Positions 1 through 64,000 of a stretch of 64,000 nt of DNA are shown here, piece by piece. The stretch comes from Pseudobdellovibrionaceae bacterium (lineage in GTDB: Bacteria; Bdellovibrionota; Bdellovibrionia; Bdellovibrionales; Bdellovibrionaceae). The notes below the pieces were generated by a model. The model made no database searches. It had not been told where the DNA came from and was given only the letters and a program-made list of their open reading frames with translations. A program made the translations under genes and the position numbers. The stretch spans positions 186,001-250,000 of the forward strand of contig JAHBUS010000002.1 in assembly GCA_019637955.1 (NCBI GenBank). The letters are read 5' to 3'. The stretch's first letter is position 1; every line of letters begins with the position of its first letter.

Positions 1-816
1 GACCGCGGCCCCGCGGGCCTTGGGTTTCCAGCGGCCGTTGCGCACCTGACGGTCGATAAAGTAATCGATCGCCGCTTTGAGTTCAGCTTTGCGATTCTGT
101 TTGAGATACAAGAAGAGATGGGCGGGGCGAATCAGATTCAGCGCCGCGCGCACGCCGATGCCGAAACCTTTGCCCAGGTCGATCACGCAGAGAACGCGCT
201 CGGTTGAGATTCCTTGAAGGTGCATCATCTCGGCCAGCAGAGCCGCACCGTAAAGTTCATCGATCTCGGCTTTGCCGCAGCCGTAACCAAATTCGCTCGC
301 GCCGGTTTCAAGCGGTTTGCCCGCCGCCACCGCGCCGGGGGCCAAGCAGGTCACGCCAGTGCCGCGCGAAGAGACATCCCAGATCTTGCCGCGGTTCTCG
401 ACCGTGCCGTTCCAGATCCCGCGGCCATCGCCGCTGGTTTTTCCTTTTTTATTGGAGTGCTGAAGCTGAAGGTAGCGCGAAGCCATGTATTTGTTCGGCT
501 TGATTGTCGAGGGGTCGAACTTGCGCCCGGTCATCTCGTCATATTCGTTGATAATTTGGATCGAGAAGGTGGCCAGAAGCTTCTTTTTGAGGGCTTCGGT
601 CAACTGGTTCGGGTGGTCGGCGGGGATCAGACCCATCTCTTTGGCGAGCGGGAAGTTGAAGTAAGCGATCTCACCCATTCCGAGTTCGCGCACGCGGTAG
701 GGAACATAACCGTCGGGGACCTTGTCCATCCAAGGGTGGTGCCCGTCGACCTGATCAAAGGCGCTGTACATCGACGCGACATTCGCTGGAGTCTTTTTGA
801 TCTTGCGCGCGCCCAT
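1..816 (-). CDS. SelO/YdiU-like protein (5' part; continues past the left edge)
   Basis: I translated the minus strand from the ATG at 814-816, preceded by GGAGG, to base 1: 272 codons, open at the edge. Blocks align with the SelO pseudokinase (protein AMPylase) family: GDGRG near the middle, then an R-G-T-G-V-T block where SelO has L-K-G-A-G-L-T, then a segment ending LQGISTERVL that matches the SelO LGIPTTRAL segment, then RPAHLFLYL matching its (S)HVRFGHFEYF segment. The lysine normally in the KGAG block looks replaced by arginine, and the GDGRAVLRS segment reads YGCGKAEID. It is therefore a distant relative, and AMPylation activity is not assured. The C-terminal half lies outside the window. 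Confidence 0.62.
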   Translation of the reverse strand, partial: MGARKIKKTPANVASMYSAFDQVDGHHPWMDKVPDGYVPYRVRELGMGEIAYFNFPLAKEMGLIPADHPNQLTEALKKKLLATFSIQIINEYDEMTGRKFDPSTIKPNKYMASRYLQLQHSNKKGKTSGDGRGIWNGTVENRGKIWDVSSRGTGVTCLAPGAVAAGKPLETGASEFGYGCGKAEIDELYGAALLAEMMHLQGISTERVLCVIDLGKGFGIGVRAALNLIRPAHLFLYLKQNRKAELKAAIDYFIDRQVRNGRWKPKARGAAV

Positions 817-923
817 CTGGTTTGAAACCTCCGAAAAGTGTCGAACGTCTAACTCATCGGATGTCCGGTCCTGTTCTTGATTGAGACGGCGTCAAATTTA
901 GACCAAAAAACAGTCTAGTTTCT

Positions 924-956
924 TTGACCATGACCGATCAGACAGAAGTCTAGTCG
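924..956 (+). promoter_or_regulatory. Possible promoter of the 971 gene, with repeated AGTCTAG
   Basis: TTGACC at 924-929 is a good -35 match. The best -10 candidate (around TCTAGT, 949-954) is weak and the spacing is long. AGTCTAG occurs twice, at about 912-918 and 947-953, which could instead be an operator. The gap between the divergent SelO-like gene and the 971 gene is 154 bp. Confidence 0.3.
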
Positions 957-970
957 AGTCGAGGGGAAAC

Positions 971-1525
971 ATGAGACAAATGCGATTCTGGCTTCTGTCT
1001 ATTTTGGTTCTGCTGTTCATGGCTGAAAACGCCTCAGCGAAAGTGCCTGTCTGTGATCAGGCACCGAGCTTCGCGCAAGCCCGGAACTATGAAACTTTCG
1101 ATTTTTCGCGTCTGCCGAATCAAGTTCTGGTGGCCCGCGAAGCCGAAGTTTGGGTCGCCCATAAAGAAAAGGGTCTCAAGCTTTTTCTCAAACACAATTT
1201 CAAGAATATGAAGAGCGACGTGCGTTGCTCGAAGGCCCCTTACCAAGGCTCGATCAATCTGTCGACGTGGGTGCCCACGTTGATCGATCTTTCGACCGAA
1301 AAAAAATGGGGCGATTCCCTCTGGCAGATCCAGGCTTTGACCACCACCAAAAAAGTCGGTGTTTGGAGTCAAAAAGCCCGCTTGGCGCCCATCGAAGAGG
1401 TCCGCCGAATTGCTCAGCGCGGAATCTGGCGTCCCGGTGAGGGTGACTCTTACGAGTTGATCTGGGATCAAACCATCGACGGCGCGGTGTATTCGATCCG
1501 GGTTGTGTACGACGTTCTCCGTTGA
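971..1525 (+). CDS. Secreted protein of unknown function
   Basis: A 184-residue protein with a clear signal peptide: basic MRQMR start, hydrophobic core and an NASA-K cleavage site near residue 23. The start is supported by GAGGGG seven bases before the ATG. The mature part has two cysteines (one near the N terminus, one in RCSKAP) and is rich in basic and aromatic residues. I recognise no family. It probably acts in the periplasm. It is transcribed alone, divergent from the SelO-like gene, and the next gene follows after 72 bp. Confidence 0.7.
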   Translation: MRQMRFWLLSILVLLFMAENASAKVPVCDQAPSFAQARNYETFDFSRLPNQVLVAREAEVWVAHKEKGLKLFLKHNFKNMKSDVRCSKAPYQGSINLSTWVPTLIDLSTEKKWGDSLWQIQALTTTKKVGVWSQKARLAPIEEVRRIAQRGIWRPGEGDSYELIWDQTIDGAVYSIRVVYDVLR

Positions 1526-1563
1526 TCGTGAATGTCAGGAATCTGTTGGGATCATCCCGCATC

Positions 1564-1569
1564 TTGACA
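1564..1569 (+). promoter_or_regulatory. Consensus -35 hexamer before the porin gene
   Basis: An exact TTGACA lies 28 bp before the porin start codon, but no convincing -10 follows at 17 bp. A promoter here would give a very short or absent 5' leader. Low confidence. Confidence 0.2.
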
Positions 1570-1597
1570 GCTTTGGGCTCTGGCTTCAAACCAGGGC

Positions 1598-2761
1598 ATG
1601 CGTTTCTTGATCCTCTTCCTGCCGCTGCTTTTGAGCCCCGTCGCGGGTTGGTCGCAGAACACCGTCGATCTTGCCGAGTGGAGCAAGAAAATCGAATGGG
1701 CGGGCGATCTTCGCTACCGTTTTGCCAAAGCCAAAGAAAGCATCGATGACGAGCGCAGCTACCAACAGCTTCGCGCGCGTCTGGGCGTGCGCGCCGACGT
1801 CAACGAAAATACCCAGGCCGTGATCCGCTTCGCCACCGGTTCGAGCGCGATCAGCACCAACCAAACCTTGGGCGACGCCAAAGATCCCGGCATGCCCCGT
1901 CGCACGTTTGGCCTCGATCTTGGGTACATCGATTGGACGTTCGCGAAAGGCGGCAAAATCTGGGCGGGCCGCGCGGCCAATCCGTTCTGGTCGCCGGCCA
2001 AAGTGCAAACCGTTTTCGATTCGGATTTGGCCTTTGAAGGCCTCGCGGTCAAGTGGGAACCGAAGTGGAGCGCGTCGTCGGCTTTTGTGAATCTCGGCGG
2101 CTTTATCATCTCGGAAAATTTTGATTCTCCGTACGATGTCGTCGATACCGGCATCGCGGCCGCCGAGATCGGCTACTCGCAAAAAACTCCCATCGGCACC
2201 CTCACCGGCCGGGTCGGGACTTACCATTTTTTGAACATCCAAGATAAACAGATCAATGCCGTCGAGAAAGACGGAAAAGTCGATGCCTACTCGTACCCCT
2301 TTGATCGCTACCGCGGAAACACCGTGTACCCGAACGATCCGCTCGCGGCTCCCGACCAACGCAAGTATTACTTCCAAAATAAATACGTTTTGCAAGCCAT
2401 GGGTCTCGAGTGGAAACACAAGATTGGTCCCATCGAGCCGGCTCTTTTCTACGAGATCGTGAAGAATACCGAAGTCGACGATCAGAACACCGCCGTGGAG
2501 TACGGGTTTGCCGCCAAATGGGGCCGCACGTCTCTCAGCTGGGCCTTCATCGAAAAGCAAACCGACAGCATTGTCGGCACCTTTACGGATAGCGACACGA
2601 ACGGCGGCGGAACCGATAACAAGGGCACGCGCCTTTCTCTGGCGTATCAACTGAGCGACAACTCGTTGGTCGGTTTCAACCAGTTCCGCGCCACCCGCGG
2701 TGTCCATTCGGTGTCTCGCGATTACACCGGTTCGCAGCTGGATTTCGTCGTCAGCTTCTAA
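1598..2761 (+). CDS. Outer-membrane porin, Porin_5 (putative porin) type
   Basis: A 387-residue protein with a signal peptide (residues 1-20, ending GWSQ) and then an alternating beta-strand pattern to the end, closing with a strand that ends in VSF, the classic C-terminal aromatic signature of barrel proteins. Right after the signal come GDLRYRF and LRARLGV, and then NQTLGD...RRTFGLDLGYIDW, features of the putative-porin family common in Bdellovibrio-like bacteria. The gene at 8232 is a clear paralogue and shares the LRxRxGV, NQTLGD and RRxxGLDxxYxDW blocks. The family forms diffusion channels. Substrate is unknown, though the neighbouring pstS makes an anion plausible. No strong ribosome binding site is visible. 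Confidence 0.8.
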   Translation: MRFLILFLPLLLSPVAGWSQNTVDLAEWSKKIEWAGDLRYRFAKAKESIDDERSYQQLRARLGVRADVNENTQAVIRFATGSSAISTNQTLGDAKDPGMPRRTFGLDLGYIDWTFAKGGKIWAGRAANPFWSPAKVQTVFDSDLAFEGLAVKWEPKWSASSAFVNLGGFIISENFDSPYDVVDTGIAAAEIGYSQKTPIGTLTGRVGTYHFLNIQDKQINAVEKDGKVDAYSYPFDRYRGNTVYPNDPLAAPDQRKYYFQNKYVLQAMGLEWKHKIGPIEPALFYEIVKNTEVDDQNTAVEYGFAAKWGRTSLSWAFIEKQTDSIVGTFTDSDTNGGGTDNKGTRLSLAYQLSDNSLVGFNQFRATRGVHSVSRDYTGSQLDFVVSF

Positions 2762-2772
2762 GAGCGCTTCTC

Positions 2773-2790
2773 CTGACAGAACACTGACAA
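2773..2790 (+). promoter_or_regulatory. Pho-box-like direct repeat upstream of pstS
   Basis: CTGACA occurs at 2773-2778 and again at 2784-2789, exactly 11 bp apart, giving two 7-bp half-sites with a 4-bp spacer. That is the PhoB binding architecture; the E. coli half-site is CTGTCAT, one base different in the core. It lies 131 bp before the start codon of a PstS-type gene. Direct sequence match plus inference; binding is untested. Confidence 0.5.
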
Positions 2791-2920
2791 TCCTCAAAAT
2801 CCCAACCAAATCTCGACATAAAGCCAACGTGATTTCGGGTATGTTCCCGCCTAGAAGCGATGGCTGCAAATGAACCTTTTATTCAGTTCAATTATGAGCT
2901 GAAAAACACAGGAGTCGAAC

Positions 2921-3745
2921 ATGAACAAGTTCCTCGTGAGTGCTTTGCTGGTTGTTTCTTCAATCGCATCGGCACAAACAAAAGTGACCTTCGCAGGATC
3001 GGACACCTTGGCCGGCGCCCTCACCGACGCGATCATCGCGGCCGGCATGGATCAACAAATTCAGTACATCGGCGGCGGATCCGGTAATGCCGAAAAGAAC
3101 CTTTTGTCGGGCGATCAAGGCATCGGCCCCATGTCTCGCGAAGTGAAGCCCGAAATCGCAGCGCAATTGACCGCTCGCGGGATCAACCTCACCGGTCACG
3201 TCGTGGCTTTGGATGGCATCGCGATGTTCGTCAAAGACAACAACGCCGTTGCTACGCTCGACGTCAAAACCGTTGCTCGCATCTACACTTGTGAATTCAC
3301 GAAGTGGGAACAAATCCCCGGTTCAGGCATGAAAGGCGACATCAAAGCTTACCGTCGCAATGACGTGTCAGGCACGACGGACGCGTTCAAGCACTTCACC
3401 GGCCTGAAATCGTTCGGTGCTTGTGTCACCGTTTTGAACGAAACGGCGGACATCGCCGAAGCGACGGCTCGTGATGTTCAAGCCATCGGCTACGCGGGTC
3501 TTTCGGGTAAAGTCGCTGAAAACCGCATCGTTGCTTTGTCGGCCACTGCGGGCGCTCCCTCGGTCCTTCCGACGACCGCAACCATCCGTGATTTCTCGTA
3601 CCCCTTTGCACGCAAACTGTACGTTTACGAAGTGACGGGCGCACGCACGGCCAATGAAACAGAGCTCCAGTTGATGTCTTACATCACCGACCGCTCGTTC
3701 ATGGACCCGATCGTTCAAGCGCACGAATTCATCACCATCGACTAA
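2921..3745 (+). CDS. pstS: PstS-type phosphate-binding protein
   Basis: A 274-residue periplasmic substrate-binding protein. The signal peptide is residues 1-18, ending IASA. The mature N terminus has FAGSDTL, the usual GS(D/S)T ligand loop, and SGTTDAF at residues 150-156 matches the SGT phosphate-binding loop of PstS. The family delivers phosphate to the PstCAB transporter, but no pstC, pstA or pstB lies in this window. The gene stands between a porin and a cytochrome gene, so capture for another use, or a transporter elsewhere, are both possible. AGGAG precedes the ATG, and a Pho-box-like site lies upstream. Confidence 0.78.
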   Translation: MNKFLVSALLVVSSIASAQTKVTFAGSDTLAGALTDAIIAAGMDQQIQYIGGGSGNAEKNLLSGDQGIGPMSREVKPEIAAQLTARGINLTGHVVALDGIAMFVKDNNAVATLDVKTVARIYTCEFTKWEQIPGSGMKGDIKAYRRNDVSGTTDAFKHFTGLKSFGACVTVLNETADIAEATARDVQAIGYAGLSGKVAENRIVALSATAGAPSVLPTTATIRDFSYPFARKLYVYEVTGARTANETELQLMSYITDRSFMDPIVQAHEFITID

Positions 3746-3746
3746 T

Positions 3747-3767
3747 GACAGGCCCGCAGGGCTTGTC
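3747..3767 (+). other. Intercistronic hairpin after pstS
   Basis: GACAGGCCC and GGGCTTGTC can pair over nine positions (one G-U) around a GCA loop. No T-run follows; the ribosome binding site of the next gene does. It looks more like a stabilising or attenuating hairpin than a terminator. Confidence 0.45.
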
Positions 3768-3779
3768 TGAAGGAGAAGA

Positions 3780-6404
3780 ATGAATCAGCGAAAGCTCGAC
3801 AAACGCTTTCTGAAAATGGGGCTCACAGCAATGTGGGCCCTGCTGTCATTGTCGGCCTGCGGAAACAACCGCGAGATGTCCGAAGCGGACCGCCTTCGCG
3901 CCGAGAACTGCACGCCCGTCGAAGCGATGCATGAGTTCCAAGAAACGCCTTTCCGCGGCGGCACGGACATCATCTACTCGTTTCAAAATATCCGCGCGAC
4001 CGTCAATTCAGCCTGCGCCGGCTGCCACCAGTCACCCGCCCGTAGCGGCGGCTTCACTTACCGCGACAGCTGGGAAGGCGCCGAAGTCCTCTTGAACGGG
4101 GAGCGCCTCTGGATCGACGGCTTTAAAGAGGCCGCGGTGAAGATGCGAAACTCCATGCTGCATGAAGATCCTGCGAAGCGCATGCCCCCGCCCGAACGCC
4201 GCGAGAAAAATCCCGAGGCTTTTCTCGAAATCGGCCGGCAAATCGATCTTTGGATCAAGGCCGGAACACCAAACGGCACGTTCCGTCTCGGCAAAGCTCC
4301 CGAAAATCCGCGCGGCAAACCGCGCCCCGAAAAACCTCATTCCACCTCGGATCTGGGAGACTGCGTTCCGAAAGCTAAACTCATCGGCTTCGATTACCAG
4401 ACGGATCGCAAGTTCGAGAACGCGACCGCGCTGCCAAAATACTTAAGCGAGACCGACATGTTCACTCTCGATCCCTACGCGCTCGCGCAAAAAGGGACGC
4501 TCGCGTACAATGTCGAGTACCCTCTCTGGGCCGACAATGCCGAGAAGGGCCGTTGGGTTCACGTCCCCTGGGCGATGCAAAACGGAAAGCTCGTCAAACA
4601 ATCAATCAAGTACAATCCCGTCACTCAGCAGTTCGACATTCCCGAGAACACGCGCTTTTACAAGTCGTTCTACCGGGCGGTCACCTTGCCGAATAAAAAA
4701 ATTAAAATGCGCCGGATGGAAACTCGAATCATCGTCGCGCGCACGCCTTGGGAGAAGTCCCTCTTCGGCAGCTACCAATGGGACGAAACCGAACAGGTCG
4801 CCGTGCTGGTGGAAGCGCCTTACCGAGACGGGACGCCCTGGAAAGACTTGGAGTTCGACGTCGTCGTCGATGAAGCCAAGCTCAAAATGCGTCCCTACGC
4901 CATTCCGGGCCGTCAACGCTGCATCGACTGCCATATGGGAAGTCCCACGCAGAACTTCGTCCTCGGTTTTCAACCTTTGCAAATCAACAAGCGTCCGTGG
5001 GGAGCCGCGGGACGTCTCGACATTCCGGCCTCGCACGACTTGGACCAGGTGTCTCGCTTCGTCGACTATGGACTGTTGAGTGGTTTGAAAACCGCCGATG
5101 AACTGCCCGTGCTCGAAAATTCAGGCCGCATCGCGCCTCGCAACGTGCATGAACTCCGCGCCAACGGGTACACCGTCGGCAACTGTTACCATTGTCACAA
5201 CCCCAAGGGACTTGCCTTCACCAAAGAAAATGGCGTTCAACTGGCGTTGGGACCGGGCGATCTTTTCAATTTCAATACGCAGCAAAAATCGATTCAGATC
5301 CCGAGCCGCCGCTTGGTTCACCAGGCGGGTGAACTCGATTCGTCGCAGATCTGGCGCAAAGTCGCCGACTCGCCGGCGCAGCAGGGGATGTTCTCGCAGA
5401 TGCCCATGCACACGCCCGGTTCTCCGGATTGCAAAGTCTTGACGGTGATGGGCAAGTGGATCCGGTCTTTCGAAAGCGAAGAGGCGGCTCTCGCTTTTGA
5501 ACCCGCGTGCAAGAAAGAAAATCCTTGGAGTTGGGTCGACATGGACTTTACCTGGGTCGAAGGCGAAAGCTACGTGCCCCGTCGCGCGGACTGGAAAGAC
5601 ACCGGCACCGGCATGCCCGCGAAGTACCGCGAGCTGCACTTAACGCCGTCTTTGCAGCAAGCCATCACGACCGAATACCCGGTGGGCTATTGGACCAAGA
5701 AGCCGATCTGCGCATTTCCCGAAAAAGAAATCGCCAAAGAAGATCGCCGACCCTGGATGTACAAAGACAAAGAGATGACGCAGCCGAAGCGTCCGCTCGG
5801 CGAGATCTACGCGACGACGCCCGGTTCATATTTCTATCGCAACACGTGCGCGAAGTGCCACGGACCCAAAGCGGACGGTGACACCTCGCTCGCCAAGGGC
5901 ATGCTCAATTGGTCGGGCGGAAAAGTTCGCGTCGCGAACTTCATGCGGGGCATGTTCGGCAATAAGAACGAAAATTTAAAGACCTTCGATCTCGACGGAC
6001 GCAATCTCGGCGGCAATTACCTGATTTGGATGGCGATGGAAGGCACTCGCGTGCAGTTCCCTCCCGAAGCGGCCTCTTACGTTGGCAAACACGGTGGCCA
6101 AATGCTGAATGGCATTCGCGAAAAATGTTTGGCGCAGATTTCGACCGACAAACCATCGTCGCCCAACTTCATGGACCACGAGATTTTCAATAAAGTGTGT
6201 TTCATGGACAACTTGGCTCCCGGTCATCCTGATTTGGCTTTCAATCCGCGAACCAACAAGCCCTTAAATCCCGAACGCGTCGAAGAGTGGCTCGACCGGG
6301 CGGCGTGGAATGCGGGATGGGCGGTTTTCAAATTCTTAGAAACCGCGTCCGAAGGGAATTGGGGAACGGCGATCGATCAGTGCGAAGTGGCTTTCCCAAA
6401 ATAA
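3780..6404 (+). CDS. Tetrahaem c-type cytochrome lipoprotein, SO2930-like
   Basis: An 874-residue exported protein. The signal peptide ends in LSAC, a lipobox, so it should be lipid-anchored. Four CxxCH haem sites are visible: CAGCH at residue 79, CIDCH at 381, CYHCH at 469 and CAKCH at 690. The middle region (YPLWADNAEKGRW, FDIPENTRFYKSF, METRIIV) resembles the SO2930 family of haem proteins. The C-terminal CAKCHGPKADG segment looks like a separate cytochrome c domain. AGGAGAAG sits just before the ATG. It is followed at once by a dihaem lipoprotein and a haem-bearing barrel, which suggests an electron path across the periplasm to the outer membrane. Redox partner and acceptor are unknown. 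Confidence 0.82.
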   Translation: MNQRKLDKRFLKMGLTAMWALLSLSACGNNREMSEADRLRAENCTPVEAMHEFQETPFRGGTDIIYSFQNIRATVNSACAGCHQSPARSGGFTYRDSWEGAEVLLNGERLWIDGFKEAAVKMRNSMLHEDPAKRMPPPERREKNPEAFLEIGRQIDLWIKAGTPNGTFRLGKAPENPRGKPRPEKPHSTSDLGDCVPKAKLIGFDYQTDRKFENATALPKYLSETDMFTLDPYALAQKGTLAYNVEYPLWADNAEKGRWVHVPWAMQNGKLVKQSIKYNPVTQQFDIPENTRFYKSFYRAVTLPNKKIKMRRMETRIIVARTPWEKSLFGSYQWDETEQVAVLVEAPYRDGTPWKDLEFDVVVDEAKLKMRPYAIPGRQRCIDCHMGSPTQNFVLGFQPLQINKRPWGAAGRLDIPASHDLDQVSRFVDYGLLSGLKTADELPVLENSGRIAPRNVHELRANGYTVGNCYHCHNPKGLAFTKENGVQLALGPGDLFNFNTQQKSIQIPSRRLVHQAGELDSSQIWRKVADSPAQQGMFSQMPMHTPGSPDCKVLTVMGKWIRSFESEEAALAFEPACKKENPWSWVDMDFTWVEGESYVPRRADWKDTGTGMPAKYRELHLTPSLQQAITTEYPVGYWTKKPICAFPEKEIAKEDRRPWMYKDKEMTQPKRPLGEIYATTPGSYFYRNTCAKCHGPKADGDTSLAKGMLNWSGGKVRVANFMRGMFGNKNENLKTFDLDGRNLGGNYLIWMAMEGTRVQFPPEAASYVGKHGGQMLNGIREKCLAQISTDKPSSPNFMDHEIFNKVCFMDNLAPGHPDLAFNPRTNKPLNPERVEEWLDRAAWNAGWAVFKFLETASEGNWGTAIDQCEVAFPK

Positions 6405-6428
6405 CCGCGGATGCGAACGGAGTTGAAG

Positions 6429-7088
6429 ATGACAAGAATCGTAAAAACTTTGATCGGATTTTCGGTGGCCGCGGTCTTGGCCTCTTGCAACTACAGCAAG
6501 CAAAAAGAGGCGCCCGCCGGGAACAGACCGGGCGGCGCTCGCGTTCAAGATTTGGGACCTTTGGATTACGCCACCATCAAGCAAACCGTGATTGGGCCGC
6601 AGTGTCTGAGCTGCCACTCCAATCAGACCGGCAACAAAGGCAATTTGAACCTCGAGACTTATCAAGCCGTTCGCGCTTCGCTCAATCGTCTCGCGTACCG
6701 ATCGCTTGAAAAGCGCGACATGCCTCCGCAAGGCTTGCCCTCGGCGGAGACCTCGATTCTACGCGCCTGGCTGGACTCCGGCGCTCCCGAGACTGTGATG
6801 CCCGGTGCGCCCGCCGAAAAACCCGGCGCGGGCCTCGAGGTGGGCCCGGTGAGTTTCACCAAGATTCGCGATCAGATTTTTGAATCCAAATGTTTGGCGT
6901 GTCACGCGGGTGCCAATCCCGCGGCCAGTTTGGATTTGACCTCGCTGAGCGAAGTTCGTAACAAGATCACCAAGATTTTCGAAGCTGTGATCGTGAAGCA
7001 AACCATGCCGATCGAGCCGTTCCCGGCGCTGTCGCCAAAGGAGCGGAAAGTGCTTCTGAATTGGATCGATCTGGGGATGCCTGAGTGA
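6429..7088 (+). CDS. Dihaem c-type cytochrome lipoprotein
   Basis: I chose the ATG at 6429 because CGGAG lies seven bases upstream and a signal peptide with lipobox (VLASC) follows at once. An in-frame ATG at 6411 would only lengthen the leader. The product has 219 residues with two internally similar halves, each with a CxxCH site: CLSCH at residue 59 and CLACH at 155. Each is preceded by a Y/F-x-x-I-(K/R)-x-x-(V/I) stretch, typical of the short cytochrome modules often annotated as planctomycete-type cytochrome c. It ends in a GTGA overlap with the next gene, so the two are translationally coupled. Confidence 0.8.
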   Translation: MTRIVKTLIGFSVAAVLASCNYSKQKEAPAGNRPGGARVQDLGPLDYATIKQTVIGPQCLSCHSNQTGNKGNLNLETYQAVRASLNRLAYRSLEKRDMPPQGLPSAETSILRAWLDSGAPETVMPGAPAEKPGAGLEVGPVSFTKIRDQIFESKCLACHAGANPAASLDLTSLSEVRNKITKIFEAVIVKQTMPIEPFPALSPKERKVLLNWIDLGMPE

Positions 7089-8224
7089 AACTTTTGTTGC
7101 TGATTTTTGCGGCGTTGTTCGGCCTTCACGCGGAGGCGTTTCCGGACTTGGTCCGCCACGGTTACCTTCAGTGCATCACCTGTCACGTCAGCGTCACGGG
7201 CGGCAATCTGATCAATCCTTACGGCCGCTCGATCTCGAAAGAGCTTCTCTCGCAGCCCACGCTCGGCGGTAAAGCCGCCGCCGAGGGCGACGAAGAGGTC
7301 TTGTACGGCCTCGCTCCGGGACCCGAGTGGCTTCAATACGGCGGCGACGTCCGCATTCTGCAATCGTTCATCGAATCCAAACAGGCCTCCAAAGGCCGCT
7401 TCTTTATCATGCAAGTGGATCTCGACGCCGCCGCGACGGTCATCGCCGACCGGTTGAAGGTCGTCTTGTCGGTGGGCCGCATTGAGCCCCGCGTGCAAGA
7501 GGCGACCGCCCCGGATTTTGTTTCGAGCCCTCGTCACTGGGTGGAGTTGATCTTGAGCGCGCCCGAAGCGGACGACCGCTGGGCGTTTCGGCTGGGCCGT
7601 TTCATGCCCGCGTTTGGAATCGGTTTCGCGGAGCACACCTTCGTGAGCCGCGGACTGCTCGGTTTCGGTCCCGGGCAAGAACGCTACGCGGGCGAACTCT
7701 CGTTGATCACCGAGAACTACCAGGTGATCGCGACGGGCATTTTGTCGCAGGCGAGCGGCAATCAAATTCAGCACGAGCAGGGCGGCATCCTGCAAGCGGC
7801 GACCGCCATCGGAAGCAACTCCAAGTTGGGTTTGAATTACTATCAGACCAAGCAGAAAACGCCCGCGGGGCTTGAGTTCGACCGCAAAATCTACGGCGCC
7901 TTCGCGCACATCTCGTTCACGAAGGAGTGGTACGGTCTCTGGGACCTGGCGCGTCCACAAGGGGCGGACGAAAAATGGGGGCTCGTTTCGACCTTCAAAC
8001 TCGGCCATGAAATTCGCCAGGGACTGCATTTGTTGGGCGTTCATGAATTCGCCAATATGAACGTCGACCAAGCCGACCCCCGTTTCGAGGCGTATTCGGT
8101 CGGGGCGCAGTGGTTTCCGCGCCCGCATCTCGATTTTTTGGGTTACTACCGCAAGGAACGAAACTCGGCCTTGGACAACAGCTTCTCGGATGCGGTTTGG
8201 TTGATCGGTCACTTCTACTTGTAG
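7085..8224 (+). CDS. Outer-membrane beta-barrel with its own N-terminal c-type haem site
   Basis: A 379-residue protein from a GTG start that overlaps the stop of the dihaem gene. After a signal peptide (residues 1-18, ending HAEA) there is one haem site, CITCH, at residue 30, only about a dozen residues into the mature chain, followed by an NPYGR motif. The rest alternates like a beta-barrel (GRFMPAFGIGF, LGLNYYQTK, HLDFLGYYRKERNS) and ends in FYL, an acceptable barrel C-terminal signature. A haem at the mouth of a barrel suggests electron transfer at or through the outer membrane, comparable in concept to porin-cytochrome conduits but with both parts in one chain. I do not recognise a named family. 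Confidence 0.72.
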   Translation: MKLLLLIFAALFGLHAEAFPDLVRHGYLQCITCHVSVTGGNLINPYGRSISKELLSQPTLGGKAAAEGDEEVLYGLAPGPEWLQYGGDVRILQSFIESKQASKGRFFIMQVDLDAAATVIADRLKVVLSVGRIEPRVQEATAPDFVSSPRHWVELILSAPEADDRWAFRLGRFMPAFGIGFAEHTFVSRGLLGFGPGQERYAGELSLITENYQVIATGILSQASGNQIQHEQGGILQAATAIGSNSKLGLNYYQTKQKTPAGLEFDRKIYGAFAHISFTKEWYGLWDLARPQGADEKWGLVSTFKLGHEIRQGLHLLGVHEFANMNVDQADPRFEAYSVGAQWFPRPHLDFLGYYRKERNSALDNSFSDAVWLIGHFYL

Positions 8225-8231
8225 GAGCCAT

Positions 8232-9332
8232 TTGAAATTTTTGGCGGTTTTGTTTTTTTTGATGGCGGCAGTTCTTTCGCCCGCGCTCGCCCAAGAGAAG
8301 GCACGCCCGCGCCTTCTCTGGCAGGGAGATCTCCGTTTGCGCACGCAAATGGAAAACGACGACAACAAAGATTCTCGTCTCGTCGAGCGCCTGCGCCTGC
8401 GCGTGGGAGTGACCGCACGCCTGCAGGACGATCTCACCGCCGAAATTCGCATGGCGACCGCCACGGGGAACCGCAGCGCCAACCAAACGCTCGGCGATAA
8501 AGACGGTCCCGGTTCGTCCCGCCGTTTTATCGGCTTGGATGTGGCTTACGCGGACTGGAAAGCGCTGCCGTTTTTGGAGGTTTTCGCGGGTCGGATCCCG
8601 CAATTTCAGTACAAAGCGGCGGGGAGCGAGATTCTTCTGGACGATGACGTCGCGCTCGAGGGCGTGGGCGTTCAGATGCAGCGGGCTTTGAACGGAACGT
8701 GGTCGGTTTTTGCCAATATCGGATCGTTGATCATCCGTGAGAACTACGATTCCTTTTACTCCGAAGAGCAAACCGACAACATGCTCAACTTCGGCCAGCT
8801 TGGGTTCTCGTTCGAGGGAGACGATTTCGGTGTCACCGTTGGCGGCGGATTTTACAATTACGTCGGGCTGCAAGGGATGAACTTCTCGGACATCGCCGCG
8901 GGGGCCACCGCCCGTGGGAACTCCGAGAGCGCACCCGGCGTGATCAAGAATAACTACGTTCCTCGCGAGGCGTTTGTGGAGCTGCGCCGTCCTTGGGGTT
9001 CTTGGGACACGCAACTCGGCATCGAGTACCTGGTGAATAGCGAGACGAACGACCCGAACCAAGCGTGGTGGGTGTCGGCCTCGCTGGGGCAAAAGAGCTG
9101 GGACACGACCTTCGCATGGGGTCAGAGCGAGTCGGACGCCGTCCCCTCCATGTTTACGCAGTCGAGTTTTGGCAATGGGCAAACCGACAGCCGGGGAGTC
9201 CTGGTGTCGGGGCGTTGGAAGTTCGCCCGAGGGGTTTCGGTCCGGCTCACGCAGATGGCCTGCCGCTTGAAATACACGACGGACAACACCCAGTACCTGC
9301 GCACCCACCTCGACCTCAGCGTCTCCTTCTAA
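8232..9332 (+). CDS. Outer-membrane porin, paralogue of the 1598 gene
   Basis: A 366-residue protein starting at a TTG, with AGGAG just before it, seven bases after the haem-barrel gene. The signal peptide ends ALAQ near residue 20. The chain shares with the 1598 porin the GDLRLR, LRLRVGVTA, NQTLGD, SRRFIGLDVAYADW and REN(Y/F)DS blocks and ends in a strand closing VSF. The spacing places it in the same operon as the cytochromes. It likely forms a channel in the outer membrane; its substrate cannot be told. Confidence 0.78.
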   Translation: MKFLAVLFFLMAAVLSPALAQEKARPRLLWQGDLRLRTQMENDDNKDSRLVERLRLRVGVTARLQDDLTAEIRMATATGNRSANQTLGDKDGPGSSRRFIGLDVAYADWKALPFLEVFAGRIPQFQYKAAGSEILLDDDVALEGVGVQMQRALNGTWSVFANIGSLIIRENYDSFYSEEQTDNMLNFGQLGFSFEGDDFGVTVGGGFYNYVGLQGMNFSDIAAGATARGNSESAPGVIKNNYVPREAFVELRRPWGSWDTQLGIEYLVNSETNDPNQAWWVSASLGQKSWDTTFAWGQSESDAVPSMFTQSSFGNGQTDSRGVLVSGRWKFARGVSVRLTQMACRLKYTTDNTQYLRTHLDLSVSF

Positions 9333-9353
9333 ACGCGATTCCACTGTTATAAG

Positions 9354-9371
9354 TTAAGAACGACTTAAGAA
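9354..9371 (+). promoter_or_regulatory. Direct repeat TTAAGAA with 11-bp period
   Basis: TTAAGAA at 9354-9360 is repeated at 9365-9371 with a CGAC spacer. Two 7-bp half-sites at 11-bp spacing suit a dimeric OmpR/PhoB-type regulator. The site lies about 80 bp before a response-regulator gene. That regulator lacks a DNA-binding domain, so another protein would have to bind here. Confidence 0.35.
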
Positions 9372-9449
9372 GCCAGCTTTCGATCCAATTTTGGGTGAAG
9401 TTTTGGTGTTCCGATTGCTCCCAAGCATAACTGTGCCATCCTGAAGGGG

Positions 9450-9842
9450 ATGGCCACATCCGGTGAAAGCATACGCATTCTGTTCGTTGACGACGATCGG
9501 GAGTTTCTCGAGGTTCTGCGCGACTATTTTGAAGGCGAAGGCCATCAAGTCATCACCGCTCCCAGTGCGGAATCGGCACTGGGCTTTTTGAAAATAACGA
9601 AAGTCGACTTGATCGTTTCCGATATGGACATGCCGCGCATGAACGGCGTTCAACTTTTGCAAGAGCTGCAAACGCTTGGCAGTGAAGTTCCGTTCGTGTT
9701 TTTGTCGGCGCAAACGGCGATGACCGCAAGGCGGGCCGCCGAGCTTGGCGCCGCCGGGTACTTTGAAAAGCCGCAGCGTCTGGATCTTATGCGTTCGGGA
9801 CTGATTAAGATCTCGGAAGCCCTTCAAACGAAATCGCCGTGA
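9450..9842 (+). CDS. Single-domain response regulator (CheY-like)
   Basis: 130 residues, one REC domain and nothing else. The acidic pocket is DDD at 14-16, the phosphoacceptor is Asp58 in VSDMDMP, and the conserved lysine is in YFEKPQ. With no output domain it must act by binding a partner. No histidine kinase is nearby. AAGGGG abuts the ATG with almost no spacing, so the start is slightly uncertain, but no other start keeps the REC domain whole. The last 38 bp overlap the 3' end of the convergent ATP-grasp gene. Confidence 0.85.
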   Translation: MATSGESIRILFVDDDREFLEVLRDYFEGEGHQVITAPSAESALGFLKITKVDLIVSDMDMPRMNGVQLLQELQTLGSEVPFVFLSAQTAMTARRAAELGAAGYFEKPQRLDLMRSGLIKISEALQTKSP

Positions 9843-10977
9843 AGCCGCCGCCCTCGGTGCGCAGGTTGGTCACCTGGCCTTGATAGAGGCGCGCCATCAC
9901 GGTCTGCACCTCATCGCCGTAAGCATAAAAACGCAGGTCGTACTTCATCGAAGTGGGTGTTCCGTTCACGTCAAACTTGAGTTCGGGCGCCGGGATAAAC
10001 TCCTGGGCGATCATGTCTTGCGGAATCAGCTCTTCAAACATTTTGCGTGAGATCGATCCGCCCCGGTAGCTCTGTTTGGCGCCGAAGGAGCGTTTCGGCT
10101 TGATGAAGAGGCTTTTGCGTTGGGCCCAAAGCGTCTCGGCAGATTCGGCATTCAGATCAAACACACGCGGCAGGTGGCGGCGGAGCGCTCGAATGGAGTC
10201 TTCGCTGAGGCCGATCGATTCAAAAAAGCCCGGCACGGCCCAGTCGATTTGGCGCTGCTTGTCCGCGAGAAGCAAGTATTGGTACGGGTGCGGAGACAGC
10301 GCCGCCGTCTTTTGCACCCATGCTCGGCGAAGCTGAGCCAGGCGCTCGGTCTCCAAATAAAAATCGGTGTCACGGTTGTAGATGAACGAAAATCCCGAAG
10401 GATCGAGGGCGGAGTCGCGGACGGCGACGTCCCAGCCCCACGACTTGAACCACTGTTCGTACACCAAAAACTCGAGAAAAAGTTTTTGCGCTTCGGGGGC
10501 CTCGTCAACGATCGCGGCCTTGAGAGGCGCGCCCGGCCCGAGAACCGCGCTCAGCTCGCGGCGCACGCACGCTTCGAAGGCTCGCGATGAAAACTCGGGA
10601 TTCGGCTTCGCTAAATTTTGGGCTTCGTAAAGTTCGTCGCCCAGAGCGAGAAAGGAGGCGTTGGTGTTGATCTCGATCAGTTTCAGCGTGCCGCTTGCGT
10701 CCAGGTGAAAATCATAAGACATCGCGATCGAATCGTGGCCCGGGTCGATGAGATGTCGATCTTGGGTTTCGCGCTCCAGCGTGCGCGCGTAACGCGAAGA
10801 ATGGCGCAGCTCATGACAGGCGCGGACAAAATCGGTCGCTTGCATCCACACGGCGTGCGGAAGTTTGAGAACCTGATTGGACACCAGCGTTTCGGCCGCC
10901 AGGCTCTCCAAACGCTCGAGAGCAAGCGCGGGGAATTTACGGTGCAGGTGATCGAGGAGAAGACGCCGGGTGTTCAT
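9805..10977 (-). CDS. ATP-grasp-fold ligase of unknown substrate
   Basis: 390 residues. The C-terminal half carries ATP-grasp features: FIKPKRSFGAKQSYRGG (nucleotide-binding loop), IAQEFIPAPEL, and MKYDLRFYAYGDEVQTV followed by a run ending NLRTEGGGF, the metal and phosphate site. Near residue 100 KLIEINTNAS resembles a pre-ATP-grasp segment as in glutathionylspermidine-synthase-like proteins. Such enzymes join a carboxylate to an amine using ATP. It stands alone, divergent from exonuclease III (45 bp between starts), so context does not reveal the substrate. No signal peptide: cytoplasmic. Confidence 0.68.
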   Translation of the reverse strand: MNTRRLLLDHLHRKFPALALERLESLAAETLVSNQVLKLPHAVWMQATDFVRACHELRHSSRYARTLERETQDRHLIDPGHDSIAMSYDFHLDASGTLKLIEINTNASFLALGDELYEAQNLAKPNPEFSSRAFEACVRRELSAVLGPGAPLKAAIVDEAPEAQKLFLEFLVYEQWFKSWGWDVAVRDSALDPSGFSFIYNRDTDFYLETERLAQLRRAWVQKTAALSPHPYQYLLLADKQRQIDWAVPGFFESIGLSEDSIRALRRHLPRVFDLNAESAETLWAQRKSLFIKPKRSFGAKQSYRGGSISRKMFEELIPQDMIAQEFIPAPELKFDVNGTPTSMKYDLRFYAYGDEVQTVMARLYQGQVTNLRTEGGGFTAISFEGLPRS

Positions 10978-11022
10978 CAGAACATTGTTGCCTCACTTCG
11001 AAAAATAAGCCAAGACGGGGGT

Positions 11023-11790
11023 ATGAAAATCGTGTCGTGGAACGTCAATGGCATTCGCGCCTGCTATAAAAAAGGTCTCATGGAGTTCGTCACCCGTGAG
11101 CAACCGGACTTTCTCTGTCTTCAGGAGACCAAAGCTCACATGGAGCAGGTCGAAGAGGGCGCGCGCCTTCTCGGTTATAAAAATTCGTTCTGGTCGTCGG
11201 CGGTTCGCAAAGGCTATTCGGGCGTTGCGACCTTCTACAACAACGAGGTGGGCGAACTTATGCGCGGCTGGGGTCAAGCCGAATACGATTCCGAAGGGCG
11301 CATCGTGATCACGCCCACGAAAGAGTTCGATCTCTATAATATCTACTTTCCCAACGGCGGTTCGGGAGACGTTCGTCACAATTTCAAACAGCAGTTTTTG
11401 CAAGACCTCAACAAGCATCTCGAAGGCGAGATCAAAAAGGGCAAGAAGATCGTCTTGGTTGGTGATTACAACGTCGCCCACCGCGAGATCGACGTTTACG
11501 ATCCCTTGCGCCTCTCGGCGGAGAGCGGTTTTCTTCCGGAAGAACGCGCTTGGTTCGATTCTTTCTTGGCGCTCGGTTTTGTCGACACCTTCCGCCACTT
11601 TCATCCCGACGACAAAGACCGTTACACGTGGTGGTCTTACCGTGAACTCGCGCGGATCAGCAACCGGGGATGGCGGATCGACTACGTTTGCATCACCGAA
11701 AATTTGCTTCCGAATTTAAAGTCGGCGCAGGTCCATGACGACGTCGAGGGCTCGGACCACTGTCCCGTTTCGGCCGTGTTGGAGTTTTGA
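11023..11790 (+). CDS. xthA: Exodeoxyribonuclease III (AP endonuclease)
   Basis: 255 residues from the ATG at 11023, where GGGGG precedes the start and the family motif begins at once: MKIVSWNVNGIRA. The frame is open further upstream, but that part is antisense to the ATP-grasp gene. Signature residues are all present: LQETK (metal-binding Glu), GDYNVAH, RIDYV, and the terminal GSDHCPV with the catalytic Asp-His. The enzyme incises abasic sites and removes 3' blocks in base-excision repair. Its stop overlaps the start of fxsA. Confidence 0.93.
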   Translation: MKIVSWNVNGIRACYKKGLMEFVTREQPDFLCLQETKAHMEQVEEGARLLGYKNSFWSSAVRKGYSGVATFYNNEVGELMRGWGQAEYDSEGRIVITPTKEFDLYNIYFPNGGSGDVRHNFKQQFLQDLNKHLEGEIKKGKKIVLVGDYNVAHREIDVYDPLRLSAESGFLPEERAWFDSFLALGFVDTFRHFHPDDKDRYTWWSYRELARISNRGWRIDYVCITENLLPNLKSAQVHDDVEGSDHCPVSAVLEF

Positions 11791-12311
11791 TGCCGCTGTT
11801 ATTGTTCTTTCTTTACCCGGTACTTGAAATCGCCCTTTGGTGGAAATTCATCTCGAACTTCGGCTTTGGCGATGCCGTCCTTTGGTGTCTGCTCAGCGCG
11901 ATCGTGGGCTTTTACATCGTGCGCTCGCAGGGTTCGGGGGCCATGGAGGAGTTTCAGCGCGCGGCCGCGGGCGGGACGATGCCTTCGAGCCGTATCGCCC
12001 ACCGCATTCTGATGAGCTTTGGCGGCTTTTTGCTCATCCTCCCGGGCGTGATCACCGATGTCGCGGGCGCGCTGTTGGTTCTGCCGGGCACGCGGCATCT
12101 GATCGTGTGGCTCGTTTACAAAAAGCTCGCCCGCACGTTGATGAAGGGTTTCGCGAGCGGCGGCGGTCCGGGCTTTTCGTTTACCTTTATGAGCGGCGGA
12201 GCGGCCGGTGGGTTTTCGCGACCGGGGCCCACGTCCGATCCGAATGTCATCGACGTGGAAGCCCGCGTGATTGAAGACGACCAGCCTCGCATTGATTCAA
12301 AAAAAGAATAA
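11790..12311 (+). CDS. fxsA: FxsA family membrane protein
   Basis: 173 residues. The ATG at 11790 overlaps the xthA stop (TGATG); a TTG three bases upstream is the alternative. It has the FxsA pattern: FLYPVLEIALWW, then GFYIVRSQG, then GGFLLILPGVITDVAGALLVLP, giving about four hydrophobic segments and a Gly-rich, acidic cytoplasmic tail. In E. coli FxsA influences phage T7 exclusion; its normal role is poorly known. Translational coupling to xthA suggests co-expression, not shared function. Confidence 0.82.
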   Translation: MPLLLFFLYPVLEIALWWKFISNFGFGDAVLWCLLSAIVGFYIVRSQGSGAMEEFQRAAAGGTMPSSRIAHRILMSFGGFLLILPGVITDVAGALLVLPGTRHLIVWLVYKKLARTLMKGFASGGGPGFSFTFMSGGAAGGFSRPGPTSDPNVIDVEARVIEDDQPRIDSKKE

Positions 12312-12398
12312 TAACTTGAACTCTATTCATTTCTATTTGTGGCTGGGGGGCCGTACAAGGCCTTCAACAAACACAAACACCTTCACAAGGGGAATAGA

Positions 12399-12863
12399 AT
12401 GAAAGCATTGATCGTCGCGTTGGCCGTTCTCGGAACATCTTTTATCGCGAAAGCAGACGGCTTCGTCTGCACGAGCGAGTCCGGTTTGGTTCTCAAAGTT
12501 TACAATCACACCGAAGCGCAAAAGGGCACCCGCTCGGCCGCGGTCATGATTGTTTCGAACTCGGGTGTCGGCCATGGCAATAAAACCATCGCGACCTTCA
12601 CGGATGCGAAAAGCACCGTGTCGTCTTACAAGCAAACGTACATCGGCAAAGTGGACCTGCGCGTGTTGGAGTCCAACCGCAAAGGCGAACTGATCGGTGG
12701 CACCAAGTTGGGACAGCTCGACATGATCATCCTTTCGGTCGACTTTTCGTACGCGGCGCCCTTGGCTCATGGCCAAGACGTCGGCGCGACTTTGACTTTG
12801 CAGAAACGCAACGGCGAAGAGCTCATCGAAGACGTGAACTGCCTCCGCTACTTGAAGAACTAA
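12399..12863 (+). CDS. Secreted protein of unknown function
   Basis: 154 residues from the ATG at 12399, preceded by AAGGGGAA. The signal peptide ends near FIAKA-D (residue 20). The mature domain is beta-rich with two cysteines (FVCTSES near the start, VNCLRYLKN at the end) that could form a disulphide joining the termini. I recognise no family. A strong terminator follows at once, so it is the last gene of its transcript. Confidence 0.72.
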   Translation: MKALIVALAVLGTSFIAKADGFVCTSESGLVLKVYNHTEAQKGTRSAAVMIVSNSGVGHGNKTIATFTDAKSTVSSYKQTYIGKVDLRVLESNRKGELIGGTKLGQLDMIILSVDFSYAAPLAHGQDVGATLTLQKRNGEELIEDVNCLRYLKN

Positions 12864-12887
12864 AATTTTTCGAAAAGCATCGAAGAA

Positions 12888-12914
12888 AAGCCCGGACTGG
12901 TTCCGGGCTTTTGT
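12888..12914 (+). terminator. Intrinsic terminator
   Basis: AAGCCCGGA pairs with TCCGGGCTT around a five-base loop, followed by TTGT. It ends the 12399 gene. Confidence 0.8.
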
Positions 12915-13006
12915 CGTTCCTGGACCCCAAATTTCCCTCTGAAAAACGCCGCTTCGTAGAAATTTGCCACTCCCAAGGCGCCGCCTGCACGGTGCGAATT
13001 TTGGCG

Positions 13007-13023
13007 TTGGCAGCGGCTTTGCC
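13007..13023 (+). promoter_or_regulatory. Sigma-54 (RpoN) -24/-12 promoter
   Basis: TTGGCAGCGGCTTTGCC: GG at 13009-13010 and GC at 13021-13022 are exactly ten bases apart, with TGGCA and TTTGC around them, a close match to TGGCAC-N5-TTGC. The expected start near 13034 would leave a leader of about 42 bases to the ATG at 13076. The same element precedes the paralogue at 13770. Confidence 0.7.
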
Positions 13024-13075
13024 TCTTAGTGATTTCGAGAGTTGATGAGATTTAACCAAGGACAAGGGGGAATCT

Positions 13076-13516
13076 ATGTTGAGAGCAGCAATCGTCTTTT
13101 TTGTGATCGGGTTGGTTGCGATGTTACTGGGAGCCACGGGTTTCGGCGGCCTCTCGGTTGAAATCGGACGGACCTTGCTTTTCGTCTTCTTGGTGCTCGC
13201 GGTCTTGAGCTTCCTCGTGTCGCTCTTTACCGGACGCACGACCCGAACCTTACCGGCGGTGCTCCTGGCCGTAGGTCTGGGTGGGCTCCTGTCCGTTCCG
13301 CAAGTGAGCGGCGCGGCTGAGACCACCACCAAAACCTATCAGAATCACGAGTCCAAGAAAGTGGGCGATTCGAAATATCGAACCACCAAGGAACGTGTCT
13401 GCGAAAAGGTGGATGGTGAAACGGTGTGTACCGTGAAGCGGGTCAAGGACAGCGTCCAGCGCACCTTTGATAAGTCCCCCGATGAACCCATCATGAACAA
13501 TCGGGAGCCTCGATAA
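13076..13516 (+). CDS. DUF1328 (YtjA-like) membrane protein with exported basic tail, copy 1
   Basis: 146 residues. The first 50 residues (MLRAAIVFFVIGLVAMLLGATGF... to FLVSLFTGR) are two hydrophobic helices matching the small DUF1328/YtjA family, normally only about 55 residues long. Here a third hydrophobic segment ends VSGAAE and a hydrophilic, charged tail with two cysteines follows (VCEK, VCTVKRVKD). ACAAGGGGG precedes the ATG. The paralogue at 13770 has the same architecture. Function is unknown; a sigma-54 promoter suggests induction under envelope or nutrient stress, which is inference. Confidence 0.78.
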   Translation: MLRAAIVFFVIGLVAMLLGATGFGGLSVEIGRTLLFVFLVLAVLSFLVSLFTGRTTRTLPAVLLAVGLGGLLSVPQVSGAAETTTKTYQNHESKKVGDSKYRTTKERVCEKVDGETVCTVKRVKDSVQRTFDKSPDEPIMNNREPR

Positions 13517-13541
13517 GGCTCCGCCGACGGGTTCATTCAAG

Positions 13542-13572
13542 ACGCCTTGGTCTAGCCGACCAGGGCGTTTCC
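13542..13572 (+). terminator. Hairpin, probable weak terminator
   Basis: ACGCCTTGGTC pairs with GACCAGGGCGT over eleven positions around TAGCC, followed by a short TTCC tail. It separates the two DUF1328-like genes, so each is likely transcribed on its own. Confidence 0.55.
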
Positions 13573-13690
13573 ATTTGTGGCAGGTGTGTCAAACGACACC
13601 AAAAAGCCCCAGGGCCCTATCGGCCTCGCCCATTTTGCCCCGGCTTATTGTCTCAAATCAAATTTAGATGCCGAAGGCCTTAAAATCCGG

Positions 13691-13707
13691 GTGGCAAAGG
13701 CTTTGCC
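13691..13707 (+). promoter_or_regulatory. Sigma-54 (RpoN) -24/-12 promoter
   Basis: GTGGCAAAGGCTTTGCC: GG at 13693-13694 and GC at 13705-13706 are ten bases apart, with TGGCA and TTTGC flanks. Predicted start near 13718, 52 bases before the ATG at 13770. It matches the site upstream of the first copy base for base at almost every conserved position. Confidence 0.7.
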
Positions 13708-13769
13708 TTAATGACCGTCGTAAACAACAGCTTGGGGCATGGCCCTAGAGTTTAAAAAAGGAGTTAAAG

Positions 13770-14210
13770 ATGTTACGTGCAGCAATTTTGTTCTTCGTGA
13801 TCGGTTTGGTAGCGATGCTTCTCGGTGCGACGGGTTTCGCCGGCTTGTCGGTGGATATCGGTAAAACACTGTTGATCGTGTTCTTGATCCTCGCCGTTCT
13901 GTCTTTCTTGGTGTCTTTGTTCCAAGGCCGTTCACCCAAAGTTTTGCCCGCAATTTTGCTGGCTTTCGGTGTGGGCGCTCTGGCCATCCCTCAGCAATCG
14001 TATGCCAATGAGCCTTCGGTGACTGAGCAAGCCAAAGAAGCGGGCCGCGATGTGAAAAAGGTCACGAAGAAGACCGTTCGCAACGTGAAAGATAAAACCT
14101 GCGAAATGGTGAACGGCAAAATGGAATGCGCCGTTAAAAAAGTAAAACACAAAGCAGAAAACGCAGTTGATGAAGCTGCGGACGCTGTGAACGAACCCAA
14201 AACAAACTAA
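13770..14210 (+). CDS. DUF1328 (YtjA-like) membrane protein with exported basic tail, copy 2
   Basis: 146 residues, the same length as copy 1 and nearly identical over the first 50 (MLRAAILFFVIGLVAMLLGA, then FLVSLFQGR). After the third hydrophobic segment ending SYANE comes a Lys/Glu/Ala-rich tail likely to be helical, with KDKTCEM and MECAVKK keeping the two cysteines of copy 1. AAAGGAG precedes the ATG. Tails diverge much more than membrane parts, so the copies probably share a location but contact different partners. Confidence 0.78.
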   Translation: MLRAAILFFVIGLVAMLLGATGFAGLSVDIGKTLLIVFLILAVLSFLVSLFQGRSPKVLPAILLAFGVGALAIPQQSYANEPSVTEQAKEAGRDVKKVTKKTVRNVKDKTCEMVNGKMECAVKKVKHKAENAVDEAADAVNEPKTN

Positions 14211-14255
14211 TCCAATCTTTGATCAGATCCTCTGATCAATCCCAAGTCCCATCCT

Positions 14256-14289
14256 CGAGCGCTTCCGTCGGTAGTCGGCGGGAGCGCTC
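14256..14289 (+). terminator. Hairpin before the main terminator
   Basis: GAGCGCTTCCG pairs imperfectly with CGGGAGCGCTC. It has no T-run of its own and precedes the stronger terminator at 14303. Confidence 0.4.
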
Positions 14290-14302
14290 TCCCCGAAAAT
14301 CT

Positions 14303-14336
14303 AAAAAGGCCCGCTGAAAAGCGGGCCTTTTTCTTT
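14303..14336 (+). terminator. Intrinsic terminator (bidirectional)
   Basis: AAAAAGGCCCGC pairs perfectly with GCGGGCCTTTTT around TGAAAA and is followed by more T. The A-run on the other side lets it also end the convergent 14361 gene. Confidence 0.9.
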
Positions 14337-14360
14337 TGAACTCTTTGATGTCGAGGCTTC

Positions 14361-14855
14361 TTATCGAGCGAGACCTGATGATTGGTCGGGCTCGTTGACT
14401 GGATGGCTTGTCACTTTCACAAAGCCAAAGAAGTGATAAGTGTCCTGAGTCTCATCATCATCCTCACCCACGGTCGTGTTGACGCCGATGCGAGCGACGA
14501 GCGCGGCTTCTTCGATCATCCCGGTTCCTGAACAGCCGCCGACCATGGGGATGAGATACTCATTGTAATGGCTCGTGGCGCTGCCCTTGCCTGAATAAGT
14601 GACCATTTTACCGTCGATGTTCAAATTGCCTAAGGAGCCACCGCAATCTTTGTAGTCTGTTCGCACCTTCTTGATGGCGTTGCGAATCGAGGCATTCTTT
14701 TTGAGAAGACGTGCCCATGCTTGCTTCATCGAGCTCGCTTTGACGGTTTCGATGGCGTCATTGGCCGGGAAGCGTTCTGTTTTTTTGGTGGGTTCCGTTT
14801 TAGCGAAAGCGAAGGTTCCCAGAGCCAGCGTTAAGAGAAAAGCGGTCATTTTCAT
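14361..14855 (-). CDS. Secreted protein of unknown function
   Basis: 164 residues from the ATG at 14855, which has TTGGAG five bases upstream. An ATG at 14936 would add 27 residues without a ribosome binding site. The signal peptide ends TFAFA-K near residue 18. Two cysteines (DCGGSL and GGCSGTG) may pair. The C terminus holds an acidic EDDDETQD patch. I see no known domain. Convergent with the DUF1328-like genes across a shared terminator. Confidence 0.7.
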   Translation of the reverse strand: MKMTAFLLTLALGTFAFAKTEPTKKTERFPANDAIETVKASSMKQAWARLLKKNASIRNAIKKVRTDYKDCGGSLGNLNIDGKMVTYSGKGSATSHYNEYLIPMVGGCSGTGMIEEAALVARIGVNTTVGEDDDETQDTYHFFGFVKVTSHPVNEPDQSSGLAR

Positions 14856-15020
14856 CGGCACTCCAAGGTCAAGGTTGAAGCTTGATGGTAAGACCCTCGC
14901 GGCCACCCGCAGAGTCCTAATGCAAGCCATCAACAAGCATCTGTTTCGTCTCTAGGAGCCTAAGTGGAGTTGCGCCAGGTAACACCATCCGTCACCGAAT
15001 CGGAGGCTGATCGCGTTACA

Positions 15021-15042
15021 AAAAGGTGCCAGGCACCTTTTA
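15021..15042. repeat. Stop-codon-linked palindrome, copy 1
   Basis: A 17-nt palindrome, AAGGTGCC-A-GGCACCTT at 15023-15039, is immediately followed by TTA, the complement of the TAA stop of the minus-strand PBP gene. Read in the gene's direction: TAA, then AAGGTGCCTGGCACCTT. Copies at 20221 and 26910 have the same arrangement. Confidence 0.85.
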
Positions 15043-16395
15043 TTCGTGGCCGCGGGAGTTCGAGGCGTTGAAGAACTTCTCGTTGCGTTCGCTGAATTGG
15101 TCTTTGTAGTGCTTGCGGAACAAGCTCTGCGCCAGGTGCGAGGACTTCACGGTCCAATTTTTAACGTTGACGGTGATGGCCGCGACGGCCAGGCGGCTGT
15201 CGGCGCCACCGATGGCGTAACCCACGAACCAATCCACCTTGCCGCGAGGGTTGTCGCCGGTGAGCGAGCCGGTCTTGCCGCCGAGTTCAAGCTCACGGAA
15301 CTTGCGATCACGCATCAGCGGACGGAACGACTTGCTCGAGGTTCCGCGCGAGATCGTCGACCCCATGAGCTTTTTGAGGCGCTCAGCCCCTTCCGGGGTC
15401 ATGGTCACGGCGGCGGTGACGGGCTCGGATTGGTACAACAGATCGCCTGTTTCGTCGCGGATGCGGTCGATGATGGTGGGAACCATCATTTTACCCGAGG
15501 TGGCGACCGAGGCCGCGATCATCGCACCCTGGATCGGACTCATTTTCGTGACCTTATTAAAACCCGAGGCGATTTCGGTCAGGTGGTAGTCCTTTTCGGT
15601 CGGGATTTCGGTGAAACCTGAGTCGAACGGCAGATCGCTGTCGATCTTTTTGTTAAAGCCAAAGCGGACCGCGTACTCTTCAAGATCGCTGGGTTGCAGA
15701 CGCTCCAGCGTTAAACGGCCGAAAACGGTGTTGATGGACCGCGCGAAGGCTTCGCGGATGGTCATGTTCCGGCTCCAGCGGTTGCGCTTCGAGTCCATCA
15801 CATTCTTTTTATAGAGCGTGTAGTTGCCGCCGTTGAACATCACGATGGTATCGGGAGACAGCTCATACTTGTCCATCGCGGCGGTGGCCGTGACAATTTT
15901 AAAGATCGATGCCGCGGGGAACGTCCCACGCAAAGCCAGGTTCGTGGCATTGGGGTCATTTTTTTGGTAGGTGCTCATCGCCAAGATGCGGCCGGTGAGA
16001 GCATCCATCACGACAACGCTGCCGTAATCGGGTCGGTAAGAGCGCAAAAGCCGATCCGCCTCTTTCTGCAGATCAGGGTCGATGCTGTAGTCGATTTGGA
16101 CGTTCTTCGTGTCGCCGTCCCAGTACATCTCGGTTTTTTCAGGAAACTGGTTGTGCAAAAAAAGCGGTCCGAGTTCTTTGGCCAAGCGGCCTCGCACTTC
16201 CGAGATCTCGGCAACCTTTTTGGTCTCGGCGACCTGCTGGCGCTTCACTTCGCGCTCATCCGTTCCGAGCCACCACCAAATGCCGGCCATCAAAACCCAC
16301 GGCAGGAGAAAGAGCGTCAGCAAACGCCGCTTCAGCTTGATTCTTGAGTGGGGGCGTCGAGTTTTGGAAGTCCGCATTTCGAGATTTTTCCGCAT
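15040..16395 (-). CDS. Penicillin-binding protein (class B transpeptidase-like)
   Basis: About 451 residues from the ATG at 16395. The true start is uncertain: an ATG at 16377 or a TTG near 16434, behind GGGGAGG, are alternatives. A basic cytoplasmic stretch (RRPHSRIKLKRR) precedes one membrane helix ending AGIWWW, then a periplasmic transpeptidase domain. Active-site motifs are intact: SIFK (Ser163, Lys166 counted from 16395), SIN, and KTGS (Lys374). There is no glycosyltransferase domain. The family crosslinks peptidoglycan with DD-transpeptidase chemistry. At this length, and without a large N-terminal dimerisation domain, it could act in a specialised remodelling role. The TAA stop abuts the palindromic repeat. 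Confidence 0.85.
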   Translation of the reverse strand: MRKNLEMRTSKTRRPHSRIKLKRRLLTLFLLPWVLMAGIWWWLGTDEREVKRQQVAETKKVAEISEVRGRLAKELGPLFLHNQFPEKTEMYWDGDTKNVQIDYSIDPDLQKEADRLLRSYRPDYGSVVVMDALTGRILAMSTYQKNDPNATNLALRGTFPAASIFKIVTATAAMDKYELSPDTIVMFNGGNYTLYKKNVMDSKRNRWSRNMTIREAFARSINTVFGRLTLERLQPSDLEEYAVRFGFNKKIDSDLPFDSGFTEIPTEKDYHLTEIASGFNKVTKMSPIQGAMIAASVATSGKMMVPTIIDRIRDETGDLLYQSEPVTAAVTMTPEGAERLKKLMGSTISRGTSSKSFRPLMRDRKFRELELGGKTGSLTGDNPRGKVDWFVGYAIGGADSRLAVAAITVNVKNWTVKSSHLAQSLFRKHYKDQFSERNEKFFNASNSRGHE

Positions 16396-16493
16396 ATCAA
16401 TGTTCAGCTTGAGGGGGGGTGTAAATCGAGGCAAGAGAAAAAGCCTCCCCAAGCTTGTTTTTTATCAGCGTACCAAGTTAAATGGGGAGGCGC

Positions 16494-17123
16494 ATGAAGA
16501 CGAAAGACAAGATTATTCTCACCTCGGTGGAGCTGTTCAATAAGAGCGGCGTGGTCGCCATTACGACCAATCACATCGCGAAAGAACTGGGCATCAGTCC
16601 GGGAAATCTTTACTTTCACTTCCGCAATAAAGAAGAAATCATCCGTCACATTTTCAAGATCATGTGCCAAGAGACTTACGCGCTCTGGCACACCAAGAAG
16701 GGCCAAAAGCTGGTCCACCCGCTGGTGCTGATCGAGAAAAATTTTGAACTCTTCTGGAAGTACCGTTTCTTTCACCGTGAAATGTACTACCTGCGCCGCA
16801 AAGATTCTCAACTCAATAAGATGTGGAAGCTTCACATCGCCAAAGTTCTCAAGTTGATGACTCTCATGTACCGCCGATGGATCAAAGCGGGCTGGATGAA
16901 GATGATCGACAACGACGAAGAAACCCAGTTCGTCGTGAACGTCCTTCTGGCCACCGCATCGACCTTCCTGCACTTCTTCGAGAGCGCCGACCGCCAGCCC
17001 GCCAAGCGGCACGTCGAGAACGGAAAGATCTATGTCGCGCGTCTTTTGATCCATTGGACCGAAGGGCAAATGCGGCAAGATTTCGAAGACTTCATTTTTT
17101 CAACATCAAAAAAACCGTCTTAA
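16494..17123 (+). CDS. TetR/AcrR family transcriptional regulator
   Basis: 209 residues. The N-terminal helix-turn-helix is typical: TKDKIILTSVELFNKSG, then TTNHIAKELGISPGNLYFHF. The C-terminal ligand domain is aromatic and basic (FWKYRFFHREMYYLRR), like regulators responding to lipids or hydrophobic compounds. Two starts compete: ATG 16482, and ATG 16494 with GGGGAGG only three bases upstream. I prefer 16494 because the family starts there. It is divergent from the PBP gene and 76 bp ahead of a membrane-protein gene, either of which it may control. Confidence 0.88.
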   Translation: MKTKDKIILTSVELFNKSGVVAITTNHIAKELGISPGNLYFHFRNKEEIIRHIFKIMCQETYALWHTKKGQKLVHPLVLIEKNFELFWKYRFFHREMYYLRRKDSQLNKMWKLHIAKVLKLMTLMYRRWIKAGWMKMIDNDEETQFVVNVLLATASTFLHFFESADRQPAKRHVENGKIYVARLLIHWTEGQMRQDFEDFIFSTSKKPS

Positions 17124-17138
17124 AAAATTCTAAAACAA

Positions 17139-17181
17139 GGCACCTTTGGTGCTTTAAAAAAACCAGGCACCTTTGGTGCTA
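17139..17181. repeat. Two direct copies of a GCACC-TTT-GGTGC hairpin
   Basis: GGCACCTTTGGTGCT occurs at 17140-17154 and 17167-17181, 27 bp apart, separated by an A-rich linker. Each copy is a five-base-pair hairpin with a TTT loop. The left half (AGGCACCTTT) equals one arm of the stop-linked palindrome found elsewhere in the window. They sit between the TetR stop and the ribosome binding site of the next gene. Confidence 0.7.
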
Positions 17182-17199
17182 AAAAAAGGGGATCGCAAA

Positions 17200-17907
17200 A
17201 TGGGTTGGACGCTCTTGAACGAAAACGGGCTGATGTTTCTGCTCCGCTGGCTGCACTACTTCTTTGGTGTGATCTGGATCGGACATCTTTACTACTTCAA
17301 CTTCGTTCAGGGTGCCTACATGGCCGAGGCCGATGCGGCCGCGAAGACGTCGTTGCAAACCAAACTCTTGCCGAAGGCTCTCTGGTGGTTCCGTTGGGGC
17401 GCGATGGGCACCATGCTGACCGGCGTGCTCTATCTCGGCCACCGCATCATGCAGTTCCCGACCTTTCATGACTATTTGATGACCAGCTACGGTCTCACCA
17501 TCTCGATCGGGGCGATTTTGGGTCTGACGATGTGGGCGAACGTTTGGTTCGTGATCTGGCCCAATCAAAAAGTCGTGATTCAGTCGGCCAATCAGGTGTC
17601 GCAAGGCGGTTCGGCGCTTCCGAGCGCGGCGGCTTCAGGCGCGCGCGCGATGGTCGCCTCGCGCATCAACACCGTCTTTTCGATCCCGATGCTTTTCTTC
17701 ATGGGCGCGGCCAGTCACTTGCCCTTTGCGGTTCGTGAAGAGTCGAAAATGACGCTTTTCTGGATCGTGTTCGGATTGATCTGGGCGGGATTCACGTTCT
17801 GGGGTCTCAAAGGCAAAGCGGGATTCTTGACGACGTTGAAGAACACGCTGATCGCCGGATTCGGTTTGATCCTCGCGATTTACATTTTGCTCGAAGTCAC
17901 TCTGTAA
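17200..17907 (+). CDS. Urate-oxidase N-terminal-domain (PuuD-like) membrane protein
   Basis: 235 residues from the ATG at 17200, with AAAGGGG seven bases before it. The pattern LLRWLHYFFGVIWIGHLYYFNFVQG matches the Urate_ox_N membrane domain, with a conserved helix carrying His and Trp residues. About six membrane helices are visible. PuuD proteins join this domain to a cytochrome c and oxidise urate; here the cytochrome part is absent, as in many stand-alone homologues of unknown role. Conserved histidines in the helices suggest haem or quinone contact (inference). The TetR gene directly upstream is its likely regulator. Confidence 0.72.
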   Translation: MGWTLLNENGLMFLLRWLHYFFGVIWIGHLYYFNFVQGAYMAEADAAAKTSLQTKLLPKALWWFRWGAMGTMLTGVLYLGHRIMQFPTFHDYLMTSYGLTISIGAILGLTMWANVWFVIWPNQKVVIQSANQVSQGGSALPSAAASGARAMVASRINTVFSIPMLFFMGAASHLPFAVREESKMTLFWIVFGLIWAGFTFWGLKGKAGFLTTLKNTLIAGFGLILAIYILLEVTL

Positions 17908-17933
17908 AGACTTTGCGACGAAGATGACGACGG

Positions 17934-17967
17934 GGCGGCGCCGATGGGCGCCGTTTCTTTTTTAAAG
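17934..17967 (+). terminator. Intrinsic terminator (convergent genes)
   Basis: CGGCGCC and GGCGCCG pair around GATG, followed by TTTCTTTTTT. It ends the 17200 gene and lies at the stop of the convergent 17962 gene. Confidence 0.8.
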
Positions 17968-18450
17968 AGCGCCCGAATCGTGGCAGGGCGTTTCGACCTT
18001 GGTGACTTGGTCAGAACCGCTCACTTGAATCGTGACCGGGCAGTTCGCGTCTCCGGCGGGCTGCAAAAAGCCGATCGCTTTGATCAACTGCGCAGCAGCG
18101 GCAGGGAACTGATTGCCAAAGTTCGAAGACGACTCGCCGTTTCGAACGACGAACGCGGTGATCACGGGAGCCAGTGTTTTCTCACCACGCGTGATCGACA
18201 TCGAAGACACGATCAACCGCAAGGCACCGGTGTCGTCAAAAACGTGGCTCGCGTAGACATTGCTGCAAGGCTTGCCTTTTTTGGTGCCGTTGCAATCGGT
18301 TTGACTCCAAAAGCTGGTGTGAATCGCGCGCACGAGCTTAAAGCTGGAGGCCGACTCGCTGGCGGGGTCACGGGGCGCGGGTGCATGTTTCGCGGGGCCC
18401 GCGCAGCCCGCCAGCAAGCAAACACCGATCAAGGACATCGTTTTTCTCAT
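17962..18450 (-). CDS. Lipoprotein of unknown function
   Basis: 162 residues from the ATG at 18450, with GGAGG five bases upstream; a GTG six bases further up is less likely. The signal peptide ends in LLAGC, a lipobox at about residue 16, then an Ala/Pro-rich linker. Four more cysteines (SQTDCNG, KPCSNV, ANCPVT, ETPCHD) suggest two disulphides. I recognise no fold. It is transcribed alone, convergent with the membrane protein. Confidence 0.72.
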   Translation of the reverse strand: MRKTMSLIGVCLLAGCAGPAKHAPAPRDPASESASSFKLVRAIHTSFWSQTDCNGTKKGKPCSNVYASHVFDDTGALRLIVSSMSITRGEKTLAPVITAFVVRNGESSSNFGNQFPAAAAQLIKAIGFLQPAGDANCPVTIQVSGSDQVTKVETPCHDSGAL

Positions 18451-18599
18451 ACCCACCTCCGTGTCAGCGCGATCCTATTTAAGGATAGCATGTTTACGCA
18501 GGCAGCCGTCCACTTTTTGTTTGAATGAGCCGCGGAACCCTTTTGTGATGTGGGGGACTTGCCGCACCCAAGGTGCGCTTCACCTTCAAGGAGATCTCG

Positions 18600-19064
18600 A
18601 TGAAACGATTCGCTCTCATTTTCGTTCTAATTTTGGCCACGACCGAAGCTTGGGCCGAGTCTCAAGAAGACAACCACTCGAGCACCCCCGCTCCCATCAC
18701 CCTCGAGGGCGATTGGACCATGATCCGCCACGCCTGCAGCTCGGGCGCTCCTCCGGCCGACGCGTACGTTCCCGGCCGCGACCGTTTGGAGATCAGCTTC
18801 AATCAACAGACGTTCTCGTCGCGCAGCCGCGTCGGCGCTTGCGACACGTGGACCACGGGCCGCTACACCTTCGATGGCAATGTGTTGGTGATGAATTCCA
18901 CGCAAGTGAATTCGAACTGCGATGCGCGCGGGGCCTTGGGACGTTTTTCTTACCCGCTCGATTTCATGGGCGGCGACAATTTCGTGATTCACATGGGGCC
19001 GGTTGATGGCGGCGTTTGCCCTCGCGGCGATCTTTTGCAGAACACGTATCGTCGGACCAACTAA
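18600..19064 (+). CDS. Secreted lipocalin-like protein
   Basis: 154 residues from the ATG at 18600, with AAGGAG eight bases upstream. The signal peptide ends AWAES near residue 18. The mature chain starts LEGDWTMIRH, like the G-x-W motif of lipocalin-like folds, and continues as short alternating beta strands with four cysteines (HACSS, GACDTW, SNCDAR, GVCPRG). Lipocalins bind small hydrophobic ligands; that role here is only suggested by the pattern. A strong terminator follows. Confidence 0.65.
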   Translation: MKRFALIFVLILATTEAWAESQEDNHSSTPAPITLEGDWTMIRHACSSGAPPADAYVPGRDRLEISFNQQTFSSRSRVGACDTWTTGRYTFDGNVLVMNSTQVNSNCDARGALGRFSYPLDFMGGDNFVIHMGPVDGGVCPRGDLLQNTYRRTN

Positions 19065-19124
19065 GCATCTCGTCCGCTGTTTGCGGCGTTGACAGCGATT
19101 TTTTACAAAGCGTTTCCGCTCTCA

Positions 19125-19157
19125 AAAGCCCTGGGAAGACCTCCCGGGGCTTTTTCT
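19125..19157 (+). terminator. Intrinsic terminator
   Basis: AGCCCTGGGA pairs with TCCCGGGGCT around AGACC, followed by TTTTTCTTT. It ends the 18600 gene. Confidence 0.88.
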
Positions 19158-19158
19158 T

Positions 19159-19173
19159 TGGCATGGCGTTCGC
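19159..19173 (+). promoter_or_regulatory. Weak sigma-54-like element
   Basis: TGGCATGGCGTTCGC has GG and GC ten bases apart and a good TGGCA half, but TTCGC replaces TTTGC. It could serve the gene at 19295 with a leader of about 110 bases. Weaker than the pair at 13007 and 13691. Confidence 0.3.
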
Positions 19174-19294
19174 TTAATGGATTCTTCGAGAGTGACGTAA
19201 ACGGGCACCGATGAATTAAAGTTCGCCGGGCCTGTGGAAATCACAAAAACGACTAAAAGTTGCTCAAGCGAGCAAACAACGACAGGAGTCCTCA

Positions 19295-19693
19295 ATGCCA
19301 GCGACCATGATCAATGCACTGAAAAATTCACTGAAACTTGCGATTCTCGGTGTCTCGATCCTTTTGGCCACCGCCGTTCAGGCCGAAGCCCGCTCGTGTT
19401 CAGACATGACCAATGATCTGCGCGCGATGCAAAAAGCTCAAACCGCTCTGCTCGAATCCATGGTCCGCAAAAACGAATCCATGGCGTCGACCCTGGATCA
19501 GTACGCCCAGACTTTCAATTCCAAGAAAACCGTTCGTAAAGCCGACGTTGTTGGGATGAAGAAGTCGGCCGTCGCCTTCCGCAACCACCAAGAGCGTGAA
19601 CAAAAGTTGGTCCAGCGCTTCTCGGATAAGACCGACGAGCTGATCTCTCAGGTCGAACAGTGTCTCAAATCGAAGACGATTGCGGCCCAGTAA
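19295..19693 (+). CDS. Periplasmic helical protein of unknown function
   Basis: 132 residues; AGGAG lies eight bases before the ATG. The signal peptide ends AEARS near residue 33. The rest is predicted almost all helix, with polar heptad-like stretches (LLESMVRKNESMASTLDQYAQ and on) and one cysteine near each end (RSCSDM, EQCLKS), suggesting a coiled hairpin closed by a disulphide. No family recognised. The terminator-like hairpin at 19735 follows. Confidence 0.68.
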   Translation: MPATMINALKNSLKLAILGVSILLATAVQAEARSCSDMTNDLRAMQKAQTALLESMVRKNESMASTLDQYAQTFNSKKTVRKADVVGMKKSAVAFRNHQEREQKLVQRFSDKTDELISQVEQCLKSKTIAAQ

Positions 19694-19734
19694 AACCAGA
19701 CCTCAGGACTGTCGTTTTTTTTGTTTATTGTCCC

Positions 19735-19767
19735 GAAAATCAGCCTATGCGGCTGATTTTCTTTTTT
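19735..19767 (+). terminator. Intrinsic terminator whose loop holds the next start codon
   Basis: GAAAATCAGCC pairs perfectly with GGCTGATTTTC over eleven base pairs around the loop TATGC, and TTTTTT follows. It should end the 19295 transcript. The ATG in the loop (19747-19749) is the apparent start codon of the SH3 protein. Confidence 0.8.
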
Positions 19768-20223
19768 CTGGCGGGTGTTCTCGCGTGCGCGGTGTCCCGC
19801 GCGCAATCGACCTGCGTTCACCGCTCCGGCGCGATTCTGCGCTCGGCTCCTCAGGCCTCTGCTCCCATGTCTTGGAAAGTTCCCAAGTACATGCCGCTCG
19901 CCACCACCGGGCAAAGCCGTACCGGGTTTGTCGAAGTCGTCGACGTCGACGGGCAAAAGCATTGGGCCTCCACCAAAGATGTCTCGAGCCGCTTGAAGTG
20001 TTTGGTCGTCGCGTCCCGAAAATCAAAACTCCGCACGGGTCCCGGTTCTGAGTTCGCGATCGCCCACGCGGGTGTCGCCGACAAGTACAGCACCTTCGTG
20101 GACCTGGGCGGCGAAGACGGCTGGACTCAAGTCCAGGACGAAACGGGCGACAAAGCCTGGATCAATCTTGATCACGTTTGGAAGCCCTCGCGCCGCATGC
20201 GCATGTCCTTCGACGCCGACTAA
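19747..20223 (+). CDS. Secreted protein with two bacterial SH3-like domains
   Basis: 158 residues from the ATG at 19747. A good signal peptide (MRLIFFFLAGVLACAVSRA) starts there, which is why I keep this start although it has no ribosome binding site and lies in a terminator loop. Two SH3b-like repeats follow: the first runs from GAILRSAPQAS to KHWASTKDV, the second from KLRTGPGSEF to DKAWINLDHVW. Such domains bind cell wall or protein ligands in the periplasm. The TAA stop is directly followed by the palindromic repeat. Confidence 0.78.
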   Translation: MRLIFFFLAGVLACAVSRAQSTCVHRSGAILRSAPQASAPMSWKVPKYMPLATTGQSRTGFVEVVDVDGQKHWASTKDVSSRLKCLVVASRKSKLRTGPGSEFAIAHAGVADKYSTFVDLGGEDGWTQVQDETGDKAWINLDHVWKPSRRMRMSFDAD

Positions 20224-20240
20224 AAGGTGCCTGGCACCTT
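20221..20240. repeat. Stop-codon-linked palindrome, copy 2
   Basis: The TAA stop of the SH3 gene (20221-20223) is followed with no gap by AAGGTGCCTGGCACCTT (20224-20240), in the same orientation relative to the gene as the copies at 15021 and 26910. Confidence 0.85.
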
Positions 20241-20578
20241 CAAAGCACCCGCATCAATCTCGACGCATTGCTAGACTAAAGTTTGGCAGCGACCTGTCAT
20301 GATCTGATCTTACCTGTCCTGTCGTGAAACTAACTTGTCTCTGAGAAGAGCCAATTAAAGAATCAACCCGCACTCATTAAGAAGTCGTGAAGTTCTAAAC
20401 ACTTCAAAGATTTTAAGGGCGTGTAAGATTTTTTTGTTGCCAAGAGATTTCAAAGCTCTTTCAATGGACCAGTTCCAAAATGGGTCCACTAGAGTTCGAA
20501 CTCGAATGGATCTGGAGGGAACAGGGCGGTCCGAGGGGGAACGCCTGATCTCAACCGACGGCACAAATGGGGGAATTT
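20241..20578. other. Gene-free stretch, more AT-rich than its surroundings
   Basis: About 340 bp without a supportable gene. TGCTAGACT near 20269 looks like an extended -10. GAGTTCGAACTC near 20493 is a perfect 12-bp palindrome. A 69-codon frame on the minus strand has no ribosome binding site and no recognisable product. The rest shows no clear structure; a promoter for the 20579 gene must lie here. Confidence 0.4.
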
Positions 20579-20947
20579 ATGTCACCGGTCGCAGAAACGC
20601 TGATTAAGGAATGCAAGCAGAAGCTTCTCACCGCAAAGGCGGAGCTCCTCAATCGCGTGAAAGAGTCTCGCAACGATCTCAACAATGACGACAAGGGGGG
20701 AGACGAGGCGGACCAGACCGTTCGCGTTCTGGCTGAAGCCGAGTTCTTGTCGCGCCACGAGCGTCTGAGAAATCAGCTCATGGAGATCGAAAATGCGTTG
20801 GCCCGAATCGAGAACGGCAGCTTCGGCATCTGCGAAGAAACTGACGAGCTCATCGAGCCCGAGCGTTTGCGTGCGATTCCGTGGACCCGCCTTTCAATCG
20901 AAGGCGCCGAGATCCGCGAATCCATGAATAAGAAATACGCGCGATAG
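20579..20947 (+). CDS. TraR/DksA-fold protein without the zinc cysteines
   Basis: 122 residues from the ATG at 20579, preceded by GGGGGAA; an ATG at 20567 lies in front of that signal and is less likely. The layout is that of DksA/TraR proteins: a long helical hairpin (LIKECKQKLLTAKAELLNRV to LRNQLMEIENALARIENG) then GSFGIC and the RLRAIPWTRL segment of the C-terminal module. Of the four zinc-site cysteines only the first (GICEE) remains; the others read Thr, Thr and Glu-like residues. Family members bind RNA polymerase through the secondary channel; a zinc-free version could keep that. A terminator follows. Confidence 0.75.
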   Translation: MSPVAETLIKECKQKLLTAKAELLNRVKESRNDLNNDDKGGDEADQTVRVLAEAEFLSRHERLRNQLMEIENALARIENGSFGICEETDELIEPERLRAIPWTRLSIEGAEIRESMNKKYAR

Positions 20948-20970
20948 TTTGAAGAGACTCTAAAAAAATC

Positions 20971-21010
20971 AAAGGGCTCGGTGGCAAGGACGCCACCAGC
21001 CCTTTTTTAT
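20971..21010 (+). terminator. Intrinsic terminator
   Basis: AAAGGGCT pairs with AGCCCTTT and, inside it, GGTGGC with GCCACC; TTTTT follows. It ends the 20579 gene. Confidence 0.88.
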
Positions 21011-21109
21011 TTGGGAATTTGCATCTTGCGTCAAAAGGCCAATGGCTTGATTTTTCAAGGCGTTGCCCGGATGTTGTGGCGGCTTAACCAATTTGAGGAG
21101 GACCCCCAA

Positions 21110-22738
21110 ATGAAGCTGAACACACTCGGGCTTGCCCTGATGACGGCCCTGATGATGCTTGCTGGCACTGCTGGTGCCGTTTCGTTGAATGCCAACGCCC
21201 CTGTCGGCGGAACATTCACGCGCAACTTGGGCGGTGAGCCCCCGTCCATCCACCCCATCACTTACGAAGATCTTTATGGCGCGTATGTTCTGGGTTACGT
21301 GATGGACACTTTGGCTCAGCGCAACCCTGAGACCAATGAGTTCGAACCCCGTTTGGCCGAAAAATGGGAAATCTCGAAAGACCAAAAGACCTACACATTC
21401 TTCCTCCGCAAAGATGCGACCTTCCACGATGGTAAGCCTGTCACCGCCGAAGACGTGAAGTTCAGCTTGGACGCTCTTCGCGATCCCGCTTACAAAGCCG
21501 CGGACAAGCTCCCTTACTACGAGGGCATCGCCAAAGTTGAAGTCGTCGACACGCACACCGTGAAATTCCATGTGAAAGACACGTACTTCCAAAACTTCAT
21601 TTCGATGGCAGAACTCTACGTTTTGCCGAAACACGTTTACAGCGACGTTGAGAAGTCGAAAAAAATGACCAAGGCCGCTGTCGGCGCCGGTCCTTACATC
21701 CTCGACAAATTCGAACGCGGTCAGCGTATCGTTCTCAAGCGCAACCCCACTTGGTACGGCTACAACACGCCCGCTTGGAAAGGTTCGAACAACTTCGCCA
21801 CCGTGATCCTGCGTTTCGTGAAAGAAGCCGCGGTTTCTTTCGAGATGATCAAAAAGGGTGAGCTCGACTACGAAGTTCTCACGGCTGAATACTACGTGAA
21901 AAAGGCCGAAGGCGCTCCCTGGGGCCAAACCGTTTTCAAAAACAAAGTTGAGAACAAATCGCCCAAATCGTACGGCTTCGTCGGCTGGAACTTCCGCCGC
22001 GACATGTTCCAAGACAAGAACGTCCGTATCGCTCTCGCGCACCTGATGAACCGCGAAGAGATGAACCAAAAATTCCGCTACGGAATGTCGGACCTGGCCA
22101 CGGGCCCCACGTACCGCATGTCGGAGTACGCTTCGAAAAAGGTCAAAGCGCTCGAGTTCAACCCCAAATTGGCGGCCGAACTGCTCGCCAAAGCCGGTTG
22201 GAAAGACAGCAACAAAGACGGCATCTTGGACAAAACCATCAACGGCAAGAAAGTGGATCTGCGCTTCTCGCTGATGTACGCCAATAAAGACTTCGAAAAA
22301 TACTGGACGCTCTACAAAGAAGGTCTCAAAAAGGCCGGCGTCGAGATGGACTTGAAATATCTCGAGTGGAACTCGTTCTTGAAACTCCTCGACGAAGGCA
22401 ACTTCGATGCGGCCGCCCTGGCCTGGTCGGGAACTTTCGAATGGGACCCCAAGCAGATCTGGCACTCGGCGAACGCGGTTCCCGGTGGTTCGAACTTCAT
22501 CGCCTACAAAAACACCGAGGTTGATAAGCTCATCGACCAAGCTCGCATGGAAGCCAACAAAGGTAAACGCATCGAGAAGCTGAATAAAGTTTACGAACTG
22601 ATCGCGGCGGATGCTCCCTACGCTTGGCTCTTCAACGACAAGTACGCGTTCTACGCGAACTCGAATAAAGTCGCCAAACCCGCCGATACCTTTGCATTCG
22701 ACGTTGGTTTCGACTACTGGTGGACCAAAGCTCCCTAA
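21110..22738 (+). CDS. Peptide ABC transporter substrate-binding protein (family 5)
   Basis: 542 residues from the ATG at 21110, behind GAGGAGGAC. The signal peptide ends TAGA near residue 23. Family 5 (OppA/DppA/YejA-like) features are clear: GGEPPSIHPIT, then LAEKWEISKDQKTYTFFLRKD, and DVKFSLDALRDP. It catches peptides or similar compounds in the periplasm for the permeases at 22784 and 23809. The ATPases are not in this operon; matching dppD/oppF-type genes stand at 36701-38655. Confidence 0.9.
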   Translation: MKLNTLGLALMTALMMLAGTAGAVSLNANAPVGGTFTRNLGGEPPSIHPITYEDLYGAYVLGYVMDTLAQRNPETNEFEPRLAEKWEISKDQKTYTFFLRKDATFHDGKPVTAEDVKFSLDALRDPAYKAADKLPYYEGIAKVEVVDTHTVKFHVKDTYFQNFISMAELYVLPKHVYSDVEKSKKMTKAAVGAGPYILDKFERGQRIVLKRNPTWYGYNTPAWKGSNNFATVILRFVKEAAVSFEMIKKGELDYEVLTAEYYVKKAEGAPWGQTVFKNKVENKSPKSYGFVGWNFRRDMFQDKNVRIALAHLMNREEMNQKFRYGMSDLATGPTYRMSEYASKKVKALEFNPKLAAELLAKAGWKDSNKDGILDKTINGKKVDLRFSLMYANKDFEKYWTLYKEGLKKAGVEMDLKYLEWNSFLKLLDEGNFDAAALAWSGTFEWDPKQIWHSANAVPGGSNFIAYKNTEVDKLIDQARMEANKGKRIEKLNKVYELIAADAPYAWLFNDKYAFYANSNKVAKPADTFAFDVGFDYWWTKAP

Positions 22739-22783
22739 TGGGGGCTTTTGGCTCTGGCTGATTTGAATTCGTAAGGACTTTCT

Positions 22784-23812
22784 TTGCTCACGTTCATTCT
22801 GCGCCGACTTGTACTGCTCATCCCGACGTTCTTCGGAATCACGTTGATCTCCTTTGTGATCATCAACTTGGCTCCGGGGTCGCCCATTGAGCAAAAGATC
22901 CAAGCCATCCGTTTCGGCGCTCAAGGTGAGCGCGGCGGCGGAGGCGGGGACCGCGGCACCTTCGGCATGAACGAAGAGGTGATCGCGGCCATGAAGAAGC
23001 AGTACGGCTTCGACAAGCCCATCCATGAGCGCTACATCATCTGGCTCAAAAACCTGGCTCGTTTGGATTTCGGCGAAAGCTTCAAGTACCAAGAACCCGT
23101 CATCGACGTGATCGTGAGCAAGTTTCCGGTCTCGCTGCAGTTCGGGATCGCCTCTCTGTTTCTGACCTATTTGATCTGTATTCCGCTCGGAATGGCCAAG
23201 GCGACCCGCGCGGGGTCCTTCTTCGACGCCGCTTCGGGGATTGTTTTGTATCTGGCTTACGCCATCCCACCGCTCGTTTTGGGCGTGTTCTTGATCACGT
23301 TCTTCGCCGGTGGCTCTTACTTTAGTTGGTTCCCAACGGGTCTCTTCAGATCTGACGACTACGAGAATATGACCGCTTGGGGTCAAATCGTGGACCGTGC
23401 CCATCACTTTGTTCTTCCGCTGATCTGTTATTTGATCGGCGGTTTCGCCGAGCTCACGGTGTTGATGCGCAACTCGCTCTTGGATGTGATCAACCAAGAT
23501 TACGTTCGCACGGCTCGCGCCAAAGGGCTTTCTGAGAACAAGGTTCTCTACAAGCACGCCATGCGAAACGCCCTGATTCCGATCGCGGTGAACCTTGGCG
23601 GGTTCTTGCAGGTCTTCTTGGCCGGCTCGCTCATCGTTGAAACGCTCTTTCAATTGGACGGTCTCGGACAGCTCGGCTACACGTCGATCTTGGCTCGCGA
23701 CTACAACGTCATCATGGGTTTGATCTTCTTCAATGCTTTGACCCTGATGATCGGCCGTCTGCTCAGCGATATCACCTACGTTTTGATCGACCCGAGGATT
23801 GACTTCAAATGA
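22784..23812 (+). CDS. Peptide ABC transporter permease (YejB/OppB-like)
   Basis: 342 residues starting at TTG (22784), 45 bp after the binding-protein gene. It opens MLTFILRRLVLLIPTFFGIT, the standard OppB/DppB first helix, has a Gly-rich loop (GERGGGGGDRG) near residue 50 and YejB-like length, and ends with the EAA-type loop (DYVRTARAKGLSENKVLYKH) that contacts the ATPase. Six membrane helices are visible. The stop overlaps the next start (ATGA). Confidence 0.92.
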   Translation: MLTFILRRLVLLIPTFFGITLISFVIINLAPGSPIEQKIQAIRFGAQGERGGGGGDRGTFGMNEEVIAAMKKQYGFDKPIHERYIIWLKNLARLDFGESFKYQEPVIDVIVSKFPVSLQFGIASLFLTYLICIPLGMAKATRAGSFFDAASGIVLYLAYAIPPLVLGVFLITFFAGGSYFSWFPTGLFRSDDYENMTAWGQIVDRAHHFVLPLICYLIGGFAELTVLMRNSLLDVINQDYVRTARAKGLSENKVLYKHAMRNALIPIAVNLGGFLQVFLAGSLIVETLFQLDGLGQLGYTSILARDYNVIMGLIFFNALTLMIGRLLSDITYVLIDPRIDFK

Positions 23813-24825
23813 TCGAAAAACGCCTGAAGAACGAACTCAGTCTCAAACGTTGGAGGCGCTTCAAGCGGAGCAAGTCGGCCATCGTGTCGGCTTGGATCCT
23901 GATTGCGATTTTCTTTTTTAGCTTTACGGCTGAATTCTGGGCGAACAACAAACCGATCGTGATGAAACATCACGGTTCGATGTACTTTCCGCTCGTCAAA
24001 GACTACCACCCCTCCGAGTTTGGGCGCGAAGACATCTTTGTGATGGACTACCGCTCGCTTGAGTTCAACGAAGGCGATTGGGCGGCCTGGCCGCTCGTTC
24101 AATGGGATCCTTTCGAGAGCAACGCCTTCGTGGACTCGTACCCGGCGGCGCCCTCCAAGCTGAACTGGATCGGCACCGATGACCGTGGCCGCGACGTTTT
24201 GTCGCGTCTGTTGTACGGCTTTCGTTACACGATTATTTACGCCGTCGGCGTTTGGCTGTTGGCCTACGTGACCGGCACCGTGATTGGTGCGGTGATGGGC
24301 TATTTCGGCGGTTCGACCGATCTGCTCGGAAGTCGCTTCGTCGAGGTCATCGAGCAGATGCCGCGGACCCTGCTTTTGATCACGATCATCTCGATCTTCT
24401 CGCCCAACCTGATCTGGCTGATCGTCTTCACGGTGATTTTCGAGTGGACCTCGATCTTCCACCACATGCGCGCGCAGTTTCTGCAGTTGCGTAAGCGTGA
24501 TTTCGTCGAAGCGGCGCGCGCCTTGGGCGCGAGCCACTCGCGCATTGCGCTCTCGCACATTTTGCCGAATGCGCTCACGCCACTGGTGACTTTCTCGCCT
24601 TTCGCGATCGCGGCGAACATCTACGGTCTGACGGTTCTGGATTATCTTGGCTTGGGTTTGGCCGCGCCGACACCGAGCTGGGGTGAGTTGATCTCGCAGT
24701 CGCAAAAGTACATCACGACCGCGGAGTGGCTCGTGTGGGCCCCAGCGATTTCGATCGTCATTACGATGACGGCGCTGATCAACATCGGGATCGCGATCCG
24801 CGACGCTTACGACGCCAAAGCCTAG
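23809..24825 (+). CDS. Peptide ABC transporter permease (YejE/OppC-like)
   Basis: 338 residues; the ATG overlaps the yejB-like stop by four bases. The N-terminal helix (SAIVSAWILIAIFFFSF) is followed by a long periplasmic insert of about 100 residues, as in YejE, then LGTDDRGRDVLSRL-like text (WIGTDDRGRDVLSRLLYG) common to OppC proteins, and the ATPase-contact loop RDFVEAARALGASHSRI. It pairs with the YejB-like permease. No ATPase gene follows; the operon ends here. Confidence 0.92.
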   Translation: MIEKRLKNELSLKRWRRFKRSKSAIVSAWILIAIFFFSFTAEFWANNKPIVMKHHGSMYFPLVKDYHPSEFGREDIFVMDYRSLEFNEGDWAAWPLVQWDPFESNAFVDSYPAAPSKLNWIGTDDRGRDVLSRLLYGFRYTIIYAVGVWLLAYVTGTVIGAVMGYFGGSTDLLGSRFVEVIEQMPRTLLLITIISIFSPNLIWLIVFTVIFEWTSIFHHMRAQFLQLRKRDFVEAARALGASHSRIALSHILPNALTPLVTFSPFAIAANIYGLTVLDYLGLGLAAPTPSWGELISQSQKYITTAEWLVWAPAISIVITMTALINIGIAIRDAYDAKA

Positions 24826-25002
24826 TGCCGGGGGTCAGTTTCTGGCCCGTCTGGAGTTCTGTTTTTTTGCATAAAAATTTGACGGTTCCCTCGAGATTCG
24901 CGCCCCGCGTGTGTTTGCGGGTTCGACAGTTCCCGATTCATTAATGCCCGCCCATACATCGTCCGAAGAGTGATTCAGAACTCACTCACTAAAGGATGAT
25001 CC

Positions 25003-26238
25003 ATGGTCGGAACCATTCGCACATCTCGACTTCTTTGGGGCGCCTTTCTCGCTCTGTCTTTGTGTTCTGTCTCCTGTTCGAAGATGAATGAAATTCCCGC
25101 GCTGGATGAAACCGGCGACGAAACCGCCACCGATGTCGGCGGGGATCGCGGACCGGCTTCGGGTTCGCAAAAACTTCTCATCAATCAGGCCATGAATCTG
25201 CGCCAAGAGAAGAACGGCGTGCTCGAACTTCGCATCGAACTTCCCGCGGGGACGCAGGTCGAAGTTCCCTCGGACTACTCGACCAGCCATTTGGATTTTC
25301 GCAATAGCAGCGGCGCTCTGGAGCGCTCGAGCACAGGCTTCGTGACGCCTCTCAAGATCATTTCTGTTCCCAAAGATTTTGAGTCGGCGTTTCCCGCCAC
25401 CAAAATCGCCGAAATCAACCAGACGGCCGGCGGACTCTTTATCAGCGCTTCGATCGTCAGCGCGATCGAGGGCGTGAGTGGCAATTTTGCCGCGTTGAAA
25501 CCCGCCGAGCTGGGCGCGGGCTTTACCAAATCCTTCAACGCCAATGGGAAACCCAAGTTCAGTTACACCACCTCGTCGACCAAGCGTTTCGGAGAGCGCA
25601 TCAACAAGGGCATTGATCCCAATTCGATGTCGAACGCAGATCGCACCAAGTACCAGCGCATCTATGAAGAGCTTAAAAAAGCCGCTGACCGCTCGGTCGA
25701 AACCAAAAAGTCCTACCTGATGATGGATCAGGCCGCGGCGACTCAGGCTTCGATCAATTTCGAAAAAACCGGGACCATCTCGCCGGTGGGCGCGTGGACC
25801 ATCGCGGTCAACGCCACGGCCGTCCGTCACGGCTTTCCGAACGTGCCTTGTGCCGAGTTTCAGAGCGAAATGCTGCGCCAGGCGTACCAGCGCGCGGGCT
25901 ATCGATTGACCGACGACTTCAATAAAACCAAAGGCAACGAAGTGATCTGGTCTTCGACCGCCGCCGTCGTGAATTTTTCGATGGCTCTTTACAAGGCTGG
26001 CTGGGTGCCTTGGGATTCGACGAAGTACCGCCCCCTAACGGGTGCGTTCATGATGCACGGAGCGGGTTACACACCCGGTCACACGTTCATCGCGGCCGGT
26101 GACGACGGCCGCTACATCGTGGACAACGGCGCTCCTCAGGGCCGCGATTTGCGCAAAACTTCAGATTCGACCATCGCCATGATGTTCCAAGTTGGCGTGT
26201 TCTTCCTGCCTCCTGGCATCAATCCGCCTGTCTGGTAA
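25003..26238 (+). CDS. Lipoprotein with a possible cysteine-peptidase-like C-terminal domain
   Basis: 411 residues; AAAGGATG precedes the ATG. The signal peptide ends in SVSCSK, a lipobox. The middle region is beta-rich, then helical. The last 130 residues hold VPCAEFQSEMLRQAY, later GHTFIAAGDDGRYIVDNGAP, spaced like the Cys, His and Asn/Asp of NlpC/P60-type amidases, which cut peptidoglycan peptides. The match is by pattern only; it may be unrelated. Likely located in the outer or inner membrane facing the periplasm. Confidence 0.6.
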   Translation: MVGTIRTSRLLWGAFLALSLCSVSCSKMNEIPALDETGDETATDVGGDRGPASGSQKLLINQAMNLRQEKNGVLELRIELPAGTQVEVPSDYSTSHLDFRNSSGALERSSTGFVTPLKIISVPKDFESAFPATKIAEINQTAGGLFISASIVSAIEGVSGNFAALKPAELGAGFTKSFNANGKPKFSYTTSSTKRFGERINKGIDPNSMSNADRTKYQRIYEELKKAADRSVETKKSYLMMDQAAATQASINFEKTGTISPVGAWTIAVNATAVRHGFPNVPCAEFQSEMLRQAYQRAGYRLTDDFNKTKGNEVIWSSTAAVVNFSMALYKAGWVPWDSTKYRPLTGAFMMHGAGYTPGHTFIAAGDDGRYIVDNGAPQGRDLRKTSDSTIAMMFQVGVFFLPPGINPPVW

Positions 26239-26301
26239 TTTTTGTTTGCCCCCGGACGGGCATCTCCTAGACTTTCTTCATCACAAATCAAAGGAGTGAT
26301 G

Positions 26302-26832
26302 ATGAAAGCCTTGGCGATGGTTCTGATGGGTGTTTTGGTCTCGGCAGCCGCGTTTGCTCAAACGAGCTACCCCGAATATCTCTTGCTCGATGCCGACGGA
26401 ATGTCGTGCCGCCAGCAGATTCAAGATCCCACCGGCTATGCCGACGTGGACGCGGTCAAAATGCTTTTGGGAACTCTGGATCTCAAATGGGACGGCGACC
26501 ATGAGTTCCGCCTGGACTACATCAAAATTCAGCTCATGAGCAACGAAGTCGACAACGGCCGTTTCGCGAAAATCATCTCGGGCCTGGATCTGTCGTACAT
26601 GTTCTTGGGTAAGCCCGGTGTTGTGAAAGTCGCGCCCCACTCGGTGGTTTCGACCACCGATGCCTGCTTCGTTGAAGTCGGCGGCATCGGTTTGACCGAC
26701 ACCAACATCCCGGCCGCCGGAAATGGCGAGATTCTCTTTGTCGGCACCTACAACGATGGCACATCAACCCGCTCGGCGGTGATCGCGCAGCCCTTCTCGT
26801 TCCGTTTCGACGGTCCCGCCAGCATCCGCTAG
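26302..26832 (+). CDS. Secreted protein of unknown function
   Basis: 176 residues. Two ATG codons in tandem (26299 and 26302) follow AAGGAG; the second has better spacing. The signal peptide ends AAFAQ near residue 18. The mature part is beta-rich with two cysteines (GMSCRQQ, DACFVEV). A TAGACT hexamer at 26268 is a candidate -10, giving a short leader. I recognise no family. A strong terminator follows. Confidence 0.7.
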   Translation: MKALAMVLMGVLVSAAAFAQTSYPEYLLLDADGMSCRQQIQDPTGYADVDAVKMLLGTLDLKWDGDHEFRLDYIKIQLMSNEVDNGRFAKIISGLDLSYMFLGKPGVVKVAPHSVVSTTDACFVEVGGIGLTDTNIPAAGNGEILFVGTYNDGTSTRSAVIAQPFSFRFDGPASIR

Positions 26833-26855
26833 TTCGGCCACTCTCGAAGACCAAT

Positions 26856-26887
26856 AAAAAAGGCGCCCTTTCGGAGCGCCTTTTTTA
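26856..26887. terminator. Intrinsic terminator (bidirectional)
   Basis: AAAAAAGGCGC pairs with GCGCCTTTTTT around a nine-base loop. It ends the 26302 gene and, on the other strand, can end speA. Confidence 0.88.
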
Positions 26888-26909
26888 TGATCTTGATGCG
26901 AATGCTCTG

Positions 26910-26929
26910 AAGGTGCCAGGCACCTTTTA
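26910..26929. repeat. Stop-codon-linked palindrome, copy 3
   Basis: AAGGTGCCAGGCACCTT (26910-26926) abuts TTA (26927-26929), the complement of the speA stop. In the direction of speA it reads TAA then AAGGTGCCTGGCACCTT, as for the other two copies. Confidence 0.85.
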
Positions 26930-28885
26930 TTGTTCGGGGTCTTCGAGGTACGTGTAGCCTGACAAGCCCTCTTCGTAGAACTTGATCAGGAGCTTGGCTT
27001 CTTGCTTCGAAAGGCTTCCGCGCTGAATCGCCTCTTCAGCGGCTTGGCGGATGCTTTCGACCATCGAGTGGTGGCGGTACTGCACGTAGCTCAAAACTTC
27101 GGTCACGGTGTCGCCGGGAACGTAGTGATCGAGAGTGTAACCCGAGGCGGTGACCGACACGTGAACCGCGTCGGTATCGCCGAACAGATTGTGCAAGTCG
27201 CCCAGGATCTCTTGGTAGGCGCCGGTCAAGAACACGCCCAAGAAATAGGGTTCCGATTTTTTGATCTCGTGAACCTGCATGGTTTTCTTGGTCTTGCCGG
27301 TCTCGGTGTCGATGAACTTTTCGAGTTTACCATCTGAGTCGCAAGTCAAATCGGCAAGCGTCGCTTGCACGACGGGGCGCTCGTTCAGACGGTGAATCGG
27401 CATGACGGGGAACAATTGTCCGACGGCCCAAGAATCTGGGATCGACTGGAACACCGAGAAATTGCAGAAATACGTATCGCAGAGCTCATCCGAAAGCTGC
27501 TCGACGATGCCTTCGCCGTCTTCGAGGGTCTTGGCGAGCTTGATCATCTTGGTCGCGATCGCGAAGTACATCGACTCGGCCCACGCGCGCTGCTGCAAGC
27601 CCAAAACGCCGTAGGTAAAGAGTTGCAGCGTCTCTTGCTTCGACTGTTGCAAGTCATTGAAGCACTCATTGATGTTGCTGGGGTTCAGCTTCTCGTAGAT
27701 GTACTGCAAGTCTTGCAAGAGCGGGTGGTCGGTCTTGGTCGCGGGACGGGGAGGCTCGTGACGGAGCAGATCATTGGTTCCGGTCACGTTGAACACCAAA
27801 ATCGAGTGGTGCGCCGTCAAGAAGCGACCCGACTCGGTCACGATGTTCGGGTGCGGAACGCCTTTTTCGTCGCAAAGAGTTTGCAACGCCGACACGACGT
27901 CATTCGCGTATTCTTGCGCCGAGTAGTTGGTCGACGAATCCGAGGTGCCGGTGCCGTCATAATCCACGCCCAGGCCGCCGCCGACGTCGATAAACTTCAA
28001 ATTGGTCGCGCCTTGTTTGTACACTTCGGTGAAGAAGCGCACGCCCTCTTTGAGCGACGATTTGATGTTCTGGATGATCGGGATTTGCGAGCCGATGTGG
28101 AAGTGGATCAGCTCGAGGCACTCGAGCATATTGTGCGACTTGAGGATCTCGAGACCCTCAACGAGCTCAACGGTGGTGAGACCGAATTTCGAGCGTGCGC
28201 CCGAGCTGTCGATCCATTTGCCCGCACCCTGGGTGTTCAGCTTCACGCGGAAGCCGATGTTGGGCCGGATGCCGAGCTTTTTCGAAGCTTCGACGATCAG
28301 GTGAATCTCTTCGAAACGGTCGACGACGATGATCGTGTGACGGCCCAGTTTCTGCGAAAGCAGGGCGGTCTCGATGTACTCGGAGTCTTTAAAGCCGTTG
28401 CAGATGATGACCGCGTCTTGCGTCTTCATCAACGCGAGAACCACGAGCAGTTCGGGTTTCGAGCCGGCTTCCAAGCCCATGCGGTGCCCTTGGCCGTGCT
28501 TCACCAGCTCTTCGACGAGGTGGCGCTGCTGGTTCACCTTGATCGGGTAAACGCCGGTGTATTGGCCTTTGTAGTTGTGCTCGGTGATCGCTTTCGAGAA
28601 GCAGTTGTTGATCAGATCCACGCGGGCTTTGAGAATGTCGGGGAAGCGGATCATGATCGGAACGCGAATACCGCGGTCCATGAGGTCTTGAGTCAGTTCG
28701 AGAAGGTCGACACTCGGGCCCGTGGATTTTCCGCAGGGAGTGACGTGAACGTTTCCGTTCTGGTTGACGCGGAAATAACCGTGTCCCCAATTGTTGATTC
28801 CGTACATTTCAGAGCTTTTGTCTGCCGACCAACCGGTGGGGCTGGCGGGACCCGTTTGAACCAACTCAGGGCTCGGATGTTCCAT
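26927..28885 (-). CDS. speA: Biosynthetic arginine decarboxylase
   Basis: 652 residues from the ATG at 28885; GGAGGA lies about ten bases upstream. A longer frame to 28963 has no ribosome binding site. The PLP-dependent alanine-racemase-fold features of SpeA are present: YPIKVNQ with the Schiff-base lysine, GLEAGSKPEL, HFHIGSQI, and FIDVGGGLGVDYDGT. The C-terminal part follows the usual SpeA pattern. It makes agmatine from arginine for putrescine and spermidine synthesis in the cytoplasm. Divergent from the diguanylate cyclase gene. Confidence 0.95.
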   Translation of the reverse strand: MEHPSPELVQTGPASPTGWSADKSSEMYGINNWGHGYFRVNQNGNVHVTPCGKSTGPSVDLLELTQDLMDRGIRVPIMIRFPDILKARVDLINNCFSKAITEHNYKGQYTGVYPIKVNQQRHLVEELVKHGQGHRMGLEAGSKPELLVVLALMKTQDAVIICNGFKDSEYIETALLSQKLGRHTIIVVDRFEEIHLIVEASKKLGIRPNIGFRVKLNTQGAGKWIDSSGARSKFGLTTVELVEGLEILKSHNMLECLELIHFHIGSQIPIIQNIKSSLKEGVRFFTEVYKQGATNLKFIDVGGGLGVDYDGTGTSDSSTNYSAQEYANDVVSALQTLCDEKGVPHPNIVTESGRFLTAHHSILVFNVTGTNDLLRHEPPRPATKTDHPLLQDLQYIYEKLNPSNINECFNDLQQSKQETLQLFTYGVLGLQQRAWAESMYFAIATKMIKLAKTLEDGEGIVEQLSDELCDTYFCNFSVFQSIPDSWAVGQLFPVMPIHRLNERPVVQATLADLTCDSDGKLEKFIDTETGKTKKTMQVHEIKKSEPYFLGVFLTGAYQEILGDLHNLFGDTDAVHVSVTASGYTLDHYVPGDTVTEVLSYVQYRHHSMVESIRQAAEEAIQRGSLSKQEAKLLIKFYEEGLSGYTYLEDPEQ

Positions 28886-29086
28886 CGTCTTCAAGTCCTC
28901 CAAATGGTGGATTCCCGAGAGCGGGAATGCATTTTCTTCGTTTATGAGAGCGTTCAAAATCAAAGTCCAGGAAAATCGACAAAAAAGCGGCCCGCAAAGC
29001 CCCCGACTTCGGCACAGAAACGAGCCTCCGGACTCGGGCCATGCTCGAGAGTCGCGTAGACTGAAGGCAGCACCAGGAGTGTGTTT

Positions 29087-30076
29087 TTGGCAGAGGCTCA
29101 GTCGATCACGGCCGCGGACCGTAAAATTTTAGTCGTCGATGACGATCCGGACAGTCTCGAAATTGTCTCGGAGGCCCTCCGCTGGGAAGGCTACAAAATC
29201 ACGACCGCCGCGAGCGGCGCCGAGGCGCTCGACTTCATCAAGCGCGAAAAATTCGATCTCATCGTTCTCGACGTGAATATGCCCGGCATGAACGGCCTCG
29301 AAACTCTCCGCGATCTGCGGCAGCAAGAGCGTTACGTTTCGGTGGTGTTCATTTCGGGAAACAGCAGCACCGAAGCCGTTATTGAGGGGCTGGATATGGG
29401 CGCCGACGATTACATCGCTAAGCCCTTCGATCCTCTCGAAATGCTGGCGCGCGTGCGCACCCAGCTCCGCATCAAAGACCTCAATGATCAGCTCCGTGAC
29501 GCTAACGAAAAACTCAAAGAGCTGGTCGATATCGACGATCTCACCGGGCTGTTCAATATGCGCTCGGTGTACCAGCGCCTTGATTTCGAGCTTGAGCGCG
29601 CGCGCCGGTTCAACCGTCAGGTGGCCGTCGTGATGATGGACATGGATTTCTTTAAGTCGGTCAATGATGGGCACGACCACCTGTTCGGCTCGTTCGTTTT
29701 GACGGAAGTGGGCGGCATTGTCCGCAAAAATATCCGCAATATCGACATCGGCGCCCGCTACGGTGGCGACGAGTTTTTGATCGTTTTGACCGAGCTCAAC
29801 AAGGACGGCGCGCAAATCTTCTGCGAGCGTCTGCGCAAGGCGATTTCGACCAAACTTTTCAAGAGCGGCGCCGATGAGATCCACCTCACCGCCTCTCTGG
29901 GCTTTGCGATCACCGCGATCGGCGACAAGGGGACCGACGCCAAAACGTTGGTCCGAACCGCCGACAACGCCCTTTATGAGGCCAAACGGGCCGGCCGCAA
30001 CTGCGTCCGCTCGATTGAAATGGCGCCGGGGGATTCTTCTTCGGGAACTTCGGGCCAGACCCCCGCCGCCAGTTGA
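29087..30076 (+). CDS. Response regulator-diguanylate cyclase (PleD-like, REC-GGDEF)
   Basis: 329 residues. I place the start at TTG 29087, seven bases after GGAG; GTG 29081 is too close to that signal. The REC domain has Asp62 (VLDVNMP) as phosphoacceptor and Lys112 (AKPFDP). A coiled linker leads to a GGDEF domain whose active motif GGDEF (from residue 226) is intact, and RNID five residues before it is a complete product-inhibition I-site. It should make cyclic-di-GMP on phosphorylation and be feedback-inhibited. No kinase is adjacent. A Ser/Gly/Thr-rich tail ends the chain. Confidence 0.92.
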   Translation: MAEAQSITAADRKILVVDDDPDSLEIVSEALRWEGYKITTAASGAEALDFIKREKFDLIVLDVNMPGMNGLETLRDLRQQERYVSVVFISGNSSTEAVIEGLDMGADDYIAKPFDPLEMLARVRTQLRIKDLNDQLRDANEKLKELVDIDDLTGLFNMRSVYQRLDFELERARRFNRQVAVVMMDMDFFKSVNDGHDHLFGSFVLTEVGGIVRKNIRNIDIGARYGGDEFLIVLTELNKDGAQIFCERLRKAISTKLFKSGADEIHLTASLGFAITAIGDKGTDAKTLVRTADNALYEAKRAGRNCVRSIEMAPGDSSSGTSGQTPAAS

Positions 30077-30108
30077 CACTGACGCGGCCCCTTGATTAAA
30101 CCGGGGCC

Positions 30109-31086
30109 ATGGACATCACCCGCAAAGCGGCCGTCATCTCACTCGCCGCGAGCATCGCGATTTTAGCCCTTAAATTCTGGGCCTACTCCGTCACCCATTC
30201 GACCGCGGTGTTGTCCGACGCGCTCGAAAGCATCGTGAACGTGCTGTCGGCGGCGGTGGCTCTTCAGGTCATGCGCGTGGTCGCGCGTCCCGCTGATGAA
30301 AATCATCCCTACGGTCATGGAAAATTCGAATTTTTCTCGATGGCCTTTGAAGGCGGGTTGATCACGTTTGCGGGACTGGTGATCGCGCAGGAGTCGATCA
30401 AGGCGCTGATGCAGGGATCGGTTCCTCGCAATATGGACACCGGGCTTATGATCGCCGTCGCTGCCGCCTTGGCGAATGTGGGTTTGGGCGCCTACCTGAT
30501 GTTGATCGGGCGTCGGCACCGCTCGGAGGCTTTGCACGCGAGCGGCGTTCACGTGATGACCGACGTCGCCACCACGGCGGGCGCGATCGTCGGATTGGCC
30601 CTGGTGCGCTGGACGGGCCTGGCGTGGTTCGACCCTGCAGCCGCTCTGCTCTTGGCGGGGCTCCTGGTGTTTTCGGGTTACCGGATCGTTCGCCGGGCCG
30701 CTGCGGGCATGACGGATGAGGTGGAGCCCACGGCCATCAACCAACTCACGGAAGCGCTCGAGAAGAACCGCCGTCCCGGGATCATCGATGTGCACCAGAT
30801 GCGGGTGATCCGGTCGGGTCGTTACCACCACGTCGACGCGCACCTCGTGGTCCCCGAGTTTTGGAGCGTTCTGCAGGCCCATGCCGTTGCCGACGAGTTC
30901 GAGAAGTCGGTCGTCCGGGATTACCCGTACGACGGCGAAATCGCGTTTCACCTGGATCCCTGCGAGCGCGAGTACTGCGCACGCTGTTCCGTGCAAGGAT
31001 GCCCGGTCCGGCGCAAAGAATTTACGGGCCGTCAGCCCTTTGCCGACTTGAACTTGACCCATCCGCCTCAGAAAGACTTGGCTTAA
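30109..31086 (+). CDS. Cation diffusion facilitator (CDF) transporter
   Basis: 325 residues. Family motifs: AVLSDALESIVN in helix 2, ENHPYGHGKFE after helix 3, and HVMTDV in helix 5, supplying the metal-binding His and Asp pairs. Six membrane helices, then a cytoplasmic domain (VDVHQMRVIRSG-like segment, DAHLVV). The tail adds four cysteines (CEREYCARCSVQGC), an unusual extra metal-binding patch. The family exports Zn, Fe, Mn or Co in exchange for protons. It begins a run of five closely spaced plus-strand genes. Confidence 0.88.
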   Translation: MDITRKAAVISLAASIAILALKFWAYSVTHSTAVLSDALESIVNVLSAAVALQVMRVVARPADENHPYGHGKFEFFSMAFEGGLITFAGLVIAQESIKALMQGSVPRNMDTGLMIAVAAALANVGLGAYLMLIGRRHRSEALHASGVHVMTDVATTAGAIVGLALVRWTGLAWFDPAAALLLAGLLVFSGYRIVRRAAAGMTDEVEPTAINQLTEALEKNRRPGIIDVHQMRVIRSGRYHHVDAHLVVPEFWSVLQAHAVADEFEKSVVRDYPYDGEIAFHLDPCEREYCARCSVQGCPVRRKEFTGRQPFADLNLTHPPQKDLA

Positions 31087-31096
31087 GGAGCCCGCC

Positions 31097-31810
31097 ATGA
31101 AACCCGAAGTCACCGCCACCGAATACCGCCGGCCGCAAATCGTTCTGACCAAGTCTTTGAAGCACCCGAACGCTTACACCAAGGCGCTCGACGGGGAGTT
31201 TCGCGAATTTGCGTTCAACGAAGAGCGCGGGCCCGAGAACCGAGGCCGCTGGCGCTCCGACATTTTTGGCGTGAAAAGTGAGCACCCAGTCGACCTTGAA
31301 ATCGGAACGGGCAACGGCGTCCACTTCCAGCATCACAGTCTCGGAAAGCCCGAGCGCTGTTTGGTGGGCGTCGAGCTCAAGTACAAACCTTTGATCCAAA
31401 CCATTCGCGGCGCTCTCAAAAAAGGCGCGAGAAACGCGCGCATCGTGCGCTACCACGCTTTTAATTTGGATCTTCTGTTCGAGGCGGGCGAGCTCAACGA
31501 CGTCTACATCCACTTTCCTGATCCCTGGACCACGCCGCGCAAACCGAAGAACCGCATCTTGAACCCGCGCATGCTGGATCTGTTTTTTGACCTGCAGCGC
31601 CCGGGCGCGAAGCTCGATTTCAAAACGGACTCGCTCGAGGCCTACCGGTGGTCGATGGAAAACGTGCGCCAGTGCAAATACAAAATTGAATTTGAAACCG
31701 AGGATCTGCACGCAAGTCCCCTGGCGAGCGAAAACGTGGTCACCCAGTTTGAGCGCATCTTTTTGCGCCAAGGCATGAAAATCAATTTCGTGCGTCTGCG
31801 AAAGCCCTAA
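31097..31810 (+). CDS. trmB: tRNA (guanine-N7-)-methyltransferase
   Basis: 237 residues; AAGGAG lies eight bases before the ATG. The SAM-binding loop DLEIGTGNG and the acidic end of strand 2 (VGVELKYKP) are present. The TrmB signature D-P-W-x-K-x-R-H is changed to HFPDPWTTPRKPKNR, keeping DPW and the basic cluster. It methylates G46 in the tRNA variable loop. An N-terminal extension of about 50 residues precedes the fold. The stop overlaps the ferredoxin start (TAATG). Confidence 0.85.
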   Translation: MKPEVTATEYRRPQIVLTKSLKHPNAYTKALDGEFREFAFNEERGPENRGRWRSDIFGVKSEHPVDLEIGTGNGVHFQHHSLGKPERCLVGVELKYKPLIQTIRGALKKGARNARIVRYHAFNLDLLFEAGELNDVYIHFPDPWTTPRKPKNRILNPRMLDLFFDLQRPGAKLDFKTDSLEAYRWSMENVRQCKYKIEFETEDLHASPLASENVVTQFERIFLRQGMKINFVRLRKP

Positions 31811-32103
31811 TGCCGAAGATCTCGTTCGCGAAACCCGGACGTGCCGCTTTCGACGCCGCTCCCGGAACCAATCTGATGCAGGCGCTGCTCGATCACGACG
31901 TGCCCGTCGCCTCGAGCTGCCATGGTGACGGCGTCTGCGCCAAGTGCCGCATCGAGGTTTCGCAGGGACTGGAGAGCTTGGGCGCGCGCAATGAGACCGA
32001 AGAGTTCTTAGCGGAGCGCTTTAGCCTCAAGAAAAATGTGCGCATCAGTTGCCAAGTGCGCCTGGGTGATCAAGACTTGACCGTCGATACAACGTACTGG
32101 TGA
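31810..32103 (+). CDS. [2Fe-2S] ferredoxin
   Basis: 97 residues, translationally coupled to trmB. Cluster ligands are visible: SSCHGDGVCAKC gives three cysteines with C-x5-C-x2-C spacing, and ISCQ gives the fourth 35 residues later, the plant/adrenodoxin-like fold pattern. It transfers single electrons in the cytoplasm. The partner is not evident; an SDR and thioredoxin reductase follow. Confidence 0.88.
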   Translation: MPKISFAKPGRAAFDAAPGTNLMQALLDHDVPVASSCHGDGVCAKCRIEVSQGLESLGARNETEEFLAERFSLKKNVRISCQVRLGDQDLTVDTTYW

Positions 32104-32107
32104 GAAT

Positions 32108-32743
32108 ATGAAAATCGAGGCCGGCGAAAAGTGGGTGATTTGCGGGGGCAGCTCGGGACTCGGGCGGGCCTTCTCGCGGCTGGTGAGGGCCGAACATCCC
32201 GAGATCGAGCAGGTGCTGATGTCTCGGCGCTCGGAAGTGTCGGCCGATTTTTCGAAAATCGAAGAGTGGCCAAACGCACTGGCGTTGATCGAAGGCTTCG
32301 CGCCGACGCGGCTCTTTTACTTTGCCGGCGGCGGACCTCACGGCCCGTATTTCGAAAAAAAATGGTCGTCGCACGAGTGGACCTTCCGGGTGAACTTTTT
32401 GTTCCCCGCGTTTCTCCTGTCGAATTTGAAAGTTTCCGCATTGAAACAAGCGCTCTTTGTCGGATCGGCGGTCAATGAAGCGAAAGCCGATCCCGAAGCC
32501 GCCAGCTACGCCGCTGCCAAGCACGCTTTGAGGGGATTGGTGCTAAGCCTGCAAGCCGACAAGAGCTCGGGACTGGATTTACGCCTTTTAAGCCCTGGTT
32601 ACCTGGACACCCCGCTTTTGGCGCAGGATGCTTGGCCGCGTCAGACTGACGGATCTCTCAAAACCCCCGATGATGTCGCTGCCTCAACTTTAAGCTGGGT
32701 GCAGGATGTGCAGGGCGCCAACGGGCACTTCACTCTCGGCTAG
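32108..32743 (+). CDS. Short-chain dehydrogenase/reductase
   Basis: 211 residues. GGSSGLGRAF near the N terminus is the TGxxxGxG-type cofactor loop and YAAAKHAL holds the catalytic Tyr-x3-Lys; the serine is probably in FVGSAVNEAK. The protein is shorter than typical 250-residue SDRs, with the first strand slightly offset (WVICGGSSG). Substrate unknown. It starts four bases after the ferredoxin stop. Confidence 0.85.
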   Translation: MKIEAGEKWVICGGSSGLGRAFSRLVRAEHPEIEQVLMSRRSEVSADFSKIEEWPNALALIEGFAPTRLFYFAGGGPHGPYFEKKWSSHEWTFRVNFLFPAFLLSNLKVSALKQALFVGSAVNEAKADPEAASYAAAKHALRGLVLSLQADKSSGLDLRLLSPGYLDTPLLAQDAWPRQTDGSLKTPDDVAASTLSWVQDVQGANGHFTLG

Positions 32744-32745
32744 GC

Positions 32746-32774
32746 TTTCTTGAACGGGCGCAAACTGCTATGCT
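32746..32774 (+). promoter_or_regulatory. Candidate promoter for trxB
   Basis: TTCTTG (32746-32751) and an extended -10, TGC-TATGCT (ending 32774), are spaced 17 bases. The leader to the GTG start at 32812 would be about 30 bases. Confidence 0.4.
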
Positions 32775-32811
32775 CGTCGGGACTTTGACGACTTCAACCG
32801 AAGGACATTTC

Positions 32812-33747
32812 GTGAGCGACAATCAACTTGAAGACATGATTATTATCGGGTCCGGGCCTGCCGGTCTCACTTGCGCCATCTATGCGGCCCGCGCCAACCT
32901 CAAGCCTCTCATGATCGAAGGCGAAGAGGCGGGCGGCCAGTTGATGGTTACGACCGATGTCGAAAATTTTCCGGGCTTCGAGCATGGCGTGACGGGCCCC
33001 AATCTTGTGGCGACGATGCGTTCGCAAGCCGAGCGTTTCGGTACGCGCTTCATCACCCGCAACGTGACCAAAGTTGATTTTTCTTCGCGTCCGTTCAAAG
33101 TTTTTATCGGTCAAACGCAGTATCTCGCGAAGACCGTGGTTATCAGCACGGGCGCGAGCGCGAAGTACCTGGGCCTTGAGTCCGAGCGCAAATACATGAA
33201 CCGCGGCGTTTCGGCGTGCGCGACTTGCGACGGCGCCTTCTTCAAGAACGTCGAAGTGGCGGTCGTGGGCGGCGGCGACACGGCGATGGAAGAAGCCAAC
33301 TTTCTCACGCGCTTCGCTTCGACCGTGCATCTGATCCACCGTCGCGATTCGTTCCGGGCGTCGAAAATCATGGTCGACCGCGCGCTCGCCAATCCGAAAA
33401 TCAAAGTGCATTACAACAAAGAAGTCGTCGAAGTCTTGGGCGATGAAAAGGGCGTGAACGGTCTCATGTTGAAAGACACCGTGACGGGCGCGACCGAGCG
33501 TCACCAGTTCCAGGGCCTGTTCCTCGCGATCGGCCACAAGCCGAACACCGACGTGTTTAAAGAGTGGCTGCGCTTGGACGAGACCGGTTACATCAAAACC
33601 GAAAAGGGCTCGACCTACACCAACATTCCTGGTGTTTTTGCCGCGGGAGACGTGCAAGATCATGTCTACCGCCAAGCGATCACGGCCGCCGGCTCGGGCT
33701 GTATGGCGTCGATCGATGCGGAACGATGGCTGGAGGCCAATCCCTAA
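32812..33747 (+). CDS. trxB: Thioredoxin reductase
   Basis: 311 residues from GTG 32812, with AAGGAC upstream; an in-frame ATG at 32770 would add a non-conserved stretch that contains the likely promoter. FAD loop IIGSGPAGLTCAIYA, redox pair CATC (Cys136, Cys139), NADPH loop VGGGDTAMEE, and the C-terminal FAD motif GVFAAGDVQD are all present. It keeps thioredoxin reduced using NADPH in the cytoplasm. The stop overlaps the next start. Confidence 0.94.
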   Translation: MSDNQLEDMIIIGSGPAGLTCAIYAARANLKPLMIEGEEAGGQLMVTTDVENFPGFEHGVTGPNLVATMRSQAERFGTRFITRNVTKVDFSSRPFKVFIGQTQYLAKTVVISTGASAKYLGLESERKYMNRGVSACATCDGAFFKNVEVAVVGGGDTAMEEANFLTRFASTVHLIHRRDSFRASKIMVDRALANPKIKVHYNKEVVEVLGDEKGVNGLMLKDTVTGATERHQFQGLFLAIGHKPNTDVFKEWLRLDETGYIKTEKGSTYTNIPGVFAAGDVQDHVYRQAITAAGSGCMASIDAERWLEANP

Positions 33748-34247
33748 TGGCGAAGAAAAAAGTCAACGCTCTCGATCTGATTCAAAAAATCGAAAAGCTC
33801 ACCAAAGAGCGCATGACGAGCCCTGAGGTCGTTCAACTCGACCAATTCCGCGACTTTCGCAATAAAGTCGAGCCGCGCACCATCTTGATCATCGAGGATG
33901 ACGAGACGATGCGCACGGCTCTGAAACGCATCTTCGAGAGCGACGGTTTGCAGACGCGCTTGGCGTCGGATGGCACTGAGCTCTCGGTGATCATGGACGA
34001 GATCACGCCCGATTTGATCCTGATGGATATCGGACTGCCTTGGATTAACGGTTTTGAACTGGCCCAGCTTCTGAAAGAACACAAAGAGATCAAGAAAATC
34101 CCGCTCGTGTTCGTGTCGGGACAAGCTTCGGATGAGGATCTCAAGCGCGCCTTCGCGATTGGCGCCGACGACTTCATCAAGAAGCCTTTCGAGATCGATA
34201 AATTGCGCAAGACCGTCCAGGCTTTGCTCAAAATCAATGGTTCATAA
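33747..34247 (+). CDS. Response regulator receiver protein with N-terminal extension
   Basis: 166 residues. The first 45 are charged and helical (LDLIQKIEKLTKERM). A REC domain follows: IIEDDE acidic pocket, LILMDIGLPWING with the phosphoacceptor Asp, and IKKPFEID with the lysine. No output domain. It overlaps trxB by one base (TAATG), so they are translated together, an unexpected pairing that hints at a redox-linked signal (inference). The exoD start lies inside its last codons. Confidence 0.87.
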   Translation: MAKKKVNALDLIQKIEKLTKERMTSPEVVQLDQFRDFRNKVEPRTILIIEDDETMRTALKRIFESDGLQTRLASDGTELSVIMDEITPDLILMDIGLPWINGFELAQLLKEHKEIKKIPLVFVSGQASDEDLKRAFAIGADDFIKKPFEIDKLRKTVQALLKINGS

Positions 34248-34851
34248 TTCGTTTTCGCTCAAACACATGGTCGAAGTTCTGCATCGTCGGGCCAAGCCCC
34301 GTGGGCTTTGTATCGCCGACGTGTTCGAGGTTTTCGGCACGCTCAGCCAGTCTGTCGTTGTTCTTTTGATGTGCGTTCCCTTCGTGCAGCCGGTCCCCCT
34401 TTTGGGCCTCTCCACGCCCGCGGGCATGGTCATGATGGCCATGGGCGCTTCGCTCGCCATGGGCATCCGTCGGCCTTGGCTGCCAAAAAAAATCCTGAAC
34501 AGGCACATCGAGTTCGAGACGGTGGACAAAGTCTGCACGGCGCTCGAGAAAGTGCTCGAGAAAACCGAGCGGTTCATCAAGCCCCGCTACGGATCTTGGG
34601 TGGAGCTTCCAATTGTTCGCGTGCTCAACGGAATTTTGATTCTGATTTTCGCGTTTTTGTTGGCGTTGCCGCTGCCGGTTCCATTTTCGAACATGGTCCC
34701 GGCTTATTTTCTGATCTTGAACGCCGCCGGCTGGCTTGAGCGAGATGGCCTCGTGCTGCTCATCAGCTACGTGATCGCGATTTTTGCTTTCGCTTTTTTC
34801 GTGGGGCTCACGCACGGAACCGCGGAGCTGATCCAGCATTTCTGGAACTAG
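34237..34851 (+). CDS. exoD: ExoD family membrane protein
   Basis: 204 residues from ATG 34237, which overlaps the regulator's end by 11 bp; an ATG at 34267 is the alternative. The pattern matches ExoD: a soluble start, then LMCVPFVQPVPLLGLSTPAGMVMM, a basic PWLPKK loop, and VPFSNMVPAYFLILNAAGWLERDGLVL. ExoD affects exopolysaccharide production in rhizobia; its chemistry is unknown. Four to five membrane segments. Its 3' end overlaps the convergent lipoprotein gene by four bases. Confidence 0.82.
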   Translation: MVHNSFSLKHMVEVLHRRAKPRGLCIADVFEVFGTLSQSVVVLLMCVPFVQPVPLLGLSTPAGMVMMAMGASLAMGIRRPWLPKKILNRHIEFETVDKVCTALEKVLEKTERFIKPRYGSWVELPIVRVLNGILILIFAFLLALPLPVPFSNMVPAYFLILNAAGWLERDGLVLLISYVIAIFAFAFFVGLTHGTAELIQHFWN

Positions 34852-35810
34852 GGAATAATGTAAATGAACTGAGGGTTGTTCAGGAGGTCATCGATATCGA
34901 TGTCTCCGCCCTGTAGGACCGCGCCCGAAGAACCATCGGCGGCGATTTCAACAATGTGGTTGAAGGCGGTGTCGGCAACCAGAACTCGTCCATCCGCGCG
35001 AATCGCCATCGGGCCCGGTGTTGATAAGACTCCAAGATCCGAATAGCTCCACACCGCAGTTGTCAGGTCAGTTGAGTACTTGCGGACCGTATCGGTGGTT
35101 CCGCTGAAGACCGCGTAAATGTTGTTGTTGGCATCCGAGCGGCAGTCCATGACGTCGGTCGTTCCGGCAATACCTGAGACCGCCGAGGCCACCTGGGTGA
35201 CGCCTGTCGGGTTGTCGACGTAGGTGCGGACGAAGTCAGATCCTGTCGAACAGTGAACGAAGTTTCCATTCGGCATGGCATCGATGCCGGTTCCGGTCGT
35301 TTGCAATGCCTTGGGCCACGTCTGTGCGCCCACCGTGATCCGGCGAGTGGGGATCGCGGCACTTGAGATGCGCTCCACGTTGCTTGTTTCAACGATCAAG
35401 AGGTCGCCCGAAAGGAGTTGGGTGATGCCACGAATGGTTCCCGAGAATTGAGCGTCCGTATAGTAGAGTGACTGAGTTCCGTCTGGTGCGATGGCAATCA
35501 GACGGTCGGCGGTGCCATCGACGGCAACGACGAGTTGCTTGGTCGTTCGGTTAAAGACGATCGAAGTGAAAATCTCGCCAGCCGTATGTGAAAGGCTGGA
35601 GAGAACGCGTTTAAACTTTCCTTTTGAATCAAAGAGAAGCAACGTGCGCGACCCCGAGTTGGAGATCACGATATCGCCCGAGGAGTAAACGGAATTGCCG
35701 TCGAGAAGCAGATCCGCTTCTGGCTTTTTCGCGCACGAGATCGAAAACGAGGATAGGGCGACCAGACCAATCACAAGTAAAATACTTGATCTTAATGTCG
35801 TCTTTGCCAT
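34848..35810 (-). CDS. Lipoprotein with a predicted beta-propeller (NHL-like)
   Basis: 320 residues; TAGGAGA precedes the ATG. The signal peptide ends in ISCAKK, a lipobox. The rest repeats short four-strand blades (DIVISNSGSRTLLLFDSKGKF, RLIAIAPDGTQSLY, PMAIRADGRVLVADTAFNHIVEI), as in NHL or SMP-30-like propellers. Such domains bind ligands or partners; no enzyme motif is evident. Probably periplasmic and membrane-anchored. Codon use is somewhat less GC-rich than in neighbouring genes. Confidence 0.72.
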   Translation of the reverse strand: MAKTTLRSSILLVIGLVALSSFSISCAKKPEADLLLDGNSVYSSGDIVISNSGSRTLLLFDSKGKFKRVLSSLSHTAGEIFTSIVFNRTTKQLVVAVDGTADRLIAIAPDGTQSLYYTDAQFSGTIRGITQLLSGDLLIVETSNVERISSAAIPTRRITVGAQTWPKALQTTGTGIDAMPNGNFVHCSTGSDFVRTYVDNPTGVTQVASAVSGIAGTTDVMDCRSDANNNIYAVFSGTTDTVRKYSTDLTTAVWSYSDLGVLSTPGPMAIRADGRVLVADTAFNHIVEIAADGSSGAVLQGGDIDIDDLLNNPQFIYIIP

Positions 35811-35887
35811 TGTGTTCTCCTACGAGACTTTTCGGCAAAGATTGCGTTAACCATGAGAAAATCTCGGGACGGGCGTCATCTCAAAGT

Positions 35888-35913
35888 GAAACAGGACCGT
35901 GTGGTCCTGTTTC
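35888..35913. terminator. Perfect hairpin, probable terminator of the PilZ gene
   Basis: GAAACAGGACC pairs perfectly with GGTCCTGTTTC around GTGT. On the minus strand it lies just after the PilZ gene; the following T content is weak. Confidence 0.55.
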
Positions 35914-35954
35914 GGTGACTGATTGGTTTGTGTGACAAGGGTCGTGGATTTGAA

Positions 35955-36509
35955 TTAGATCGCAATCGGCGTTAAGTCGACAAACAGGCCCTGAAGGAGC
36001 TCCGCCGTTTTGTTTGCCGACGACTTAAAAGACACGCGCGAGCTGCGAAGGGGGCCGCCGACGGCTTCGCCGGTGAACATCAGTCGCTGCTGCTTCTTGG
36101 TTTCGGGACAGTTGTAGGTGATGAGCACTTCGAATGACGTGTCCATGAAGTTGGTGGGGAGCATATCCTTCAAGAGCGCGCCGGACTCCGAGATATTCAA
36201 GCTTTCGGTGCGGAACGAAGCTCCGCGGTTGTTCATAATAACGACCTGAAGATTCAGAGAAAAACGAGGGGCGATCCGTCGCCCAAGACCCGCGAATCCT
36301 TCGTACTTCTTTTTAAGTGCATTGAGATCGATGGGAGTTTGAGGACCTTCGCGAAGAGATCTGAGCTCAGCGGCCGAGATGCCCTCGATGAACGTGATTG
36401 AGGCGTCGGTGTAGCTGGAGGTCTCTTCCGAGCCCCGGCGGCGTTTACGACGACTCGAAGAATCTGCCTCAAGAAGAGCTAGTTTTGCAGAGATCGCATT
36501 CATCGACAT
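35955..36509 (-). CDS. PilZ-domain protein
   Basis: 184 residues from the ATG at 36509, with GGGGGA nine bases upstream. A basic, probably disordered N-terminal region (SSRRKRRRGSEE) precedes a PilZ domain: RRIAPRFSLNL matches RxxxR and ESLNISESGALLKD matches the D/NxSxxG motif, with Asn in place of the usual Asp. PilZ domains bind cyclic-di-GMP and control motility, polysaccharide or transcription. The cyclase at 29087 is a possible source. Transcribed alone. Confidence 0.8.
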   Translation of the reverse strand: MSMNAISAKLALLEADSSSRRKRRRGSEETSSYTDASITFIEGISAAELRSLREGPQTPIDLNALKKKYEGFAGLGRRIAPRFSLNLQVVIMNNRGASFRTESLNISESGALLKDMLPTNFMDTSFEVLITYNCPETKKQQRLMFTGEAVGGPLRSSRVSFKSSANKTAELLQGLFVDLTPIAI

Positions 36510-36700
36510 ATCAGCATGTCCCCCTTGGCTGATAGTAGAGCAAGGGCAGGGCCAGGCGCGGAGCAATTCGTCGAAGCTGATGGCGTTTTTTTGTCGAAGA
36601 AAAATGTCTCAGGACGAGATTTTCAGAGAGAAAAATCAGAGGTTTCAAATGCTTAGTTCGCCGCCGTCAAGGCGGCGGCAATGTTCTTAAGATCGACGGC

Positions 36701-37678
36701 TCACTCTGGCGCGACCCGCAGGCAAGCCGCCAAGTGCTCAGGGCGTTTCACTTCGAGACGCGGAACCGTCCGTGCGCATTCATCAATCGCCTGCGGACAG
36801 CGGGGATGAAAATGGCAACCCGAGGGCGGATTTAAGGGGCTGGGGACATCGCCTTTCAGTGGGATTCGCGTGGCCCGGTGGGACGGATCGGGGATCGGGA
36901 TCGCCGAGAGGAGCGCCTGGGTGTACGGGTGACGCGGATTCGCGTACAGCTCGCGGCTCTCGGCGAGCTCGACAATGTTTCCGAGGTACATCACCGCGAC
37001 GCGGGTTGAGACGCGTTCGACAACTTTCAGATCGTGCGCGATAAAGACGTACGTCAGCTCGAGTTTTTGCTGCAGATCCATCAGCAGGTTCAGAATCTGG
37101 GCTTGGATCGAAACGTCGAGTGCCGAGACCGCCTCATCGCAAATCAAGAGCTCGGGCTCAACGGCAAGGGCACGGGCAATGCCGATGCGCTGACGTTGTC
37201 CTCCCGAAAATTCATGCGGGTGGCGCTCAAGGCCTTCGGGGCGAAGACCAACGGTCTCGAGCAATTGCTTGGCGCGGTCGCGACGGTCGCCAGCCGAGTC
37301 CAAAATCCCGTGGACGATCAGCGGTTCGGTGAGCAGTTCGCCGACGGTCATGCGGGGGTTGAGCATGGCGTAGGGATCTTGAAAAACGATTTGAATCTGC
37401 CGCCGCAAAGCCCTGAGGCGCGCGCCTTTGCAGGTGGTGATGTCTTCGCCTTTAAAGAGAAGACGTCCGCTCGTGGGCTCAAGCAGGCGCACCAAGCACC
37501 GACCGAGCGTCGATTTTCCGCACCCCGACTCGCCGACAAGTCCCAGCGTTTCGCCGCGCTCGAGATCGAACGAAACGTCTTGCACGGCAAGCACTCGCGC
37601 AGAGACGCGCCCGAAAAGATCCGTGCTCGCAGTAAACGATTTGCTGAGATGTTCGACGTGCAGCAGGGGCGTGTTCAC
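36701..37678 (-). CDS. Peptide ABC transporter ATPase (OppF/DppF-like)
   Basis: 325 residues from GTG 37678, which overlaps the stop of the upstream ATPase gene (GTGA). Walker [10 protein letters not shown] (Lys55), signature [10 protein letters not shown], and Walker [13 protein letters not shown], where the usual DEPTSALD has Ala-Val in place of Pro-Thr. The C-terminal oligopeptide module carries [14 protein letters not shown], a cysteine cluster typical of the family. It powers peptide import with OppD. No permease is adjacent; the permease pair at 22784-24825 lacks ATPases and is the likely partner. Confidence 0.93.
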
Positions 37679-38655
37679 GTCAGATCCTCCGCCGGATGAA
37701 AGCAGGCCGCGAGATGAGAGGCGCGGTCTTGAACCTTGAGTTCGGGTTCTCGCGCCCGGCAATCGCTCTGGACGGCGGGGCAGCGGTCTTGAAAGCGGCA
37801 GCCGACGGGCAAATTCAGGGGGCTGGGCACCGTTCCCGGGATTGCGGTGAGGCGTTCGCGGACCCGCTGACCAGCTTGAAGACGCGGTGACGAACTTAAA
37901 AGCCCGCGCGTGTAGTGATGACGGGGACGGTGAAAAATGTCTTCGACGGAGCCCTGCTCGACGATTTTGCCGGCGTACATCATGGCGACATCATCGCACA
38001 TCTCGGCGACGACGCCCAAATCGTGGGTGATGAGCAAGAGGCCCGCCCCGGTCTCGCTCTGAAGGCGGCGCATGAGATCTAAGATTTGCGCCTGAATCGT
38101 GACGTCCAGAGCGGTGGTCGGTTCATCCGCGATCAAAAGCTGCGGATCGCAGGCCATCGCCATCGCGATCATCACCCGTTGGCGCATGCCTCCCGAGAGT
38201 TGGTGCGGGTATTCGTGGTAGCGCTGCTCGGGAGCCGGAATGCCCACTTTTTTGAGCATTTGCAGGGCGTACTCGCGCACCTGCGCGCGGCTCCAGTCGC
38301 TCCGGTGCAGGCGAAGAGCCTCTTCAATTTGATCGCCGCACGTAAAAACCGGGTTGAGCGAGGTCATCGGCTCTTGAAAGATCATGGCCATCTGGCGCCC
38401 GCGCAATTCGCGAAGTCTCTTCTCGGAGACTTGCAGAATGTCTTCGCCGTTCAAAAGAACGCGGCCGCTCCTGATGCGCCCGGGTTCGGGCACAAGTCGC
38501 ATGAGTGAAAGGGAGGTGACGGATTTTCCGCAGCCCGATTCGCCGACGAGGCCGAGGGTGCGTCCCGGCTCGACCCGAAATGAAACGCCATCGACGGCGC
38601 GCACGGTGCCCTCGATGGTTTCAAATTCGGTGCAAAGATTTTGGACTTCGAGCAT
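37675..38655 (-). CDS. Peptide ABC transporter ATPase (OppD/DppD-like)
   Basis: 326 residues. Walker A GESGCGKS (Lys44), Q-loop [11 protein letters not shown], signature [14 protein letters not shown], Walker [13 protein letters not shown] and the H-loop LLITHDLG are intact. The C-terminal module has [14 protein letters not shown]. First gene of a two-gene ATPase operon; the downstream oppF-like start overlaps its stop. Confidence 0.94.
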
Positions 38656-38696
38656 TCCATCGGATAGCCCGAAAGTCCTTTCGGTTCAAGGAGTTA

Positions 38697-38921
38697 TCAT
38701 TCAGCGCAAGGGCGCTGCTGACGGCCTTTGCAAGACCAATCTTGCGCGGAGGAGTTGCTGGCCGTGGTGACGGCCTTCACGCTTGCGGGTGTGCGGAGCG
38801 TGGGTGTGGTGTTCGCCTGGCTCAATTGGCTGGGAGCGCAGTTTTGATAAAACAGAATCACGACGGGATTAAGGACCCACAGAAAGACAAAACTGATCTC
38901 GCCCTTTTCCAACAACCGCAT
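38697..38921 (-). CDS. Small lipoprotein-like protein
   Basis: 74 residues; AGGAGA lies five bases before the ATG. A charged start (MRLLEKGE) leads into a hydrophobic stretch (FVFLWVLNPVVILFYQNC) whose cysteine, in a YQNCAP context, looks like a lipobox; similar NCAP starts are common on lipoproteins of Bdellovibrio-like bacteria. The tail is Ser/Thr/Ala-rich with two more cysteines. No known function. Its independence from the ATPase operon is unclear: 41 bp separate them. Confidence 0.6.
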   Translation of the reverse strand: MRLLEKGEISFVFLWVLNPVVILFYQNCAPSQLSQANTTPTLRTPASVKAVTTASNSSAQDWSCKGRQQRPCAE

Positions 38922-38944
38922 GGACTCTCCTGTTCTTTGGTCTA

Positions 38945-39215
38945 GTGATGGCTTTTCGGCATCACTTCGCAGAACATGAGCGGCCTTCTCATTTCGACAC
39001 GTGGTTTTGGCAAAATTTATTTCGGTGTTTTGATTTGCGATGCTGTGCTTGGCCTCGGGTTTGCAATTTCACAAACGCAAGAACACGCAATGTCTTTCAA
39101 AAAGAGTAAAGGCGGCAAACGGGAATTTTGATTCCCAATTTGGAACCGATGATGGATCCAAATCAGTTTTTGTCGACCACTTTGGAACCAACAGAAAGAG
39201 CGTGGGGAGGTCACC
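38945..39215 (+). other. Gene-free, structured leader-like region
   Basis: No supportable gene longer than 13 codons. It contains a sigma-54-like element at 39050, the perfect hairpin GGGAAT-TTTG-ATTCCC at 39120-39135, an ATTTGGA/TCCAAAT inverted repeat near 39138-39163, and TTTGGAACC twice (near 39139 and 39180). These suggest a structured RNA or a long leader for the 37-codon ORF at 39216. Confidence 0.4.
39050..39065 (+). promoter_or_regulatory. Sigma-54-like -24/-12 promoter
   Basis: TGGCCTCGGGTTTGCA: GG at 39051-39052 and GC at 39063-39064 are ten bases apart, with a perfect TTTGCA half; the first half has TGGCC instead of TGGCA. Predicted start near 39076. Confidence 0.5.
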
Positions 39216-39329
39216 ATGAACATTACAAGAACAAACATCGCAGCGAATGAAATCGTCATTCACGGCATGGTGACCCTCGTCGATAAGTCCTGCGACTTTT
39301 CAGAGATGAAGACCCTTTCGGTCTTCTGA
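39216..39329 (+). CDS. Possible 37-residue small protein
   Basis: ATG 39216 is preceded by GGGGAGG with five-base spacing, the best ribosome binding site in this region. The peptide runs MNITRTNIAANEIVIHGMVT and on to KTLSVF, with one cysteine and no membrane segment. The last codons contain the hairpin GAAGACC-CTTTC-GGTCTTC. A real small protein or a leader peptide are both possible. Confidence 0.42.
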   Translation: MNITRTNIAANEIVIHGMVTLVDKSCDFSEMKTLSVF

Positions 39330-39473
39330 CAAGCGCACCAAAACTGAAATCCAAAAATTAAAATTTTGTACGCCGGCATGGGGCCGCGCGCACATCCTTT
39401 TTGCGTCTCGAGGCCCGGGACGCGGAAGGGTCATCAACGTTCGCACCGCACTTGCGGTGGAGGAGATACTTTT

Positions 39474-39767
39474 ATGCAAGCTTTGAGACAAAAAAAGCGG
39501 CACTGGGAAAAGTGGGGACAGCCCTTCAAGGCTGAGCCTGAAAACGAAGCTCTCGTCGTGGACCACGTTGAAATCGCCCGGGCCTTTGGGATTCTCAAAA
39601 ACCATCTCCTCCATCGCCAAGGGGCCGCGTACGTCGCGCGGCTCGCGGTGGGTGCGGGATGGCGGATCTTCAAGGGCCTGCTGTGGTTTCTCTTCGCGGG
39701 ACCGCGCCTTGTCCGGCACGAAGCGCCGGGCGTTTGGCAGGAGCGCCACGAATTTGAGCAGCGCTAA
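39474..39767 (+). CDS. Small basic protein of unknown function
   Basis: 97 residues from ATG 39474, with GGAGGAG eight bases upstream. A six-base-pair hairpin (CACCGC/GCGGTG) lies right before that ribosome binding site. The chain starts basic (MQALRQKKRHWEKWGQ) and has one hydrophobic helix near the middle (GWRIFKGLLWFLFAG). The frame is open further upstream to 39366 without a start signal. I recognise no family. Confidence 0.55.
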   Translation: MQALRQKKRHWEKWGQPFKAEPENEALVVDHVEIARAFGILKNHLLHRQGAAYVARLAVGAGWRIFKGLLWFLFAGPRLVRHEAPGVWQERHEFEQR

Positions 39768-39876
39768 ACGGCAAAACTAGCCCAGAGCGTTAGGAAAGGG
39801 GGCTGCGGGCATTGCGTCCGCCGCCCCCTTCGATTATGACCAAATGACGGCTTAATATTTCGTGTGGAGGTCTTCC

Positions 39877-40122
39877 ATGGGTGAGTTCAGTATCTGGCAT
39901 TGGCTCGTGATCGCTTTTATCGCGCTCTTGTTTTTTGGACCCAGCCGTGTGGAAGGTCTCGGAAAATCTCTGGGCCGCGCGATCCGCGGTTTCAAAGACG
40001 GTATGAACGAAATGGAAGCCGATGCGAAGCCGGTGAATGATCCCGACAAGCAAATCAAAAATACGGAGTCCAGCTCGTCTCAGGGCCAGACCCAATCCAA
40101 TAAAGAAAAGCAGAACAGCTAA
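39877..40122 (+). CDS. tatA: Sec-independent translocase protein TatA/E
   Basis: 81 residues from ATG 39877, with GGAGG six bases upstream. The single membrane helix (WHWLVIAFIALLFFGPSRV) ends in the FGP hinge, followed by the amphipathic helix LGKSLGRAIRGFKDGMNEM and a polar tail. TatA forms the export pore for folded proteins with twin-arginine signals. tatB and tatC are not in the window. Confidence 0.92.
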   Translation: MGEFSIWHWLVIAFIALLFFGPSRVEGLGKSLGRAIRGFKDGMNEMEADAKPVNDPDKQIKNTESSSSQGQTQSNKEKQNS

Positions 40123-40129
40123 CTGGTGT

Positions 40130-40144
40130 CCCCGACCTTCGGGG
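40130..40144 (+). terminator. Hairpin after tatA
   Basis: CCCCGA pairs with TCGGGG around CCT; the following GTAATTAGTT is only weakly T-rich, so termination may be partial. Confidence 0.45.
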
Positions 40145-40224
40145 GTAATTAGTTCCAATCAGCAAATTGCGGTCCCTTCGTTTTGCGAAATCTTTTTTTT
40201 GTGAGACAATCAAGGGACACGCGT

Positions 40225-41181
40225 ATGTCGATGAACTTCTCTCTCTTTTTCATGACGGCTCTTTTGTCGCTTTCGGCTTTGGCCGAGGGCGCGGCCTCGT
40301 CGACGACGCCGCCGGCTCTCGCTGAGCAGTGCGAGAACGCCCTCAAAATTTACGGCGACAAAGGCAAGGTTGATCCCAAGCTTTTGAAAGCGGCGTGCAA
40401 CGAAGTCAAAGTTCTGGGCGACAACTGCCGCAGCGTGAACGGTGTTCCGCTCTTTCATTACGACCGTCCCGGCAAACACAAGACTCAACAAAAAATTTTG
40501 GTGTTCTCGCTCATTCACGGCGACGAAGTGCCCGCGGGCATGGTCGGCCGCTTTTGGATGGAGCGGTTGCAGGGAATCGATCCCCGTAATAGCTGGCGCG
40601 TGATTCCCGTTCTGAATCCCGACGGCGTCAAGGCCCGCACACGCACCAATGCCAACAAGGTTGATATCAATCGCAATTTTCCGACGGCGGATTGGGATAA
40701 AGAAGCGCGCGCGTACTGGCAAAAAACGTCGAACAAAAATCCCCGTCGCAATCCGGGCGAGAAGGCCGCGAGCGAACCCGAAACCCGCTGCGCGCTTGAT
40801 CACATTATGGACTTCAAACCCGACTTCGTGGTTTCGGTGCACACGCCGTTGAAAGTTTTGGATTTTGACGGCCCCCGCGTGAAGCCGCCCAAATTCGATT
40901 ACTTACCATGGAAGACGCTCGGCAATTACCCGGGGTCGCTCGGCCGCTATCTTTGGCTTGAGCGCAAGACGCCCGTGTTGACCGCCGAATTTAAAGAAGA
41001 TGAACCGCCCGAGAAGTCGCTCGTCGAACTTCAGGATATCATCGGTTTCTTGGTCAGCCTCGAGATCAGCGGAAGAGTTCCTTCAGGGACCGAATCTCCT
41101 CAGCAGACAAACTCGCCTTCGCAGATGCCAGGTTCTTCTCAAGCTGTTCAAGAGACGTCACACCCAAAATCACCGAACTGA
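40225..41181 (+). CDS. Exported M14-family zinc carboxypeptidase-like protein
   Basis: 318 residues from ATG 40225, with AAGGGA seven bases upstream. The signal peptide ends ALAEG near residue 20. M14 motifs: HGDE (zinc His and Glu), VLNPDG, NKVDINRNFP, VSVHTP (third zinc ligand) and LTAEFKED (catalytic Glu). It resembles MpaA-type amidases that trim murein peptides, but is exported rather than cytoplasmic. The last 39 residues are a Ser/Gln/Pro-rich tail encoded entirely by antisense of the convergent aldo/keto reductase gene. Confidence 0.8.
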   Translation: MSMNFSLFFMTALLSLSALAEGAASSTTPPALAEQCENALKIYGDKGKVDPKLLKAACNEVKVLGDNCRSVNGVPLFHYDRPGKHKTQQKILVFSLIHGDEVPAGMVGRFWMERLQGIDPRNSWRVIPVLNPDGVKARTRTNANKVDINRNFPTADWDKEARAYWQKTSNKNPRRNPGEKAASEPETRCALDHIMDFKPDFVVSVHTPLKVLDFDGPRVKPPKFDYLPWKTLGNYPGSLGRYLWLERKTPVLTAEFKEDEPPEKSLVELQDIIGFLVSLEISGRVPSGTESPQQTNSPSQMPGSSQAVQETSHPKSPN

Positions 41182-42019
41182 CATCCGCATGAGCGGCGAC
41201 GTAGGCGATCGCGATCTGTCCGCGCGTGATGCCCTTTTTCTCGGCGAATTTTTTGAACTCCGCCATCTTTTCTTGATTGGCTTTGGTCACGTACTCATTC
41301 TTCAGCCAGTTGATCTGTTGCAGGCGGCCGAGTTCGTCGGGCCTGTCGTACTTTCCGGACAAGAAGCCTGAGGCCATCGGACTCCACGTCACAAGGCCCA
41401 TGCCGAGCTCACGGGCGGCCGGAGCCACGTCCTCTTCGAACTTTTGGCGGACCATCAGGTTGTACTGAGGCTGCTCCACCTGGGGTTTGTAATAGCCACC
41501 CTCGTCGCAAATCCGGTGCGCTTCGCGCAGCTGCGCGCCGGTCCACTCGCTGGTGCCCCAATAAAGAATCTTTCCTTGGCGGACAAGATCGTCCATGGCG
41601 CGAATGGTCTCGAGCAAAGGCGTCTCGGGGTCGAAACGGTGGCAAAAATAAAGATCAAAATAATCCGTCCCCATGCGCTTTAGGCTCGCGTGCACGGACT
41701 CCATGATGTGTTTGCGCGAGAGGCCTTTGTCGTTCACGTCTTCGCTCATCGGCCAGAAGACCTTGCTCGACAGCACGAGTTCGTGGCGTGGAAATTCGGC
41801 GAGGGCTTTGCCGACGATTTTTTCGGACTCGCCCTTGGCGTAGACGTCGGCGTTATCGAAGAAGTTCACGCCCGCATCAAACGCGCGGCGGTGAATGGCT
41901 TTGACCAGCGGAAGATCGGTGACCGATCCGCCAAATGTCGTCCAGCCGCCGAGGCTGAGCATCGACACCTTGAGGCCGGATTTTCCGAGGGAGCGGTATT
42001 GCATTTGCGGATGGGACAT
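41066..42019 (-). CDS. Aldo/keto reductase (K-channel beta-subunit-like)
   Basis: 317 residues; GAGGAGG precedes the ATG. AKR fold motifs: FFDNADVYAKGESE with catalytic Asp and Tyr, VLSSKVF with the Lys, and YFCHRFDPETP with the His. Length and the LGxSGLKVS start match the KvBeta/YghZ group, which reduces aldehydes or methylglyoxal with NADPH. The 3' end overlaps the convergent M14 gene by 116 bp. Confidence 0.92.
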   Translation of the reverse strand: MSHPQMQYRSLGKSGLKVSMLSLGGWTTFGGSVTDLPLVKAIHRRAFDAGVNFFDNADVYAKGESEKIVGKALAEFPRHELVLSSKVFWPMSEDVNDKGLSRKHIMESVHASLKRMGTDYFDLYFCHRFDPETPLLETIRAMDDLVRQGKILYWGTSEWTGAQLREAHRICDEGGYYKPQVEQPQYNLMVRQKFEEDVAPAARELGMGLVTWSPMASGFLSGKYDRPDELGRLQQINWLKNEYVTKANQEKMAEFKKFAEKKGITRGQIAIAYVAAHADVSSVILGVTSLEQLEKNLASAKASLSAEEIRSLKELFR

Positions 42020-42050
42020 GGGGCCTCCTCTTCAAAGAGGCCCCACCATA

Positions 42051-42446
42051 TCAGTGCATTTGATTGCCGTCCAAGGCCGTTTTGATCTGGATCACACGGT
42101 CTTGGCTGCTGATGATTTGATCTTGAATCTCGGTCAACGTTTTCACGAGCTTGTCTTTTGCCAGACGGATCGCGACATAAATGTCCTCGTGCACGGCTTC
42201 TTCTTCGATCTGCGTGCCGTCTTCGCTGAGCGCGATCGAGATGCGCCACGACTTACGCAAAAGTTTCGGATCCTGATCGAGATACTCTTCAAGTTTAAGC
42301 AGTTTCATGGGGTCTTTGGCCACAACCGCGACTTGCGTGCTTGAAGTCGTAAACGGCTGAAAATCAAGCATTGCTTGATAGATGTACGAGCGCACCTCAG
42401 GACCGATGTTATCCAGGTCAATTTGGGGCTGGGAGGGGGTTTCCAT
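42051..42446 (-). CDS. HPF/RaiA-like ribosome-associated protein (distant)
   Basis: 131 residues; AAGGAGGAT lies before the ATG. A beta-alpha-beta-beta-beta-alpha pattern fits hibernation-promoting factors: IGPEVRSYIYQAMLDF (helix 1), WRISIALSEDG (strand), then EDIYVAIRLAKDKLVKTLTEIQDQI, equal to the D-x-Y-x-AID-x-A-x-DKL helix. HPF proteins bind 30S subunits and silence ribosomes in stationary phase. The match is at motif level only. It lies 31 bp upstream of the aldo/keto reductase, probably in one transcript. Confidence 0.62.
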   Translation of the reverse strand: METPSQPQIDLDNIGPEVRSYIYQAMLDFQPFTTSSTQVAVVAKDPMKLLKLEEYLDQDPKLLRKSWRISIALSEDGTQIEEEAVHEDIYVAIRLAKDKLVKTLTEIQDQIISSQDRVIQIKTALDGNQMH

Positions 42447-42649
42447 GCAAATCCTCCTTCATGCTAAGAGATCACGTGCCACTGTTGAAGACGCCGCCTT
42501 TGGGCTCTTCCTTATAGTAACAGTGGGGACGGATCTTTTCAGGTCAAGTCAGGTCCAGAAAGAGGCGGAAACAATCTATTGATTCTGAGCGTTCAGCTCC
42601 GTTTCATAACGAGACATTTCAGTGGACAAAAGAGCGATCAAAGTTTTTG

Positions 42650-43369
42650 ATGGCGCTCATGAAAAGTGCGAATGAAAACCCCGCCCAGAGCGACTCTCCC
42701 GCCAAGCTCGAAACGTCGTGGAAACAGCGGCTCTCCGCTGAGTTCGACAAAGACTACATGAAAAATTTGAAGGCCTTTTTGAAGAGCGAGTATCAAAAAG
42801 GGAAAAAGATTTTTCCGGCGGGCGACAAGTACTTCGCGGCCTTGAACAAAGTTCCGTTCGAAGATGTGCGCGTGGTGATTTTGGGACAAGACCCTTATCA
42901 CGGCGCGGGGCAAGCGCACGGCCTTTCATTTTCGGTTCCTCCGGGCGTGCCGGCGCCGCCCTCACTCGTGAATATTTTCAAAGAGCTGCAATCCGATTTG
43001 GGCATCCAGCGACCCTCGCACGGCACGCTGGAGTCTTGGGCCAATCAGGGCGTGCTTCTTCTCAACGCGGTTCTGACCGTCGAAGAGGGCCGCGCGGCTT
43101 CGCACCAGGGCAAAGGCTGGGAAACTTTCACGGATGCGGTCATTCACCGCTTGGCCGAAGAGCGCGAGGGTTTGGTCTTCGTTCTCTGGGGGAGCTACGC
43201 GCAAAAAAAAGGCGCGTTCATCGACCGCAAAAAGCACCTCGTTCTCGAATCGCCGCACCCGTCGCCGCTCTCGGCGCACCGGGGTTTTTTGGGTTCGAAG
43301 CCGTTTTCAAAGATTAATAACTATCTCTCTGAGCGCGGGCAAAAACCGATCGACTGGAATTTGCATTGA
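42650..43369 (+). CDS. ung: Uracil-DNA glycosylase (family 1)
   Basis: 239 residues from ATG 42650; a TTG three bases earlier and an ATG at 42659 are alternatives, and no strong ribosome binding site is visible. GQDPYHG (catalytic Asp81) and [11 protein letters not shown] are the two family signatures, and [12 protein letters not shown] is also typical. It removes uracil from DNA. Its stop overlaps the aroB start (TTGA), so the repair gene leads the shikimate cluster. Confidence 0.95.
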
Positions 43370-44346
43370 AAAATTCCTGCGTTCGTTTTTCGACCCGCCT
43401 GCCGTCGCGTTTTGATTTTCAAAACTCAGTCTTGATTTATGACCGCGTGCTCGAAAAAAAATTCGGTCCCTGGATTCGTCGGTTCCCGCGCCGGTACGGC
43501 GTGCGCTCGGGCGAGTATCTCAAGGCGGTCGAAAACTTCGCGGGCCATGCGGCCGCGATTTCCAAAGTCGGTGAGGGCCTCTCGGTTCGCGAGATGCAAA
43601 TCGTCGCTCTCGGCGGGGGGTCGGTTGGCGATTTTGCTGGTTTTGTGGCGAGTGTTTTTAAGCGCGGCGTGCGCTTGGTGCATGTGCCCAGCACCTGGCT
43701 TTCGGCGATCGATTCAGCCCATGGCGGAAAGACCGCGCTGAACGTCGGCGGGATTAAAAATCAGATCGGCACCTTTTACCCCGCGAGCGAAGTTTTGATC
43801 TGCCGCGATCTTTTGCTTAATCAGGGACCCGCACGATTCGACGATGCCAAGGCCGAGGCCGCGAAGGTGGCGCTGCTCACCTCGGCGGCGCTTTGGACCA
43901 AGACGCAAAAAGTCCGCGACGAGTCGGGACTGTTCCGGCTGCTGCCAGATTTGATTCGCGCCAAGCTCAAGATCGTCGCGCTTGATCCGAAGGAGACGTC
44001 GGGCCACCGTCATCTTCTGAACTTTGGCCACACCGTTGGTCATGCCCTTGAATCCTCGTTGCATCTGAGTCACGGTGAGGCCGTCAGCCTCGGCCTTCGT
44101 TTCGCCATCGATTGGGCGGGAGGGGCGCTGGCCCAAAAAGACCTTTGGGGCATTGCGACCCGTGCGCAGCTCCGCCGGGCATTGGCCCGCCTGAAGAACC
44201 CCGCGCGGGCACTCGCGCAGGACAAAAAGATGGTCACGAACAAACGAATTCGATTCATTTTCGTGTCCCGCCCGGGCTATCCTTCGATCCGTGAGGTGAG
44301 CGTGTCCGACATTCTCGCCGAGATCGAACGTCAAAAAAACGCCTGA
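43366..44346 (+). CDS. aroB: 3-dehydroquinate synthase
   Basis: 326 residues, somewhat shorter than the usual 350-370, starting at TTG 43366 inside the ung stop. NAD and substrate motifs are intact: [49 protein letters not shown], and the zinc ligands in [15 protein letters not shown] and HGEAVSLGL. It turns DAHP into 3-dehydroquinate, step two of the shikimate pathway. It is the first of four shikimate genes; the aroA start follows after ten bases. Confidence 0.94.
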
Positions 44347-44356
44347 GAGAGATTCG

Positions 44357-45526
44357 ATGCCATTTCAGTTTAAGGGTTCACTGCAAGCCTCCAAATCTTT
44401 ATTGAACCGCGCTCTGCTCGTGCAGAGTTTTTTTCCGGCGCTCAAAATCAAGGGCGATTCCAACTGCGACGACGTTCGCCACATGAAAATGTCGGTCGTG
44501 AGCATGATCCGCAAACAGATTCTCGACTGCGGCGAGGCGGGGACCGTGTTTCGCTTCATGGGCCTTCGCGTGTCGCGCGAGCCGGGCGTGTGGACGCTCA
44601 AGGGCTCGGAGCGGTTGATGAAGCGCCCGCATGATGAGATGGCCTTTATTCTCAATCAGCTCGGCGTGAACGTCGATTTCATGCCCGATGGCGTGATCAT
44701 CACCAGCGAAGGCTGGAAACGCCCGCTCTTTCCGATCAAGATTCCGCGCTCGCGGTCTTCGCAGTTCGCGTCGGGGCTCTTGCTTTCGGCCTGGAATCTG
44801 CCGTTCGATCTCGAGTTCGAATTCGCCGGGGCCGCGGTCTCCGAGGGTTACTGGCAGATGTCGCTGGATCTGGCGCGTTCGCTCGGGATGCAAATTGAAG
44901 AGCCGCGCGGCGGTTCAATTCGCATTCCCGCGAATCAAAAAATCATGGCGGCCTTCGTTGATGTCGAGCCTGATTACAGCTCGATGTTCGCGGTGGTTGC
45001 CGCCGCCCTTGTGGAAGGGTCGGTGGATATCACCGGCGTCGGCGATCGCAGTTTGCAGCCCGACTACATTTTCATGGATCTGCTCAAAAAAATGGGCGCG
45101 CCCATGGCGATGAAAGACGGCGTCTTGCACGCGCACAAAGCCAAGAAGCTTCTGGCCATTGAGGCGGGGTTTCGGGGTTGCCCCGATCTGTTTCCGGTGA
45201 TGGCCGTTCTTTGCGGCTATGCCGACGGCACTTCGATTTTAAAAGAGGCCCCCCAGCTGGCGCTCAAGGAGTCCAACCGCCTCAAGAATACCCACGGACT
45301 CTTGACCTCTGCCGGCGTTGAGAGCGCTATCAAGGGCGAGGGACTCGTGATTTATGGCAGGGGAATGACGTTCATCCCGAAAGATTTCGTCTTTGATCCC
45401 GATCAGGACCATCGGATGGCCATGGCCGCGGCGCTTTTTCGCCTGCGCGAGCCCAAAATCAAGATCCAAAACGGCGAAGTCGTTAGAAAGAGCTTTCCTG
45501 AGTTTTGGTCTGTGTTAGGACTCTAA
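44357..45526 (+). CDS. aroA: EPSP synthase (3-phosphoshikimate 1-carboxyvinyltransferase)
   Basis: 389 residues, shorter than the usual 425-440. Family motifs are recognisable but diverged: QASKSLLNRALL (Lys13), DCGEAGTVFRFM for the GNAGTAxR loop, RSRSSQFASGLLLSA, a PDYSSMFAVVAAA block, and QDHRMAMAAAL. It joins PEP to shikimate-3-phosphate, the step before chorismate synthase. The divergent loop (E-A-G-T in place of N-A-G-T) hints at altered glyphosate response, which is inference. GAGAGAG precedes the ATG; the fused aroKDE gene starts four bases after the stop. Confidence 0.9.
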   Translation: MPFQFKGSLQASKSLLNRALLVQSFFPALKIKGDSNCDDVRHMKMSVVSMIRKQILDCGEAGTVFRFMGLRVSREPGVWTLKGSERLMKRPHDEMAFILNQLGVNVDFMPDGVIITSEGWKRPLFPIKIPRSRSSQFASGLLLSAWNLPFDLEFEFAGAAVSEGYWQMSLDLARSLGMQIEEPRGGSIRIPANQKIMAAFVDVEPDYSSMFAVVAAALVEGSVDITGVGDRSLQPDYIFMDLLKKMGAPMAMKDGVLHAHKAKKLLAIEAGFRGCPDLFPVMAVLCGYADGTSILKEAPQLALKESNRLKNTHGLLTSAGVESAIKGEGLVIYGRGMTFIPKDFVFDPDQDHRMAMAAALFRLREPKIKIQNGEVVRKSFPEFWSVLGL

Positions 45527-45530
45527 CGTC

Positions 45531-47306
45531 ATGCAGATCTTTTTGATGGGCCATCGCGGCACCGGTAAAACTTCGCTCCTCCAACGCCTGCAAATTTACG
45601 GGCGGGCCACGCTTCCAGTTTTTGATCTCGACCGTGAAATCGAGAAAGCCACGGGTAAACGCATCGGCGAAATTTTTGAAGATCAGGGCGAAGAGTATTT
45701 CCGCGAACTCGAAAAAAAGACGCTGGCGAAGCTCATCGGCACTCAACCCAAAATGGTGGTGGCGCTCGGCGCCGGCTTTCCCATCGGGTCCTTCGTGTTT
45801 CCGGCGGCCTGCGAGATCGTGTGGGTGCGCCGTTCGAGCGATGCCTGGGGCCGCGTCTTCACGGACCGCCCCCGCCTCGAGACCGGCATCAGCGCCAAGG
45901 ACGAGTACTTGCAGCGCTATCGCGCACGCGACGTGATGTTCTCGCGCAACTGCGATTGGATTTATTGGTTGCCCGAAGGTTTGACCTCGCCTTGCGAATT
46001 TGAAAAAGCAATCTGGAACGTGAAGCTCGACGATATCGGCGGGATCCTCACCTTGCGGGCCGATCACTTTCGCAATCCCAAAGTCTTTCGCACCCGACTT
46101 CGTCATGCCGGCACGGATTTCTTTGAGCTTCGCACCGATTTTTTAAGCGAAGGCGAAATGGTCATGGCCGATGAGTGGATTAAAACCGAGCGAAAGCTCG
46201 TCGCCATCCGCACTTGGCCCCTCTCCGATGAGTGGATGCAAACCATCGAGCGCAGTGCCGAGGTCGATTGGGCCCTCGAACTCGGAGCGCCCAAGGCGCC
46301 TCGCATCACCTGCGTGTCGGCCCATGAGCAGCCCGACGGCACCACCTTGCAATCGTGGACCAAGGATTTCGACGCCTATGAACGCAAGGGCCTTCATCTC
46401 AAGTGGAGCCCGATCATCGACACGTTCGAAGATTTGCAATTCGGTTTGGATTGGCAGCGCGAGAAGCCCGAGCAGCGCAGCTTCTTGCCGCGTTCTCGCG
46501 AAGGCCGTTGGGCTTGGGTGCGTTTGCTTCTCAAAGAACGCCAGAAGCTCAACTTCTGGCGCGATGGCGACGGCAGCGCCTTGGATCAACCGACGCTGCA
46601 CGAGTGGATTCGCAATTTGAACCGCCCGATCAAGTTCGGCGCGGTGCTGGGCCATCCCGTGAACCACTCGTTTTCTCCCATTGAGCATCTCTCCTATGCG
46701 GGACACCGGCAAATGAGCTTCTTCGCGATCGATCTGACCGAAAATGAGTGGGAGTCGGCACTCCCGCGCCTGCGCGATTGGGGTCTCACCATCGCGGCGG
46801 TCACATCTCCACTCAAATTCAAAGCCTTTGAACTCGCACAGGTGCGCAGTCCCGAGGCCGAGAAGCTCAAGGCCGTGAACACGCTGAGCTTCAGCCATGG
46901 TGAGTGGCGGGGTCACAACACCGACCTGGAAGGTCTGCGAGAACTTTTTGATGGCGTGGAGCTCGATGCGAAAAAAACCGTCATTTGGGGCGGCGGCGGC
47001 ACCCTGAGAACGATCGAAGAGGTTCTTCCCGAAGCCGTGCCTTATTCGGTGCGCTCGCGTGGTCCTCGTGACGAGTCCAAGACCTTGAGCGGTGCCGAAA
47101 CGCTCGTGTGGGCGGCGGGGCCCGAGGCCCAGGAGCCGCCTTCCAATATCGGGATGCCCCGACAGGTGGTTGATCTCAATTACCGTGAGGATTCGGCCGC
47201 ACGTGAGTACGCCGTGCGCTTAAAGGCCCTTTATGTCTCGGGGCTCATGATGTTCAAAGCCCAAGCAGCCGCCCAACGGCAGGAGTGGGATCAGTATGTC
47301 GAATAG
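45531..47306 (+). CDS. Trifunctional shikimate kinase / type I 3-dehydroquinase / shikimate dehydrogenase
   Basis: 591 residues with three domains in one frame. Residues 1-160: shikimate kinase, with Walker A GHRGTGKT (7-14), FDLDREIE and the DRPRLET lid. Residues about 165-362: type I dehydroquinase, with FFELRTDF, His265 (SAHEQPDG), Schiff-base Lys291 (HLKWSP), and Ser349/Gln353 (SALDQP); the Arg normally in G-R-W-S-R appears as Trp329. Residues about 365-591: shikimate dehydrogenase, with GHPVNHSFSP, Lys429 (SPLKF), Asp465 (HNTDLEG), and GGGGTLRTI. Domain order equals the last three domains of eukaryotic AROM. It covers steps 3, 4 and 5 of the pathway. The stop overlaps aroC by 11 bp. Confidence 0.9.
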   Translation: MQIFLMGHRGTGKTSLLQRLQIYGRATLPVFDLDREIEKATGKRIGEIFEDQGEEYFRELEKKTLAKLIGTQPKMVVALGAGFPIGSFVFPAACEIVWVRRSSDAWGRVFTDRPRLETGISAKDEYLQRYRARDVMFSRNCDWIYWLPEGLTSPCEFEKAIWNVKLDDIGGILTLRADHFRNPKVFRTRLRHAGTDFFELRTDFLSEGEMVMADEWIKTERKLVAIRTWPLSDEWMQTIERSAEVDWALELGAPKAPRITCVSAHEQPDGTTLQSWTKDFDAYERKGLHLKWSPIIDTFEDLQFGLDWQREKPEQRSFLPRSREGRWAWVRLLLKERQKLNFWRDGDGSALDQPTLHEWIRNLNRPIKFGAVLGHPVNHSFSPIEHLSYAGHRQMSFFAIDLTENEWESALPRLRDWGLTIAAVTSPLKFKAFELAQVRSPEAEKLKAVNTLSFSHGEWRGHNTDLEGLRELFDGVELDAKKTVIWGGGGTLRTIEEVLPEAVPYSVRSRGPRDESKTLSGAETLVWAAGPEAQEPPSNIGMPRQVVDLNYREDSAAREYAVRLKALYVSGLMMFKAQAAAQRQEWDQYVE

Positions 47307-48342
47307 TTTCGGCCTTCAATTTCGCATCACGAGCTTTGGTGAAAGTCATGGCGCCGCTTTGGGCGTGGTGATTGATGGCTGCCCCGCGGGTGTGACCTGG
47401 AATGAGTCTCTGCTGGCTCAGGATTTGGAGCGGCGACGCCCGGGCGCTTCGGCGCTGGCGGGCAATGCGGTCGTCTCTCCTCGTCAAGAAATGGACCAAC
47501 CCGAAGTTTTGAGCGGCGTTTTCGAAGGTCTAACGCTGGGAACGCCGATTGCGGTCACGGTTCGCAATCAAGACGCCCGCTCTCAGGATTATCAAAAAAT
47601 TGCCAAGGCACCCAGGGCCGGACATGCCGACGACGTTTGGCGCGAGAAGTTCGGGCATTCGGATCCTCGCGGTGGCGGACGCTCCAGTGGACGCGAGACT
47701 CTCGCGCGCGTGATCGGCGGAGCCGCGGCGAAGATGTTTTTGAAGTCGGCGGCCCCGGACTTGCGCATCACGGGTTTCTCGAGCCGCATTGGCCCCTTCG
47801 AAGTGAACGCCAACGATGAAGAAAATTTCTTCGCCGGTCCCGGCGATTGGGTCCAGCAAGTGGACGCGCATGCCGCGCGTTTTATCTCCAGCCGTCATGA
47901 TGAAGTGCAATCTTATCTGCGCGGCCTTCAAGAAAAAGGCGACAGCGTCGGTGGAACGGTCACCGTCCGTGTCAAAGGGATGCCCCTCTCTTTAGGTCAG
48001 CCGGTGTTTCACAAACTCAAAGCCGATCTGGCCGCCGCGATGATGAGCGTGGGTGCGACCTCCGGTTTTGAAATTGGCGCCGGGTTCGAGGCTTCGCGCG
48101 CGCTCGGCAGCGAGTTTCACCGCGGTGGTGAGGCCGTTTACGGCGGCATTCGAGGCGGCATTTCGACGGGTGAGGATTTGGTCTTGCGCGTTCACTTCAA
48201 GCCGACCTCGTCGATTCTCGATGTCGCCAAACAAGGCCGCCACGATCCGTGCATCGTTCCGCGGGCCGTGCCGGTGATCGAAGCCATGACCGCTTTGGTC
48301 TTGGCCGATCACGTTTTGCTGCGCCGTTTGGATCAAATTTGA
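47296..48342 (+). CDS. aroC: Chorismate synthase
   Basis: 348 residues; AGGAG lies about ten bases before the ATG, inside the aroKDE end. Signatures GESHGAALGVVIDGCPAG, RPGASAL, the FMN-binding GHADDVWREKFGHSDPRGGGRSSGRET stretch (longer than shown elsewhere; GRSSGRET is the key end) and ARVIGGAAA are intact. It converts EPSP to chorismate with reduced FMN. Last gene of the cluster; its stop lies one base from the stop of the convergent repeat lipoprotein. Confidence 0.95.
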   Translation: MSNSFGLQFRITSFGESHGAALGVVIDGCPAGVTWNESLLAQDLERRRPGASALAGNAVVSPRQEMDQPEVLSGVFEGLTLGTPIAVTVRNQDARSQDYQKIAKAPRAGHADDVWREKFGHSDPRGGGRSSGRETLARVIGGAAAKMFLKSAAPDLRITGFSSRIGPFEVNANDEENFFAGPGDWVQQVDAHAARFISSRHDEVQSYLRGLQEKGDSVGGTVTVRVKGMPLSLGQPVFHKLKADLAAAMMSVGATSGFEIGAGFEASRALGSEFHRGGEAVYGGIRGGISTGEDLVLRVHFKPTSSILDVAKQGRHDPCIVPRAVPVIEAMTALVLADHVLLRRLDQI

Positions 48343-48343
48343 A

Positions 48344-51300
48344 TCAAGGAAAGCGCGCCGACGTGGCGCTGCGATTGTTCGTGATGTTCGTGTTCGTCAG
48401 AACCGAGTTGTAAACGCGCACGTCGCCCACGGCGCCGGGCCAGTACGTCGAAGCTAAGGGCGTTCCGCCGGTGCTCACGTAGGTGCCCATCGCCAAAGGA
48501 GCCGTGGTGCCCGCGTGGGTCGTGCCGGTCGCGGAGCGCGTGCACTCCAGTGTGGCATTCACGTAAAGCTTCATATCACCGGTTGCGCCGTCGAAGGTGC
48601 TGACGACGTGCCGCCAAGCCGCATTCGAAAGCAATGTCGAGGAGTAACAAGTCGCCACGTTGCGGGCGTCGTAATGCGCGGTGATCCGTGCTGCCGAAAG
48701 CGCGGAGGTGTAAACGGCCACTTCATCAATCCGTCCGGAAAAGTACGTTGCGGCATTTCTTCCGATGTAGAAGTTTGTCGTCGAGGTCCCGATCGCCGTT
48801 CCGGACAGCGCGGAGTTGGCTTCCTCTTGTCCATTCACGTAAATGTAAATTCGACCCGTCGTCGAATTGCGAACCCCAACGATGTGATACCACGTGTTTG
48901 TCGAGAGCGTCGTCGTCCCGGTCACGACTTCGGTCAATCCCAACGAGTTGAGCAGGCGGAAAGAGGCTTTTCCATTCACCAATTCGAGCGAGTAACCACG
49001 CGTCGTTGAGATTTTAGAGACGATTCCGCGCGTGCCGCTCACGCTCGATGGGTAAACCCAAGCTTCGACGGTTTGATCATTGGTCCCTTCATAGACGTTT
49101 CCGGATGAGGTGGAACTCGTCGTTCCATTGTACGTGGCGGAGGCCCGGTTTTCATTGAGCGCGGTTCCGGAGTTGACGGTGACGGTCGCGTGGGTGCCAT
49201 TGGTGGTGCCGATGACTGCCGTGGCGGTCGTTCCACTGGTCTCATCGAGTTTGTAGAACACGAGCGGGGAGTCGTCGGTGATTTCAGACGCATAAGATTT
49301 GCTCACCCCGGTGTTCAGTTCGATCCGGCCGGTCGCATCCCAGGCCTGTCGCATGGTCAGACCGCGATTGGAGGTGTCGCCATTCGCCAGAATGACGCGG
49401 CCTTTGAGCGTTGGGTTCGCGGCGCGAAGCCACGACTCGTAACTGACGCTCGAGAAGGAGTTGGCATTTGTGCCGAAGTTCACATAGTCATTTGAGCCGT
49501 CAAAATTCAGTCGATAGGGGCCGTTTGTGCAGGCGGAAATGGAGGTTGTTCCGTCTCCACACCAACCGCTGCTCGTATTGAAATTGAAACCGTTGAGTGT
49601 GCCGTTGAAAGGGCCCAAATTATAAAGGTCCACCCACGTGCTGGTCGCGGAGCTGTTCAAGCCGGGCGCCATTTTGGTGGCGCTCGAGTCCGCGAGTCGC
49701 GACTGCCAGTCTGAATAAGGGGCGACGTCGTAAAAGATCAGTTTGGCTTGGTTGGTGATGGTCACCGAGTCGGTGCTCACCGCGAGTGTGAGCGTGGGCT
49801 CGCCGCGAGTGGCAGAACGAACGGTAAAGCTCGCATTCCCAGAAGAATCCGTTACGGCCGGCGAGGTGGTGATCGTATCACTCGCGCCGCGACTCGAAGT
49901 GAGGGTCACGCTCTTGCCGGCGAGCGCCGTTCCCGTCGCGTTCTTCACGGTCACACGCACCGTGGCGGTGGAGCTATTGTCATTCGGAAGTGTCACGGGA
50001 CTGACGGACCAAGTGCTTTGCGTCGCATCGGCGAGCGCACTTTGGAAGCTGATCGTAGGCGTTGTCGAGAGGGTCACGGTGTCGGTCGTACAATCGGCCG
50101 TAAAGTTCGGTGAACCGGCCGTCGACGACGTCACCGTAAATGTGGCGACGCCCGAAGCGTCGCTTGTCGCGGGTGAACCGGTGATCGTGTCGGTCGCGCC
50201 ACGGCTCGACGTGAGCGTCACGTTTTTACCCGCGAGGGGATTGCCGCCCGCATCGGTGAGGGTCACAGTGACCGTCGACGTCGTGACGCCATCGGCAAAA
50301 AGACTGCTGGGCGACGCGACGACGGATGAGGCTGCCGAGGTGAGGCCGGCGGTGATGTTAAAGCTTGCAGAGGTCGCGGCCGTCAGTCCCGTCGCGGTTG
50401 CGCGAACGGTTTTCGCGCCGATCAAATTCATGGTCAAATTGCCGAAGGTCGCAACGCCGGCAACGGCATTGACCGTCGCGGTTCCGCCGATGGTGCCGGT
50501 CCCCGTATTCACCACGATGGTCACGGGATCTGTTGCCGTGGTCATAATATTACCTGCGGCATCGCGGATCTGCACCACGGGCTGTTGAGCCCACACGGCA
50601 TTCGAAACGCCGCCACCGGGCTGCGTGGTGAAGGCGAGCTGAGTGGCGGCGGCCGGAAGAATATCAAACGACGACGATGTGGCGGTGGTCAGGCCAGGCG
50701 AGGTCGCGTTTAACGTTTTGGTTCCGGTCACGCTCAAAGTCAAATTGGTGAAAGTGGCAACGCCGCTCGCGGCATTCATGAAAGTGGTGCCAGCCAGGGT
50801 TCCCGTGCCGCTCGCGCGTGCGACGGTGATGACCACATTCGAATTCAAAACGGGATTGTTGTTGGCATCGCGAACCTCAACCACGGGCTGCTGGGCCCAG
50901 ACCGCCGAGGCTTGTCCGCCACCGGGTTGGGTGGTGAACGCCAGCTTCGTGGCGGTTCCGTGGGTGATCGTAAAAGAGTTGGAAACCGCCGCCGTCATAC
51001 TGGTGGCCGAAGCCGTGAGAATCTTGTTCGTTCCGACAAGATTGAGGCTTAAGCCCGAGTAGGTGGCGACTCCGCCCACGGCCGCCAAGACGCGTGTTCC
51101 GGTGACGGTCCCGGTTCCGGTGGTCAGCGTGAGTGTCACGGTTGCCGTTGACGAGGTCACGAGATTGCCCGCGGCATCCAAGATTTGCACGACGGGTTGC
51201 TGGGCCCACACCGTCCCCGCGATGCCGCCCCCGGGCTGCGTGGTGAAACCCAGTTTGTTCGCCGTTCCCGGAGTGATGGTAAAGTTGTTAGAAGCACCGG

Positions 51301-52588
51301 AGGTCAAACCGCTCGAGGAGGCCGTCAAAACTTTGTTGGTGCCGACCAAGTCCACGCGAAGGCCCGAGAAGGTCGCCAGACCCGCAACGGCGGTCGCCGT
51401 CACCGTTCCGGTGAGCGCACCGGTGCCGGCCGTGAGTGCCAACGTGATTGATGCGGTCGATGAGGTGACGCGATTGCCAGAGGAGTCCTGAACTTCAACG
51501 ACGGGTTGCTGCGCCCACGCGGTGTTCGAAACGCCCCCGCCCGGCTGCGTGCTGAAACCCAGTTTTGCGGCCGTGCCGGCGATAATGGTAAAACTGTTGG
51601 TGGTGGCAGAGGTCAGCCCGCTTGAGGCGGCCGTCAAAACTTTATCGGAGCCGACGAGATTGAGTGAAAGACCGCTGAACGTCGCCACGCCATTGACGAG
51701 ATTGCGGGAGTTGCCGCCCGCCAAAGTTCCGGTTCCCGTTGAGAGGCCAAGCAAAACGGTTCCATTCGCGCTCACGGCTTTATTGCCGTAAGTGTCGCGC
51801 GCTTCGACCACGGGTTGAACAGGCCAAGCCGTGCCGGCGACGCCGCCGCTAGGCTGCGTGCTAAAGGCAAGCTGAGTGGCCGCCGCCGCGGTGATATTGA
51901 AACTGTTCGATACGCCGGTCGTCAGTCCCGAAGCTGCGGCCGAAAGCTTTTTGGCATCCGCCGCATTGGTCATGCTCAGACCCGAGAAGGTGGCAATCCC
52001 GCCCACCGCGCTCACGGTGGCGGTGCCAATCAGGGCGCCCGCACCCGTCGAGACCGTCAGGGTGACGGAGTCCGTGGCGCTCGTGACGATATTGCAAGTG
52101 GAATCGCCAATGGCAACAACGGGCTGCTGACTCCAAGTCGTACCGGCCACACCGCCGCCAGGCTGCGTGGTGAAGCAGAGTTTCGCGGGCGCGCCGACTT
52201 CAAAAACAACGGTGCCATCAGATTTGCTCACGGGCCACGTGATGGCGAGCGTTTTGGTTTCGGCTTTCGTGGATTTGATCACGCAAATGGATTCGCCATT
52301 GGCGTCACTTGCGGGACAAGCACCGTAGGTGTTGCCGGTACCTGTCGCACCGAATTTGGGCGTGACGCCCACGACGGGGGCGCTCGCGGCATCCTTGAGA
52401 GTGATGGTCACCGTGGAGGTGGCGACGCCGTCCGCGACGACGGGACCGGTCCCGGTGATGGTGGAATTTGACGCCGACACGGTGGTCGCGACGCCCGTCA
52501 CTTCGGGCTCTTCTTTTTTGGTTCCGCACGCGGCCAGTGCCGTCGATAAAGAACCCACCAAAATAATCTTGAGAAGACTCGTTTTCAC
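48344..52588 (-). CDS. Giant repeat lipoprotein: Ig-like repeats and LamG-type domains (surface adhesin-like)
   Basis: About 1414 residues from GTG 52588 (TTG 52591 is the alternative; no clear ribosome binding site). The signal peptide ends in LAACG, a lipobox. Domains: one Big_1-like module (to about residue 110), six tandem repeats of roughly 102 residues (about 138-746) each starting (K/Q)L-x-F-x-TQPGGG and WxQQPVV, two invasin-type Big_1 modules (sharing GKxVTLTSSRGA), then two or three LamG/concanavalin-like domains from about residue 1026 (NFDGSNDYVNFG, VEAWVYPSS, WYHIVGVRN, DEVAVYTSALS). Such proteins reach out from the cell surface and bind glycans or partner cells. The Thr/Ser/Gly/Ala content is extreme. 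Role in attachment is inference. Confidence 0.82.
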   Translation of the reverse strand: MKTSLLKIILVGSLSTALAACGTKKEEPEVTGVATTVSASNSTITGTGPVVADGVATSTVTITLKDAASAPVVGVTPKFGATGTGNTYGACPASDANGESICVIKSTKAETKTLAITWPVSKSDGTVVFEVGAPAKLCFTTQPGGGVAGTTWSQQPVVAIGDSTCNIVTSATDSVTLTVSTGAGALIGTATVSAVGGIATFSGLSMTNAADAKKLSAAASGLTTGVSNSFNITAAAATQLAFSTQPSGGVAGTAWPVQPVVEARDTYGNKAVSANGTVLLGLSTGTGTLAGGNSRNLVNGVATFSGLSLNLVGSDKVLTAASSGLTSATTNSFTIIAGTAAKLGFSTQPGGGVSNTAWAQQPVVEVQDSSGNRVTSSTASITLALTAGTGALTGTVTATAVAGLATFSGLRVDLVGTNKVLTASSSGLTSGASNNFTITPGTANKLGFTTQPGGGIAGTVWAQQPVVQILDAAGNLVTSSTATVTLTLTTGTGTVTGTRVLAAVGGVATYSGLSLNLVGTNKILTASATSMTAAVSNSFTITHGTATKLAFTTQPGGGQASAVWAQQPVVEVRDANNNPVLNSNVVITVARASGTGTLAGTTFMNAASGVATFTNLTLSVTGTKTLNATSPGLTTATSSSFDILPAAATQLAFTTQPGGGVSNAVWAQQPVVQIRDAAGNIMTTATDPVTIVVNTGTGTIGGTATVNAVAGVATFGNLTMNLIGAKTVRATATGLTAATSASFNITAGLTSAASSVVASPSSLFADGVTTSTVTVTLTDAGGNPLAGKNVTLTSSRGATDTITGSPATSDASGVATFTVTSSTAGSPNFTADCTTDTVTLSTTPTISFQSALADATQSTWSVSPVTLPNDNSSTATVRVTVKNATGTALAGKSVTLTSSRGASDTITTSPAVTDSSGNASFTVRSATRGEPTLTLAVSTDSVTITNQAKLIFYDVAPYSDWQSRLADSSATKMAPGLNSSATSTWVDLYNLGPFNGTLNGFNFNTSSGWCGDGTTSISACTNGPYRLNFDGSNDYVNFGTNANSFSSVSYESWLRAANPTLKGRVILANGDTSNRGLTMRQAWDATGRIELNTGVSKSYASEITDDSPLVFYKLDETSGTTATAVIGTTNGTHATVTVNSGTALNENRASATYNGTTSSTSSGNVYEGTNDQTVEAWVYPSSVSGTRGIVSKISTTRGYSLELVNGKASFRLLNSLGLTEVVTGTTTLSTNTWYHIVGVRNSTTGRIYIYVNGQEEANSALSGTAIGTSTTNFYIGRNAATYFSGRIDEVAVYTSALSAARITAHYDARNVATCYSSTLLSNAAWRHVVSTFDGATGDMKLYVNATLECTRSATGTTHAGTTAPLAMGTYVSTGGTPLASTYWPGAVGDVRVYNSVLTNTNITNNRSATSARFP

Positions 52589-52591
52589 CAA

Positions 52592-52708
52592 GGATCTTAT
52601 CGGCTTAGCTTCACGAAATCTTCAGGGGGTCTGGACCAAAGAACGGTCCATGATTGAGACTTCAAAAGCGCCACCATCGAGCCGGTGTGGAACGGCCCGG
52701 GAGGCGCA
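52592..52708. other. Intergenic region between the repeat lipoprotein and the hydrolase
   Basis: Holds the palindrome GGACC-AAAGAAC-GGTCC (52632-52648). I see no obvious terminator or strong promoter. The repeat-lipoprotein gene may be the last gene of the aroF-menG-hydrolase transcript. Confidence 0.3.
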
Positions 52709-53590
52709 TTATTTTGAGGCTGTCAGATGATTTTCGATGAGATTGAAGACCGGTCCGCGCTCCCAATCATTGAACGACTCGTGACAAACGCCCGGGAGAG
52801 TTTGCAGGCGCAGCTCGGGTCCCGCCTTGAGGTTTTGCACGAAGCGGAACGTCTTCATCCCATCGACGACGTGATCATTCAACGGCACGATGAAGAGCGT
52901 GCGTCCCGGAAGAGGGCCGCTCCAGGCCGAAACCGTGTCCATGCCGATGTTCATCTGTTTGAACATCCGGGGCGTAATGCTCGAGTGATTCAGCGGATCG
53001 CGAACGTACTCTTCGCCGACGCTGGGATCTTTCGAAAGGCTCGCCCCGTTGATTTCGTTGTGCAGCTGCAGACGCGGCAAAATCGGCTCGATCAATTCAC
53101 CGAAAAATTTTTTGATTTTCGGGACCGGCATCGAGAGTGCGAGTTCGGGTGCCGACACGATCCAGGAGCGCACATCCGCCGGCGGCGAATCGCGCATCAC
53201 CGCGAGCGTCGTGAGCCCGCCGAAGCTGTGACCCATCCAGTGAAGAGCCGTTTCGTTCAGGCCCCGGCGCGCGAGCCAAGCTTTGAACATCGCAAAACCT
53301 TTGAGGGCCGCCGCGGGGAACTCGTTGAAGTTTTCGCAGTGACCGCGGCGTCCGTCCGAGAGCCCATGACCTGGCAGGTCGATCGCGGCAATCGTGCCGC
53401 AGGCCGAGCGCAAGTAATGCGGAAAGTGAAGGTAACGCCCCGATTGCTCACCGTAGCCGTGCACGAGGTACAAGGCGGGAAGCGCCGCGCTTTTTGGATG
53501 AAACCAAACACGCATCGTCAGACCGTCCTCACGGACGATCTCTTCAACCCAGTCATCGGGCAATTTCGGAAAGTTCGGAGACGCGGCCAT
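52709..53590 (-). CDS. Alpha/beta hydrolase (monoacylglycerol-lipase-like)
   Basis: 293 residues; AAGGGA lies six bases before the ATG. LVHGYGEQSGRY (oxyanion loop), AIDLPGHGLSDG, nucleophile elbow GHSFGG, acid in VPLNDHVV and histidine in GVCHES give a complete triad arranged as in the serine aminopeptidase S33/monoglyceride lipase group. No signal peptide, so cytoplasmic. It starts 14 bp after menG and probably shares its transcript. Confidence 0.85.
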   Translation of the reverse strand: MAASPNFPKLPDDWVEEIVREDGLTMRVWFHPKSAALPALYLVHGYGEQSGRYLHFPHYLRSACGTIAAIDLPGHGLSDGRRGHCENFNEFPAAALKGFAMFKAWLARRGLNETALHWMGHSFGGLTTLAVMRDSPPADVRSWIVSAPELALSMPVPKIKKFFGELIEPILPRLQLHNEINGASLSKDPSVGEEYVRDPLNHSSITPRMFKQMNIGMDTVSAWSGPLPGRTLFIVPLNDHVVDGMKTFRFVQNLKAGPELRLQTLPGVCHESFNDWERGPVFNLIENHLTASK

Positions 53591-53604
53591 GCGATCCCTT
53601 CGGA

Positions 53605-54315
53605 CTATTTCTTTTCGGCGTCGTAGATGTAGGCGATACCGCCCGTGAGCGAGGAGTAGCGCATGTTCTTGAGCTGGCCGGTTTTTTCCATCAGCGCCAA
53701 GAAGTCTTCGCGCGACGGAAACGCCGCCGACGATTTTTGCAGATACTCGTACGCTTCGGTTTGACCGCTCACGAGTCCGCCCAGTTTCGGGAGGATGTTC
53801 TCGGAGTAGAAGTTGTAGATCTGCGCAAAAACGGGAAGACGGACCTTGCCGAATTCGAGAACGAGCAAACGCCCGCCGGGTTTCAGGACGCGGGCCATCT
53901 CCGAAAGGCCCTTGAGCGGGTTCTCGACGTTGCGGATGCCGAACGAAATGCTGACGATATCGAAGGAGGCGTCCGCATAAGGGAGCTTTGTCACGTCCGC
54001 CTCTTCAAACTTGATGTCGAGACCGCGCTCGCGCGCTTTGGCCGGGGCCGGAACCAGCATTTCGGCGCAGAAGTCCGTGCCGACAACTTGGCCCGTCGGG
54101 CCGACGGCTTTTTTAAATTCGATCGCGAGATCTCCCGTGCCGGTGGCGCAATCAAGCACCGCTTCGCCGGCCTTGGCGCGCGAAATTTTGACGAGCTTTT
54201 TGCGCCACAGGTGGTGCACACCCATCGACAGAATTTGGTTTCCGGCGTCGTAGCTGGGGGCCACTTTGGCGAACATCGAACGGATTTTATCGGCCTGAAC
54301 AGTGTGTTTTTCCAT
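53605..54315 (-). CDS. menG: Demethylmenaquinone methyltransferase
   Basis: 236 residues. UbiE/MenG signatures: FAKVAPSYDAGNQILSMGVHHLWRK, SAM loop VLDCATGTGDLA, and SFGIRNVENPLKGLSEMARVLKPGG. It adds the last methyl group of menaquinone (or ubiquinone). With menF, menD and menH next door, menaquinone is the sensible product. The start lies three bases after the aroF stop. Confidence 0.94.
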   Translation of the reverse strand: MEKHTVQADKIRSMFAKVAPSYDAGNQILSMGVHHLWRKKLVKISRAKAGEAVLDCATGTGDLAIEFKKAVGPTGQVVGTDFCAEMLVPAPAKARERGLDIKFEEADVTKLPYADASFDIVSISFGIRNVENPLKGLSEMARVLKPGGRLLVLEFGKVRLPVFAQIYNFYSENILPKLGGLVSGQTEAYEYLQKSSAAFPSREDFLALMEKTGQLKNMRYSSLTGGIAYIYDAEKK

Positions 54316-54318
54316 CGT

Positions 54319-55194
54319 TCACACCGGTTTCAGCATCGTGCGGTCCAGAGCCCCAAGCACGCGCTCGAGATCGTGCGAGAGCTTGCGGAAGTCTTCCAGC
54401 GTGAGGGCTTGAAAACCGTCCGAGAGCGCTTCGGCAGGACGCGGGTGAACTTCGACGATCAAACCGTCCGCGCCCGCGACGGCGGCGGCCAGCGCGAGTT
54501 TGGGAACAAATTCGCGAATGCCGACGGCGTGCGAGGGGTCGACGACGACGGGGAAGCTCGTGCGGGATTTGGCGACGAGAACCGCGTTGAGATCGAAGGT
54601 GTTGCGGGTTGAAGTTTCGAACGTGCGGATGCCGCGTTCGCAGAGAATGATATTTTGATTGCCGCCAATAGTGATGTACTCGGCGGCTTTGATCCACTCA
54701 TCGACGAGCGCCGAGAAACCGCGTTTCAAAAGAACGGGTTTGCGGGTTTGGCCGAGTTCTTTCAAGAGCGCGTAGTTGAACATGTTGCGCGCGCCGACCT
54801 GGTACATGCCCACGAGCGGATCGAGAAGTTCCACTTGGCGGGGGTCGGTGATTTCCGAAACGAGTTGCAGCCCCGTGTGATCGAGAACTTCGCGGATGAA
54901 GCCGACGGCTTCGGGACCCAGCCCCTGAAAGGATTGGTGGCTGGTGCGCATTTTCCAAATTCCGCCGCGCAAAAGAACCGCGCCCGATTTTTTGACGGCG
55001 GTGGCGGTCTCGAAAAACTGCTCACGGCTTTCGATCGAACACGGACCGGCGATCACCGCGAACTCGGGGCCACCGATGGTGACATTGCCGACTTTCACGG
55101 GTTTGGTTTTCGATGCCGATGATGCCGAGAGGCTTGACGACGGCGTCAGATCGGTTTTCAGATGCGCCTCGTTTAAGGGAACGTGGTCTTTCAT
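54319..55194 (-). CDS. aroF: 3-deoxy-7-phosphoheptulonate (DAHP) synthase, type I-beta
   Basis: 291 residues. A Ser/Thr-rich leader of about 35 residues is followed by the barrel: VIAGPCSIES (PEP site), LLRGGIWKMRTSHQSFQGLG with the variant of KPRTSPYSFQG, QVGARNMFNYALLKELG, VLLKRG, and VDPSHAVG near the end. No ACT or chorismate-mutase domain for feedback is visible. It starts the shikimate pathway from PEP and erythrose-4-phosphate. Co-transcribed with menG and divergent (47 bp) from menF. Confidence 0.92.
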   Translation of the reverse strand: MKDHVPLNEAHLKTDLTPSSSLSASSASKTKPVKVGNVTIGGPEFAVIAGPCSIESREQFFETATAVKKSGAVLLRGGIWKMRTSHQSFQGLGPEAVGFIREVLDHTGLQLVSEITDPRQVELLDPLVGMYQVGARNMFNYALLKELGQTRKPVLLKRGFSALVDEWIKAAEYITIGGNQNIILCERGIRTFETSTRNTFDLNAVLVAKSRTSFPVVVDPSHAVGIREFVPKLALAAAVAGADGLIVEVHPRPAEALSDGFQALTLEDFRKLSHDLERVLGALDRTMLKPV

Positions 55195-55241
55195 GCGGTC
55201 GGTCCCACTTTCAGTTGCTAGTCCGGGCTGAGACTTGTAGC

Positions 55242-56336
55242 ATGAACACCACTCTTTGGAAAGGCCATATGTCGGTTGAAAAAATTCCCGCCGATTTAGC
55301 TAGGTTCTTGAATTCAGGGGCTTTTTATCGCCTCTCGCCGGACCGCTTTCGTTTGTATTGGGGACCCTGGAAACCGCTCCAGGACGGGGTGACCGACGGT
55401 TTTCATTTGGCTTTCCAGGATTTCTTCGCCAGCGAACTAAAAAGTTACCAGGCCACCGAGATTCAAGAGTTCAGCCGCGGCGATTTGATTCGGTTCTTGG
55501 AGCCCGCTTTGGGCACCGGAACCCGCTGGAGCAAGAACGCGTTTCAAGAACCCGACCGCGCCGGTTTTGAAACCAGCTTCCAAATCATCCAAGGTAAAAT
55601 CCAGCGTGGCGAAATCGAAAAGGCCGTGCCGATCGCCACGGCCCGTTCAGCGGTGAAGCCCGAGATGGAAGACATCGCGGGCGGCATGCTCAAGATGCTG
55701 AGCCTGCCGGCGGAGCTGCACGTTTACGGCTACTGGAACGAAAGCCGCGGGCTTTTGGGCGCCACGCCCGAAGTTCTTTTTCATCGCAAAGCCATGGTCG
55801 TGCAAACGATGGCGCTCGCGGGCTCGATGCCCAAAGAGGACGCCGCCACCCGCACCCCGCTGCTCAAAGATCCCAAAGAGATGCGCGAGCACGAGCTCGT
55901 CGTCAACGATCTGATGGCGCGCCTCAAGCCGCTGGGCTGGCTCAAAAAGCACGAGACCGAAGTTCTCGAGCTGCCGACGCTCTTTCACTTGAAAACAAAA
56001 TTCGAAATCAGTGGCTGCGCGAAGCGCGACCCTGAGCTCGTTCGCCTCTTGCACCCCACGCCCGCTTTGGGCGTGGCGCCCAGGGCCTACGGCTTTCAGT
56101 GGCTGCGCGAACTTCCGGATCAAAAAGACCGCGGCCTTTTTGGCGCGCCGGTTTTGTTCAGCCTTTCGAACGACGAGACGCTGGCGCTCGTCGCGATCCG
56201 TTCAATTCTCTGGGACGAGAACGGCTCGCGCGTGTCTTCGGGCTGCGGCCTGGTCGCGACGTCGGAGCTCGAACGCGAATGGCACGAACTCGCGGTGAAA
56301 CGGCGCACTCTGTTCTCGCTTCTGGGACTGACTTGA
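55242..56336 (+). CDS. menF: Isochorismate synthase
   Basis: 364 residues from ATG 55242; ATG 55269 with AAAGG upstream is a fair alternative. The chorismate-binding fold is shown by LLGATPEVLFHRKAMVVQTMALAGS, then EHELVVNDL, LPTLFHLKTKFE and HPTPALGVAPR, and the SSGCGLV metal-site end. It isomerises chorismate to isochorismate, the entry to menaquinone. The stop overlaps menD (TGATG). Confidence 0.92.
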   Translation: MNTTLWKGHMSVEKIPADLARFLNSGAFYRLSPDRFRLYWGPWKPLQDGVTDGFHLAFQDFFASELKSYQATEIQEFSRGDLIRFLEPALGTGTRWSKNAFQEPDRAGFETSFQIIQGKIQRGEIEKAVPIATARSAVKPEMEDIAGGMLKMLSLPAELHVYGYWNESRGLLGATPEVLFHRKAMVVQTMALAGSMPKEDAATRTPLLKDPKEMREHELVVNDLMARLKPLGWLKKHETEVLELPTLFHLKTKFEISGCAKRDPELVRLLHPTPALGVAPRAYGFQWLRELPDQKDRGLFGAPVLFSLSNDETLALVAIRSILWDENGSRVSSGCGLVATSELEREWHELAVKRRTLFSLLGLT

Positions 56337-57895
56337 TGTCGACCACCCTGGGCGAACGCAACTTGCAAATCTCGATGCGAACTCTGGAGGCCGTTCTGGC
56401 CTCGGGCGTGCGCGAATTCTGCGTGTGCGCCGGCGCCCGCAATGCCCCCTTTGTCGCTCAACTTGAAGTCACCGAGGGCGTGCGAATTTTTCCGTTCTTC
56501 GACGAGCGAGCGGCCGCGTTCTTCGCGCTCGGCCGGATCCGAGATTTGAACCGACCGGTCGCGGTCGTGATGACCTCAGGCACGGCCGTCGCCGAAACGC
56601 TGCCGGCGGTGATCGAAGCTTACTACCAAGGAATGCCGCTGATGGTGATCTCGGCCGACCGCCCTTCGCGATTTCGCGGCACGGGCGCCCCGCAGTCCAT
56701 CGAGCAGGTCGGCATTTTTTCCTCCTATGTGGAAAAGTGCCTGGATATCGAGGGCGAAAGCCCCGTCGAACTCGCGGCATGGAGCGGGCTCCGACCGCTG
56801 CACTTAAATCTCTGCCTCGAGGAGCCTTCGGGCCCGCAAGCGACGGCCATGATGAGCGCACGCGAGCTGACAAAACGGCGGACGCCCACGTTCAACGCGC
56901 CGTCGATGCAGGCGCACACGCTCTCCAAGCCGGTCGTCATCGTCGGTCCTTTGCAGGAAGACGAGAAGGCGTCGGTGCAAGATTTCTTGAATCAAAATGA
57001 AGTGCCTTTCGTCGCCGAAGGACCCTCAGGGCTGACGCTCGAACCGTCGACCTGGCGCCGCCGCATTTTATGTCCCGAGAAAACGCTGCCATTCGGTTTT
57101 CAATCGCAGGTCCTCGGTTCCGTGCTTCGTCTTGGCGGGGTGCCGACCCTGCGTTTTTGGCGCGATCTCGAAGAGCGTTTCGCGAAGATCCCGGTGACCT
57201 CGTGCTCGAACGCGGGATTCTCGGGCTTGGCGCGCGACGTGACTCAGTTTCGTGGTCTGCAAGATCTGGCCACGATGCGAATTCTGGAGCCGATGTCGTT
57301 CGCGTTCATGGACCGCGATCAAGAAACCTTCGAGCGCCTTTTGATTTTGCTGCAGAAGTACCCGCGCTCGGAAGCCTCGCTGGTCCGCGACTTCGCCGTG
57401 GCCGCGCATGAGGATCACGTGTACCTCGGGAACAGTCTGCCGATTCGCGAATGGGATTTGGTGAGCGGCGATCTTTCCGCGCCGGACGTGTGGGCGAATC
57501 GTGGGGCCAACGGCATTGACGGACAAATTTCGTCGTTTTTAGGGTGGACGCAAAATTCAGGACGCACGGCTTGGGCTTTGATCGGGGACTTGACCGCGCT
57601 CTACGATCTTTCGGCGCCCTGGATCACCAAATCTCTGGAGCCCCGTGACCGCCGGGTGGTGATCATCAACAACTTCGGCGGTCAAATCTTTAAGTCCATG
57701 TTCAAGCGCGATCTCTTTCTCAACCGCCACGACATTCATTTCGAATCGTGGGCGCGGATGTGGGGTTGGAGTTATCTGTCGAGCGAAGACGGCGCCGTTT
57801 TCAATTCATCGTCGTTCAGTCACGATCAAATCATCGAACTGCGTCCCGACGAAAAATCATCTGATTTTTTCAGTCAAGAGTGGAGAGCGCTGTGA
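56336..57895 (+). CDS. menD: SEPHCHC synthase
   Basis: 519 residues from ATG 56336. A thiamine-diphosphate enzyme: the catalytic Glu in FPFFDERAAAFFALG, TSGTAVAETLPAVIEAYYQGMPL, and the cofactor motif GDLTALYDLSA with INNFGG. It joins 2-oxoglutarate to isochorismate. Somewhat shorter than the 550-residue norm. It ends in EWRAL-stop, and the codons for WRAL plus stop are repeated three more times downstream in the 29-bp tandem array. Confidence 0.93.
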   Translation: MSTTLGERNLQISMRTLEAVLASGVREFCVCAGARNAPFVAQLEVTEGVRIFPFFDERAAAFFALGRIRDLNRPVAVVMTSGTAVAETLPAVIEAYYQGMPLMVISADRPSRFRGTGAPQSIEQVGIFSSYVEKCLDIEGESPVELAAWSGLRPLHLNLCLEEPSGPQATAMMSARELTKRRTPTFNAPSMQAHTLSKPVVIVGPLQEDEKASVQDFLNQNEVPFVAEGPSGLTLEPSTWRRRILCPEKTLPFGFQSQVLGSVLRLGGVPTLRFWRDLEERFAKIPVTSCSNAGFSGLARDVTQFRGLQDLATMRILEPMSFAFMDRDQETFERLLILLQKYPRSEASLVRDFAVAAHEDHVYLGNSLPIREWDLVSGDLSAPDVWANRGANGIDGQISSFLGWTQNSGRTAWALIGDLTALYDLSAPWITKSLEPRDRRVVIINNFGGQIFKSMFKRDLFLNRHDIHFESWARMWGWSYLSSEDGAVFNSSSFSHDQIIELRPDEKSSDFFSQEWRAL

Positions 57896-57982
57896 CGCTC
57901 GTCAGATGTTGGAGAGCGCTGTGACGCTCGTCAGATGTTGGAGAGCGCTGTGACGCTCGTTGAATGTTGGAGAGCGCTGTGA
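57882..57982 (+). repeat. 29-bp tandem repeat, about 3.5 copies, spanning the menD/menH junction
   Basis: The core GGAGAGCGCTGTGACGCTCG starts at 57882, 57911 and 57940 with period 29, and a fourth partial copy starts at 57969. Each copy contains a ribosome-binding-like GGAGAG and an overlapping GTGA start/stop. The third unit differs slightly (GTTGAATG in place of GTCAGATG). Confidence 0.92.
57892..57982 (+). other. Relay of three overlapping 10-codon mini-ORFs
   Basis: GTG starts at 57892, 57921 and 57950 each open a ten-residue frame (VTLVRCWRAL twice, then VTLVECWRAL) ending in TGA at 57922-57924, 57951-57953 and 57980-57982. Each stop overlaps the next GTG by two bases. The first GTG overlaps the menD stop and the last TGA overlaps the menH GTG. 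Whether ribosomes relay through it is untested. Confidence 0.6.
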
Positions 57983-58773
57983 AGCTTCTGGTTCTTCCGG
58001 GGTTTCTAGGCACACGCCGGGACTTTGATGGATGGACGGCGGATCTGAGGCGCGCGCTCGCCGAGCGCGGCTTTGCGGAGTTTGAAGACGTGCGCGTGAT
58101 GGCGGTCTGCCAAGACGAGTTTCTCGCGCCGATGGGTTCATGGTCGGACTGGAATCGCAAGGTTTTGCTCGAAATCGAAAATTGGAAGGGCTCGTCTGAT
58201 CTCTATGCCGTCGGCTACTCGCTCGGCGGTCGACTGCTGCTCTCGCTCCACGCGGCACGGCCCGATCTCTTTGCCAAATTGGTTTTTCTCTCGGTGAACC
58301 CGGGGCTTCGCGACCCTGATGACCCTTCGCTTTCGCTTCAAGACGTGGGACGAGCCGAACTCGAGCGCGTGACACGTAAAACGAACGACGAGATCTGGGG
58401 TCAGCGGTTTTTCGAGGCGCCGTGGGAGCCGCTGATCAACGAGTGGCAGACGCAGCCCGTGTTTCGTGATTCGGTTCACGAGCCCGAGCGGCTCGAGAAC
58501 GACTACGACCGTGCCGTGCTGGCACGAGTCTTAACCACATTTTCGCTCGCGGACCAGCCGGACTTTCGAAATTGGATCCGTCGATCCCAGACCGAACAGC
58601 TCTGGCTCGCCGGGGAGAAGGATCCCAAATTCGTGGGCTTTGTCCAAGAGCTCATCGACTCTAAATTCGAGCACATCAAGGGCGGCATCGTGCCCAAGGC
58701 GTCGCACCGAATTTTCTTGGACAACCCGCGCTTCACATCCCGGCGGGTTGCGGAATTCTTTCAACCTTCTTGA
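57979..58773 (+). CDS. menH: MenH-like alpha/beta hydrolase (SHCHC synthase)
   Basis: 264 residues from GTG 57979, five bases after GGAGAG; ATG 57964 would add five residues encoded by the repeat. It opens LLVLPGFLGTRRDFDGW, the MenH oxyanion start, with nucleophile elbow GYSLGGRLLL and histidine in PKASHRIF. It removes pyruvate from SEPHCHC in menaquinone synthesis. Position after menD supports this. The 3' end overlaps the convergent protease gene by 41 bp. Confidence 0.87.
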   Translation: MKLLVLPGFLGTRRDFDGWTADLRRALAERGFAEFEDVRVMAVCQDEFLAPMGSWSDWNRKVLLEIENWKGSSDLYAVGYSLGGRLLLSLHAARPDLFAKLVFLSVNPGLRDPDDPSLSLQDVGRAELERVTRKTNDEIWGQRFFEAPWEPLINEWQTQPVFRDSVHEPERLENDYDRAVLARVLTTFSLADQPDFRNWIRRSQTEQLWLAGEKDPKFVGFVQELIDSKFEHIKGGIVPKASHRIFLDNPRFTSRRVAEFFQPS

Positions 58774-59623
58774 CCAAATTCAGAGCCGCGATGGTGGAAC
58801 GGATCCAAGACCCGTAGCTCACGATATTCGTGTACACCGCGAACCGTTCGCAGGTGTCGCCGGGGTCTTGGTACCCGCGTGACGTCACCCCGAACAGGAG
58901 CGTCTCTTGCCCCACGCGCACGAAAGCGGGCCCGCCCGAGTCCCCATGACAAGCACCGTGCTTGTTGTTCTGATCGAACAAAACCTCGCTCGAAGAAAAG
59001 CGCGCCTGGGCGAATTTGACGTCGGTTTTCAAAAGTTGATCCGTGGGCGTGCGCAAGCGCCCGTCGGTGATCCCGAACCCCGCGATGGTGGCCGTGCCGC
59101 CATCTTTCAGCGCCGAGGACTGAGTCAGGAGTTTGGCCGGCTTAAATCCTTGGGGAACCTCGCCCACGAATCTCAGCACGGCGATATCGCCCCAATCCGC
59201 GCGCTGCGAAGCCTTGAGGCGGGGCCAGAGAGGACTGGTGCGTCCCGCAACCACGCGGCGGGCCTGCATCTGGGCGGCCTCGCTTTGCGTTTTGGGAATC
59301 TTGCGCGAAAAGAGGATCCCGCGCTCGAGCGGATTTTCGGACGTGCAATGCGCGGCGGTCACCACCATATTGTTGTCGATCAAAGAGCCGGTGCAGATCA
59401 CCGCTCCCGCTTTGAGATCGATAATGCCCACGGTGCTCGCGGCGACGGGATCGTTGTCGTCGACGGCCTCACCCCCGATAATGCCGCTGGCGTCGGCCGG
59501 AAGCGCGTCTTCCACGCTCGCGATCTCGCGCGAAGGATCGGAGCAGGCAGTGACTCCCGCGATCGTCAGCCCCCACAGCAGCCCCATCAGAATCTTTTTT
59601 TGAATGCTCATTTGTGATTTCAT
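58733..59623 (-). CDS. Trypsin-like (S1) serine protease lipoprotein, zymogen-like
   Basis: 296 residues; GGGGGTG precedes the ATG. The signal peptide ends in VTACS, a lipobox. A propeptide of about 25 residues leads to IIGGEAV, the classic activation site. The triad is complete: TAAHC, DWGDIAVLRF and GDSGGPAF. Cys pairs fit the chymotrypsin fold. Anchored to a membrane and facing outward or into the periplasm, it could digest proteins, and in a predatory bacterium prey proteins (inference). Confidence 0.9.
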   Translation of the reverse strand: MKSQMSIQKKILMGLLWGLTIAGVTACSDPSREIASVEDALPADASGIIGGEAVDDNDPVAASTVGIIDLKAGAVICTGSLIDNNMVVTAAHCTSENPLERGILFSRKIPKTQSEAAQMQARRVVAGRTSPLWPRLKASQRADWGDIAVLRFVGEVPQGFKPAKLLTQSSALKDGGTATIAGFGITDGRLRTPTDQLLKTDVKFAQARFSSSEVLFDQNNKHGACHGDSGGPAFVRVGQETLLFGVTSRGYQDPGDTCERFAVYTNIVSYGSWIRSTIAALNLVKKVERIPQPAGM

Positions 59624-59824
59624 GTCTCACCCCCGACAGAAATCAAACCGCGCGCGCCCTCTTTTTAAAAGACGATTGTTTTCATCCGCAACATAAGAGT
59701 TCGTGATCGAAAGAGACCGCAAACCCGTTCTGGATGCGGGTTTGCGAGCGGTCCAAAAAATATTTTGAAGTTGATTAACCGGCCCGTACGGGGCCGGTGT
59801 CTTTGGCGCCGCCGCGCGATTTTG
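59624..59824. other. Intergenic region with two strong hairpins
   Basis: CGCAAACCC/GGGTTTGCG (59717-59745 area, within a longer GACCGC/GCGGTC stem) and ACCGGCCC/GGGCCGGT (about 59778-59799) both form stable hairpins. The second lies next to the stop of the minus-strand aminopeptidase gene and probably ends its transcript. The protease promoter should also lie here. Confidence 0.5.
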
Positions 59825-60775
59825 CTAGAGCGAGCGGAATTTGTCGGTGGCTTTGATCAGTGCCGAACGGATTCCGGGTTCGGCGGCCGAGTGGCCCGCA
59901 TCGGGAATAATCTGCAGATCGCTCTCGGGCCAGGCCCGGTGCAGCTCCCAAGCGCTCGTGGCCGGACAGACCACGTCGTAGCGGCCTTGCACGATCACGC
60001 CCGGAATATGGCGGATTTGACCGACATTCTCGAGCAGCCAGTTGTCGGTTTTAAAAAACGCATTGTTGATGAAGTAGTGCGCCTCGATGCGGGCAAACGG
60101 CAAAGCACGCGCGGGATCTTCCATGTCTTCGACGGCTTCACGTTTGACGTGCAGGTAGCTCGTCGCCATTTCCCACTGCGACCAAGTGCGGGCGGCGGCC
60201 AGGCGGACCTTTTCGTCTTCGGACGTGAGGCGCTTGTGATAAGCCTTCACGAAATCGCCGCGTTCCTGCGGTGGAATCAAATCGCGGTAGGTCTGCCAGA
60301 AATCCGGAAACAAATGGCTCGCGCCTTCTTGGTAGAACCATTTGATCTCGCTGGGGCGGCATAAGAAGATTCCGCGCAAGATCAGCGCTTGAACCCGGTC
60401 GGGGTGCGAAATCGCGTAGGTCAGCGACAACGTCGAGCCCCAAGAGCCGCCAAAAACGATCCAACGCTCGATTTTGAGATGCCGGCGCAGTTTTTCAATA
60501 TCGTCGACCAAGTCCCAAGTCGTATTGCCTTCAAGTTCAGCAAAGGGCGTGCTCTGCCCACAGCCGCGCTGGTCAAAGAGAACGACGCGATAATGCTTCG
60601 GATCGAAATAACGCCGGTGATCGGGACTGATGCCCCCGCCCGGTCCGCCATGCAGAAAAACGACTGGTTGGCCTTCAGGATTGCCGGCTTCTTCGAAAAA
60701 GATCTCGTGCATCTCCGAAACCTTCAGACGCCCTTGGTTGAAGGGGGAGATTTCGGGGTAAAAATCGCGCATCAT
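59825..60775 (-). CDS. pip: Prolyl aminopeptidase
   Basis: 316 residues; GAGGT precedes tandem ATG codons. Family signatures: HGGPGGG (oxyanion), LFDQRGCGQSTP, nucleophile elbow GGSWGSTL, RGIFLCR, acid in GRYDVVCP and histidine in DAGHSA. It removes N-terminal proline from peptides in the cytoplasm, fitting peptide import by the ABC system. Confidence 0.94.
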   Translation of the reverse strand: MMRDFYPEISPFNQGRLKVSEMHEIFFEEAGNPEGQPVVFLHGGPGGGISPDHRRYFDPKHYRVVLFDQRGCGQSTPFAELEGNTTWDLVDDIEKLRRHLKIERWIVFGGSWGSTLSLTYAISHPDRVQALILRGIFLCRPSEIKWFYQEGASHLFPDFWQTYRDLIPPQERGDFVKAYHKRLTSEDEKVRLAAARTWSQWEMATSYLHVKREAVEDMEDPARALPFARIEAHYFINNAFFKTDNWLLENVGQIRHIPGVIVQGRYDVVCPATSAWELHRAWPESDLQIIPDAGHSAAEPGIRSALIKATDKFRSL

Positions 60776-60867
60776 CTTGACCTCGATTCATGGGGAGAAG
60801 GATAAAAAGGAACTAGAAAACACTCTCTCGCAAAAGTCACCATTTCTTGGGTGACGAAAGGCTCTGC

Positions 60868-62883
60868 ATGCAACCTTTGAGCTTCTCTTCAGGTTTGGCC
60901 GGTAACCCCACTCGTGAACCCACCTACGCCGTTGAAATCAAGGGCGCCGACGGTCAGCCGTTGAAAGTGGCCGATCCCAAGGCGACCCGTGCACTGGTGT
61001 CGCTCATGGACATGAACGCGGTTCTGGGCGGCGCGGCTTCGCATTACGGCGGTCCCGCGGCTTTTGCCGAATTGATGTCGGCTCTGCACGGCTACGTGTT
61101 CTGGAAATCGCAAAAGGCGGGCAAGGCTTGGCACGAGATGTTCAACCTCGTGAATGATGCCGGTCACTGCGAAAACGGATTGTACGCGCTGAAAGCCAAC
61201 TACGGATTCGCGGACTTAAAAATTGACGACCTCAAAAAATTCCGCTCGATGGAGAGCCACCTCACCGGTCACGGTGAAGCGCATCTGTTCCCGAAAGGCG
61301 TGCAGATGTCGAACGGCCCCTTGGGCTCGGCCTTTCCGCAATCGCAAGGTTTGGCGATGGCCGATCATCACGCCGGGAACAAACGCGTGACCGTCACCGC
61401 GATTTCGGATGGCGGCTGCATGGAGGGCGAAGCGCGCGAGGCGATGGCGACCGTTCCCGGTTTTGCCCGCCAAGGAAAGCTCGCGCCTTTCGTTTTGATC
61501 ATCAGCGACAACAACACCAAACTCACCGGCCGTATCGATCAAGAGAGCTTTTCGATGACGCCCACGTTCGCGGCGCTCGAGACGCTGGGTTGGAAGGTCG
61601 TGAAACTCCAAGACGGTCACGACTTGCAAAAATGCTTCGACACGATTTCGGCCGCGATCGAAGAGGCCATCGCCAATCCGACCGTGCCGATCGCGATCCA
61701 CGCCAAAACGATCAAAGGCATCGGCACCAAAAAAACCGCCGAGTCTTCGACCGGCGCGCACGGATTTCCGCTCAAGAGCCCCACCGAACTGCCGGCGTTC
61801 CTCGAAGAGATCCTCGAGGGTTCGACGATGCCCGCGGAGTACATGGGCTGGATCGAGGAGCTCAAAAAATTTGAAACCGACATGAAGGCCAAAGCCGTGA
61901 AGCCGGCAACGCCTGAAGAAAAAATTCAAGTCGGCGTCTCGACGGCGATGGTGAATTGCCGCAAGAAAAACCTGCCGGTCGTTTCGGTGACCTCGGACCT
62001 TCCGGGCTCGACCGGGGTTGCCGGTTTCCGCAAAGAATTTCCCAAAGACTCGTTCGACGTCGGCGTCGCCGAGAGCAACATGATCTCGGCCGCGGCGGGC
62101 TTTTCGAAGGCAGGATTTATTCCCGTCGTGGACACCTTCGCGCAATTCGGCGTCACCAAGGGCGCGCTCCCGCTCACCATGGCCTCGCTCTCACTCGCGC
62201 CGATGATCTGCGTGTTCTCGCATACGGGCTTTCAGGACGCGGCCGACGGCGCTTCTCACCAGGCGCTCACCTACTTGTCGATGACCATGGGGATTCCGCA
62301 TCTCAAGGTTTTCACGCTCAGCTCGAGCGAGGAGGCCGATGCTCTCGTGACCCAAGCGATCGAAAAATTTGCGGCGGACCGCCAAGCGGGGCGCACGCCC
62401 GACACCACGGTGTTCTTTTTGGGCCGCGAGAACTTCCCGAAGACTTACAAAGCGGGTCTCACGTACAAACTTGGTGAGGCGCAAGTCCTGCGCGAAGACC
62501 TTAAAGCGAAAAATATCTTGATCGTGGCCTCGGGTTCGATGGTGCCTCAGGCCTTGATCGCGAGCGACGAGCTCGCGAAAAAACAAGTCGGCAGCATCGT
62601 GCTGCACGCGTCGGCGCACTCGCATCCCGATTTCGCCGCGATCGAAAACGCGCTCAAGAAAACCGGCTCGATGATGGTCACCGTCGAGGATCATCAACTC
62701 ATCGGCGGCTTCGGCCAGCGCTTGGTCGGGGAGCTGATCGACCGTAAAAATGCCGTCCGCGCCAAAATGCTCGGGGTGCACGGTGAGTTCGGTCAAAGCG
62801 CCTACAACGCGATTGATCTTTATCAGAAACACGGAATCGACTCGACGGCGATCGTCAAAGCGGCTCAAAATCTGCTCGGATGA
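60868..62883 (+). CDS. Transketolase-like thiamine-diphosphate enzyme (atypical)
   Basis: 671 residues from ATG 60868, with AAAGG six bases upstream; a TTG at 60847 is less likely. Transketolase architecture is clear: cofactor motif SDGGCMEGEAREAM ... SDNNTKLTG, catalytic Glu in VGVAESNMISAAAG, and SHTGFQDAADGASHQALTYL for the pyrimidine domain. It differs from common transketolases: the GHPG loop reads SHYGGP and GDG reads SDGG. It may supply erythrose-4-phosphate for aroF, or use other substrates. Its stop overlaps the racemase start (ATGA). Confidence 0.8.
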   Translation: MQPLSFSSGLAGNPTREPTYAVEIKGADGQPLKVADPKATRALVSLMDMNAVLGGAASHYGGPAAFAELMSALHGYVFWKSQKAGKAWHEMFNLVNDAGHCENGLYALKANYGFADLKIDDLKKFRSMESHLTGHGEAHLFPKGVQMSNGPLGSAFPQSQGLAMADHHAGNKRVTVTAISDGGCMEGEAREAMATVPGFARQGKLAPFVLIISDNNTKLTGRIDQESFSMTPTFAALETLGWKVVKLQDGHDLQKCFDTISAAIEEAIANPTVPIAIHAKTIKGIGTKKTAESSTGAHGFPLKSPTELPAFLEEILEGSTMPAEYMGWIEELKKFETDMKAKAVKPATPEEKIQVGVSTAMVNCRKKNLPVVSVTSDLPGSTGVAGFRKEFPKDSFDVGVAESNMISAAAGFSKAGFIPVVDTFAQFGVTKGALPLTMASLSLAPMICVFSHTGFQDAADGASHQALTYLSMTMGIPHLKVFTLSSSEEADALVTQAIEKFAADRQAGRTPDTTVFFLGRENFPKTYKAGLTYKLGEAQVLREDLKAKNILIVASGSMVPQALIASDELAKKQVGSIVLHASAHSHPDFAAIENALKKTGSMMVTVEDHQLIGGFGQRLVGELIDRKNAVRAKMLGVHGEFGQSAYNAIDLYQKHGIDSTAIVKAAQNLLG

Positions 62884-63572
62884 AGACGATCGGCCTGCTG
62901 GGAGGCATGAGTTGGGAGTCGACCCAGATCTATTATGCGGAGATGAACCGAAGGGTTCGCGAAAAGCGGGGCGGTCACGAAGCCGCTCGCATTCTGCTCT
63001 TTTCGGCGAACTTCGCGGAGATTCGCGAACTCACCGACAAGCAGGGTTGGAACGCCGTCGGTGAGTACTTGGGCTCGGCGGCCGTCAAACTTGAAGAGGC
63101 CGGGGCCGACATGATCTTGATGGCCACCAACACGATTCACGTTGTCGCCGATCAGATCCAAAACGACCTTCAAGTTCCCTTTCTGCACATCGCGACCCCT
63201 CTGATCGAAGCGCTCAAAAAAGACGGCCGGCGCAAACTCGCGCTTCTCGGGACGCAAATGACCATGGAGAGCACCTTTTACCGTGAGCTGCTCGAGGTGG
63301 CAGGTTTTGAGGTGTGGACGCCCACGCCCGAAGACCGCGGCGAGGTGCACCGGATTATTTTTGATGAACTCACGCTGGGCGAGGTGTCGCCCGCCGCGCA
63401 GGATTTTTTCCGCGCGCTCGCGCTCAAAGCCCAGCACGCGGGCGCCGAGGGCGTGATTCTGGGTTGCACCGAACTGGGTCTCGTTCTCGAGGCCCGTCAA
63501 TCGCCGCTGCCCGTGTATGACACCGCCGTTCTTCACGCGCGCGCGGCCGCCGAATGGGCGCTCAAAGATTAA
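62880..63572 (+). CDS. Aspartate/glutamate racemase family protein
   Basis: 230 residues, coupled to the transketolase-like gene by a four-base overlap. It opens KTIGLLGGMSWEST, typical of the family. The second catalytic cysteine is present (LGCTELGLV) but the first is Thr (MATNTIH instead of CNTxH), the same change seen in the E. coli YgeA type of L-Asp/Glu racemase. It could make D-amino acids for cell wall or signalling. Confidence 0.85.
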   Translation: MKTIGLLGGMSWESTQIYYAEMNRRVREKRGGHEAARILLFSANFAEIRELTDKQGWNAVGEYLGSAAVKLEEAGADMILMATNTIHVVADQIQNDLQVPFLHIATPLIEALKKDGRRKLALLGTQMTMESTFYRELLEVAGFEVWTPTPEDRGEVHRIIFDELTLGEVSPAAQDFFRALALKAQHAGAEGVILGCTELGLVLEARQSPLPVYDTAVLHARAAAEWALKD

Positions 63573-63633
63573 TTTTCCTTAAAAAGCTCCTAAGCGCTTT
63601 CCTCTCCAGGAGCGCTGTTCTAGGCTTTCGAGC

Positions 63634-64000
63634 ATGAAACAGATGTCGTTTTTCTTTTTGTCCCTGCTTCTCCTGGTCTCGTGTGCGTCAACCCCTCCCT
63701 CGCCCGAAAATTATCTCATTTTGGCGTCGAACGAACGACCGCGTGAAGACCGCACCGAGGCGGTCGGAACAAAATTCGCTCTTTCGACTCAAGGGTCTTA
63801 CTCCACGCAAGCCGCGCGCGATGTTCTTGCCGAAGGCGGCAACCTGATCGATGCGGCGGTGACCGCGTCGTTCGTTCTTTCGGTCGAGCGGCCGCAATCG
63901 ACCGGGATCGCGGGCGGCGGCTTCATGTTGTACCGCGAAGCTTCGACGCAAAAAATTTACGCCATTGATTTTCGTGAGCGCGCGCCGCTCAAGTCCGAGG
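63634..64000 (+). CDS. ggt: Gamma-glutamyltransferase, lipoprotein form (5' part; runs off the right edge)
   Basis: 122 codons visible from ATG 63634. The signal peptide (SFFFLSLLLLVSC) ends in a lipobox. The mature part shows the family start: STQAARDVLAEGGNLIDAAVTASFVLSVERPQSTGIAGGGFM, then FRERAP with the gamma-glutamyl-binding Arg. The Thr nucleophile lies outside the window. It cleaves glutathione and gamma-glutamyl peptides outside the cytoplasm. TAGGCT at 63621 could be a -10 with a very short leader; no ribosome binding site is visible. Confidence 0.85.
   Translation, partial: MKQMSFFFLSLLLLVSCASTPPSPENYLILASNERPREDRTEAVGTKFALSTQGSYSTQAARDVLAEGGNLIDAAVTASFVLSVERPQSTGIAGGGFMLYREASTQKIYAIDFRERAPLKSE

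Follow-up and report, generated by a model that had tools for sequence, protein, structure and literature searches.

menD and menH are genes of the vitamin K pathway. Where one follows the other in the DNA analyzed here (a 64,000-nt stretch of a Pseudobdellovibrionaceae genome, hereafter "the window"), the junction between them is present in several tandem copies. How did this arrangement arise, and could a ribosome that has finished menD still reach menH through it?

A 29-bp tandem array at the menD/menH junction

TRF finds a tandem array at 57881-57986 with a period of 29, 3.7 copies, 94% matches and no indels; its score, 184, is the highest of any array in the window. Three full 29-bp units are followed by a partial copy that comprises only the first 15 nt of the unit (Table 1). 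There are exactly four occurrences of the 15-mer core, TGGAGAGCGCTGTGA, spaced 29 bp apart, and none in any of 100 dinucleotide shuffles. These near-identical units, placed head to tail beyond chance expectation, make the locus a tandem repeat (minisatellite) and confirm the proposal of an earlier note that a 29-bp unit holding the stop/start junction was duplicated in tandem. In every copy, a Shine-Dalgarno-like GGAG precedes a GTGA stop/start overlap, with six bases separating the GGAG from the GTG of each start. The earlier note correctly described the menD stop as overlapping the menH start, but the sequence that it gave, GGAGAG-GCGCT-GTGA, has one G too many; the junction reads GGAG-AGCGCT-GTGA.

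There is no difference between units 1 and 2; in unit 3, three positions are substituted (GTCAGATG to GTTGAATG), all within the spacer. The core is intact in every copy, a weak sign of constraint given that the three changes are clustered. The 14-nt spacer, a point against the slippage reading discussed below, has no significant match in either flank from which the first duplication could be traced. No array of the core was found elsewhere in the 3.77-Mb genome with up to two mismatches allowed, and the exact core is also confined to this array. An RNA hairpin was considered as a functional element and rejected: one unit folds by itself into a hairpin of -10.1 kcal/mol whose loop holds the GTG, and the z-scores of the single unit (-1.56) and of the whole array (-0.30) are not significant.

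Reading frames across the array

An isochorismate synthase-like ORF occupies the menF position upstream, and its stop overlaps the menD start as TGATG. The menD product ends in WRAL, with the TGA at 57893-57895. The downstream ORF scores 106.8 bits against TIGR03695, below the curated cut-off of 208.55; the name menH therefore rests also on position and fold. Its N-terminus can be aligned by eye with the MenH-like starts of relatives. An in-frame ATG at 57964, which directly follows TGA and has no Shine-Dalgarno-like sequence, is a possible alternative start.

Between the two genes lie three ten-codon GTG frames, and the overlap on which the last one ends is the menH start. As the earlier note had calculated, this is a matter of unit length: because 29 is 2 mod 3, each copy opens a ten-codon frame whose stop lies in the following overlap. 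We infer that these predicted short ORFs would be translated. The relay is, by itself, no sign of design. We collapsed the junction to a single copy and listed every possible duplication of 15-60 bp spanning the GGAG-to-GTGA stretch; one third gave a relay, comprising essentially all those of length 2 mod 3. Thus, a third of random duplications would yield one.

Table 1. Features at the menD/menH junction, gene-end arrays of the same genome and duplicated junctions of other genomes. Positions are those of the window unless another stretch is named; peptides are written without the stop.
Feature	Position	Strand	Evidence and remarks
Isochorismate synthase-like ORF (menF position)	55113..56336	+	PF00425, 142.8 bits; TIGR00543, 154 bits, below cut-off
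menD	56336..57895	+	TIGR00173, 265.2 bits, above cut-off 244.2
29-bp tandem array	units at 57881, 57910, 57939; partial copy 57968-57982	+	TRF and core count
Short ORF 1, VTLVRCWRAL	57892..57924	+	predicted by frame reading; starts on menD stop (GTGA)
Short ORF 2, VTLVRCWRAL	57921..57953	+	predicted by frame reading
Short ORF 3, VTLVECWRAL	57950..57982	+	predicted by frame reading; stops on menH start (GTGA)
menH-like alpha/beta hydrolase	57979..58773	+	PF00561, PF12697; GTG at 57979, GGAG six bases upstream
Gene-end 24-32-bp arrays	window 17132-17187; L075 19741-19805; L121 19332-19407; L058 16107-16166; L153 12794-12856; L090 16595-16678
PntB to NorB-like protein	L160		23-bp unit; short ORF MNNLRSNL
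E1-dehydrogenase/transketolase-like protein to ORF without Pfam match	L167		26-bp unit; short ORF MKLVDGASL
ABC ATPase to MlaD protein	L168		35-bp unit; short ORF MIISAQQTGEMI
FlgH to FlgI	L178 (G008, same family), 2006-2095		units of 25, 25 and 26 bp, four junction copies; chained short ORFs MNSYAGKSYE and MNQLRRKEL

The junction in relatives

menD was present in 57 of the 60 genomes searched. We inspected the menD/menH junction in 49 relatives and could assign the start in 45. Exact 4-nt overlaps (21/45) were matched in number by other overlaps (21/45), and the start lay just past the stop in three, where all starts other than those at -4 were picked mechanically as the nearest candidate. 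Repeats at the junction were found in none of the 45, and two scans of GTDB contigs returned no relatives nearer than those compared. That the ancestral junction was a stop/start overlap, as the earlier note supposed, is well supported by this comparison. The pair is co-oriented, and its overlap or near-overlap is kept in relatives, as expected of coupled genes; menH translation is probably coupled to that of menD. The retention of the overlap across the family suggests that coupling matters.

Repeats elsewhere in the genome

As a repeat background, we used 2.06 Mb of the 3.77-Mb genome, taken in stretches. In this sample, 24-32-bp arrays of 2-2.6 copies sit at several gene ends (Table 1). Several have a visible inverted repeat, and these arrays are perhaps duplicated terminators. 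Within the 2.06 Mb, no array other than that at menD/menH is placed on a same-strand stop/start overlap, and none of the 24-32-bp gene-end arrays has as many copies. The occurrence of such arrays in the same genome favors ordinary slippage as the source of the one at menD/menH.

Longer units were also seen. Tandem 45-bp units at L057 4941-5115 and L090 10180-10279 share AGAGCGCAGGATGCGC on opposite strands, which suggests a dispersed repeat. Tandem 56-bp units at L096 11013-11168 and L098 588-723 share TACATGTCCACGAGT and are possibly another.

Duplicated junctions in other genomes

We surveyed 369 genomes of the phylum for repeats of GGAG-N5/N6/N7-RTGA with 8-38 nt between them, and 141 genomes of the order for the variants AGGA-N6, AGGA-N7 and GGAG-N8. 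Matches with identical or near-identical spacers were chosen by eye, and the plausible ones were retrieved. Four independent tandem duplications of 4-nt stop/start overlaps emerged (L160, L167, L168 and L178; Table 1). All four contain short ORFs, whose first part comes from the downstream gene's start and whose last part comes from the upstream gene's end. At L160, the downstream protein begins MNNE and the upstream protein ends LRSNL; among NorB-like homologues, no comparable single-copy junction with pntB was found. At L178, the ATG of the second copy is also in frame into FlgI. Congeners of L167 (L183-L185) and of L178 (L187, from G025, where flgH and flgI meet at a single TAATG) have single-copy junctions; the duplications at L167 and L178 are therefore derived. 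By analogy, these similar and independent outcomes, two of which have congeners with a single copy, support the earlier note's account of how the menD/menH relay arose.

The unit length is 2 mod 3 in three of the four duplications. With menD/menH included, this holds for four of the five clean overlap cases (P = 0.045 against an expectation of one third), a post hoc count of cases sorted by hand. Surviving duplications may favor relay-preserving unit lengths; we regard this not as a result but as a hypothesis to be taken to a larger survey.

At L164 and L165, the upstream protein has become longer through the duplication, with the overlap retained at the final copy. Other retrieved candidates (L166, L170-L174, L176, L180 and L181) were rejected as not being stop/start-overlap duplications, and L162 and L163 were set aside either for having no such overlap or for doubtful ORFs. 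Further matches, for example those in G085, G187, G019, G344 and G282, were dismissed on the matched strings, which have units of 0 mod 3 and are apparently repetitive coding sequence. In the open-access literature, a coverage outside which most subscription papers fall, we found no account of tandem stop/start-overlap duplication as such.

Origin and possible consequences of the array

We think it probable that slippage duplicated a coupled junction and that the copies were tolerated since coupling survives. The old menD/menH overlap was, in this lineage, duplicated in tandem to three extra copies, presumably through replication slippage. A ribosome ending menD would then most likely restart at 57892, translate ten codons and terminate at the following overlap, eventually reaching menH. 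Such passage would be possible because each copy has its own GGAG and GTGA and because the unit is 2 mod 3. Fresh ribosomes could also load at any copy. The effect would probably be near-neutral, with both the coupling and the last start site left intact, and hence the array would be tolerated. In its period, copy number and identity, the array resembles the 24-32-bp gene-end arrays of the genome, and it departs from them in the site and copy number given above. It shares with known sites of termination-reinitiation at ATGA or GTGA the 4-nt overlap, the Shine-Dalgarno-like sequence ahead of it and the conservation in relatives, but differs in having four overlaps in series and three ten-codon ORFs between the genes.

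The short ORFs could instead go unused. Ribosomes would then initiate MenH independently, either at the last GGAG-GTG or at the ATG at 57964, and the extra copies would be inert. Indeed, in the last copy both GGAG and GTG are complete and normally spaced, and duplications at gene ends also exist without any coding role. However, the overlap is kept across the family, and all three short ORFs are open; we regard this alternative as rather unlikely, while giving it more weight than any other rival. The earlier note suggested a rheostat, in which slippage would add or remove relay steps and thereby tune MenH against MenD. Tandem identical units can change in number, and two are identical here; further, the composition of the mycobacterial interspersed repetitive units (MIRUs) at senX3-regX3 varies between strains, with three 77-bp units in H37Rv versus two 77-bp units plus a 53-bp one in CDC1551 (PMC4213456). 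Yet the menH start is kept at every copy number, such that any effects would be graded and perhaps small, and we know of no reason for tuning MenH in this manner. The rheostat is thus a conjecture that we find distinctly improbable. The phase variation invoked along with it is likewise unsupported, and an on/off switch is not to be expected given that a 29-bp change leaves the last Shine-Dalgarno-GTG of menH untouched.

Could the array have come from outside, or from the assembly? In MIRUs, the nearest known parallel, an ORF within the repeat is coupled to the gene that follows at a spacing of -4 nt, so that expression is little disturbed (PMC12548453), and a dispersed mobile element of this type inserted at the menH start would have a like architecture. 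The menD/menH array likewise consists of tandem units at a gene junction, in which the in-unit ORF and the next start share 4 nt, with GTGA at every unit boundary. But according to their descriptions MIRUs are dispersed and seemingly mobile, and their units measure 53-77 bp, whereas the 29-bp unit at menD/menH is a local duplication of the junction where it lies, at one site in 3.77 Mb. This confinement of the exact core largely refutes an insertion, and the short ORFs end in WRAL, the same as menD; we give the mobile element almost no credence. The array would work in a MIRU-like way and yet is no MIRU, because it is not dispersed. An assembly artefact, at which the two identical units might hint, is very nearly as implausible: unit 3 has three substitutions, and the array spans only about 100 bp inside a 513-kb contig.

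A more general scheme can be imagined, in which bacterial operons repeatedly gain chains of junction-made short ORFs when stop/start overlaps are duplicated in tandem, selection for coupling narrows the unit lengths to 2 mod 3, and the relays can adjust the ratio of operon partners. We hold this full scheme to be doubtful. What deserves to be kept is the recurrence of junction duplications and their tendency to leave room for coupling. Should the length bias hold in a larger survey, such duplications would amount to a natural experiment on translational coupling, with the surviving lengths showing what an operon tolerates. They are, further, a simple source of new short ORFs. They are also a trap for gene callers, which could set the downstream start at an upstream copy; the ATG at 57964 in menH and the extended in-frame FlgI ORF at L178 are possible instances.

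Other arrays near gene starts

Two arrays seen in the survey lie near gene starts at some distance from the upstream stop. On the reverse strand of L161 (G009, same family), at 2094-2177, three copies of a 35-bp unit precede the gene for ribosomal protein L20. Every copy repeats the L20 start, MRVKG, and the upstream stop is about 60 nt away. On the reverse strand of L179 (G056, same order), at about 2000-2095, units of 17 and 26 bp form four ATGA-chained short ORFs (MRPMTRNSI, MKRNSL, MTPMKRNSI and MTRNSI, each followed by a stop). This chain begins some 30 nt past the upstream stop and precedes a PAS-histidine kinase ORF.
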